In this document: piece after piece, positions 1 to 35,574 of the stretch | Layout of the letters: each line of letters starts with the position of its first letter | How positions within the stretch are numbered: position 1 is the stretch's first letter | DNA from: Anaerolineae bacterium | GTDB lineage: Bacteria > Chloroflexota > Anaerolineae > Aggregatilineales > UBA3940 | Direction: 5' to 3' | Assembly: GCA_016927375.1 (NCBI GenBank) | Contig: JAFGMS010000139.1 | Location: forward strand, 1-35,574 | DNA: 35,574 nt | Position numbers and translations under genes: made by a program | Notes under the pieces: generated by a model | The model's database searches: none | Seen by the model: the letters and a program-made list of their open reading frames with translations, nothing else | What the model was told of the DNA's origin: nothing

Positions 1-42
1 ACATCGAAGATGTAACGCATAACATCGTGAGTGCTGCGACAA
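1..42. repeat. possible end of a 21-bp-period repeat array
   Basis: Two stretches starting ACATCG begin exactly 21 bp apart (1 and 22). The first forms a short palindrome (ACATC-GAA-GATGT). The period and the ACATC..GATGT core resemble units of the large array at 15841-16113. Only two degenerate units are visible at the window edge, so this is weak. Confidence 0.25.
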
Positions 43-140
43 CCGTGAACTGGACATTGATTAACTGCTCACTGACACCTGAGCACTAATAACTCAAGAT
101 CGACTTTTACTCTTTTGAGATACCAAGGACAATCATAACC

Positions 141-536
141 ATGGCAAAAATCCTGGTCGTTGACGACGATCCCGATATGGTTCTGGCGGCCCGCCTGTGC
201 CTGGAGCGTGCCGGGCACCAGGTCGTTGAAGCCAAGAACGGAGATGAAGGGCTGGCGAAGGTCAAAAGCGACGAGCCCGATCTGATCATCCTTGACGTCA
301 TGATGAACACCACGACTGAAGGATTTCAGGTTGCGCACAAGCTGCGCAGCCCGGACCCCAAGTCGGAGTATGCGGTCTACAAAGACATCCCCATTGTTCT
401 ATTGACGGCAATCCACTCCACGTCGCCGGTTCGTCTTGCCCCTGAAAAGGATTACCTGCCGGTCGATGCTTTCATTGACAAGCCCATCGATCCGGATAAG
501 CTGGTAGAAGAGGTTGAGAAGCTCATCAAGAAATAG
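141..536 (+). CDS. single-domain response regulator (receiver only)
   Basis: A 131-residue CheY-like receiver domain with no output domain. The N-terminal acidic pocket (VVDDDPD, residues 7-13), the phospho-acceptor Asp52 in LIILDVMM, the conserved Thr near residue 89 (LLTA) and Lys114 in FIDKPID are all present, so it should accept phosphate. Without a DNA-binding or enzymatic domain it probably acts by protein-protein contact or as a phosphorelay step. The histidine kinase starts 45 bp downstream on the same strand, and the two very likely form one operon and signalling pair. The loop after the phospho-Asp is a little longer than in CheY (NTTTEGFQ), a variant common in receivers of environmental bacteria. 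The input and target are not evident. Confidence 0.9.
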   Translation: MAKILVVDDDPDMVLAARLCLERAGHQVVEAKNGDEGLAKVKSDEPDLIILDVMMNTTTEGFQVAHKLRSPDPKSEYAVYKDIPIVLLTAIHSTSPVRLAPEKDYLPVDAFIDKPIDPDKLVEEVEKLIKK

Positions 537-581
537 GTGGGCCGGTGACGTTGGCCCACCCGACCCCGGAATGAGGTCTGT

Positions 582-2468
582 ATGACCGGAAGTCCCAACC
601 CGGCCAGTCTCTTCGAGACAGCTCAGCGCTTCTTCGATGCGGCCTACTGGGCATCGCTGCTCAAGAGCGATATCGTAGGCAACAGTCTCCGGCTGATCCT
701 GACTCGTTGGGTAGCCGGGATTATGGTTTTGGCTGCCACAGCGGTTTGCATTCACATCCTGATGCTGCCACTGCCGGCTTCCCAGCTTTACATCATCGGC
801 GTCGTCATCCTGATCTATAACATCCCCCTCACCTGGTCGGTGCTGCGAATCCGGGAACTCGATGAGCCCGAGCGAGAGGTGCGGATACGCCGTTTGGTTA
901 CCATCCAGGTGGTCCTGGACTGGGTAAGCATGTCTTTCTTCGTCCACCTGACAGGCGGCATCTCCAGCCCGGCTATCCCCTTCTTTCTGATCCATATGTT
1001 GATGGTCACCATCTTGCTGCCGGGCCAATCGCCCTATATCTACCTGGCATCGGGCATTGGAGCCTTGGGCCTCGTTGCCGTATTGGAGCAAACCGGCATT
1101 CTGCCGCACTATACCGTCATTCCCGGCTTACCGTCCTCGCTCCACACCAATCTTCTGTATATTGCTGCGCAGATGGTTTTTATCTCTACCGCCGCCTTTG
1201 CGACGGTCTACCTGGTATCAAACATTGTCAGCCGGCTTCGCATAAGAGAGCGGCAGATAGCGACATTGTTGCAAACATCCCAGGCAGTTTCTTCGACTCT
1301 CAGCTTGCAGGAGGTGATGGACCGCCTGGCTCACAATGCTGCCGGGGCGCTTTCGATGCCCGGCGCGTCCATTCGCCTGCTTGACGAGAGCGGCCGGCAG
1401 CTGCGAATGGCCGCATCCTACGGCCTCAGCCGGAGCTACATGGACAAGGGTGTAGTAGACCTTTCACGCAGCCGGGTAGATCAGGAAGCGCTGGAAGGCC
1501 ATTGGGTGATTATCGATGACGTGACAGCCGATTTGCGTCTTCAATATCCCCAACAGGTGCTCGAAGAGGGTATTCGCAGCATGATGGTGGCTCCCATCAT
1601 TGGGCAGAGCGGCGCGCTGGGCATCCTGCGGGTCTATTCCCATCAACCAGGTGCCTTCGATGATGAAGAGGCTGCCTTCGTTATGGCGATTGCGCAGCAA
1701 GGGGCATCTGCATTGGAAAATGCCCTGGCTCATGACGCTCTTCGCAAAGCCGATCAGGAACGTGCCGAGTTCGTCAGGATCGTCACGCATGAGCTTCGCT
1801 CGCCGGTTACCGGTGCCCAGAGCCTGCTCAGAACCCTGATCCGGGGCATGGCCGGCGATCTCAGCGAGACACAGCAAGACATCCTTTCACGGATCGAGCG
1901 GCGGCTCGATGTGCTGATCAATCTGATCAACGATCTGCTCGATCTGGCAGCCAGCAAAACCACCATGATCAAGGAGGTGGTCGAGCCTCTTCCGCTCCAA
2001 CCGGTCGTCCGGCAAGTGATCGAGACGCTGTCAACCCAGGCAGATGAAAAGCACATCGATGTGCAATACGATGCGCCTGATGAGGAGCTAATCGTCACCG
2101 CAGGCCCAGATGGGCTGGCACGCATCTTCGAGAACTTGATCGGCAATGCCATCAAATATACGCCCAATGGTGGCAGCGTGAGGGTCACGGTGGAAAAAGC
2201 ATCTGCCGGGGTCATCATCACGATAGCCGATACCGGGATTGGCATCCCACAAGACGATCTTCCTAACCTGTGGAATGAATTTTTCCGCGCGCGCAACGCC
2301 CGCGAGTCGCAGATCATGGGCACCGGACTGGGTTTGAGCATTGTCAAGCGGCTGGTCGAACGTTACAAGGGAACCATCAGTGTATGTAGTGATGAGGGGA
2401 AAGGCACAGAGTTCAGCGTCAGGCTGCCGGCAAATCACCCTGCCGAGCCACATAAGCATGAAGAATAG
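582..2468 (+). CDS. membrane-bound GAF sensor histidine kinase
   Basis: A 628-residue kinase. Residues ~30-225 hold about six hydrophobic segments forming a membrane sensor module. A GAF domain (~240-380) follows, then a HisKA dimerisation domain with the phospho-accepting His403 in THELRSPVTG, and a HATPase_c domain with the N box (ENLIGNAIKYTPNGG), G1 (DTGIGIP) and G2 (GTGLGLSIV). All catalytic motifs are intact. A GAGGT Shine-Dalgarno lies just upstream of the ATG. It is the probable kinase for the receiver protein ending 45 bp upstream. The ligand of the GAF or membrane part cannot be read from sequence. No terminator is obvious after the stop, and the following 1.2 kb is degenerate DNA. 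Confidence 0.92.
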   Translation: MTGSPNPASLFETAQRFFDAAYWASLLKSDIVGNSLRLILTRWVAGIMVLAATAVCIHILMLPLPASQLYIIGVVILIYNIPLTWSVLRIRELDEPEREVRIRRLVTIQVVLDWVSMSFFVHLTGGISSPAIPFFLIHMLMVTILLPGQSPYIYLASGIGALGLVAVLEQTGILPHYTVIPGLPSSLHTNLLYIAAQMVFISTAAFATVYLVSNIVSRLRIRERQIATLLQTSQAVSSTLSLQEVMDRLAHNAAGALSMPGASIRLLDESGRQLRMAASYGLSRSYMDKGVVDLSRSRVDQEALEGHWVIIDDVTADLRLQYPQQVLEEGIRSMMVAPIIGQSGALGILRVYSHQPGAFDDEEAAFVMAIAQQGASALENALAHDALRKADQERAEFVRIVTHELRSPVTGAQSLLRTLIRGMAGDLSETQQDILSRIERRLDVLINLINDLLDLAASKTTMIKEVVEPLPLQPVVRQVIETLSTQADEKHIDVQYDAPDEELIVTAGPDGLARIFENLIGNAIKYTPNGGSVRVTVEKASAGVIITIADTGIGIPQDDLPNLWNEFFRARNARESQIMGTGLGLSIVKRLVERYKGTISVCSDEGKGTEFSVRLPANHPAEPHKHEE

Positions 2469-2577
2469 CCTCAGTAGCGGTCAGGTTGGTAAGGCGGCGG
2501 CGTGGGCTGCCGGCTCGATCCATTTTGCGCGGCTTGGCCATCGAGACGATGCAGGTGGAGGGTATTTAATATTTGGC

Positions 2578-2594
2578 GTAACTACTCAGCTATC
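2578..2594 (+). repeat. solo IS66-like terminal inverted repeat
   Basis: The 17-bp sequence GTAACTACTCAGCTATC is identical to the outer end of the right arm of the element at 21880-22052, and its first 12 bases match both arms. No matching second end is found within 3 kb except a partial one near 5774-5790. It is probably the scar of a decayed IS66-type insertion. Confidence 0.5.
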
Positions 2595-2602
2595 AGTGGG
2601 TA

Positions 2603-2650
2603 GGTTGGGTCGAGGATGCGACCGGTCTCATGATGCCGTCGCCGCCCTTG
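2603..2650 (+). repeat. 48-bp dispersed repeat, copy 1
   Basis: This stretch, centred on GACCGGTCTC.TGATGCC.TC.CCGCCC, recurs in the same orientation at 16122-16170 with about 41 of 49 positions matching. It is not within a credible reading frame at either locus. The palindrome GACCGGTC is conserved in both. Function unknown. Confidence 0.55.
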
Positions 2651-2818
2651 CCATTTATCCGCATCTTACCAATCGACTGTCTTACCGCTGGTGATCGCTT
2701 GTTGATCCGCAACTCTCGCCGGGGGGTAGGGTTATCCTCCGCCGAGCAATCGCCCGGTAGCTTCAATAGAGGATAGCAATGCCATTGTCCTGCTGATCAA
2801 GATGCAAATCTGCAGTGC

Positions 2819-3150
2819 TCAGGGGTGGTTGTTGGGATTATCGGTTGCCAACCCCTCGGAGGACGCCATGGCTGACAGCCGATTGTCGGCACAGACGAAG
2901 ACCAACCAGGGCAGATAATCCCCCGGCAATAAGCACAGTGTTGCTTTCGAGTGCTGATGCAAGCTGCACCGAGTCGTATGCGCGGAGAGAATGCTTCTCT
3001 AACAGGTCCTTGGCGCGTGCTGCGATCTGGTGGCTGAAACCAATCCCTATATAGTGGATATCGGCATAACGATCCAATACCTGGCGTATGGCATGGGCAT
3101 GGGCTGCAGAGAGATGTCCTTCACGAGCCCTGCGATTCAAACCACAGATT
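2819..3150 (-). pseudogene. PIN-domain (VapC-like) toxin remnant, 5'-truncated and frameshifted
   Basis: The minus strand encodes the C-terminal two-thirds of a PIN-domain ribonuclease. A helix reading LTEICGLNRRAREGHLS is followed by the family hallmark LRAYDSVQLASALE, which carries the late acidic residue. At about position 2915 the frame breaks. In the next frame the expected ending resumes (FVCADNRLSAMASSEGL) and stops at 2819-2821. The N-terminal part with the first catalytic Asp is missing: upstream of ~3150 the DNA is instead the structured repeat at 3156-3365. No VapB-like antitoxin is seen. An automatic ORF spanning 2838-3338 would fuse the repeat to the toxin remnant and is not a real protein. 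It is known that PIN domains need several acidic residues, so this copy is inferred to be inactive. Confidence 0.75.
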
Positions 3151-3155
3151 TCAGT

Positions 3156-3365
3156 TAGCACCCGGAAATAACATGGACAAGCCGGCCAAGCCCGGTTGGC
3201 GCTCACAACCTTGCCCCTGAGAAACGTGGCAGCTCGATACGCGATCTGCGGCCCCTCTCCGCCCGGCGGCACAGAGGGGGACGTCGCCGGCATAGCTATC
3301 GGCCACCGTTGCAGGGGGTGAGGTTCAGTGCCTCTCATCTATCAACCACGCTATTCTCACGTGCT
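3156..3365. ncRNA. structured dispersed repeat, copy A (candidate orphan ncRNA)
   Basis: The reverse complement of this 210-bp stretch aligns end to end with 27840-28046, with roughly four in five bases matching and most differences transitions. Shared pairings, read on the minus strand, are: a closing helix AGCAC/GTGCT; a long stem AACCTCACCCCCTG with CAGGGGCAAGGTT; GCCG/CGGC; CCCTCT..AGAGGG (TCCTCT..AGAGGA in the other copy, a compensatory C-G to T-A change); GCAG/CTGC; and GCCAA/TTGGC. Differences are spread over all three codon positions, which argues against a protein. Wobble patterns do not settle which strand is transcribed. On the plus strand the CACCCGGAAATAAC start and the CTCACAACCT..GAGGTTCAG pairing are reminiscent, from memory only, of HEARO/omega RNAs of IscB loci. 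No IscB gene is adjacent. This copy abuts and truncates the PIN remnant. Confidence 0.5.
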
Positions 3366-3617
3366 GCCCCACATTTATCTCAATTGTTAAGGTACACCAC
3401 CCAGATTACCATTACCTCGCTTGCTCCCGACATCAGCTACTGACCTTCAATCGTCATCACTAGCATCGAAAATGAGGTACATTGGGTGTGAGATGTCGTT
3501 TGTGATGAAGATCTCTCCGTGTTACGCGTGGGACCGTGCCGTTACTCTTGTTACCCGGCCTTTGTTTGTTGGAGAATGATAAAACCCTTCCCAACATGCT
3601 GGACCACAACAAATACC

Positions 3618-3626
3618 TGGTATAAT
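3618..3626 (+). promoter_or_regulatory. extended -10 promoter element
   Basis: TGGTATAAT is a perfect -10 hexamer with the TGn extension, 24 bp before the phosphoesterase ATG. No good -35 hexamer is seen, which is normal for extended -10 promoters. Confidence 0.5.
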
Positions 3627-3650
3627 CGTCACCCTGGAAAGGCACCTGAC

Positions 3651-4148
3651 ATGAAACTGGGCATCCTATCCGACACCCATGACAACCTGGAGAACACGCG
3701 CCGCGCGCTCGATGTCTTCAGGCAGCACGATGTCGAGCAGATCATCCACTGCGGCGATATCACTATCCCCCCCATTGTGGCGCTTTTTGGAGAGTGGCCG
3801 GTTGTCTTTGTCTTCGGCAACCTGGATCGAGGACATGCAGAGCTGGCAGCTGCCGTCAAGCGGTTATCGGGAACGTGCAGTATTGGTTTCGAATACGCGG
3901 GCAACCTTGGAGGATCATCGATAGCCGTCTATCACGGCAACGATGATGAGTATCTTGCCTCATTGATTTCAAGCAGCCGCTACGACTATGTCTTCCATGG
4001 GCATACCCATCGACGGCGCGATGATACAGTTGGGCGGACACGAGTGATCAACCCTGGAGCGCTGGGCGGGCGAGGAAGGGCACGCTCTGTGTGCGTGCTC
4101 ACCCTACCCAATGGGCCGGCCAGGTTCATCGACATCGATGAGATATAG
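3651..4148 (+). CDS. YfcE/MJ0936-family metallophosphoesterase
   Basis: A 165-residue calcineurin-like phosphoesterase of the small YfcE type, expected to hydrolyse phosphodiesters with two bound metal ions in the cytoplasm. Metal-ligand motifs appear in order: GILSDTHDN at the N-terminus, IHCGDI (~residue 35), VFGNLDR (~residue 60), a modified YHGND (~100) and FHGHTHRR (~120). The frame stays open upstream to 3519, but the ATG at 3651 begins exactly at the family N-terminus (MKLGILSDTH) and follows an extended -10 promoter. A hairpin terminator follows the stop, so it is probably transcribed alone. The natural substrate of this family is not settled. Confidence 0.9.
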   Translation: MKLGILSDTHDNLENTRRALDVFRQHDVEQIIHCGDITIPPIVALFGEWPVVFVFGNLDRGHAELAAAVKRLSGTCSIGFEYAGNLGGSSIAVYHGNDDEYLASLISSSRYDYVFHGHTHRRRDDTVGRTRVINPGALGGRGRARSVCVLTLPNGPARFIDIDEI

Positions 4149-4152
4149 AGAG

Positions 4153-4183
4153 CACCAAGAGAAGAGAACCTCTTGGTGATTTT
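4153..4183 (+). terminator. Rho-independent terminator
   Basis: CACCAAGAG and CTCTTGGTG form a 9-bp perfect stem with an 8-nt loop, followed by A and four T, directly after the phosphoesterase stop codon. Confidence 0.7.
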
Positions 4184-4250
4184 CGACGCTCCTTCTATAC
4201 TCTACATGGTCTTGAGTTCTCGATCCATGTTGTAGCGTAAAGAGGCTAAA

Positions 4251-5210
4251 ATGCGTACTTTTCTTAACCGTCGACAAGGTACGTCTGTCCTGATTATCAC
4301 ACTGCTGGCTTTCACACTAGCCTGCAATACACCCATCGGTGCTGCTCCGACTGCAACCGAGACCCCCATGCCGTCATCCACGCCGACCGAGGTTCTCCCT
4401 TCGGCTACGCCGACGATCACCCTGACCGTCGAGCCAACTGCCACTACAGCGCCGGAGGAGCCTACATCTACCCCCGAGCCCACCAGTACATTTGTCCCGC
4501 CGGTTGTGCCTGCTCCTAACGCAGAGTATGAGGGCATTAGTTTCTATCGGGACAATAAGCTGGCCGCCACCTGGTCAGTTGAAATTATACCCGCCGATAT
4601 CCCCGACACCGGCGTGCCGGAGGCCTGGCTGGTACCTTCACATTATTACTTTGTACTGGATGGCTACCCTTTAGCCAGCACACTCTACAAGCCACAGATT
4701 TACGTTTTCCCTGTCCGCAATTTTGAAGACTATAACACAGCCGGGATGGAGATAATTGCTCAGATGCAGGCCTTTCTCAAGGAACCCCCTACCAGCGTCT
4801 CTGGTGAGATTCCTTTCTTTCCGATTTTCAACGCCGCCCAGACCATGCAGACACAAATTGCCCTTCTTAACTTCCAAAACGGCAGTGGTGTGCGCTTCCT
4901 GACGCAATATGCCCAGGCCGCCATTCCGATCAACAGCCACGAGATGTTCTATACCTTTCAGGGCATCACCAATGATGGTCAATATTACGTTTCGGTGATT
5001 ATGCCTGCCGCACACGCCAGCCTTCCGGCCAACCCGCCAGCCAATGCCTCAGAATACCCTGGCGGGGACCCGGATGCATTTGCCAACAACTTCTCTAACT
5101 ATATCGATGATATTGAGTTGCAGCTGAACAATGCCAGCCTATCGAGCTTCACCCCTGATTTGGAGATGCTCGATGTGTTGGTGCAGTCACTAACCATCCG
5201 GCCGCAGTGA
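4251..5210 (+). CDS. secreted lipoprotein with Thr/Pro-rich linker, function unknown
   Basis: A 319-residue protein. The N-terminus has basic residues, a hydrophobic core and a lipobox ending at Cys25 (FTLAC), so it should be lipidated and held at the outer face of the membrane. Residues ~30-85 are a low-complexity Thr/Pro/Glu/Ala linker of the sort that tethers extracellular domains in Chloroflexota lipoproteins. The remaining ~230 residues form a globular part rich in aromatic residues (SHYYFVLDGYPL, YYVSVIMPAAHASLP). I do not recognise a family for it. It follows a terminator and is followed by non-coding DNA, so it is likely monocistronic. GAGG lies ~8 nt before the ATG. Confidence 0.8.
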   Translation: MRTFLNRRQGTSVLIITLLAFTLACNTPIGAAPTATETPMPSSTPTEVLPSATPTITLTVEPTATTAPEEPTSTPEPTSTFVPPVVPAPNAEYEGISFYRDNKLAATWSVEIIPADIPDTGVPEAWLVPSHYYFVLDGYPLASTLYKPQIYVFPVRNFEDYNTAGMEIIAQMQAFLKEPPTSVSGEIPFFPIFNAAQTMQTQIALLNFQNGSGVRFLTQYAQAAIPINSHEMFYTFQGITNDGQYYVSVIMPAAHASLPANPPANASEYPGGDPDAFANNFSNYIDDIELQLNNASLSSFTPDLEMLDVLVQSLTIRPQ

Positions 5211-5428
5211 CCAAACCTTGGGGAGAAAGTTAGAAGAGGTCAAACTCAGCGTCGCTAAATCTGACTGTCAAAACGCAAATACATACTTGGACTTTAGACA
5301 AACGGATATAACTCACCAAAAGGAAGGCAAGAGCAAAACTGACAAAAATAGGATTTAGAAGCGAGAGGAAAGCGTCAGGCAGCCTTTTTGATAACCGGAC
5401 GACGTTCCAGAGGCTTCAAACGAGCGCC
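5211..5428. other. non-coding stretch with a possible transposase tail
   Basis: No credible gene. On the minus strand, 5375-5428 could encode a 17-residue C-terminal tail (ARLKPLERRPVIKKAA then stop). Its basic composition would fit the end of a decayed transposase next to the MITE, but it is too short to identify. Confidence 0.2.
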
Positions 5429-5633
5429 TTTAGAGCATGTTTTAGAAGTCTGGGTTGGTCTTGACAAAGGCAGAAATAGTATTCCATGCCTGAAGGTGTT
5501 GATGAAGAGATTGATGGGTGATGGGCCTTTCTGTCTGCCCCATCACCCAAATGATTTGCTTTTAATCGTCCATCACCCATTGCTCAAAACTATGCGATGA
5601 CCGCAACATCAAACTTCTAAAAAACGCTCTAAA
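5429..5633. mobile_element. MITE with 24-bp terminal inverted repeats
   Basis: The left end (5429-5452, TTTAGAGCATGTTTTAGAAG..) and the reverse complement of the right end (5610-5633, TTTAGAGCGTTTTTTAGAAG..) match at 21 of 24 positions. If the ends are taken as GAGC...GCTC (5433-5629), each is flanked directly by TA, consistent with a TA target duplication. TA duplications are known for IS630 and some IS5-family (IS427-like) elements. The interior carries an 11-bp hairpin (TGGGTGATGGG/CCCATCACCCA) and no transposase frame. A 70-codon open frame overlapping it has no coding character. Confidence 0.7.
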
Positions 5634-6046
5634 TGTGACCAATCACCGGTATCTGCTAACGAGGAGTTTCCTGCTATCAGGCCTGGTTGTCATTGGTCAT
5701 TTTATTTGCTGCCCATCGCTCATGAGCTCATCTGTATCGAGATCGGCTAAGCGGTTATGCCTTTCGCTGACTGTTGATAGCTGAGTAACTGCTTTGCAAA
5801 TAGCAAGTTAGACGGTACTGCACCATCAGTGATGGCGAGGCTCGCTGGGCAGCCCAAAGCCTTGCGGCGTAAGCAAGAGTGGGACGGGAAAGCGGGCCGC
5901 AAGAAGCTTCCTTGAAAAAACATAGGGAGGGGCTAATCAGAGAGAAACATTATGGCTCTAACTCATAATTACCCGAATCCCCCTAAAATGCAATACAATA
6001 GAGGGGATACTTCACAGAATACACGGAACCATGAAGGAACAACCCG
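5634..6046. other. intergenic region, no gene seen
   Basis: No reading frame of substance. Near 5774-5790 the sequence GATAGCTGAGTAACTGC partly matches the reverse complement of the IS66-like terminal repeat found at 2578 and 22036-22052. The last ~50 bp form the leader of the downstream kinase. Confidence 0.4.
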
Positions 6047-7843
6047 ATGGCGGATTCTCCCCTCTCAGGCAAAAAGATCGTAGCTTTACTGGCTAACGCC
6101 CGTCAAACCATCGATCTTCTCAAGAGCCAGCTGCGTGCCGGGATGGTAGAGCAAGATTACTGGATGGAACGGTTGGACGATCTGGGTGCCCTGATGAATA
6201 CAGTGACTCAGGAGCATGCTACCAGTGATGAGCAAAGCCGGTTAGCAGCGTTGTATGACGTTAGTAGGCTGATTGGCTCCTCGTTGGACCTGGAAGAAGT
6301 GCTGAACCAGGTTATGGACGCCATCATCCAGCTTACAGGTGCAGAGCGCGGCTTTCTCATGTTGTTTGACGAAAAAGGCGAGTTAGAGGTCAAAGCCGCA
6401 CGCAACCTTGCCAAAGAAACCTTAGAAGAAGAGGAATTCGCTATCAGCCGCAGCGTCATCCGCATTGTAGCCGAGACCGGTGAACAAGTCGTTACAACTG
6501 ACGCTACTGAAGACCCTCGCTTTGCAAGTCAGGCCAGTGTAGTGGCACACAGTCTCCGCTCCATTCAGTGCGTCCCTCTGCGCGTGCGGGGCAAAATTAT
6601 TGGTGTGGTTTATGTCGATAACCGCGTCCGTACGGGGGTCTTCGATGAAGCTGACCTGGAGATGCTTAGTGCCTTTGCATCCCAGGCGGCCGTGGCCATT
6701 GAGAATGCCCGGCTGTTTACGCGGACAGATGAGGCGCTGGCTGCTCGTGTCGGCGAGCTGTCCATCATGCAAGAAATTGACCGGCAACTCAATGAGACGC
6801 TTGACTTTAGCAAGGTCATGAATCTCACACTCGATTGGGCAGCACGTGTGACCCATTCTGATAACGGTGCAATCGGTCTGATAGACATCGAGCAGGAGGG
6901 AATGCATATTATAGCTCAACATGGGAGCGCTCCTTCTGCTGCGGTCGCGTTGCTGGATGGTACTGAGAAAGCAAATGGCACAAGTGGGCTGACAATACCT
7001 ATCCAGCGTGAAGGCCGGATGATCGGAATGATCGCTCTGGAACATGGGGGAGAGCGCGAATACACCTCAGAACACTGTGACTTCTTAGCCCGTTTGGCGG
7101 ATCATGCTGCAATATCAATCGAGAACGCCCGGCTCTATGATGCGGTCCAGCAGGCAAACACAGCCAAGACCGAATTCATCTCCACCGTCACACATGAGTT
7201 GCGTATCCCGATGACATCTATCAAGGGATATACAGAGATGATCGGCATGATGGGGCAGCTTTCTGAGCAGCAAAAGAGCTTCCTCTCGATCATCCGCAAC
7301 AACATTGACCGGATGACTGTGCTGGTGAGCGACTTGAGCGACATTTCTCGGATTGAGAGTGGCCGCCTTAAGTTGGAGATCGAAGACAATGTCAATTTGG
7401 AGCATGTCGTAAGTGAATTGCTTCCATCCATGCGCAGCGAGATCGATCAGCGACGACACAACGTAAAGATCGACATCCCCCGCAATCTCCCCGCAGTGCG
7501 TACCGATCCACAGCGTCTGACACAGATTCTGGTCAATCTGATCAGCAATGCTTATAAGTACACCCCCAACGGCGGTAAGATCATCGTACGGGCAAGAAAA
7601 GAAAGCGATCAAGTGCGTTGTGAGGTCACCGACACAGGAGTTGGTATGACATCTGAGGAGGTAGGAAAGCTGTTTACCAAGTTCTGGCGTGCCGACGACC
7701 CACATGTACGCGAACAGCCAGGCACGGGGCTGGGGTTGACAATCGCTAAGAATCTGATCGAGCTACAGGGCGGAGAGCTGGCTGTCAAGAGCCAAAAAGG
7801 CTCTGGTACAACTTTCTCGTTTACCCTTCCGTTAAGTGGGTAG
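6047..7843 (+). CDS. soluble double-GAF sensor histidine kinase
   Basis: A 598-residue kinase without membrane segments. A short helical N-terminus is followed by a first GAF domain (~65-220, ending ASQAAVAIENARLF), a second, shorter GAF (~235-365, ending LADHAAISIENARLY), HisKA with the acceptor His383 in THELRIPMTS, and HATPase_c with the N box (NLISNAYKYTPNGG), G1 (DTGVGM) and G2 (GTGLGLTIA). All catalytic motifs are present. AAGGA stands 8 nt before the ATG. No response regulator is adjacent. The receiver protein at 141-536 is 5.5 kb away and already has a partner kinase, so this one is an orphan within the window. It probably senses a cytoplasmic small molecule or redox state; the ligand is unknown. 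Confidence 0.92.
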   Translation: MADSPLSGKKIVALLANARQTIDLLKSQLRAGMVEQDYWMERLDDLGALMNTVTQEHATSDEQSRLAALYDVSRLIGSSLDLEEVLNQVMDAIIQLTGAERGFLMLFDEKGELEVKAARNLAKETLEEEEFAISRSVIRIVAETGEQVVTTDATEDPRFASQASVVAHSLRSIQCVPLRVRGKIIGVVYVDNRVRTGVFDEADLEMLSAFASQAAVAIENARLFTRTDEALAARVGELSIMQEIDRQLNETLDFSKVMNLTLDWAARVTHSDNGAIGLIDIEQEGMHIIAQHGSAPSAAVALLDGTEKANGTSGLTIPIQREGRMIGMIALEHGGEREYTSEHCDFLARLADHAAISIENARLYDAVQQANTAKTEFISTVTHELRIPMTSIKGYTEMIGMMGQLSEQQKSFLSIIRNNIDRMTVLVSDLSDISRIESGRLKLEIEDNVNLEHVVSELLPSMRSEIDQRRHNVKIDIPRNLPAVRTDPQRLTQILVNLISNAYKYTPNGGKIIVRARKESDQVRCEVTDTGVGMTSEEVGKLFTKFWRADDPHVREQPGTGLGLTIAKNLIELQGGELAVKSQKGSGTTFSFTLPLSG

Positions 7844-7891
7844 CATCGGCGATCTTGTGGTTAGAGGCAAGGGTTTCCTGCGGAGAGTCCG

Positions 7892-8569
7892 ATGAAAAAG
7901 AAGAGATCAACACGTCACAATCTTTTAGTCTATTCTCGCCTTGGTCAGCGTCTGCGAACAGCCCCTTTCCTGATCGTAATCTTCGGGTCGATTTTGCTGT
8001 TTATGGGATGGCTGCCAAATCACTCAAGTGTCCAGGGAATCAACGTTGAGCTGCTGAAGACACTATGGGAAGGGCGGATACTTCTCATTGTTGTCATTTT
8101 GTGCAGCCTGGCGCTCTTTGTGTTGACGATCATCATTGGACGCGGCAGCTATGTTCAGGTACGCGCGGTAACACTACACATCCGGGCCGGGCTATTGGCG
8201 GTCAATATTTCTTATAAGCGGATCCGGCAGATCAGATTGGGCCAGCTTGCAGCACAGCACCCTGAAGAAACCCTGCGCGGAAGTGATTGGGCACTGATCG
8301 AGCCTCTCCTTGGACAGCCTTGCACTGTGGTTGATATCAGCTCGTGGCCCTGGCCAGGAAAAAAGTGGCTTCACAAACTGTGGAGCAAATTTATGTTCAC
8401 CCACGATGGTAACAGCCTGCTGTTTGTTGTCAAGGATGCTATGGTTCTCAACCAGCAGATCGATGGCCGGCTTGCGGCTCTTCAGTCAAGCGCCAAAAAA
8501 GGCAGATATGTCGATCCCCTTGCAAGGGCCATCCAGGCAGAGCGTAAACAAAGAGGACAGCGGCGCTAG
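7892..8569 (+). CDS. two-segment membrane protein, function unknown
   Basis: A 225-residue protein. Two hydrophobic segments (~27-42 and ~62-84) sit near the N-terminus, followed by a ~130-residue soluble part. The early soluble region (YVQVRAVTLHIRAGLLAVNISYKRIRQIRL) resembles the start of a bacterial PH-like (bPH2/YdbT-type) domain, but I am not certain. The basic C-terminus is likely cytoplasmic. A GGAG ribosome site precedes the ATG, and the gene lies 48 bp after the kinase on the same strand, so co-transcription is plausible. An inverted repeat and a strong terminator follow. Role unknown. Confidence 0.7.
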   Translation: MKKKRSTRHNLLVYSRLGQRLRTAPFLIVIFGSILLFMGWLPNHSSVQGINVELLKTLWEGRILLIVVILCSLALFVLTIIIGRGSYVQVRAVTLHIRAGLLAVNISYKRIRQIRLGQLAAQHPEETLRGSDWALIEPLLGQPCTVVDISSWPWPGKKWLHKLWSKFMFTHDGNSLLFVVKDAMVLNQQIDGRLAALQSSAKKGRYVDPLARAIQAERKQRGQRR

Positions 8570-8620
8570 TACTTTGCAGCGGAAATCTGTATCCAGTCGA
8601 GAAGTGCAGCGCAAAGTACT
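8568..8620. repeat. 10-bp inverted repeat
   Basis: AGTACTTTGC (8568-8577) and GCAAAGTACT (8611-8620) are perfect inverted copies with a 33-bp loop. The first overlaps the stop codon of the membrane protein. It could be a mini-element or an mRNA-end structure ahead of the terminator. Confidence 0.5.
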
Positions 8621-8639
8621 TTCGATTGAAGTTTTTATA

Positions 8640-8663
8640 GGGTGGGTTAAGCCACCCTTTTTT
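8640..8663 (+). terminator. Rho-independent terminator
   Basis: GGGTGG-GTTAAG-CCACCC followed by six T is a canonical terminator closing the kinase/membrane-protein unit. The next gene begins only 20 bp downstream, so that gene may depend on read-through or on a promoter upstream of the hairpin. Confidence 0.8.
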
Positions 8664-8682
8664 GTGATGAATAGGGGCGCGG

Positions 8683-9717
8683 ATGAAACGGTGGAGACGC
8701 TGGCTTCTGCTGGCGCTGGGGCTTGCAATCAGTGCGTTCTTTGTCTACAGGATAGTGCAAAGGCTTGATCTCCAAGGTGTTTGGCTGATTTTGCAAAGGG
8801 CTGACTATTGGTGGCTGCTCCCTGGTGTAGCCATCTACTTTGTTGGCCTATGGGCGCGAACCTGGCGCTGGCATTACCTTCTGCGGCCTATTCAAAAAGT
8901 ATCCCTACGCGATTTGTTCCCCGTTATGGTAATCGGATATATGGGCAACAATGTATACCCCTATCGAGCGGGTGAGGTTATACGCGCCTGGGTGCTCAAG
9001 CGCAATACCGGTATCAGCATCAGCGCCACACTAGCAACGGTCATCGTCGAGCGCATCTTCGATGGGTTGGTGATGCTCATTTTCGTCTTTGTCACCTTAC
9101 CCTTTGCACCCATCCCAGCCCCCTACGACCAGGTGGTGATCTGGATGACGGTGTTGTTTTTTGGTGGGCTGGCTGCCTTTATTGGTCTGGCACTGCGCCC
9201 AGAGCTGACACGTAGACTTTACACCTGGATATTTGCGAAGATTATCCCTGTCGAGCAGCTCCGAACACGCGCCTTGGGCCTGGCCGATCGCTTCATGGAT
9301 GGTCTATCCCCGCTGCGCAGCCCGGCAGACATGACGATGACACTGGTAACGTCCATTGTGGTTTGGCTGGCTGAGACAACCAAGTATTGGTTTGTGATGC
9401 ATGCCTTCGATTTCCAGGTCAGCTTCTTCGTGCTGATGCTGATGACCGCTGTCGTCAATCTGGCAACCACACTGCCCAGTGCGCCGGGCTATGTAGGCAC
9501 GTTCGATGAACCCGGTATCGCGATTTTGACTATCTTTGGCGTAGAGGAAAACCTGGCCGGGGCTTACACATTGGTGCTGCATGCTGCTCTATGGCTCGCC
9601 CCCACCCTTCTGGGGGCGTACTATATGATTCGCCAGGGTGTGAAATGGGGTGACTTCGCCAGGGCGAGACAGGCAGTACAGACGTCTGAACCGGAGATGG
9701 TTCAACCTGAGAATTAA
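8683..9717 (+). CDS. flippase-like LPG-synthase-TM family membrane protein (UPF0104)
   Basis: A 344-residue integral membrane protein with about eight hydrophobic segments. It carries the family signatures: an early Trp/Arg-rich segment (WARTWRWHYLLRP), the GYMGNNVYPYRAGEVIRAW motif (~residues 86-105) and a late VNLATTLPSAPGYVGTFDE motif. The family (lysylphosphatidylglycerol synthase TM region, AglD-like) lies near lipid-linked sugar or polar-lipid export and synthesis genes. The fused aminoacyl-transferase domain of MprF is absent, so a flippase-like role is likelier than lysyl transfer. The next gene, an FAD oxidoreductase, starts 48 bp downstream and fits a shared lipid or envelope pathway. 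The exact substrate is unknown. Confidence 0.85.
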   Translation: MKRWRRWLLLALGLAISAFFVYRIVQRLDLQGVWLILQRADYWWLLPGVAIYFVGLWARTWRWHYLLRPIQKVSLRDLFPVMVIGYMGNNVYPYRAGEVIRAWVLKRNTGISISATLATVIVERIFDGLVMLIFVFVTLPFAPIPAPYDQVVIWMTVLFFGGLAAFIGLALRPELTRRLYTWIFAKIIPVEQLRTRALGLADRFMDGLSPLRSPADMTMTLVTSIVVWLAETTKYWFVMHAFDFQVSFFVLMLMTAVVNLATTLPSAPGYVGTFDEPGIAILTIFGVEENLAGAYTLVLHAALWLAPTLLGAYYMIRQGVKWGDFARARQAVQTSEPEMVQPEN

Positions 9718-9765
9718 GCTGGGTACATAGAATATTTGGAGCATCTTTTGTCTCAAGGAAACTCA

Positions 9766-11199
9766 ATGCGAATTGCCATTATTGGGGCAGGGGCAGCCGG
9801 GCTGGCAGCCGCCTACGATCTGGCAAAGGCCGGGCACAGCGTCACTGTTTTTGAGAGCGGGCCGGAGGTTGGCGGTTTGGCGGCCGGTTTCAAGGATATA
9901 CGGTGGGACTGGACGCTAGAGAAGTTCTACCATCACTGGTTTGCCACCGACCACGATATCTTGCAGCTGCTTAGCGAGATCGGCTGCGCTGACAGGGTGC
10001 GCTTTTATTCACCCACCACGAGTTACTGGCACGAAAGTGGCAATTTCGCGCTCGATAAACCGGTTCTGCCCAGTGGCTTACTGTCTCGCATTGTCAACGT
10101 GCTACGTATTCCCAGCATGTCATTGATCGACCGGCTGCGGATGGGGCTGGTTAGTGGTGTGGTGGCATTCATCCCTAATGGCCTCTTTCTGGAAAAGTAC
10201 ACAGCTAATGACTGGGCATACCGCTGGATGGGCAGGGCTGCCCATGAGCGCTTCTGGAAGCCGATGCTGATCGGCAAGTTCGGCCCCCTCTACGATCAGG
10301 TCAATATGGCCTGGTTCTGGGCACGGATGAACAAACGCACGGCAAAGCTGGGGACCTATGTCGGCGGGTTTCAAGAAGCACTCAATGATATTGCAGCAGC
10401 GGCCTGGAAGCTGGGTGTGACCATCAACCTGAATGCCTACATCGGGCAGATTACTTCTGTTGAAGGAAGCGAGCTCAGGGTAGCCACTAAGAAGGTCGGC
10501 GGTTACTTTGACCAGGTGCTCAGCACCACAAGTCCGGCTGCAATGCTTAAGCTGACCCCCGATCTGCCCGATCCGTATGCCTCTAAGTTGCGTAACTTGC
10601 ACAGCATCGGCGCACAATGCCTGATCCTGGCACTCGACCGGCAGCTGATGACCGATGGTACCTACTGGCTCAATCTGCCCGCCGCCGGCCCGGATAAAGA
10701 TGAGAACACCTTCCCCTTCCTGGCGCTGGTGGAGCACACCAATTACTTATCGAAGGAATATTATGGAGGGGATCACCTGGTCTATCTGGGGGATTACCTG
10801 TCTCCTGAACATGCCTATTTTCGCATGAGCGAGGAGGAACTGGCTGCTCGCTACTTGCCTGCGCTCAAACGAGTCAATCCGGGTTTCTCTCCGGAGTGGA
10901 TACGCAAACGCTGGCTGTTCCGATCTCCATATGCGCAGCCGGTGCCGTTTGTCAATCATTCACAACATCTACCGGACATCCGTACTCCGATGGAGGGATT
11001 GTACTTCGCTTCTATGAGCCAGGTGTACCCGTGGGACAGGGGGACGAATTATGCTGTTGAGATGGGGCGTCGTGCAGCGCGTATGATGCTCGAAGATGCC
11101 GCAAAAACAGCCGAGCCGCATGAGGTAAAACAAAACCCGGGGCGGTCGATCTGTCGCCCCGGGAGAGCGGGTAAGGAGATTCGAACTCCTGACATTTAG
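9766..11199 (+). CDS. NAD(P)/FAD-dependent oxidoreductase (amine-oxidase/protoporphyrinogen-oxidase-like)
   Basis: A 477-residue flavoprotein. The N-terminal Rossmann FAD motif is perfect (IIGAGAAGLAAAYDLAKAGHSV with a downstream Glu), and the C-terminal FAD-contact region (GLYFASMSQVYPWDRGTNYAVEMGRRAA) is conserved. The upstream in-frame ATG at 9736 is rejected because AAGGA lies just before 9766 and the Rossmann fold starts there. The family is common in glycolipid, isoprenoid and capsule loci, and the upstream flippase-like gene supports an envelope-lipid role; the reaction is not known. The natural end is odd: after ...MMLEDAAKTAEPHEV the frame runs through the terminator of the opposing tRNA and 33 bp into the antisense strand of the tRNA itself (tail GKEIRTPDI). 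The last ~20 residues are therefore probably not functional sequence. Confidence 0.87.
   Translation: MRIAIIGAGAAGLAAAYDLAKAGHSVTVFESGPEVGGLAAGFKDIRWDWTLEKFYHHWFATDHDILQLLSEIGCADRVRFYSPTTSYWHESGNFALDKPVLPSGLLSRIVNVLRIPSMSLIDRLRMGLVSGVVAFIPNGLFLEKYTANDWAYRWMGRAAHERFWKPMLIGKFGPLYDQVNMAWFWARMNKRTAKLGTYVGGFQEALNDIAAAAWKLGVTINLNAYIGQITSVEGSELRVATKKVGGYFDQVLSTTSPAAMLKLTPDLPDPYASKLRNLHSIGAQCLILALDRQLMTDGTYWLNLPAAGPDKDENTFPFLALVEHTNYLSKEYYGGDHLVYLGDYLSPEHAYFRMSEEELAARYLPALKRVNPGFSPEWIRKRWLFRSPYAQPVPFVNHSQHLPDIRTPMEGLYFASMSQVYPWDRGTNYAVEMGRRAARMMLEDAAKTAEPHEVKQNPGRSICRPGRAGKEIRTPDI
11131..11163 (-). terminator. terminator of tRNA-Gly
   Basis: Read on the minus strand, CCCGGGGCG and CGCCCCGGG form a 9-bp GC stem with a 10-nt loop followed by TTTTGTTTT, four bases after the tRNA. 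The same DNA codes for part of the oxidoreductase C-terminus on the plus strand. Confidence 0.8.
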
Positions 11200-11237
11200 C
11201 TTGGGAAGCTAACGTTCTACCACTGAACTATACCCGC
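11167..11237 (-). tRNA. tRNA-Gly(CCC)
   Basis: A 71-nt cloverleaf. The acceptor stem is GCGGGTA/TACCCGC, the D arm contains AGTTCAGTGGTAGAAC, the anticodon stem is TTAGC/GCTAA with loop TTCCCAA (anticodon CCC), and the T arm is AGGAG-TTCGAAT-CTCCT. U is the discriminator base, as usual for bacterial tRNA-Gly, and CCA is not encoded. It reads GGG codons. Its 3' half lies antisense to the last codons of the oxidoreductase gene. Confidence 0.95.
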
Positions 11238-11299
11238 ATCGCCCCTCATTATACACCGCAGATCGGTGAGATTGCAACGACAATTCGTGAGCGCTCACT

Positions 11300-11797
11300 C
11301 TACACGAGCACCATCAACGTCTGATATTGCTCGACACTGCTGCCCACCTCGACGCTAATGCGCTCTATCCGCCCATCACGCGGGGCTTTGAGCTCATTCT
11401 CCATCTTCATCGACTCGAGGATGATGAGATTATCACCCTTGGCTACCTCCTGACCGATCTCGACCGGGATATTGATCACCAGGCCCGGTATAGGCGCCTT
11501 GATCGGAAGCTCACCACTGTCCGGCACAGACATGTGGGCACGTGCCCGCATTAGCTGTGCACGCTCATCATTAACCTGAACTTCGTAGAGATCGCCCCGG
11601 AAGACCACCTGCCAGAGGTCTTCGTGCTTTTCAACCAACCCCTCGAATGACTCATTATTGACCAGCAGTAAATACAAACCCGAATCGCCAATGCGAGAAA
11701 ACTCAACCAGGGTATCTTGCCCATCAACGGCGATTTTGCCGTCCTGGTTGACCTCAATCATGTATGTCTGGTCATTTACCGTAACTTCATATCTCAT
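11300..11797 (-). CDS. biotin carboxyl carrier protein of an acyl-CoA carboxylase
   Basis: A 165-residue biotinyl protein. The C-terminal lipoyl/biotinyl domain has the biotinylation motif ESMKMENE with Lys131, ~34 residues from the C-terminus as is usual. The N-terminal ~90 residues form a separate small domain (MRYEVTVNDQTYMIEV...). The frame is open to 11842, but the ATG at 11797 starts the conserved domain. Ser replaces Ala in the common AMKM motif, a tolerated variant. It is the last gene of the carboxylase operon: carboxyltransferase (13488-15176), biotin carboxylase (11894-13411), then this carrier, which shuttles carboxybiotin between the two enzymes. The 96-bp gap upstream consists largely of heptamer-phased repeats. 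Confidence 0.9.
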   Translation of the reverse strand: MRYEVTVNDQTYMIEVNQDGKIAVDGQDTLVEFSRIGDSGLYLLLVNNESFEGLVEKHEDLWQVVFRGDLYEVQVNDERAQLMRARAHMSVPDSGELPIKAPIPGLVINIPVEIGQEVAKGDNLIILESMKMENELKAPRDGRIERISVEVGSSVEQYQTLMVLV

Positions 11798-11819
11798 AAA
11801 TACATTCCCGGCTTGTGGC

Positions 11820-11875
11820 GTATGGCTAATAGCGTATGGCATACAGCATAAGCTAAGAGCCGTAAACTAAGAACC
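11820..11875. repeat. heptamer-phased spacer
   Basis: Eight successive 7-mers (GTATGGC, TAATAGC, GTATGGC, ATACAGC, ATAAGCT, AAGAGCC, GTAAACT, AAGAACC) fill the gap between the carrier-protein and biotin carboxylase genes. They share a purine/GC rhythm with a 7-bp period. Confidence 0.5.
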
Positions 11876-11893
11876 AACAACTACGAGCTGTCC

Positions 11894-13411
11894 TTACTGG
11901 CGCCCCATGCGCTCCCAGCGCCCAACCCACTTCCAGTTGCTTATGTCGCGTTGATTGCGCCCTACGACCTGTGAGGCCTTGCGATGCGCTTCATGCGCGA
12001 CCAGTGTCGCAAAGATGGCCGCGATCTCCGGCCTATTGTCATTGTCTTCGCTCATTGAGAAGCGCTCTTCGACAAATGCGGTATCGTATTGCCCCGCAAT
12101 GAAGCGAGCACTATCGAGGAGATGCTGGTGAAATGGAATGTTAGTCTTGAGCCCTAGAATACGATACTCAGCCAGGGCCCGGCGCATCCGCAGCAGGGCC
12201 TCGCCGCGAGTCTCTCCCCAACAGACCAGCTTGGCGATCATGGGATCGTAGTAAGGTGTGATCAAATCTCCGGTTGTCACACCGGCATCCACGCGTACGC
12301 CCGGCCCGGTAGGCAGGGTTTGTGCTCTGATCGTCCCTGTTGCAGGCAAGAAGTTGTTGTAAGGGTCTTCTGCATTGATCCGGCACTCAATAGCATGGCC
12401 GTTGAACTGAATTTCATCTTGCGTCCGGCTCAGCTTACGACCACGCGCAACACGGATTTGCTCCTTGACGATATCGACATTGGTGACCAGCTCAGTCACC
12501 GGGTGCTCAACCTGGAGGCGCGTGTTCATTTCCAGGAAATAGAAATTGTGATCCTTGTCGACCAGGAACTCGATGGTACCTGCGTTGACGTAATTGACCG
12601 CGCGGGCGGCGGCTACAGCTACCGCGCCCATCCTCTCGCGCAAATCGTGGTCAATATATACCGAGGGAGACTCTTCCAGCAGCTTCTGATGACGGCGCTG
12701 GATCGAGCATTCACGATCGCCAAGATGGACGACGTTGCCATGGGCATCAGCCATGATTTGAATCTCGACGTGGCGGGCGCCTTCAATGAGCTTCTCCAGA
12801 TACACAGCTCCGTCGCCAAAAGCGGCCTCTGCCTCGCGGCGGGCACTCTGCAAGGCGCCCTCGAAGTCCTCCGGGCGATCCACCCGCCGCATTCCCTTGC
12901 CTCCTCCGCCGGCCGTGGCCTTAATCAGGAGGGGGAAACCGACAAACGCCGCCGCTGCTCCCAGCTCTTCGTCGCGCAGGTCCAGCTCAGTGCCGGGGAC
13001 GATGGGCACACCAGCCGCCTCGACCGTTTTGCGTGCAACAACTTTATCACCCATTGCCCCAATTGCCGAAGCAGGTGGCCCGATGAAAGCGATGTCCTCA
13101 TCATCACAAGCCTGGGCAAACTCAGGGCGCTCGGCCAGGAAGCCATAACCGGGATGAATGGCATCGGCGCCGCATTTCTTGGCGGTCTCGATGATCTTGC
13201 CGATGCGCAGGTAGCTGTCACGCGCGGGCGGTGGGCCGATGTGATAGGCCTCGATGGCATAGCGAACATGCATGGCATTCCGGTCTACATCGGAGTAAAT
13301 CGCCACGTTGGAGAGTCCTAGCTCACGGCAGGCGCGGATGATGCGAACGGCAATCTCGCCCCGGTTGGCAATCAGCACTTTCTTGAAAAGGGTTGGTGGT
13401 GAGCCAGCCAT
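11894..13411 (-). CDS. accC: biotin carboxylase subunit of acyl-CoA carboxylase
   Basis: A 505-residue ATP-grasp enzyme that carboxylates biotin on the carrier protein using ATP and bicarbonate. It shows the N-terminal fold signature (KVLIANRGEIAVRIIRACRELG), the ATP-grasp glycine loop (KATAGGGGKGMRRV, ~residue 165), the MEMNTRLQVEHPVTE-type active-site segment (here FLEMNTRLQVEHPVTE, ~residue 290) and a complete biotin-carboxylase C-terminal domain. The length is slightly above the ~450 of E. coli AccC, typical of subunits paired with propionyl/acetyl-CoA carboxyltransferases. A GAGGTG ribosome site precedes the ATG. The last ~45 residues are less conserved and basic. It lies 76 bp after the carboxyltransferase gene on the same strand. 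Confidence 0.95.
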   Translation of the reverse strand: MAGSPPTLFKKVLIANRGEIAVRIIRACRELGLSNVAIYSDVDRNAMHVRYAIEAYHIGPPPARDSYLRIGKIIETAKKCGADAIHPGYGFLAERPEFAQACDDEDIAFIGPPASAIGAMGDKVVARKTVEAAGVPIVPGTELDLRDEELGAAAAFVGFPLLIKATAGGGGKGMRRVDRPEDFEGALQSARREAEAAFGDGAVYLEKLIEGARHVEIQIMADAHGNVVHLGDRECSIQRRHQKLLEESPSVYIDHDLRERMGAVAVAAARAVNYVNAGTIEFLVDKDHNFYFLEMNTRLQVEHPVTELVTNVDIVKEQIRVARGRKLSRTQDEIQFNGHAIECRINAEDPYNNFLPATGTIRAQTLPTGPGVRVDAGVTTGDLITPYYDPMIAKLVCWGETRGEALLRMRRALAEYRILGLKTNIPFHQHLLDSARFIAGQYDTAFVEERFSMSEDNDNRPEIAAIFATLVAHEAHRKASQVVGRNQRDISNWKWVGRWERMGRQ

Positions 13412-13423
13412 AAGTCACCTCGG

Positions 13424-13466
13424 TAAGCTGTCAGCTCTTAGCTTTTAGCTGTTAGTCTTTAAGCTG
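13424..13466. repeat. heptamer-phased spacer with hairpin
   Basis: Units TAAGCTG, TCAGCTC, TTAGCTT, TTAGCTG and TTAGTCT run in 7-bp phase between the biotin carboxylase and carboxyltransferase genes. Just beyond, 13466-13496 folds on the minus strand as CTGTGAAAACGGT/ACCGTTCACAG around the carboxyltransferase stop, a possible intra-operon mRNA structure. Confidence 0.5.
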
Positions 13467-13487
13467 TGAACGGTAAACTCACCGTTT

Positions 13488-15176
13488 TCACAGCGGAATA
13501 TTGCCATGTTTCTTCGGCGGGTTGGTGTCGCGCTTGTTGCGCAGCACCTCTAACGCATTGATCAGGCGTGGGCGCGTCTCGCGCGGCTCAATGACATCAT
13601 CGATGTAGCCGCGACCTGCCGCCACGTATGGGTTGGCAAAACGCTCACGGTAATCGGCAACCAACTCGGCCCGGCGAGCATTCGGATCATCGGCCTCGGC
13701 CAGTTCCTTACGGAAGATGATGTTGACCGCGGCGTCCGGCCCCATCACGGCGATCTCGGCTGTTGGCCAGGCCAGGTTCAGGTCGCCCCGGACATGTTTG
13801 CTGTTCATAACACAGTAGGCCCCGCCATACGCCTTACGAGTGATGACCGTAATCTTGGGCACGGTTGCCTCACAGTAAGCATAGATCAGCTTGGCCCCGT
13901 GCCGGATGATCCCTCCATGCTCCTGGTCGACGCCGGGCAGGAAGCCGGGCACATCTTCGAATGTGACAATGGGGATATTGAAACAATCGCAGAAGCGAAT
14001 AAAACGTGCCCCCTTGATTGCTGCGCTGATATCAAGCACGCCTGCCAGCTCGACGGGTTGGTTGGCAACGATCCCCACGCTGTGCCCGCCAAGCCGCGCA
14101 AAACCGACTACGATATTCCTGGCATGGTGCTCCTGGATTTCATAGAACTGCCCGCTGTCTACGATCATCCGGATCACATCTTTGGCATCGTAGGGTTTGT
14201 TGGGGTTCTCCGGGATGATGGTATTCAGCCGGTCATCCATGCGCAGCGGATCGTCGCTGGTTGCCTCAAAGGGCGGGTCCTCCAGGTTATTCTGCGGCAG
14301 GTAGGTCAGCAGCTCGCGGATCAGAGCCAGGCAGTCTGCCTCGCTCTCGGCGGCCATGTGGCTCACACCGGAGACAGCATTGTGGGTCATCGCACCACCC
14401 AGGTCTTCGAAGGTTACTTCTTCATGCATGACGGCCTTGATCACATCCGGCCCGGTGACAAACATGTTGCTGGTGTTCTTGACCATAAAGATGAAATCGG
14501 TCAGCGCGGGGGAATAGACCGCGCCGCCTGCACACGGCCCCATGATGGCCGAAATCTGGGGAACCACCCCTGATGCTAATGTGTTACGGAGGAAAATCTC
14601 AGCATACCCGCCCAGCGATTTTACGCCTTCCTGGATGCGGGCCCCCCCCGAATCGTTGATGCCGATTACCGGGGCGCCGGTCTTCATTGCCATATCCAGG
14701 ATTTTGCAGATCTTCTCGGCGTGGACTTCGGAGAGGCTGCCCCCAAGAACGGTGAAATCCTGTGAGTAGACGTAGACCAAACGCCCATTGATGGTGCCCC
14801 AGCCGGTGATGACGCCATCGCCCAGAAACTGCTTATCAGGTTTGTCCATGCCAAAGTTGCGCTCGCGATGGAGAACAAAGGCATCTTGTTCCCGGAAGCT
14901 GCCGGTGTCGAGCAGCAGCTCAAGCCGCTCACGGGCTGTCATCTTGCCCTGCTTATGCTGCTTGGCGATGCGCTCTTCGCCGCCTCCCTGCCTGGCCTGA
15001 TATCTGAGGTCGTTGAGATGCTCAAGCCTGGGGTCTGCTTCTCGCCGGGCCGCTTGATGGGAAGACGAACGCTTGCTTCCGTCTGGGGCCGGCTGCTGCG
15101 GTTCCGGCATCTCACGAAGTGCGACGTTGGACTGTTCAACATCGTTTTTCTTTGGCTTTCGATTATTCTTCGGCAT
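13488..15176 (-). CDS. acyl-CoA carboxylase carboxyltransferase (propionyl/methylmalonyl-CoA type)
   Basis: A 562-residue carboxyltransferase with two crotonase-like halves that transfers CO2 from carboxybiotin to an acyl-CoA. Signatures include [13 protein letters not shown] near the N-terminus, the [19 protein letters not shown] segment, the acyl-CoA-binding [16 protein letters not shown] and, in the second half, [25 protein letters not shown] and [17 protein letters not shown]. The family core is ~515 residues; here ~45 extra residues rich in Lys, Gln and Pro precede it ([15 protein letters not shown]...). AAGGT lies before the ATG. The subunit layout (separate carboxyltransferase, biotin carboxylase and carrier) is the acetyl/propionyl-CoA carboxylase type. 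Sequence resemblance favours propionyl-CoA, but substrate choice cannot be read with certainty. Confidence 0.92.
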
Positions 15177-15236
15177 AGACCTTCGACTTTCTGTAAGCTT
15201 CCGGCATCAGCCCGCAGCCAACAACCGGAGGAGCCA

Positions 15237-15698
15237 TCACTCAGTGCCCATTACATTGCTGCTTGCTTCAAATGCCTGTTGCACGCGTGGACGCGTCAAA
15301 CCGAATATCACCAGGGCGCTTAACAGCACTGCTGCGCCGATGACGAAAGGGAGCCGGGCACGTTCGTATTCGCCCTGTGCAAACAGGCCTTGCTGCCCAA
15401 TGAACATGATCTGGTACATGATGAAACATACAATGGCTGCCCGGCGCGACCAGGATAATAATCGCCATAACCCCCAGGCGACTCCCAGCCAGATGATACC
15501 CCATATGCCGCCGGATGTCAGGAGCAGCCAGAACGGCAGAGCCAGGTTCAGCTCGGTAAAGATGTGCCGGCGCGCCAGGCCAACAGCGAGGCCGGTAAAG
15601 CCGGCAACCGATAAGATAAACACCGCGACTGCCAGCAAGGTTACGAAAAGAGGGCGTTTGGGCTTAGCATTCATCAGACCAGGATATCCATTCGTCAT
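15237..15698 (-). CDS. small four-helix membrane protein, function unknown
   Basis: Up to 153 residues with about four hydrophobic segments (LFVTLLAVAVFILSVAGFTGL; LPFWLLLTSGGIWGIIWLGVAWGLWRLL; AIVCFIMYQIMFIGQQGLF; FVIGAAVLLSALVIFGL). Met9 (15674) is an alternative start; neither start has a strong ribosome site. It lies 60 bp upstream of the carboxyltransferase gene on the same strand and may be the first gene of that operon. No family recognised. Confidence 0.65.
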   Translation of the reverse strand: MTNGYPGLMNAKPKRPLFVTLLAVAVFILSVAGFTGLAVGLARRHIFTELNLALPFWLLLTSGGIWGIIWLGVAWGLWRLLSWSRRAAIVCFIMYQIMFIGQQGLFAQGEYERARLPFVIGAAVLLSALVIFGLTRPRVQQAFEASSNVMGTE

Positions 15699-15813
15699 AA
15701 GAGACGCTTCGGTTGAGCCAGCTTAACACGGGGATGCTCTCAATTACTCGCAGGTTTCCTTCTTTAGCCATGGATTGATAGCCCTGTCTGGACACAGAAC
15801 GTCCACCTGGGCA

Positions 15814-15834
15814 TTCCTACGCAGAGCGTAGGAA
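15814..15834. repeat. REP-like hairpin
   Basis: TTCCTACGC-AGA-GCGTAGGAA is a perfect 9-bp hairpin. Very similar GTTCC(T/C)ACGC..GCGT(A/G)GGAAC palindromes are widespread extragenic repeats in environmental bacterial genomes (from memory). It sits immediately left of the 21-bp array. Confidence 0.6.
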
Positions 15835-15840
15835 CGAGGA

Positions 15841-16113
15841 AAGACATCGCGATGTTCTTTTAAGACGCCGCGATGTTTCTTTAGGACATCACCATGTTCC
15901 TCTATAACATCACGATGTTTCTTCATAACATGGCAATGTTTCTTCATAACATGGCAATGTTTCTTCATAACATGGCAATGTTTCTTCATAACATGGCAAT
16001 GTTTCTTTAAGACATCACCATGTTCCTCTATAACATGGCAATGTTTCTCCATAACATCGTGATGTTTCTTTGAGACACCGCCATGTTCCTTCAGGAGGCC
16101 ACGATGTTTCTCT
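15841..16113. repeat. 21-bp palindromic tandem array, 13 units
   Basis: Thirteen consecutive 21-bp units run without a gap. The consensus is ATAACATGGCAATGTTTCTTC. Units 5-7 are identical and unit 8 differs at its last base; the outer units diverge (ACATCGCGATGT, ACATCACGATGT, ACATCGTGATGT, ACACCGCCATGT). Nearly every unit keeps the inverted arms ACAT..ATGT around a variable 4-bp centre. The minus strand is open across it and would encode a heptad His/Lys repeat (KKHCHVM), but the whole unit rather than codons is conserved and no flanking coding sequence exists. It lies between the convergent backs of the carboxylase operon and the S9 peptidase. Confidence 0.9.
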
Positions 16114-16121
16114 GGGGCGCC

Positions 16122-16170
16122 GGTTCAGTCGAGGATTGTGACCGGTCTCCTGATGCCATCACCGCCCTCG
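16122..16170 (+). repeat. 48-bp dispersed repeat, copy 2
   Basis: Partner of 2603-2650 in the same orientation. It starts 8 bp after the last unit of the 21-bp array. Confidence 0.55.
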
Positions 16171-16263
16171 TTCCTTGACCCAACATGCCTTTTTATCCCA
16201 ACCAGCCGCTCAGTGCGCCTATCAGCCCCGCCCGGCAATAGAATTGGCCGGGCTATAGTTGTG

Positions 16264-16388
16264 ATGTCCACTGAAAGTGGACTTTTTGGCAGGTGGTAGG
16301 GTTTCCTGTCCACATAAGGAGAAGGCCTGGGCCTCTGTAAGGAAGTTCGCCCCCTTACACAGGAGGTCGAGTCCACTTCAGTGGACAT
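16264..16388. mobile_element. 125-bp MITE-like element
   Basis: Ends ATGTCCACTGAA (16264-16275) and TTCAGTGGACAT (16377-16388) are perfect 12-bp inverted repeats. Each end also folds on itself (GTCCACT-GAA-AGTGGAC and GTCCACT-TC-AGTGGAC). The interior has no gene. No target duplication is clear. Just outside lie GGCCGGGCTAT (16246-16256) and its complement ATAGCCCGGCC (16431-16441), suggesting an older palindromic element into which this one inserted. Confidence 0.6.
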
Positions 16389-16473
16389 TACATTTGTAGC
16401 TGGGGAATTCTATTCCTCAGCGGGGGCGCATAGCCCGGCCAAGCCGCTCTTGCATAGTCACGCACCTTTATCG

Positions 16474-16536
16474 TCAGGCGACACGGAAGCATTATCATGC
16501 ACCGCAATGGCGTTGTCATGCGTCGCGATAGCTATG
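16474..16536. repeat. short 21-bp-period array (about 3 units)
   Basis: Units at 16474, 16495 and 16516 are each 21 bp. The last two share TCATGC..CGC.AT.GC..TG, and the first is degenerate. It abuts and slightly overlaps the S9 peptidase stop codon. It has the same period as 15841-16113 but a different sequence. Confidence 0.4.
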
Positions 16537-18598
16537 TTTGCTTGGGCACACAGTACTTGTCAAACCAATCGAGCATCTGCTGCAGGCGGCTGGCGCGGTG
16601 GGCGGGCTCGCCGCTGCGTGACAGCTCGTGGCCGTCACGCGGGTAGCGCAGGAACTCGACCGTCCCGCCGCTGCGGCGAACCATGGCAAATAGCTGCTCC
16701 GACTGCTCGATGGGAACCCGGAAATCGTTCTCGCTCGCCAGGATCACCAGCGGTGTCTTGATGTGGTGGGCATAAGCTGCCGGAGAGTACTTCCACAACA
16801 ACTCCGGCTCTTCCCATGGCTCCACATCGAACTCGTCACTGATCAGGGTGGGGATATCGGATGTACCGTAGAAGCTGGTCAGGTTGTAGACGCCGCGCTG
16901 GGCAAAGGCGCAGGCAAAGCGATCGGTGTGGCCGGCTACCCAGGCGGTCATGAACCCGCCATAGGAACCACCGGTGACGGCCATCCGGTCCGGGTCGACG
17001 AAGCCTTTAGACAACAAGGCATCGATGCCCGCCATCAGGTCGGGGAAATCGGCTTCACCCCAGCCGCGGTACAGGGCGCGCCGGAAAGCCTCACCGTAGC
17101 CTTCACCGCCGCGCGGATTGCAGTAGAAGACCACGTACCCTCGCGCTGCATGGAGCTGCCACTCGTGCCACATGGTGCGGGAGCCGGGTCCCCACATGAC
17201 GTGTGGTCCGCCGTGGATGTTGAAGGCCAGAGGATATGACTGACCTTCTTCGTAGCCGGGCGGCAGGATGTACCAGCCTTGTATCTCGGTCCCGTCGTGG
17301 GATTGGAAACGCATCTCCTGCGTGGGCTGGACGATGACCTCGTCGAGCAAGGCTGTGTTAGCCTCGGTGAGCTGCTGCGGGCTATCGGCATCGACGGGCT
17401 GCCAGAACAGCTCCGACGGGTTCTCCGGCGTGCCGGCGCTGAAGGCGATCCCGCCCCCGGCCGATATATCGACATCTTCAACCTGCATGCAGCCGGGAAT
17501 GACCTTCTCGACCACGCCGGTGGCGACATCGGCCTGATAAACCTCGGTATTTCCCTGGTCCCCGGCTAAAAAGATGATCGCCCGGCTGTCAGCCGTCCAG
17601 CGGAAGCCCGACCAGGGCCGGTTGGCGGTCATGGCCAGCGAGCGATCCAGCGCCAGGGTCAAGTCGCGGGGGGCGCCTCCATCAGAAGGGATCAACGCCA
17701 GCCGCGTTATGTGCGTGTACATGTTCTGATGGGGGATGCGATTGTAGGCAATCCACCGGCCATCCGGTGAGGGAAGAGGATTGCCGCCGGCATACTCATC
17801 ATCGGTCAGACGCTCCTCAGCGCCGTCGGCTAAACGTATCCGGTACAGACACCTGGAGCGCGACGGCTCGTCGCTTTCCGGCTCCGAAGCCCGCGCCGTG
17901 AGGATGTATTGGCCGTCCGGCGTCCACCGGGGCTCATCGTGGTGGGCATCGATGCCCGTCAGGCGGCGCGGCCTGGCCTCTTCCTTGCTCAGCCCGGCGG
18001 CAGCGGGCATCACATAAATCTGGTCAAAACGGTCATCGAGGAAAGAGGTGCCCTGGCGGTAGGGAATGCGCCATACCGGGCGCGGGTCCCAGCGCTCGGC
18101 CTCTTCATGCTCCTTGCGCTCGACCTGCTGTGTAGCCTCGAATTTGTCTGCCGGAGGCGGATCTTCCTCACCCCGATCTTCTCCGGCGCGCTCTTCGGCG
18201 TTCACCTTCGATAGAAAGGCTATCTGTGTCCCGTCGGGCGACCAGGCAGCGCGGCCGGCGCCGTTGGGCATGGCAGTCAGCGCGCGGGCCTCGCCACCCG
18301 GCCCATCGATGGGCAGCAGGTAGATTTGAGGCTTCTCGCCCCGGCCCGAGGTAAAAGCCAGCACTCTGCCGTCCGGTGACCAGCGCGGCTGCGAATCCTT
18401 GCCGCTGTAAGTAAGCCGGACGGGTTTCTCCCCATCTGTTGGAGCCAACCACAGGTTGCGCTGATAGGCGTCCTCGATCTTATCGATGGTCACCTGGACA
18501 TAGGCGATATAGCGACCGTCCGGGCTGATGGATGGGTCTTCGATAGCAACGAGCTTGTAGAGATCGTCGATGGTTATGGGACGTTTGTCGTTGGACAA
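16532..18598 (-). CDS. S9 family (acylaminoacyl-type) serine peptidase
   Basis: A 688-residue prolyl-oligopeptidase-fold peptidase with no signal peptide, so cytoplasmic. Residues ~1-420 form a WD40-like beta-propeller with repeated blades (PSISPDGRYIAYVQ, PRWSPDGRVLAFTS, AAWSPDGTQIAFLS) that gates access. Residues ~430-688 are the alpha/beta-hydrolase domain with nucleophile GGSYGGF (Ser ~545), Asp in ENDFRVP (~624) and His in RDGHELSRSG (~656). It should cleave short peptides or remove acylated N-terminal residues. The start is a TTG at 18598, chosen because GGAGG lies 7 nt before it and the family N-terminus begins there. An acidic loop (~145-180, AEERAGEDRGEEDPPP) is inserted in the propeller. 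The endonuclease III gene lies 66 bp upstream on the same strand. Confidence 0.93.
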   Translation of the reverse strand: MSNDKRPITIDDLYKLVAIEDPSISPDGRYIAYVQVTIDKIEDAYQRNLWLAPTDGEKPVRLTYSGKDSQPRWSPDGRVLAFTSGRGEKPQIYLLPIDGPGGEARALTAMPNGAGRAAWSPDGTQIAFLSKVNAEERAGEDRGEEDPPPADKFEATQQVERKEHEEAERWDPRPVWRIPYRQGTSFLDDRFDQIYVMPAAAGLSKEEARPRRLTGIDAHHDEPRWTPDGQYILTARASEPESDEPSRSRCLYRIRLADGAEERLTDDEYAGGNPLPSPDGRWIAYNRIPHQNMYTHITRLALIPSDGGAPRDLTLALDRSLAMTANRPWSGFRWTADSRAIIFLAGDQGNTEVYQADVATGVVEKVIPGCMQVEDVDISAGGGIAFSAGTPENPSELFWQPVDADSPQQLTEANTALLDEVIVQPTQEMRFQSHDGTEIQGWYILPPGYEEGQSYPLAFNIHGGPHVMWGPGSRTMWHEWQLHAARGYVVFYCNPRGGEGYGEAFRRALYRGWGEADFPDLMAGIDALLSKGFVDPDRMAVTGGSYGGFMTAWVAGHTDRFACAFAQRGVYNLTSFYGTSDIPTLISDEFDVEPWEEPELLWKYSPAAYAHHIKTPLVILASENDFRVPIEQSEQLFAMVRRSGGTVEFLRYPRDGHELSRSGEPAHRASRLQQMLDWFDKYCVPKQT

Positions 18599-18610
18599 GG
18601 CAACCTCCGG

Positions 18611-18645
18611 ATTGACGATTGACGATTGATGATTGACGATTAAAA
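18611..18645. repeat. heptamer tandem repeat (ATTGACG)
   Basis: ATTGACG, ATTGACG, ATTGATG and ATTGACG, then a degraded fifth unit, fill the gap between the endonuclease III and S9 peptidase genes. GATTGAC units also recur near 31749-31780. Confidence 0.65.
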
Positions 18646-18664
18646 GACAGCCCTGAGTTACGGA

Positions 18665-19366
18665 TTACGTTTGACGTTTTTTCTCTTCACGTTTTATGGC
18701 TTGCAAGTAATCACAGTCCTGCCGGAGCACACATCGATCACATTCCGGACCGCGCGCGTGGCACACCTGCCGGCCGTGTTGGATGACCTGCAGGTGGAAG
18801 GCGTAATAATCCTCAGGAGGGACGATCTCCTCCAGCACAGTGTGAGCCTTCTCGGCGCTTGTTTTCTTGTCGATCAGTCCCAGCCGCCCGGTCACTCTGT
18901 GGACATGGGTGTCGACAGGGAAAGCAGGCAGCCCAAAGGCGAAGCACAGGATGATGGCAGCCGTCTTGGGCCCAATGCCATCGATGCCGGTCAGCCAGGC
19001 TTTGGCTTCCTCGACGGGCATATCCGCCAGATGATCGAGGGTGATGCTGCCCTGGGTCTCGGTGAGGTGGCTCAGCGCGGCCTGGATGCGCGGCCCTTTC
19101 CGGTTCGACAGCCCGGCCGGGCGGATGGCCTCGATGATGTCATCGACCGGGGCATCGCGTACCGCTTCCCAGGCCGGGAAGCGCTCTTTGAGCGCATCGA
19201 AGGCCTTGTCGCGGTTGGTATCGGATGTGTTTTGCGAGAGAATGGTGCTCACCAGCTCATCGACGGGGGGCAGATGCTGCCGCCAGGTGGGATGACCGTA
19301 CTCCTGGGATAGGGCTTCGGCCAGTCGTTTGTACCTTGCTTTGAGGTTTTGCAGGTTGTCGCTCAT
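18665..19366 (-). CDS. nth: endonuclease III (DNA glycosylase/AP lyase)
   Basis: A 233-residue HhH-GPD base-excision repair enzyme that removes oxidised pyrimidines and nicks the abasic site. The helix-hairpin-helix reads LTGIDGIGPKTAAIIL with the catalytic Lys, followed by the catalytic Asp in PVDTHVHRV. The C-terminal iron-sulfur loop has Cys202, 209, 212 and 218 in the exact C-x6-C-x2-C-x5-C spacing of Nth, so it should bind a [4Fe-4S] cluster. The length is slightly above E. coli Nth (211) because of N- and C-terminal extensions. No strong ribosome site precedes the ATG. The gene may be co-transcribed with the S9 peptidase downstream, although their functions are unrelated. Confidence 0.93.
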   Translation of the reverse strand: MSDNLQNLKARYKRLAEALSQEYGHPTWRQHLPPVDELVSTILSQNTSDTNRDKAFDALKERFPAWEAVRDAPVDDIIEAIRPAGLSNRKGPRIQAALSHLTETQGSITLDHLADMPVEEAKAWLTGIDGIGPKTAAIILCFAFGLPAFPVDTHVHRVTGRLGLIDKKTSAEKAHTVLEEIVPPEDYYAFHLQVIQHGRQVCHARGPECDRCVLRQDCDYLQAIKREEKKRQT

Positions 19367-19460
19367 CAGTCTCTATTTCCCGAGCATCAGGCAATGGGCG
19401 TCATGATACCACGTATGGTCGATGTAATACCAGAAGCTCATGGCGCATCTAGGTAATGTG

Positions 19461-19495
19461 GCATATGGCTGATGGCTTATGGCATATGGCTGATG
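19461..19495. repeat. heptamer tandem repeat (GC-TATG)
   Basis: GCATATG, GCTGATG, GCTTATG, GCATATG and GCTGATG are five units in 7-bp phase upstream of the endonuclease III gene. Confidence 0.6.
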
Positions 19496-19627
19496 TTGGT
19501 GAACGGTAAGCTGTGTACTCATCACTACTTTGAGAGATATAGAATAGATACAAATAGCAGCAACGGGTGATTTGATTGCTCAAGACCATCATTTTTTGGC
19601 TCAACGTGAAAGGTAGGGACTGCCCCA

Positions 19628-19656
19628 ACCCTAAGGGTTTTCAAAACCCTTAGGGT
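19628..19656. repeat. 29-bp palindrome
   Basis: ACCCTAAGGGTTTT-C-AAAACCCTTAGGGT is a perfect 14-bp inverted repeat with a 1-nt centre. It is of the widespread extragenic palindrome type; no gene overlaps it. Confidence 0.75.
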
Positions 19657-19693
19657 CTTCCGAGGATCGCGAACGGGTCCAGAGAGGGTCAGA

Positions 19694-19711
19694 AACGAGT
19701 CTAGACTCGTT
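19694..19711. repeat. 18-bp perfect palindrome
   Basis: AACGAGTCT/AGACTCGTT is a perfect palindrome with no centre, 37 bp after the larger one and just before the truncated thioredoxin. The 19367-19746 gap otherwise holds only heptamers and low-complexity DNA. Confidence 0.7.
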
Positions 19712-19746
19712 CCCGGGTTGCTCAGCACTCAGCACTTGCCACTTCG

Positions 19747-20010
19747 GTGACACAGCTCGGCAACCTGGATGTAGGCCAGATCAAAAAAGGAAATTCCTAT
19801 AAGATCGAGTTAGCAAATGAAGCAATGGTGCTCCGGCTGGATGAACACAGCGATGTTGGCTTGGAGGCCGTCAAGCGTTATGGCATCCGAGGGCTGCCCA
19901 CCCTGATCGTGGTGAATGGGTGTGGAAAGGCAGTTGCCAGTTATGGTGGTGTGCCGGATGCGGACAGAATAGCCGAGGTCGTGCGCGGCATACCTGCCTG
20001 TAATCCGTAA
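19747..20010 (+). pseudogene. C-terminal half of a thioredoxin-fold protein
   Basis: An 87-codon frame opening with GTG and no ribosome site. From about residue 25 it matches the second half of a thioredoxin: strand MVLRLD, helix EAVKRYGI, the cis-Pro loop RGLPTLIVVN, and the final strand and helix (KAVASYGGVPDADRIAEVV). The first half with the CxxC redox centre is absent in every upstream frame; the space is occupied by palindromic repeats. It is therefore probably a 5'-truncated remnant, although translation of a small redox-dead thioredoxin-like protein cannot be excluded. It ends 31 bp before mobA on the same strand. Confidence 0.6.
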
Positions 20011-20041
20011 TCTGCATGCAGTTGAGGAGGTCAGGCCATAG

Positions 20042-20659
20042 ATGTCCATATCGATCAGCGCTGCAATACTGGCGGGTGGGCAAAGCTCCCGTATGGGAGC
20101 TAACAAGGCTTTTGCTCTGGTTGGCGGGCGGTCCATCATCGAGCGGGTCATCGAGCGGGTGGCCTCTCTTACTGATGAGTTGGTGATTATTGCCAATAAA
20201 CCTTCTGAGTATGTCCGGCTGGGTTTGCCTGTCTTCACCGATCTACTTCCCGGTAAAGGACCTCTAGGCGGATTATACACGGCTATTACTCGGACTCGCG
20301 CGGAACACACGCTGGTGGTAAGCTGCGATCAGCCCTTTCTCAACCCGGAGCTGCTGCGCTACCTGATCAATCTCAGAGAAGGTTACGATGTCGTTGTACC
20401 TCTTAGCGGGGACGATTATCCCCAGAGCATGCATGCTGTCTATGGCAAAGGCTGTCTGGAACCGATCCGCCGCTGTATTGATGCTAAAGAGCTTAAAGCA
20501 ATCGGTTTTTTGGACAAGGTGCTTGTTCGCCGTGTCGGCAGTGCAGAGATCGAGCGCTTCGACCCGGACCGTTTGAGCTTCTTCAACGTCAATACCCCCG
20601 ACGATCTCAAGCAGGCTGAGCGGTTGGCTTGCTCATCACATCCTACAAAGATGGAATAA
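20042..20659 (+). CDS. mobA: molybdenum cofactor guanylyltransferase
   Basis: A 205-residue nucleotidyltransferase that joins GMP to molybdopterin to make the guanine dinucleotide cofactor used by DMSO-reductase-family enzymes. The diagnostic N-terminal GTP-binding loop is present (AILAGGQSSRMGANKAF, residues 8-24), as are the GPLGGLYTAI segment, the metal-binding Asp in VVSCDQPFL, and the C-terminal FFNVNTPDDLKQAE motif. GAGGAGG lies upstream of the ATG. No other Mo-cofactor gene is in the window, so the molybdoenzyme it serves lies elsewhere. Its 3' end overlaps the convergent membrane-protein gene by 17 bp. Confidence 0.93.
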   Translation: MSISISAAILAGGQSSRMGANKAFALVGGRSIIERVIERVASLTDELVIIANKPSEYVRLGLPVFTDLLPGKGPLGGLYTAITRTRAEHTLVVSCDQPFLNPELLRYLINLREGYDVVVPLSGDDYPQSMHAVYGKGCLEPIRRCIDAKELKAIGFLDKVLVRRVGSAEIERFDPDRLSFFNVNTPDDLKQAERLACSSHPTKME

Positions 20660-21827
20660 GGCTGATGGCAAAGAAAAGACAGCCTACCACCATGCTCATC
20701 ACTGTCCCGGCAATAATTACCGTCCCCATAGACACCAGGATATTCAGCTTATGCGCGGCTTTGACGGCATTGGCCATCTGCAAGAATTGGTAGATGCTTG
20801 CAACCAACGAACCCACAGCCAGGATCGCCGGAGAGAAAGGCGCAAGCAGCCACACGGGAATTTGCACGATGCTGGTAGCAACCAGGCCAATGGTCAGAGC
20901 TAGGGTCAATTGAATGATATCCCCTTTGCCGCCCAGCCGCTCGGCTACAGCGTTGACAGCAATGGCCAGGAACATCTGACCGACAAACGTTAACAGCACC
21001 GTCAGGATCAGGTACACCGCAAAAATCGTGCCAAACGCGGCTGCTACCTCAGGCGAGATGCGGGGAATCGAACCGCCGCCTGTGGCAGCCACCAAATAGT
21101 TATAAGCAGGCCTGAGTGCCGGATAGATCCAATTGGCGCTATTGAATTCCTCAATAGCCGCCAGCATTTCATTGAGCGATTGGATCGCGGGCGAAAGCAG
21201 AGAGTCGGGATTGCGCCCGACAGCAAGCAGCAGTACAAAAAAGAGGAGAGCCGCCAACACCTGCAAGAACACCGCAACGTTAATATTGATCAGGATGTGG
21301 GGCACCGAGCCATACTGCACCTCTTCATCGTAAGGGCCGATGATCTTGAAGATCAGGGCGTTTGCCCAGGCACTGGTCAGATCGAGTAAGGTGCGTGGCG
21401 CCGGCTCTCTGCAACTGGGAATCAGGATAGCATCGGAGACATACTCTCCATCGCCGGCAGGCTTTTCAAGCAGGCCGGCACGCCATTGCTCCTCGGGAGG
21501 GAGCTCGCTGCCAGGAGAGGGTGAGGCTTGGATTTGTGAGGATGGCGGCTCCGGCCCAGTATCATCTCCTGGAAGCGAAGCGCCCAGTTTGCTCAAGCCC
21601 TTGAGGGCAGCCTCACTACGAGGATTGATCGTCAGGACATTCTGAAGACAGATGATGCGTTCTTCATCGGTGTCCACGCAGGTGCTGAGCCACAACCAGG
21701 CCTGCTCGTGAAGCTGATCCTGCTCGACCACCTTCATCAGCTTCTCTCTGCCTGTCGCCTTATCGCCGGCCCGGATAGCGGCCACGCCCTCCCGGTAAAG
21801 ACGATCTGTTTCACTTGAGTCTGCCAT
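20643..21827 (-). CDS. membrane protein with tetratricopeptide-like N-terminus and Yip1-like domain
   Basis: A 394-residue protein. Residues ~1-85 are helical and tetratricopeptide-like (DRLYREGVAAIRAGDKATGREKLMKVVEQD, EQAWLWLSTCVDTDEERIICLQNVL, NPRSEAALKGL), an arrangement frequent at the start of Chloroflexota membrane proteins. A Pro/Ser/Glu linker (~90-115) follows, then a ~250-residue membrane region with about five hydrophobic segments resembling the Yip1 domain (first segment near ININVAVFLQVLAALLFFVLLLAVG). GAGGGGGG lies before the ATG. The function is unknown; a scaffold or membrane-organising role is a guess from the domain types. Its last 17 bp overlap mobA convergently. Confidence 0.75.
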   Translation of the reverse strand: MADSSETDRLYREGVAAIRAGDKATGREKLMKVVEQDQLHEQAWLWLSTCVDTDEERIICLQNVLTINPRSEAALKGLSKLGASLPGDDTGPEPPSSQIQASPSPGSELPPEEQWRAGLLEKPAGDGEYVSDAILIPSCREPAPRTLLDLTSAWANALIFKIIGPYDEEVQYGSVPHILININVAVFLQVLAALLFFVLLLAVGRNPDSLLSPAIQSLNEMLAAIEEFNSANWIYPALRPAYNYLVAATGGGSIPRISPEVAAAFGTIFAVYLILTVLLTFVGQMFLAIAVNAVAERLGGKGDIIQLTLALTIGLVATSIVQIPVWLLAPFSPAILAVGSLVASIYQFLQMANAVKAAHKLNILVSMGTVIIAGTVMSMVVGCLFFAISLIPSL

Positions 21828-21879
21828 AACATTCCCCCCTCAATAGAGTGGTCGTCACAATACAAAAGTAACATCTGCC

Positions 21880-22052
21880 GTAACTACTCAGTCTTAGCTG
21901 TTGGCTCTTAGCTTTTAGCTTTTAGCTTTTCAAGCTTCGATCTGTGCTTGTAAACTCAGGCTGGATACTCGTCACGTCTCACGTTTTACATATTTACCTT
22001 TTGTGCATCGCTTATGGCCACAGTAGAGAGCACCAGATAGCTGAGTAGTTAC
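21880..22052. mobile_element. IS66-type MITE with 8-bp target duplication
   Basis: Ends GTAACTACTCAG (21880-21891) and CTGAGTAGTTAC (22041-22052) are perfect 12-bp inverted repeats. They are flanked by perfect 8-bp direct repeats CATCTGCC at 21872-21879 and 22053-22060. Ends beginning GTAA with 8-bp duplications are the hallmark of the IS66 family. The 173-bp interior has no coding frame, so movement would need a transposase supplied elsewhere. Heptamer units (TCTTAGC, TGTTGGC, TCTTAGC, TTTTAGC, TTTTAGC at 21892-21926) lie just inside the left end. The insertion occupies the gap between the Yip1 protein and the fhs gene. Confidence 0.88.
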
Positions 22053-22103
22053 CATCTGCCTATATCCCGATTGTACTCAGAAGACAGCATGGTGAAAGTA
22101 TCA

Positions 22104-22128
22104 GGGCATAGCAAATTCTGCTATGCCC
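22104..22128. terminator. hairpin after formate-THF ligase
   Basis: GGGCATAGC-7 nt-GCTATGCCC is a perfect 9-bp stem 29 bp beyond the fhs stop. The T-tract is weak, so it may be a transcript-end stabiliser or a Rho-linked end rather than an intrinsic terminator. Confidence 0.45.
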
Positions 22129-22156
22129 CGGCTGCGTTCGGTGAAGTGCCAAGCTT

Positions 22157-23929
22157 TTAGAACAGTCCTTTGATCCTCCCCGTCTCCACATCGATATCGA
22201 TATCCATGTAGGCTGCATGCGTCGCCATGCCGGGCATGGTGCTCATCTGCCCCAACAGTGGGTAGATGAAGCCGGCCCCCGCACTGGCACGCACCTCGCG
22301 CACGGGGATGGTAAAGCCGGTCGGCGCCCCCTTGATCGTTGGGTCAGCAGTGAAGCTCAGATGCGTCTTGGCCATGCAGATCGGCAGATTGCCAAAACCA
22401 ATACGCTCGTAATTGGCAATCTGCTCTTCAGCTATCGGTTCATAGCTCACGCCATCGGCGCCATAAATCTCTTTGGCAATATGCTCGATCTTCTGTTTGA
22501 TGGGCCACTCCAATGGGTAGAGGAACTTGAAATTGCTGGGCTTATCGCAAGCTGCCACAACGGCCTCGGCCAGTTTAGCCGCGCCTTTGCCGCCATCAGC
22601 CCAGTGGGTGCTCTTGACAGAGTCCTCGGCGCCCTGAGATGCAGCATACTCGCGCACCATCTCTAATTCGGCATCCGTATCATCCTTGAAACCGTTAACG
22701 GCAACTACTACCGGGACGCCATACTTAAGCGCGTTCCGGATATGCCGCCCCAGGTTTGGCAGGCCCGCTTCGAGAAGTGGGAGGTTCTCTTTAGTGTAAG
22801 CCTCATCAAGCGGTTTGCCGGGGGAAACCTTGGGGCCCCCGCCGTGCATCTTGAGAGCGCGAACCGTCGCTACCAGCACGACACAGTTGGGGATCAACCC
22901 CGAGTAGCGGCACTTGATACCGAAGAATTTCTCCATGCCGATATCCGCGCCGAAGCCGCTTTCCGTCACGACGTAATCGGCCACCTTGAGCGCGATCTGG
23001 TCAGCGATGATGGACGACTGGCCATGTGCGATGTTGGCAAATGGCCCGGCATGAACGAAAGCAGGCTGTCCTTCGAGTGTCTGCATCAGGTTGGGCATCA
23101 GCGCGTCCCGCATGAGGACCGTCACTGCGCCTGCCACGCCCAGCTGCTCCAGGTTAACCGGGTTGCCTTTCTTGTCGAGGGCAACCACGATCTTGCCGAA
23201 ACGCTCGCGCATATCCTTAAGACTGGTAGCTAGTGCCAGGATGGCCATGATCTCGCTGGCAACGGTGATATCGTAGCCGGTCCTGCGAGGGAAGATGGGG
23301 CTGGGCGAGCCGTCCTTCATCAGCCGCTCAGCATCGCCAAGCCCAACATCGATCTGGCGCAGCATGCGATCGCATACATCCACCACGCGGTTCCAGGTGA
23401 TGGTGTCAGGGTCGATGTCCAGCCGTGTAATGCCGGCCTTCCCCAAGCCCACATCTGACTGGCGGCTTTCGTGGTACATGCGTGTATCGAGCGCGGCGGC
23501 GACCAGGTTATGCGCGACGGTGATGGCATGAATGTCACCGGTCAGGTGCAGGTTAAAGTCCTCCATCGGGATGATCTGGCTGTAGCCGCCGCCCGCAGCG
23601 CCGCCTTTGATGTTGAAGGTTGGGCCCATACTGGGCTGGCGAATGCAGCACATGACATTCTTACCCAGCTCTGAACCGAGCGCCTGGGTCAGCCCGACCA
23701 TGGTCGTCGATTTTCCCTCACCTAGAGGTGTGGGTGTAATAGCGGTTACATCAATGTATTTGCCCTGTGGGCGATCTTTCAACCTATCGAGCACATCCAA
23801 ATGTACCTTGGCTTTGTATTTACCATAGAGTTCGAGATCGTCTTCTGTAAGGCCTAATTGACTGGCGATCTCAACGATGGGTATCAGGGGGGTTGCTTGG
23901 GCGATCTCAATGTCACTGGGTACAGGCAT
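22157..23929 (-). CDS. fhs: formate--tetrahydrofolate ligase
   Basis: A 590-residue enzyme that makes 10-formyl-THF from formate, THF and ATP. It feeds purine and formyl-Met synthesis and, in acetogens, the methyl branch of the Wood-Ljungdahl pathway. The P-loop is clear ([12 protein letters not shown], ~residues 65-76). Family blocks [40 protein letters not shown] and the C-terminal [18 protein letters not shown] are intact. The length exceeds the usual ~556 by some 30 residues. The start is the ATG at 23929 with GGAGG seven nt upstream; the open frame to 23968 is not used. A TATAAT box at 24005-24010 (minus) may be its promoter. No other Wood-Ljungdahl gene is nearby. Confidence 0.96.
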
Positions 23930-24004
23930 TTGATTTCCTCCTATTTGGCAATTGAACATAACAGGCAAGAAAGTCTGGGGTAGGCGTATAATTGCGTCAA
24001 GATG

Positions 24005-24010
24005 ATTATA
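24005..24010 (-). promoter_or_regulatory. candidate -10 for fhs
   Basis: A perfect TATAAT on the minus strand lies 76 bp before the fhs ATG. The -35 hexamer at 17-bp spacing is poor (GTGAGT), so this is tentative. Confidence 0.35.
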
Positions 24011-24074
24011 TTGCCCTTCACTATGATACTCACTTAGCCGCTTTACACTAAATGCAGCATCGATGTGCCGGGCG

Positions 24075-24102
24075 CGTCAACGCGCGCGTACGCGCGTTGA
24101 CG
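24075..24102. repeat. GC-rich palindrome in the 447-bp fhs/aldo-keto reductase gap
   Basis: CGTCAACGCGCG-CGTA-CGCGCGTTGACG is a perfect 12-bp inverted repeat. The gap 23930-24375 between divergent genes holds this element and the two promoters; nothing else is recognised. Confidence 0.75.
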
Positions 24103-24333
24103 GCTGACCAAGCACCGTGTTATACTTCGATCAGGATTTCCCTTGTCTCCTAATAACTTGGTAAGATTCCTGCTCGCTCGCCTTCACAAGGTATAGCGCA
24201 TCCACAGTGAGTTGCCCAACCTAGCATGAGGTTTGCTGGCAGCAATAGCCCTAAAGGTCAATCTGCAGGGTATTCTATCAAAGCAATTATTACTTGAATC
24301 AAGCAGAGCCAACGGTTCGGCATGCATAAGCCC

Positions 24334-24361
24334 TTGAAGTATGTATCTTAAAGCCTATATA
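24334..24361 (+). promoter_or_regulatory. sigma70-type promoter for the aldo/keto reductase
   Basis: TTGAAG, a 16-bp spacer and TATATA. The predicted start would leave a leader of under ten bases, and no ribosome site precedes the ATG at 24376, so the mRNA may be leaderless. Confidence 0.5.
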
Positions 24362-24375
24362 AGATCGGTCAACCA

Positions 24376-25314
24376 ATGACTGGACAACCAATACCCCCCA
24401 TGGTGTCACTGGGCGCAAGTGATGTGCGTGTCAGTCCTTTAGGTATTGGAGCCTGGGCCTGGGGCGCACGCTCCTTTTGGGGTGACTATTCGGTCCCGGA
24501 TCTACAAGCTGCCTTCGACACCAGCCTGGGCGGAGGCGTCAACTTCCTGGACACTGCCGAAATCTATGGATCTGGGCGTTCCGAGACTCTAATAGGAACA
24601 TTCCTGCAGGCCACCGACAAAAAGCCTTTTGTCGCTACAAAATTCTTTCCTCTTCCCTGGCGCTTAACGAAAGGTAGTTTTAAGAAGGCTCTCCAGGGCA
24701 GCTTAAAACGTCTGGGTTTACAGAAGATTGATCTCTATCAGATTCACTGGCCAAGCCCTCCTATGCCCATCGATGTATGGGTTTCGGCTCTAGGAGACGT
24801 CATCGAGGCTGGACTAGTGCGTTTGGGAGGTATATCGAACTACAATGTCGAGCAGACCAGACAGGCCCATGCGCTTCTTGCAGATCGAGGGATCCATTTG
24901 ACTTCTAACCAGGTGCATTATAGTTTATTGCACCGCAATCCGGAACACAGTGGTTTATTAGACCTGTGCCGAGAGCTTAACATTACACTCATCGCCTACA
25001 GCCCCTTGGAGCAGGGTGTGTTGACCGGAAAATATACACCGAACACACCGCTGCCCGGCGTACGCGGGCGACGCTATGACCGTGACTTCTTGCTCCGGGT
25101 ACAGCCGCTCATCGGCCTGATGCGAGAGATCGGACAGGCATATGGAGGAAAGACCCCAGTGCAAGTTGCGGTCAATTGGGTTATCAGTAAAGGGGCATTC
25201 CCCATTCCTGGTGCTCGTAACGCACGCCAGGCCCAGGAAATCTTAGGATCGTTGGGTTGGAAGTTAACCCATGACGAAGTATTTGCCCTGGAACAAGCAG
25301 CCGAGAAATCATGA
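24376..25314 (+). CDS. aldo/keto reductase
   Basis: A 312-residue (alpha/beta)8 NADPH-dependent carbonyl reductase. The catalytic tetrad is visible: Asp and Tyr in NFLDTAEIYGSGRSE, Lys in PFVATKFFP, and His in LYQIHWPSPP. The C-terminal cofactor-binding segment (AFPIPGARNARQAQEILGSLGW) is conserved. The closest type is the broad YajO/Tas-like bacterial group; the substrate cannot be assigned. It begins very close to its predicted promoter and has no Shine-Dalgarno. The rho gene starts 60 bp downstream on the same strand, but the functional link is unclear. Confidence 0.92.
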   Translation: MTGQPIPPMVSLGASDVRVSPLGIGAWAWGARSFWGDYSVPDLQAAFDTSLGGGVNFLDTAEIYGSGRSETLIGTFLQATDKKPFVATKFFPLPWRLTKGSFKKALQGSLKRLGLQKIDLYQIHWPSPPMPIDVWVSALGDVIEAGLVRLGGISNYNVEQTRQAHALLADRGIHLTSNQVHYSLLHRNPEHSGLLDLCRELNITLIAYSPLEQGVLTGKYTPNTPLPGVRGRRYDRDFLLRVQPLIGLMREIGQAYGGKTPVQVAVNWVISKGAFPIPGARNARQAQEILGSLGWKLTHDEVFALEQAAEKS

Positions 25315-25374
25315 GAGCAAATCCTCTCTCAAATACATCCCGTTGGAGACAGGAAGGAAACAGGATACAAGCAA

Positions 25375-26652
25375 ATGAATATAGCAGAACTTGAAGTGAT
25401 GACGTTGTCTGAACTGCGTGAGATAGCACGTGAAGCTGAGATTGCCGGACTCAGTCGCATGAAGAAACAAGACCTGATCCTGGCTTTGCTACGTCACAAA
25501 GCCGAGCAACAAGGTTTCCAATTGCGCGGCGGCGTCCTGGAGATCATCGAAGAAGGGATTGGCTTTCTTCGTTCCGATCACTATGTGCCTGGGCCAGATG
25601 ATATTTACGTCAGCCAAACGCAGATCAAACGCTTTGACTTACGAACCGGCGATCTTGTTGTTGGGCAGGTGAGACCTCCCAAGGATACCGAGAAGTACTA
25701 TGGTCTGCTGCGCGTCGAGGCAGTCAATGGCCTCGATCCGGAACAGGCCAAGAAGCGCCCACATTTCGAGCAGCTCACTCCTATCTTCCCGGAAAGACGT
25801 TTCGATCTGGAGACCAATGGGCGCATTCTTTCTACCCGCCTGCTCAACCTGGTGGCACCGATCGGACGTGGGCAGCGTGGGCTGATTGTCTCCCCACCCA
25901 AAGCCGGCAAGACAACTGTCCTCAAAGAGATTGCCAACGGCATTAGCCACAATTATCCGGAAGTCCATCTCATGGTCCTGCTGATCGGTGAGCGCCCAGA
26001 AGAGGTCACTGACATGGATCGCTCAGTCGAGGCAGAGGTGATTGCCTCAACCTTCGATGAAGCATGGACCAGCCAGGTGCATGTCAGCGAGATGGCCATG
26101 GAAAGGGCCAAACGCCTGGTAGAAAGCGGAAAAGACGTGGTGATCCTGATGGACAGCATCACCCGGCTGGCAAGAGCTTACAACCTGGTTGTGCCTCCCA
26201 GTGGACGTACACTCTCCGGCGGTCTTGACCCCAGCGCACTTTATCCTCCCAAAAGGTTCTTTGGTGCAGCCCGTAATATCGAGGAAGGTGGCTCGCTCAC
26301 CATCATCGCCACCTGCTTGGTCGATACCGGTTCCCGCATGGATGATGTCATTTACGAAGAGTTCAAGGGCACCGGTAATATGGAGCTGCATCTTTCCCGC
26401 AAGCTGCAAGAGCGCCGCACCTTCCCGGCATTCGATATCGAGCGTTCCAGCACACGGCGTGAAGAGCTGCTGCTTGGTGCAGACATCCTCCAGCGCGTTT
26501 GGTTAATGCGCCGTATGCTCAGCCAGATGATGGCTCCACTGCCTAACGGTGCAGGCATGGAAATGACCGCCGCTACAGAGGCTGTCATCGATCAGCTGCG
26601 CCGCACCGAAAGCAACGAGGAATTCCTGCAGTTCCTGACTGACAATAGTTAA
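25375..26652 (+). CDS. rho: transcription termination factor Rho
   Basis: A 425-residue hexameric RNA helicase that ends transcription. The Rho_N domain (MTLSELREIAREAEIAGLSRMKKQDLI, ~residues 9-40) leads to a cold-shock RNA-binding domain (GVLEIIEEGIGFLRS..YVPGPDDIYVSQTQIKRF) and then the ATPase with Walker A (PPKAGKTT, ~residue 180), Walker B (VVILMDSITRLARAYN), and the C-terminal block LDPSALYPPKRFFGAARNIEEGGSLTII. No insertion domain separates Rho_N from the RNA-binding domain, so this is the compact form. All catalytic motifs are present. Weak AGGA-type ribosome sites lie upstream of the ATG. Confidence 0.97.
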   Translation: MNIAELEVMTLSELREIAREAEIAGLSRMKKQDLILALLRHKAEQQGFQLRGGVLEIIEEGIGFLRSDHYVPGPDDIYVSQTQIKRFDLRTGDLVVGQVRPPKDTEKYYGLLRVEAVNGLDPEQAKKRPHFEQLTPIFPERRFDLETNGRILSTRLLNLVAPIGRGQRGLIVSPPKAGKTTVLKEIANGISHNYPEVHLMVLLIGERPEEVTDMDRSVEAEVIASTFDEAWTSQVHVSEMAMERAKRLVESGKDVVILMDSITRLARAYNLVVPPSGRTLSGGLDPSALYPPKRFFGAARNIEEGGSLTIIATCLVDTGSRMDDVIYEEFKGTGNMELHLSRKLQERRTFPAFDIERSSTRREELLLGADILQRVWLMRRMLSQMMAPLPNGAGMEMTAATEAVIDQLRRTESNEEFLQFLTDNS

Positions 26653-26725
26653 TGATATGTAGCCGAGGATCATACTGTGATGGTTGTACTGTCATAAAAA
26701 ATATCAACCATATGTTTCGAGTTGC

Positions 26726-26754
26726 TTGACAGTTGGCTGCGATTCGGCTACAGT
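26726..26754 (+). promoter_or_regulatory. sigma70-type promoter of the nitrilase-fold gene
   Basis: A perfect TTGACA, a 17-bp spacer and TACAGT, ending 37 bp before the ATG at 26792. AAGGAG lies directly ahead of that ATG. Confidence 0.6.
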
Positions 26755-26791
26755 TCTGCCCATTCTGTAATGTGACTGATAAGGAGTATTC

Positions 26792-27694
26792 ATGCGTGAG
26801 ATCACTGTTGCTACCGTGCAGATGAAGCCCGAGCTGGGCGAGCTTGAGAACAACCTGGTCAAGATGTCTGATATTGTTTCCAAGATCGCCAACCAGCAAA
26901 AGGTCGATCTGATTCTCTTCCCCGAGCTCGTGACCAGTGGTTACGAGCTGGGTGTCAAGTTCACCAATCTTGCCCAGCTTGTCCCTGGCCCAACCGTCAA
27001 TTTGATGGCTCAACGTGCCCAACAGCTCGGTGTCCATATCGCCTTTGGTATGGTTGCCAAGGAGCGTGTTGAAAGCATTCTGTATGATGCAGCAGTGTTG
27101 ATCGGCCCGGATGGCGAATTCATCGGTGATTACCGCAAGGCTCACCTCAAAGGCGAAGAGCGAATGGCCTTCCGCGAGGGATATCGGCTGCCCGTCTTCG
27201 AGACCCAGATTGGCAATATTGGGATGGTGTTGGGCTGGGACCTGGCTTTTCCGGAGGTGGCGCGCAGCCTGGTACTTGATGGCGCCGAATTGCTGTGTGT
27301 GTTGGCAAGTTGGGAAAAAGACGACATTGAGGAATGGAAAACCTATCTGAAAGCACGCGCTTACGAGAATGCCGTCTTTGTGGCGGGCTCAAATCGCGTT
27401 GGAGAAGATGTCACATTGACCTTTGGCGGAGAGAGCATGATCGTCGGGCCGCGCGGCAAGGTCCATGCCTCTTTATCCAACAACACGTCGGGAGAGGCCA
27501 AAAAAGACGACGACAAGAAGGATGAGGGGCAAAAAGACGAAAAAGCTGCCCCTAAAGAGAAAAAGGGAAAGTTCGTCGAGGGGTACTGCGTGGCACGCAT
27601 CGATCTTGATGAAGTCAAGCGTCACCGCGAAGAGCGGTTGACACTCCAGGCCCGGCAGCCGACTGTGTACCGGAACATCGTCAGGAAATACTGA
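26792..27694 (+). CDS. nitrilase-superfamily protein lacking the catalytic cysteine
   Basis: A 300-residue carbon-nitrogen hydrolase fold. The family triad is Glu-Lys-Cys. Glu45 (LILFPELVTSGY) and Lys116 (YRKAHLKGEER) are present, but the nucleophile position in the segment that normally reads ICYD is LGWD here: Gly148, codon GGC at 27233-27235. The surrounding elbow (IGNIGMVLGWDLAFPEVARSL) is otherwise well conserved, and the frame is intact with its own promoter and an AAGGAG ribosome site. Residues ~229-263 are a highly charged Lys/Asp/Glu insertion (KKDDDKKDEGQKDEK) just before the last strand. Known family members without Cys cannot form the thioester intermediate, so this protein is probably not an amidase. 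It may bind a ligand or act as a partner subunit. A terminator follows it. Confidence 0.88.
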   Translation: MREITVATVQMKPELGELENNLVKMSDIVSKIANQQKVDLILFPELVTSGYELGVKFTNLAQLVPGPTVNLMAQRAQQLGVHIAFGMVAKERVESILYDAAVLIGPDGEFIGDYRKAHLKGEERMAFREGYRLPVFETQIGNIGMVLGWDLAFPEVARSLVLDGAELLCVLASWEKDDIEEWKTYLKARAYENAVFVAGSNRVGEDVTLTFGGESMIVGPRGKVHASLSNNTSGEAKKDDDKKDEGQKDEKAAPKEKKGKFVEGYCVARIDLDEVKRHREERLTLQARQPTVYRNIVRKY

Positions 27695-27733
27695 TCGGAC
27701 AGCAGCCTTCCAGCTGTATATCCTATATGCAAG

Positions 27734-27763
27734 AAACGGCGGCCTCGGCAGGTCGCCGTTTTG
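27734..27763 (+). terminator. Rho-independent terminator
   Basis: AAACGGCG-GCC and GGT-CGCCGTTTT form a stem with a short CTCGGCA-type loop, then Ts, 40 bp after the nitrilase-fold stop codon. Confidence 0.7.
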
Positions 27764-27839
27764 GTAAACCCATGAGACAGTCCGCTCAACAGGGATAAAG
27801 GGCTGTCGCAGTCTATTTGCTTGTGCTAAGATCGGCTGT

Positions 27840-28046
27840 AGCATGCGAGGATAGCGTGGTTGATAGGTGAGCGGCGCTGAACCTCGCCCCCTGCAGCGGT
27901 GGCTGATAGCTATGTCGGCGATGTCCTCCTCTCCGCCGGGCGGAGAGGAGACGCAGATCGTGTATCGAGCTGCTACGCTCCTCAGGGTGAGGTTGTGAGA
28001 GCCAAACCGGACTTGGCCGGCTTGTCCCCGTTATTTCCGGGTGCTA
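27840..28046. ncRNA. structured dispersed repeat, copy B (candidate orphan ncRNA or leader)
   Basis: This is the 207-bp partner of the repeat at 3156-3365, in opposite orientation in the window. It keeps the closing helix (TAGCA/TGCTA), the long AACCTC..CTG/CAGGG..GAGGTT stem, GCTG/CGGC, an uninterrupted TCCTCTCCG/CGGAGAGGA hairpin, GCAG/CTGC, GCCAA/TTGGC, and a CCCG/CGGG hairpin that is broken in copy A. This copy is therefore the better preserved. It ends 36 bp before the threonine aldolase ATG. A cis-regulatory leader on the plus strand is possible, but copy A has no comparable gene next to it. The 27695-28082 gap otherwise holds only the terminator. Confidence 0.5.
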
Positions 28047-28082
28047 GGTTACCAGCATGTATCCATTTTTGTGGAGAAACCG

Positions 28083-29132
28083 ATGGACTCCATAGATTTA
28101 CGCAGCGATACTGTCACCTGGCCGACGCCTGAGATGCGCGAAGCCATGTATCAAGCCGAGGTCGGTGATGATGTCTACGGGGAAGACCCGACCATCAACC
28201 GCTTAGAGGAGCTGGCTGCCAGGCGTTTGGGCAAGGAGGCAGCCCTGTTTGTCTCAAGCGGCACACAGGGCAACCTGATCGCCGTCCTGGCTCACTGCAA
28301 CCGCGGTGATGAGATGATCGTCGGTCAGAGTTCCCACACCTTCATCAACGAGGTCGCAGGAGCATCGGCATTAGGAGGCGTCTCATCCTATACCATCCCG
28401 ATACAGCAGGAAGGCACCCTTTCCCTCGCTGACATCCGCGCAGCCATCCGCGACCCGCGCGACATCCATTATCCTACGACCAGGCTGGTTTGCCTTGAGA
28501 ATACCAATGGCGCGGTCGGTGGCATCCCGCTCAGCATCCAATACACACGCTCGGTAGGAGAGCTATGCAGCGAGTGCGACCTGAAACTACACATCGATGG
28601 CGCGCGTATCTGGAACGCGGCAGCCGCATTTGGCTGTGATGTTAAGGATTTGGCCGCCCCGGCAGACAGCATCAGCTTCTGCTTATCGAAGGGATTGTGC
28701 GCACCTGCGGGGGCAATCCTGTGCGGGTCATGTGATTTCATCGAGCGCAGCCGCCGTCTTCGCAAGATGCTGGGAGGCGGCATGCGCCAGATCGGTATCC
28801 TGGCCGCGGCCGGGATTATCGCCATAGAGAAAATGACCAAGAGGCTGCAAACAGATCACAGCAATGCCAAACGTCTGGCCGAGGGTCTAAGCGACATCCC
28901 AGGTATTCACCTCAACATGCAGCAGGTACAAACCAACATGATCTTCTTCCGGCTCGACGAGTCAAGATCCATCGATGCAGCACAGATGACCGCAGTCCTG
29001 GCGCGAGAACACAACGTCAGGCTGGACGTCACCGGGCCACGCAGCTTCCGCGCTGTAACACATTACTGGATTACCGCAGAGCGCATAGAGACGGCTCTCG
29101 CAGCTATCCGGCAAGTCTGGGAACATGCCTGA
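28083..29132 (+). CDS. ltaE: low-specificity L-threonine aldolase
   Basis: A 349-residue fold-type I PLP enzyme cleaving L-threonine or L-allo-threonine to glycine and acetaldehyde. Family marks are the N-terminal IDLRSDTVTWPTPEMREAM and VGDDVYGEDPT, the LHIDGARIWNAA segment that contacts the cofactor, and the PLP-binding Lys in FCLSKGLCAPAG (~residue 205). The start is the ATG at 28083, with GGAG ten nt upstream; the longer open frame from 28041 runs into the structured repeat and is not used. Its stop overlaps the start of the next gene (TGATG), implying translational coupling to the CPBP-like membrane protein. The product glycine links it loosely to the one-carbon enzyme fhs 4 kb away. Confidence 0.95.
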   Translation: MDSIDLRSDTVTWPTPEMREAMYQAEVGDDVYGEDPTINRLEELAARRLGKEAALFVSSGTQGNLIAVLAHCNRGDEMIVGQSSHTFINEVAGASALGGVSSYTIPIQQEGTLSLADIRAAIRDPRDIHYPTTRLVCLENTNGAVGGIPLSIQYTRSVGELCSECDLKLHIDGARIWNAAAAFGCDVKDLAAPADSISFCLSKGLCAPAGAILCGSCDFIERSRRLRKMLGGGMRQIGILAAAGIIAIEKMTKRLQTDHSNAKRLAEGLSDIPGIHLNMQQVQTNMIFFRLDESRSIDAAQMTAVLAREHNVRLDVTGPRSFRAVTHYWITAERIETALAAIRQVWEHA

Positions 29133-30226
29133 TGACAATCCCTCCTATACCAGAACCAGAAGAAGATGTATTTTCTTACGCCGGAATACATCATACTGTT
29201 CCGCTGAAGCACGGGGGTCAGGACACAACCTTATTCGATCCCCCTGTCCTGCCGGAGGTCGATGTCGAGGCCGCACGCCGGCCGCTCTCTCCGGGAATAC
29301 CTCCTCTCAAGCATATTCCCCTGCCGCCGCCAGAGGCTTACCAATTGATTGTCCTTCCCCTGGAAGGAGGCAGAGTCGCCGATCAACCTTCCCATTCCAT
29401 AGGAGCGTCATCGGTCCATCCGGTTATCTCGCCAACAGAGCGAGTCCGGTTCCCGGTAGCTGAGCCACCGGCCTTCAAGCATCTTAAACCCGCCCCGACA
29501 GTTGTCGGGCAGCCGTCCAAACCTGCTGTACAAGAACCTGTTGTTGTGCCTGCTCCTGTTCTCACACCTACGCCAGCTGTCGAGTCAACATCCAGCCGCG
29601 CCGAAGCGCAGATATCCCAGCGCTTCGATCCCGTTTTCGCGCTGCTCGTCTACCTGGCGCTCGGTCTGGGCACCTGGGTGCTCAGCGATCTGGAAAGCCG
29701 CTACACAATCATGTGGATTGCCTTGATAGTTATCGGGGGAAGTCTGGTGCTGCTAGGGGGTGGCGAGCCGCGCGGCCAGATCTCGCTGGGCAGCTTGAGC
29801 TGGGGATTGATATTTGGTCTGCCGATTGGACTAATGCTGATTGTATTCGCCCCCCAGGCCCTGGCGACAACTTCCTCACTGCTCTTTCCCGGCATTAGCC
29901 TGCCCGCATTGTTCCAGATGCTGGCGATTACCGGTCCGCTCGGCGAGACGCTCTTCTTCCGTGGGGGACTTCAGGAACGGCATGGAATAGTAGCCGGAAT
30001 CATTGGGGCGGGTCTGGGAACGCTGGTTTTGTTTCTGCCTGCCGCTGCCGGGATACCTGAGCAGCTGACCGCGGTGGCCTTCGTTGCGCTGTTCCTGACT
30101 CTGCTGGCAGGGGCTTACAGTTATATTCGCGAGAGGTATGGGTTGGCTGCGGCCTATGCTTGCCAGGTGACGGTTAATGTCATGCTGCTCTTCCTACCCC
30201 GGTTGCTGGTGCCACCCGTGCCATAG
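29132..30226 (+). CDS. CPBP/CAAX-protease-like membrane protein with degenerate motifs
   Basis: A 364-residue protein. Residues ~1-160 are a cytosolic Pro-rich, low-complexity region (PPLKHIPLPPPEAYQLI, VVPAPVLTPTPAVEST). The rest has about seven hydrophobic segments. The block GETLFFRGGLQERHG (residues 271-285) matches the first CPBP motif EExxxR, but the first Glu is Gly, leaving only Glu272 and Arg277. The usual late His-xxx-Asn is CQVTVN, so the His is Gln. An intramembrane protease role is thus doubtful; a non-catalytic relative is more likely. The ATG overlaps the ltaE stop codon by one base, so it is translated in the same operon. Downstream lies the convergent der gene after 110 bp with no visible terminator. 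Confidence 0.75.
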   Translation: MTIPPIPEPEEDVFSYAGIHHTVPLKHGGQDTTLFDPPVLPEVDVEAARRPLSPGIPPLKHIPLPPPEAYQLIVLPLEGGRVADQPSHSIGASSVHPVISPTERVRFPVAEPPAFKHLKPAPTVVGQPSKPAVQEPVVVPAPVLTPTPAVESTSSRAEAQISQRFDPVFALLVYLALGLGTWVLSDLESRYTIMWIALIVIGGSLVLLGGGEPRGQISLGSLSWGLIFGLPIGLMLIVFAPQALATTSSLLFPGISLPALFQMLAITGPLGETLFFRGGLQERHGIVAGIIGAGLGTLVLFLPAAAGIPEQLTAVAFVALFLTLLAGAYSYIRERYGLAAAYACQVTVNVMLLFLPRLLVPPVP

Positions 30227-30336
30227 AGAGCGACGAGTTTTCGGTCTTTCATTCCTACATGGAGCATACACCTGCCATTCACTGCATGGCTTCAATCAAC
30301 ATTGGTGCGAAGCTAAAGCCGACACCTATGATCTGG

Positions 30337-31722
30337 CTACCTTCCTCGCCGATCCTCCTTGCCGGCGCGGAAGCTCATCAGGATTGGTGTGCCGGTGAAG
30401 GGGTAGACCGCCCGGATCTGGTTTTCCAGATAGCGTGCGTAGGTGAAATGCACCAGGTCGACATCGTTGACATGAAAGAGGAACTTGGGCGGATCGACCG
30501 CCACCTGGCTGCCATAGCGGAGCTTGAGCCGCTTACCGGCCTTGAAGGGCGGAGCCTGCCTGGCGACGGCTGCTCGTAGAATACGGTTGATGTCGGCGGT
30601 AGGGATGCGCACAAAACGCTCTTCATGCACTTGCAACGCCAGGGGGATGATCTCGCTCACGCGCTGCCCGGTCTTGGCCGAGATAAAGATGATGGGCACA
30701 TAAGGTAGGAACTTCAGCGCGTCGCGGACCTTTTCCTCCTCCTGCAGCATGGTATAGCTGTCTTTCTCGACAGCATCCCACTTATTGACCAGGACGATCA
30801 CGCTTAACTTCTCCTCAAGGACAAAGCTGGCGATGTGAGCATCCTGCGATGTGATGCCTTCGATGGCATCGATCAACAGCAGGGCGACATCGGCCCGCTT
30901 GAGTGCCTTGAGAGCGCGCAGGACGCTGTATTGCTCCACGCCGCCATGGTCGATTTTCCCTCGACGGCGGATGCCCGCTGTATCGATCAGGGTGATGAGC
31001 TGGTCATGCCAGACGACTTGTGTATCGATGGCATCGCGAGTGGTGCCGGGGACCGGGCTGACGATTACACGCTCTTTGCCCAACAGACGGTTGAGCAGCG
31101 ATGACTTGCCGACGTTCGGCCGCCCGACGATGGCGATCTTGAGTGAGTCGTCATCCTCTTCGCTCTCCGGTGGCTTCTGAGGCAATGCCTCGACCACCGC
31201 GTCGAGCAGGTCACCGACCCCCGTCCCATGCATCCCTGACACAGGGTAGATCTCGCTGAGGCCCAGGTTGTAGAACTCGACCGCACCATCGCGGCGTTCT
31301 TGGTTATCGCCCTTGCTGGCTGCGACCAGCACCGGCTTATTGGCCCGTCGCAGGATGTCGGCGACTTCTTCATCGGCGGCGGTTACCCCGCTAATCAGGT
31401 CAACCACCATAACGATCACATCGGCATCGGCAATGGCCAGCTCGGCCTGAGCCCGGATCTCGGCAATGAACTGGGCCGAGTCTTCGGCGACAGGATCGGC
31501 CGCTCCAACCAGGACGCGGTTGAGAGCTTCGATGCCGCCTGTATCGACCAGCGTGAAAGCCACGCCGCGCCAATCGGCCTCTGCCTGTTGGCGGTCGCGG
31601 GTTGTGCCGGGACGGTCGTGAATGACCGCCAGACGCCTGCCGACAATGCGGTTAAATAAGGTGGACTTGCCCACGTTGGGCCGCCCTACCAGTGCTACCA
31701 GAGGTATGTTTTTCATGCCCAT
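30337..31722 (-). CDS. der: ribosome-assembly GTPase Der (EngA)
   Basis: A 461-residue tandem GTPase required for 50S subunit maturation. Two G domains are followed by a KH-like C-terminal domain. Domain 1 has G1 GRPNVGKSTLFN, G3 DTGG and a G4-position motif ASKGDN. Domain 2 has G1 GRPNVGKSSLLN, G3 DTAG and a canonical G4 VNKWD. The N of NKxD is therefore Ser in domain 1, which may lower guanine specificity there. The C-terminal KRLKLRYGSQVAVDPPKFLFHVND and Der-specific block are complete. A second ATG lies two codons in (31716); neither has a strong ribosome site. It converges on the CPBP-like gene. Confidence 0.95.
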   Translation of the reverse strand: MGMKNIPLVALVGRPNVGKSTLFNRIVGRRLAVIHDRPGTTRDRQQAEADWRGVAFTLVDTGGIEALNRVLVGAADPVAEDSAQFIAEIRAQAELAIADADVIVMVVDLISGVTAADEEVADILRRANKPVLVAASKGDNQERRDGAVEFYNLGLSEIYPVSGMHGTGVGDLLDAVVEALPQKPPESEEDDDSLKIAIVGRPNVGKSSLLNRLLGKERVIVSPVPGTTRDAIDTQVVWHDQLITLIDTAGIRRRGKIDHGGVEQYSVLRALKALKRADVALLLIDAIEGITSQDAHIASFVLEEKLSVIVLVNKWDAVEKDSYTMLQEEEKVRDALKFLPYVPIIFISAKTGQRVSEIIPLALQVHEERFVRIPTADINRILRAAVARQAPPFKAGKRLKLRYGSQVAVDPPKFLFHVNDVDLVHFTYARYLENQIRAVYPFTGTPILMSFRAGKEDRRGR

Positions 31723-31748
31723 AGTTTAACAGGTGATGGGACATTGGG

Positions 31749-31780
31749 CGATTGACGACCGGTTGATTGACGATTGGTAG
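31749..31780. repeat. heptamer-like GATTGAC repeats
   Basis: Two GATTGAC units (31750 and 31764) with GATTGGT-like relatives occur between divergent der and ffh. The consensus matches the ATTGACG array at 18611-18645. The remaining 31723-31939 gap shows nothing recognised. Confidence 0.4.
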
Positions 31781-31939
31781 CGATGAGGCATGGAGAATGA
31801 GACCAGGAGGGATGAGTAAAGCTGCGTGAGCAGGGGATTGTCGACGCGTAGCAAGCACTGGTTAACGCTGAGCGGACATTTGTCACCATTGAGGTTTCTC
31901 TTGCTAGTATCACCCGATTTGTGAAACACTCCAATAATT

Positions 31940-31968
31940 TTGACTAAAAGCAGGCCATCGTCTAGAAT
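31940..31968 (+). promoter_or_regulatory. sigma70-type promoter of the ffh cluster
   Basis: TTGACT, exactly 17 bp, then TAGAAT. The expected start near 31975 leaves a leader of ~40 nt before the ATG at 32018. Confidence 0.65.
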
Positions 31969-32017
31969 ATCGCAGCTATGACGGTAACCAGAAACAGTAA
32001 TGGTATGCACCATGGCG

Positions 32018-33346
32018 ATGTTTGAAAGCCTCAGTGAGAAACTGCAAGACGTTTTCAAAGAACTGCGCAAGCGGGGCAAGCTGAATGAAGCTGATGTCGA
32101 TGCAGCCATGCGTGAAATCCGGCTTGTGCTGCTTGAGGCTGATGTTCATTACAGCGTGGTCAAGACTTTCGTCGCCCGCGTGCGTGAAAGAGCGGTTGGC
32201 ATCGAGGTTGCCAAAAGCCTGACGCCTGGGCAGCAAGTGATCAAGATTGTTCACGAGGAGCTTGTTCAGACTCTGGGGCAGGCCGGCCATCTGGAGCTGA
32301 GTGGAAACACGCCTCACGTGATTTTGTTAGTCGGTTTGCAAGGTTCCGGCAAGACAACCACAGCTGCCAAGCTGGCTCTACATCTGCGGCGTCAAAAGCA
32401 GGTGCCTTTTATGATAGCGGCAGATACCTACCGTCCAGCCGCTGTCGACCAGCTTGTTGCGCTGGGGCGTCAGATCGACATCTCGGTTTATTCCGAGAGT
32501 GGTTCGGCACCACCGCCGCAGATTGCCACCAATGGCGTACAGGCGGCTGCTCGCGCCAATGCCAGCGTGGCCATCATAGACAGTGCCGGCCGGCTGCAAA
32601 TCGACCAGGAAATGATGGGAGAGCTGGCTACCATCAGGGATCGTGTTCATCCCCAGGAAATACTGCTGGTGGCCGACTCAATGACCGGCCAAGAAGCTGT
32701 CAATATCGCGGAGGGTTTTAACAAACAGGTTGGCATCACCGGCTTGATACTTACCAAGGTAGACGGCGATGCGCGCGGTGGCGCAGCCATCTCGATGCGA
32801 GAAGTTACCGGTGTCCCGATTAAGTTTCTGGGCACCAGCGAGAAACTAGACGGGCTCGAGACCTTCGACCCGGATCGGCTTGCCCGGCGTATACTACAAA
32901 TGGGCGATATTCTAGGACTGATCGAGCGGGCTGAAGCGTTGGAGATGCAAGAGGAAGAGGCCTTTGAGCTGGCGGGCAAACTCCGCACTGCCAACTTCAA
33001 CCTCGAAGATCTATATAAACAGCTTCAGCAGGCAAAACGGCTAGGTCCCCTCACTCAGCTCATAGAGATGATCCCTGGGCTGAGCCAGAGTGTCAAACAA
33101 GTATCGCAGGAAGACGTAGATAGACAACTTAAGGTAGTAGAGGCTATAATCAGCTCGATGACGCCAGAGGAAAAAAGGCATCCTAAAGTATTGAATGCCA
33201 GCCGCCGCAAGCGGATTGCAGCAGGGAGTGGAACCTCTGTTCAGGATATCAATCAATTAATGAAGCAGTTTCAGCAGTCGCAAAAGCTGATGAAACAATT
33301 ATCGCGTCAGAAAATACCTGACATCAGAGGACTTTTCGGTCAATAG
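32018..33346 (+). CDS. ffh: signal recognition particle protein Ffh
   Basis: A ~442-residue SRP GTPase that targets nascent membrane proteins. The N domain (MFESLSEKLQDVFKELRKRG) is followed by the G domain with G1 GLQGSGKTTTAAKLA, G3 DSAGR, G4 TKVDGDARGG, and the GTSEKLDGLETFDPDR block. The M domain (~300-442) carries the RNA-binding Ser-Arg-Arg region (PKVLNASRRKRIAAGSGTSVQD). The frame opens at 32000, but MFESL at 32018 is the family start; 32012 is also possible. No clear Shine-Dalgarno is seen. The gene opens a same-strand cluster with rpsP, khpA, rimM and greA, a classic translation/secretion neighbourhood. Confidence 0.96.
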   Translation: MFESLSEKLQDVFKELRKRGKLNEADVDAAMREIRLVLLEADVHYSVVKTFVARVRERAVGIEVAKSLTPGQQVIKIVHEELVQTLGQAGHLELSGNTPHVILLVGLQGSGKTTTAAKLALHLRRQKQVPFMIAADTYRPAAVDQLVALGRQIDISVYSESGSAPPPQIATNGVQAAARANASVAIIDSAGRLQIDQEMMGELATIRDRVHPQEILLVADSMTGQEAVNIAEGFNKQVGITGLILTKVDGDARGGAAISMREVTGVPIKFLGTSEKLDGLETFDPDRLARRILQMGDILGLIERAEALEMQEEEAFELAGKLRTANFNLEDLYKQLQQAKRLGPLTQLIEMIPGLSQSVKQVSQEDVDRQLKVVEAIISSMTPEEKRHPKVLNASRRKRIAAGSGTSVQDINQLMKQFQQSQKLMKQLSRQKIPDIRGLFGQ

Positions 33347-33403
33347 AGCGGTTTGACTATTTGCCGCTTTGTCAAATAAAGAATTAAGGAGTAAGGTGCT
33401 AGC

Positions 33404-33967
33404 ATGGTGCGAATCAGACTGCGTCGTGTTGGGTCAAAAAAGCAGCCGAGCTACCGTATTGTGGTCGCCGACAGCCAAAGCCCCCGCGATGGTCGTTTTA
33501 TTGAAAAGATAGGCTTCTATAATCCGCGTACTGAGCCTGCAACAATGGAGCTGGATGAAGCTCGTGCGCTCTATTGGTTGTCGACTGGGGCACAACCGAG
33601 TGATGCGGTACGCCGTATCATGGACAAACTAGGGACCACTGATCGTCTTGAGCGTTTGCGTAGAGGGGAAGCCATGGAAGCTCTGTTGGCAGAGGCTGAG
33701 GCCATCGAGCGTCCGGCAGTTGACCCACGCACTCGGCGCGATGACCTGCGAGGGCAAGCCAAGGCAAAGAAGAGCAGCCCTGATGTTGAGGTGGAAAGCG
33801 AGGCAGAACCAACTGCTGAGGCCGAGGTGGAAGTCGAAGCTGAAGTCGAAACCGAGGTTGCAGCAGAGGCCGAAACGCAGGTGGACGCTGAGGAAGAAGT
33901 CGAAGCTGAAGCCGAAGTTGAGTCTGAGGCCGAAACCGAGACTGAAGAAGAAGCCGAGTCAGAGTAA
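33404..33967 (+). CDS. rpsP: 30S ribosomal protein S16 with long acidic tail
   Basis: A 187-residue S16. The first ~80 residues are the canonical protein ([34 protein letters not shown]..). Residues ~80-125 add a charged helical region ending in KAKKSS, and residues ~126-187 are an almost pure Glu/Ala/Val/Thr repeat ([13 protein letters not shown]-like) with no aromatic residue. Most bacterial S16 proteins are 75-100 residues, so the tail doubles the protein and is very acidic while the core is basic. AAGGAG lies ahead of the ATG. The tail is encoded by a GAR/GTN-rich internal repeat that may vary in length. It is the second gene of the ffh cluster. Confidence 0.94.
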
Positions 33968-34049
33968 TCTCTCATCGCCCGGATGCGCCACCCACTTGTG
34001 TTCACCGTCATCTACCTCAGCTAACCCGTCAACCTACTAGGAGGGGCCG

Positions 34050-34277
34050 ATGAAGGAACTAATCGAGTACATAGCAAAGGCATTGGTGGACAACCCGTCA
34101 CAGGTAGAAGTGACGGAAATTGAAGGAGCTACTTCTGTCATCCTCGAACTGCGGGTGGCGCAAGAAGATATGGGCCGAGTTATCGGCCGGAGTGGGCGTG
34201 TAGCAAATGCTATGCGCACCTTGTTGCGCGTTGTAGCGGCCAAACAAGGCAAGCGCGTGACACTCGAGATCGTGTGA
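34050..34277 (+). CDS. khpA: KH-domain RNA-binding protein KhpA
   Basis: A 75-residue single type-II KH domain protein. The RNA-binding GxxG loop is IGRSGR (~residues 47-52), followed by the helix VANAMRTLL. AGGAGGGG lies 5 nt before the ATG, an excellent ribosome site. KhpA forms dimers or partners with KhpB in other bacteria to bind small RNAs and mRNAs. The position between rpsP and rimM is the conserved one. It ends 4 bp before rimM's GTG, so translation is probably coupled. Confidence 0.93.
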   Translation: MKELIEYIAKALVDNPSQVEVTEIEGATSVILELRVAQEDMGRVIGRSGRVANAMRTLLRVVAAKQGKRVTLEIV

Positions 34278-34281
34278 GAAA

Positions 34282-34860
34282 GTGCGAGCGAAGCAACCAA
34301 AAGTCCGGCTTAGCCGCCCTACCACAAATGCCGATTCGGGCTCAGGGGGCAGGACCTCTGAGCCTGAATTTTTAGTGGTTGGACAGATCGTGCGGCCGCA
34401 TGGTGTGCGTGGTGAGGTTGGAATGAAGCTCATGACTGCCTACCCGGAGCGGTTGTCACAAATTGGCACATTGTATGTAGGGCCAGAGTATAAACCTCAC
34501 TCAGTTAAGCGTATGCGTCGCCATTCGGCAGGGATGATCGTGCATTTAGAAGGCATGCTTGATCGCAATGACGCAGAGACGCTGCGAGGGATGTTTGTCC
34601 ATATTCATATTGACGATGCTATTCCGCTTGAAGAAGGAGAATATTATCTATTCCAGATCGAGGGGATACAGGTTGTTACTGATACCGGGCAGATACTTGG
34701 CCATCTAACCGATCTGATCGAAACGGGCGCCAACGACGTTTATGTGATCACTACTCCAGAGCAGCAGCAGATCTTGCTCCCAGCTATTCCAGAGGTGATT
34801 CAAACGGTTGATGTCGTCGCTGGCGTAATGACTGTACATCTTCTGGAAGGTTTGTTGTAA
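34282..34860 (+). CDS. rimM: 16S rRNA processing factor RimM
   Basis: A 192-residue assembly factor for the 30S head that binds S19. The N-terminal domain starts at FLVVGQIVRPHGVRGEVGMKLMTAYPERL (~residue 31), and the PRC-barrel domain at EEGEYYLFQIEGIQVVTDTGQILGHLTDLIETGANDVYVI is complete. The start is a GTG at 34282, four bases after khpA; the first ~30 residues are basic and low-complexity and not part of the family core, so a later start is possible. It is adjacent to rpsP and khpA as in most bacteria, but trmD and rplS do not follow. Confidence 0.92.
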   Translation: MRAKQPKVRLSRPTTNADSGSGGRTSEPEFLVVGQIVRPHGVRGEVGMKLMTAYPERLSQIGTLYVGPEYKPHSVKRMRRHSAGMIVHLEGMLDRNDAETLRGMFVHIHIDDAIPLEEGEYYLFQIEGIQVVTDTGQILGHLTDLIETGANDVYVITTPEQQQILLPAIPEVIQTVDVVAGVMTVHLLEGLL

Positions 34861-34862
34861 TT

Positions 34863-35339
34863 ATGGCAAATGGCACATACCCTATGACTAAAGGCATGCT
34901 CGAGGAACTGCGTGCCGAGCTTGAACATAAGATAGAGGTTGAACGCCCAGCTATGGCAGCTCGTCTCAAAACTGCTATAGAGATGGGGGATTTATCTGAA
35001 AATGCCGAGTACCTGTCGGCCAAGGAAGATCAAGGCTTTCTTGAAGGCCGCATACAGGAATTACAACGCACAATCAGAGGCGCAGAGATCATAGATGAGA
35101 GCAAGACAAATGACACACATACTGTCCGGCTGGGCAGCCGGGTGACGGTAGTTGAAGACGGTGAGGGTGAAGCCGAAACTTTTCGGATCGTTGGGCAGGT
35201 TGAAGCCAATCCGTTAGAGGGTAGGATCTCACAGGATTCGCCTGTTGGGCAGGCGCTGGTGGGATGTAAAGTTGGTGATGTCGTGCAAGTTCAGGCGCCT
35301 GCGGGTAAAATGACATTCAAGATTGTTGAGATTGCCTGA
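34863..35339 (+). CDS. greA: transcription elongation factor GreA
   Basis: A 158-residue factor that rescues backtracked RNA polymerase by stimulating transcript cleavage. The N-terminal coiled coil carries the tip acidic residues in IEMGDLSENAEYLSAKEDQGFLEGRI (~residues 38-63). The C-terminal FKBP-like domain (VRLGSRVTVVEDGEGEAETFRIVG, NPLEGRISQDSPVGQALVGCKVGDVVQV) is complete. The length is normal. It begins 2 bp after the rimM stop with no separate ribosome site, so translation is coupled. It is the last gene of the cluster in this window, standing where trmD is usually found. Confidence 0.95.
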   Translation: MANGTYPMTKGMLEELRAELEHKIEVERPAMAARLKTAIEMGDLSENAEYLSAKEDQGFLEGRIQELQRTIRGAEIIDESKTNDTHTVRLGSRVTVVEDGEGEAETFRIVGQVEANPLEGRISQDSPVGQALVGCKVGDVVQVQAPAGKMTFKIVEIA

Positions 35340-35436
35340 TGATTTTGATATGGGTGTGTTTCATTTGAGTTGAGCATAAGCTCCCCGGGCCCAGAGCAAT
35401 TGGTATCTGTTCCCGTCAAGAATGTACCCTGCCCGA

Positions 35437-35574
35437 TTTCCTACAAAGGACTTCTCGGTTTCCAGTAAGGAATGAGCTGGTTTCCTATAAGGATTGGATC
35501 GGCTTCCTATGAGGATTTACTCCAGATCCTATGGGATTTGTGCCGTTTCCTATCAGGATTCGAAGCGTTTCCTA
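35437..35574. repeat. 22-bp palindromic tandem array, continues past the window
   Basis: Six units of 21-22 bp start at 35437, 35459, 35481, 35503, 35525 and 35546, and a seventh is cut by the window end. The consensus is TTTCCTATNAGGATTNNNNNGG; TCCTAT.AGGA is a conserved inverted core and the 3' seven bases vary. It lies ~100 bp after greA. A more degenerate unit may precede it at ~35410. The design is the same as the array at 15841 but the sequence is unrelated. Confidence 0.85.

Follow-up and report, generated by a model that had tools for sequence, protein, structure and literature searches.

The repeat that occurs twice in the window, the whole stretch of 35,574 nucleotides from an Anaerolineae bacterium that was analysed here, is a MITE, in other words a short, gene-less transposon; it belongs to ordinary mobile DNA and is no new structured RNA. 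An IS1-like insertion sequence (IS) very probably supplies, in trans, the transposase that recognises its ends.

Copies, ends and target-site duplications

The two window copies (both of the 210-bp type), their ends and the reading frame that copy 1 has touched are located as follows.

3154..3368, minus strand: MITE copy 1, without recognisable remaining target-site duplication
3346..3368, minus strand: left terminal inverted repeat of copy 1 (GGCAGCACGTGAGAATAGCGTGG)
3154..3176, minus strand: right terminal inverted repeat of copy 1 (CATGTTATTTCCGGGTGCTAAC end)
2838..3338, minus strand: open frame beginning within copy 1 and continuing into a PIN domain (C-terminal part)
27837..28048, plus strand: MITE copy 2, absent from the orthologous site of the sister genome G001, without recognisable remaining target-site duplication
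27837..27859, plus strand: left terminal inverted repeat of copy 2 (TGTAGCATGCGAGGATAGCGTGG)
28026..28048, plus strand: right terminal inverted repeat of copy 2 (CCGTTATTTCCGGGTGCTAGG end)

Copies 1 and 2 are the same at 183 of 211 aligned positions (87%; BLAST E 1.8e-64, far beyond chance) and differ by 22 transitions and 6 transversions. An earlier note, made from the sequence alone, had described two copies of about 210 nt that align over their full length and differ mainly by transitions; both statements are borne out, with the copies slightly longer than claimed. It had also proposed a search for further copies in the genome, and this was positive: among stretches fetched from the window's genome, a profile of the element detects at least 56 loci at a similarity threshold of at least 90 bits. 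With copy 1 as the query against the same genome, at least 40 matches were listed from 95 first-look candidates, and 55 left ends of the element were counted. Compared pair by pair, 36 full copies are on average 86% identical.

The element is about 213 bp long, carries no gene and has a GC content of 62-63%. Its terminal inverted repeats of 23-25 bp are imperfect (left, GGTAGCACGCGAGAATAGCGTGG; right, inverted, GGTAGCACCCGGAAATAACGTGG), the left and right consensus being identical at 19 of 25 positions. Aligned copies have sharp common ends, beyond which the flanks vary from copy to copy. Direct repeats of 8 bp are found in these flanks, with a mean identity of 0.537 compared with 0.283 for shuffled partners (2000 shuffles, maximum 0.377), and at 4-7 and 9-11 bp the signal is at chance level only. 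At least seven of the eight duplicated bases are kept in 19 of 51 elements, against 0.7 expected. Perfect 8-bp duplications are GCCATATG (L014), GGCTATTT (L011), CATATTAA (L024), GATGAATA (L054) and GACGAAGT (L047), as well as CAGATTTC, present in both L023 and L026, and the pair CACTTGGA and GAATGACA in L053; at the two window copies none is recognisable. The same ends also bound elements of 83, 160, 179-200 and 294 bp, some of them with quite different interiors, and further short elements, of 131 bp in G001 and of 183 bp in the genome G006, have them together with exact 8-bp duplications.

The repeat therefore has the marks by which MITEs are known, namely a length below 500 bp, no transposase gene, many copies, terminal inverted repeats, a target-site duplication of fixed length and an empty site. 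The earlier wording of a 'mobile or dispersed' and 'non-coding' element holds. The terminal inverted repeats, taken with the 8-bp target-site duplications, speak for a DDE transposase and not for the HEARO/omega-RNA reading.

A second short dispersed repeat (...CAATCCGTGAAATCTGTGGTTTGAATC...) hosts 11 of the 51 elements, namely L001 (flank at window 3134-3153), L005, L006, L008, L010, L021, L023, L026, L055, L063 and L065. Several of these insertions share their position, and both orientations occur. At L008, L023, L026 and L063 both flanks of the second repeat are present and overlap by an 8-bp duplication of the GAAATCTG type; an uninterrupted second repeat, the recurrent target, lies at G000:C267:534-560.

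The frame at 2838..3338 is probably the remnant of a PIN-domain gene cut by the insertion of copy 1, its Pfam match to the PIN domain being sub-threshold (21.1 bits against a cut-off of 23.6). Upstream of copy 1, one frame reads MYLIFDAS and then meets a stop; the PIN-domain gene may have begun there. Copy 2 is intergenic and lies about 35 bp ahead of the likely ATG, at 28083, of a gene for a beta-eliminating lyase (threonine-aldolase-like).

The empty site and an IS1-like candidate parent

The flanks of copy 2 are conserved in the sister genome G001 at 77-78% identity with the element absent between them; in place of the CTTGTGCTAAGATTGACAGTACTG of G001, the window shows CTTGTGCTAAGATCGGC and then the element. 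In a comparison of 200 relatives, the 210-bp interior turned up in the window's genome only, and outside this genome the matches are confined to the ends (in G001) or to the apical CCCCTCTCCGCC/GGCGGAGAGGGG stretch. When a collection of genome contigs was scanned, the interior pattern gave no match and the end motif matched only the sister MAG. Because the interior is confined to this genome, the copies have diverged by about 14% and the duplications are gone in more than half of them, the data suggest that the element multiplied once the two sister species had separated and that its copies have decayed since. The apical hairpin (element positions about 86-117) is also present without the remaining element in other families of the order and of the class, with several occurrences in each genome, and is probably a separate, widespread short palindromic repeat.

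On G001:C19, a pair of ends 1216 bp apart encloses a single transposase frame of 369 aa, and this IS is intact. The right end of the MITE is the same as the ends of the G001 IS at 22-23 of 25 positions, and the left end at 19-20 of 25 only. The G001 protein has conserved N-terminal cysteines at positions 8, 13, 36 and 39 and conserved D120, D179 and E259, a pattern that would fit a zinc ribbon and a DDE core. Its match to the NCBIfam IS1 model is weak, at 34.6 bits, and as the curated cut-off of 100 is not reached, it is named IS1-like and not assigned to IS1; all 15 of the 15 aligned transposases match this model at E<=0.001. No transposase was matched when the transposase profile was compared with solved structures. 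Around the intact G001 IS no target duplication is visible. The window's genome holds a decayed IS end at G000:C138, with an in-frame stop and a degraded right end; an intact transposase with MITE-type ends was not found in this incomplete genome.

Of 396 genomes of the class, 43 carry related transposases, bounded by ends that read GGTAGCAC or similar. These relatives have a single frame of about 365 aa in elements of 1.2-1.3 kb, and exact 8-bp duplications are found at L098, L100, L104, L122 and L125. From the IS ends at G001:C19 and the duplications of the relatives, the MITE has its ends in common with an autonomous element whose kind produces duplications of the same length. End-like matches in G013 and G052 have no transposase gene nearby, and the one at G006:C7 has a dnaA-like neighbour. 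In G006, five contigs (C7, C96, C186, C285 and C427) carry the end-like motif GGTAGCACCACAGAATAGCGTGG at a distance of 94-120 bases from their start, as expected of a multi-copy insertion sequence that breaks the assembly.

Judged from these sequence comparisons, the IS1-like group would be the mover of the MITE. Its transposase would act in trans at the MITE ends GGTAGCAC...GTGCTACC and join them to staggered cuts in new DNA, and repair of the gaps would then give the 8-bp direct repeats; in this genome, the movement would by now have largely stopped. A wider proposal is that the IS1-like elements are an undescribed IS group of Anaerolineae, marked by a single frame of about 365 aa, by GGTAGCAC-type ends and by 8-bp duplications, and that several MITE families whose interiors are unrelated descend from this group; one of these families would hit the same position of the second short dispersed repeat again and again. 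We offer this proposal tentatively, the balance being somewhat against it.

It is improbable that the MITE was moved instead by a different, unsampled transposase family. Duplications of 8 bp can also be made by other insertion-sequence families, and the failure to find an intact IS1-like gene with these ends in the window's genome would fit such a mover. However, 23 of 25 end positions are common to the IS of the sister genome, a decayed copy is present here, and both the end motif and the duplication length are common to the whole transposase group. Still less weight falls on an origin as a GTAG-tagged palindrome of the REP type with a RAYT (IS200/IS605-like) enzyme as its mover; this is very improbable and was rejected on length, inverted ends and duplications. 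Like the GTAG REP elements, which are known from Chloroflexi (PMC3733652), the repeat is palindromic and dispersed and has GTAG in its ends, and the genome carries one Y1_Tnp (IS200/RAYT-type) gene, at G000:C198:1622-1960 (L138). Yet no MITE-type ends lie near this locus, so that no RAYT with such ends was found, and REPs are 20-40 bp long and tagged at one end (PMC3733652), whereas the element is far longer, at about 213 bp, and has inverted ends and 8-bp duplications.

Hairpin folding and the guide-RNA reading

Each window copy folds into a long hairpin, with z values of -1.5 for copy 1 and -3.9 for copy 2, and in many copies long stretches of the opposite strand likewise fit the element's own profile. 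The long hairpin of single copies is formed because the element is a quasi-palindrome. The earlier note had described six conserved stems, among them a closing helix and a hairpin with a compensatory change. The closing helix is real, being the pair of terminal inverted repeats, and the hairpin folding stands as well; maintenance of the pairing by compensatory change does not, since among 36 copies a two-sided change affects 8 pairs, and shuffling gives 7.6. Likewise, 88.3% of the cells pair in the real copies and 88.3% in the shuffled ones. The covariation check that the note had proposed detected nothing significant, with a score over the 36 copies of 0.086 compared with 0.087 after shuffling and an RNAalifold covariation term of only -0.28. 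The C-G to T-A change in the hairpin is of the kind that drift produces, and the idea of selection on RNA structure is not supported, as these copies show no covariation. In the proposed mechanism, a transcript or single strand of the quasi-palindromic 210-bp type would fold as one long hairpin; the folding would be a by-product of this build and would decay while the copies drift.

The note had guessed at a HEARO/omega-RNA-like element from an IscB locus; such a guide RNA, as the leftover of an IscB or a TnpB locus, is extremely improbable. The element does resemble HEARO RNA (RF02033) in being dispersed, in its length of about 210 nt and in the strong predicted folding of single copies. However, the comparison with Rfam, including RF02033, which the note had advised, gave no match to the element at gathering level, with HEARO absent from the relaxed matches too, and HEARO and all other Rfam families were rejected as no model matched. 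RF02033 was not found anywhere in the genome, a weak result in that the control genomes are also without any. No PF07282 (TnpB-type) protein and no associated nuclease gene was found, with working controls for PF07282, in a genome that is about 87% complete, so this absence is no proof. Also against a guide RNA are the lack of covariation and the inverted terminal repeats with 8-bp target duplications. A further alternative, in which the hairpin of the MITE has been recruited at some loci as a functional RNA or as a 5'-UTR or terminator element, is unlikely. The position of copy 2, about 35 bp ahead of the probable start of the lyase gene, would suit it, and such uses of MITEs have been reviewed (PMC10969869), but the pairing is not maintained by compensatory changes across the copies, and copy 2 ends without a terminator-like T-run.

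Relation to known elements

As a MITE, the element fits the anatomy of prokaryotic MITEs reviewed in PMC10969869. Bacterial MITEs with a resident parent IS include MITEAba12 of Acinetobacter (PMC6382973) and QMITE2 of Coxiella (PMC10969869), and the element is like them in being short and gene-less, with terminal inverted repeats (16-29 bp) and target duplications (7-9 bp), in a similarity to the presumed parent IS that is confined to the ends, and in a stable transcript hairpin. It differs from them in its end sequences and its host, in being GC-rich (62-63%) and not AT-rich, and in having an IS1-like parent that is intact in the sister genome only. ISAba3 of the IS1 family has 24-bp ends beginning with GGT, and 8-bp duplications are found at a transposon bounded by ISAba3 (PMC6382973). 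The presumed parent shares the GGT-starting ends of about 24 bp and the 8-bp duplications with this family, and IS1 is the best NCBIfam model for its transposase; unlike IS1, it is a single frame of about 365 aa in 1.2-1.3 kb and scores far below the curated IS1 cut-off. It is thus a distant relative of IS1. MITEs as a class are already known, and the novelty here is an IS1-related family of bacterial MITEs. In a non-exhaustive search of open-access papers, we found no report of MITEs in Anaerolineae.

With this assignment, a false lead, the orphan omega-RNA, is removed and a dispersed repeat of this genome is explained. For the Chloroflexota, a well-supported MITE family is gained, together with a candidate parent IS group.

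Follow-up and report, generated by a model that had tools for sequence, protein, structure and literature searches.

The window analysed here, a contig of 35,574 nucleotides from an Anaerolineae bacterium, encodes on an intact open reading frame (26792-27694, +) a nitrilase-fold protein of 300 amino acids that, judged by sequence comparison, belongs to an ancient, class-wide pseudo-nitrilase family. The assignment draws on the fixation of Gly at the position of the catalytic Cys, the grouping of all Gly-bearing proteins in a single clade, low dN/dS, and the presence of Cys in outgroup proteins and in the paralogs of the same genome. The family appears to have been maintained by strong selection from early in the history of the class and would be a natural example of how an enzyme can become non-catalytic while keeping the remainder of its active site.

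Gene, codon 148 and expression signals

The features discussed below are, in coordinates of the window:

25375-26652 (+), rho, upstream neighbour, only in the genome family of the window (tblastn)
26726-26754 (+), sigma-70-like promoter, TTGACA-17-TACAGT (10/12 matches)
26792-27694 (+), putative pseudo-nitrilase gene, 300 amino acids, CN_hydrolase fold, Cys148 to Gly (orthologs)
26924-26926 (+), codon of Glu45, the retained general-base Glu, FPEL motif (alignment)
27137-27139 (+), codon of Lys116, the retained catalytic Lys, lost in two other lineages (alignment)
27158-27160 (+), codon of Glu123, the retained fourth catalytic residue (alignment)
27233-27235 (+), GGC codon of Gly148 at the nucleophile elbow, replacing the catalytic Cys (sequence and alignment)
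27482-27577 (+), low-complexity insert rich in charged Lys, Glu and Asp, covering about residues 231-262 (low model confidence)
27733-27762 (+), terminator-like hairpin 3' of the gene (folding)
28083-29132 (+), PLP enzyme resembling low-specificity L-threonine aldolase, found repeatedly downstream of the gene across the class (tblastn, NCBIfam)

Fold and homology place the protein in the nitrilase superfamily (CN_hydrolase domain, alpha-beta-beta-alpha), with a Pfam CN_hydrolase match over residues 5-233 (E 6.5e-49); none of the curated NCBIfam families was matched above its own cut-off. Codon 148 (GGC; context GMVLGWDLAFPE) encodes Gly at the elbow where 18 of 18 aligned outgroup nitrilases of the phylum have Cys, confirming a preliminary description of this DNA in which Gly was seen in place of the catalytic Cys within an intact frame. 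That Glu45 and Lys116 are still present also held true in the open reading frame, and Glu123, aligned with the Glu that is the fourth catalytic residue in Cys-bearing homologs (Glu in 16/18 outgroups), is kept too. The protein therefore has the Glu, the Lys and the second Glu of an active enzyme and lacks the nucleophilic Cys, a residue found at this position in 0 of 195 family members. It is by homology a nitrilase-fold protein without one defining residue of the active members, which, at the level of sequence, fits the general idea of a pseudoenzyme.

The gene is preceded by the good promoter that had been described and by an AAGGAG-like ribosome site 5' of the ATG at 26792. For the terminator proposed at the same time, a mechanical terminator scan was negative, but there is a strong hairpin of 13 bp (-22.6 kcal/mol for a 51-base stretch, z -3.6), whose T tract is short. 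No Rfam match to a riboswitch or other known RNA was obtained around the gene.

An AlphaFold2 model for which the window protein was aligned with 48 relatives showed the nitrilase fold (pTM 0.80, mean pLDDT 76.8) and matched nitrilase-fold entries of the PDB at E 1e-22, the best being N-carbamoylputrescine amidase, including its C158S mutant, and the Pyrococcus horikoshii amidase C146A with bound glutaramide. Residues 48-61 and 232-258 were poorly modelled, the latter corresponding to the charged insert, whose length differs between close relatives and which is absent from many others, occurring in some families only.

Distribution, conservation and origin of the family

A CN_hydrolase homolog was present in every one of the 61 relatives examined, most of which had one clear ortholog of 60-92% identity, with paralogs far lower (about 36% or less). 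Within the class Anaerolineae, represented here by groundwater, sediment and reactor metagenomes, this single-copy family was matched at E <= 1e-40 in 169 of 298 sampled genomes (about 57%). It is almost absent from the rest of the phylum, where one strong match was found (G348, 58%); this genome has 8% contamination, and its residue 148 is also Gly. A MAG labelled Bacteroidetes carries an Anaerolineae-type gene (L122, JAPUDW010000105.1), and the contig is probably mis-binned or mislabelled.

Residue 148 was compared in 195 distinct family members spanning 45 genome-family codes. Named relatives were the best 80 of 287, and residue 148 formed no part of the patterns used to retrieve the named loci, so these loci are not biased towards Gly. 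Gly was found in 192 members, Ser in two (L043 and L050, from one genome family), Asp in one (L076) and Cys in none. The alignment of 196 distinct proteins includes one non-member, L213, which has the only Cys; it was considered as a Cys148 family member and set aside as a separate homolog, with 39% identity and without the GEERxxFR signature. The codons at this position in 174 loci were GGC (107), GGT (32), GGG (18), GGA (14), AGT (2) and GAC (1), and the use of all four Gly codons is what would be expected if Gly itself is under selection. Pairwise dN/dS was about 0.02-0.08 where dS was usable, these figures coming from non-saturated pairs, as several pairs were saturated or identical.

Both comparisons proposed in the preliminary description, of residue 148 among orthologs and of dN/dS, thus gave clear answers: Gly without any Cys, and ratios far below 1. 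A key catalytic residue has been lost, the loss is fixed across orthologs and the gene is under purifying selection, and the low dN/dS together with Gly in 192/195 supports the suggestion that this is probably a maintained pseudo-enzyme rather than debris. Since GGC is one base from TGC, a sequencing error had to be excluded as well, and it is excluded by Gly-bearing orthologs in other, independent assemblies, one of them from a relative with 92% identity in a different MAG. With intact frames and low dN/dS, neither an error of sequencing or assembly nor a pseudogene in decay retains more than negligible probability, and both are ruled out.

The remainder of the active site is almost invariant, with Glu45 in 194 of 194 sequences with letters at that position, Lys116 in 193 of 196 and Glu123 in 191 of 196, the non-member included. 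Also kept are the PE motif after the elbow, the fold core and residues on the pocket side, W149 and Asp150 (D150) among them. Residues E52, G54, F57, K90, E94, E122 and R128 are specific to the family (at least 95% in the family, rare in outgroups), and a C-terminal motif ending RQPxxYRxIVxxY is conserved class-wide. This residue pattern looks like a changed yet still-constrained function, not relaxation. Lys116 is Ala in L051 and L234 (one genus code) and Glu in L206, with the gene otherwise intact, losses which indicate that the family tolerates further erosion of the catalytic set. A relocated Cys nucleophile was sought and rejected: Cys is most frequent in column 169 (55 of 95 sequences, and commoner in the window's own order), and in no column is it conserved class-wide.

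In a tree built without column 148, the Gly family formed one clade with branch support 100/99 against 14 outgroup proteins, all with Cys. This tree was rebuilt without long rows; the first tree had given the same split with weak support (44), owing to the very long branch of L193. As the tree is not rooted, the direction from Cys to Gly rests on the established view that Cys is universal in the rest of the nitrilase superfamily (PMC4700190). Cys is also kept by all four remaining CN_hydrolases encoded in this genome (L196, L197, L198 and L199). The simplest reading of the sequences would be a single change from Cys to Gly that preceded the radiation of the class.

Gene neighbourhood

Neighbour counts were taken from tblastn, because many of the neighbours predicted by a greedy open reading frame caller were spurious. 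Of the 160 loci with sufficient flank, 70 have a threonine aldolase-like gene immediately downstream in the same orientation; this arrangement occurs in 13 of the 29 genome families to which loci with family codes belong. The copy in the window scores above the NCBIfam cut-offs for the GntG aldolase subfamily and for low-specificity L-threonine aldolase. Gaps to the aldolase, measured from predicted open reading frame ends, range from overlap to about 350 bases, which makes an operon likely for some lineages. In the window, the terminator-like hairpin and about 390 bases lie between the two genes. Strict dependence on threonine aldolase is not supported by presence and absence: the aldolase occurs in 257 of 298 class genomes, the pseudo-nitrilase in 169 of 298, so neither gene needs the other and the association is one of conserved gene order rather than mutual dependence.

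Upstream, a pseudouridine synthase gene is found in 45 of 152 loci, sometimes preceded by lspA (tblastn). Rho was rejected as a functional partner, its adjacency being confined to the window's genome family. Two further open reading frames without a Pfam match were observed. The first, at 29132-30226 (+), encodes 364 amino acids, also has no NCBIfam match and recurs after threonine aldolase in many relatives; its N-terminal part is long and Pro-rich, whereas its C-terminal part is membrane-like and carries an ETLFFRG motif that recalls intramembrane proteases of the CPBP type. The second, at 20643-21827 (-), encodes 394 amino acids, and similar open reading frames lie near the pseudo-nitrilase in a few relatives.

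Possible function and comparison with known systems

We propose that the nucleophilic Cys of an amidase- or carbamoylase-like protein changed to Gly once, in an ancestor of most Anaerolineae, for which a single step (TGY to GGY) would have sufficed. Without the Cys, the thioester intermediate of nitrilase-superfamily catalysis could not form, and we infer a loss of hydrolase activity, that is, of covalent C-N hydrolysis. The retained Glu-Lys-Glu pocket would then bind a small metabolite bearing an amide, amine or carboxylate, and the protein, as a dimer, may serve as sensor, regulator or scaffold, perhaps in amino-acid metabolism beside threonine aldolase. The main precedent for a ligand-binding role is the Cys-to-Ser mutant (C158S) of the Medicago N-carbamoylputrescine amidase MtCPA, in which putrescine is still held (PMC4812014). 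Taken as a whole, a pseudoenzyme serving as a ligand-binding dimeric sensor, regulator or scaffold is probable, a rating that mainly concerns its being a pseudoenzyme; taken alone, a role as sensor or scaffold is put forward tentatively. Partnership with threonine aldolase is speculative; the linkage is partial, and a hairpin separates both genes in the window.

The near-invariance of Glu45, Lys116 and Glu123 could, however, mean that some chemistry persists. Gly148 might make room for a water molecule or a larger group, with Glu45 or Glu123 and Lys116 activating water or driving another acid-base reaction on an amide-like substrate; the specific fixation of Gly, not of any small residue, and the conservation of W149 and D150 would agree with such a Cys-independent enzyme. 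The replacement of Lys116 (Ala in one lineage, Glu in another, with the gene otherwise intact) nevertheless argues against hidden catalysis and makes this reading less likely, the Glu and Lys may equally be retained for ligand charge or fold, and removal of the thiol strongly diminished the reactivity of MtCPA (PMC4812014). We consider a Cys-independent enzyme unlikely, and a class-wide branch using Cys-independent chemistry through the Glu-Lys-Glu set and the elbow Gly distinctly unlikely, although such a branch, if real, would be a new catalytic mode for a fold said to be all E-K-C-E. Alternatively, the protein could join a Cys-bearing CN_hydrolase of its own cell in a hetero-oligomer and, as the inactive subunit, adjust that enzyme's activity or specificity in the manner of the NIT4A/NIT4B complexes of grasses (PMC3537687), which show that heteromeric nitrilases exist. 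Assembly in the superfamily is based on dimers and larger oligomers (PMC4700190), and Cys-bearing paralogs exist in the same genome; yet the genome family's paralogs are only distantly related (about 27-35% identity) and no Cys-bearing CN_hydrolase occurs among the recurrent neighbour gene families, so that we regard this arrangement as very unlikely.

Across most of a bacterial class, the family breaks the rule, stated in a 2016 paper, that the E-K-C-E active site is common to all nitrilase superfamily members (PMC4700190). Full-text searches of open-licence papers yielded no description of a Cys-less nitrilase family. Automatic annotation as nitrilase or carbon-nitrogen hydrolase is probably wrong for every member, and the family offers a defined target for a new sensor or scaffold in Anaerolineae.

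Among known systems, N-carbamoylputrescine amidase (AguB/MtCPA; TIGR03381) shares the nitrilase fold and is the best PDB fold match. In MtCPA, the nucleophile Cys158 acts with Glu48, Lys121 and Glu132 (PMC4812014); by motif context and profile alignments these three correspond to Glu45, Lys116 and Glu123 of the window protein, and in both proteins the residue after the nucleophile position is Trp (Trp159 of MtCPA, PMC4812014), whereas Cys158 is replaced by Gly148. The score against TIGR03381, 112.5 bits, lies below its cut-off of 410. The same-genome CN_hydrolases L196, L197, L198 and L199 also belong to PF00795 but keep the elbow Cys (VCWD, VICSD, AICFD and MICHD, respectively). Closest by sequence profile is the archaeal nitrilase/amidase (NF040852; P. 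abyssi 3ivz, P. horikoshii 1j31 and 6ypa; E 3.7e-54), which aligns collinearly along the entire domain, with the PEL, YRK-HL and RVGEE motifs in common; the window protein nevertheless reaches 127.6 bits against an NF040852 cut-off of 500, and the archaeal wild type has Cys146. The engineered C146A form (6ypa) and the C158S mutant of MtCPA are laboratory versions of the state found naturally here at Gly148.
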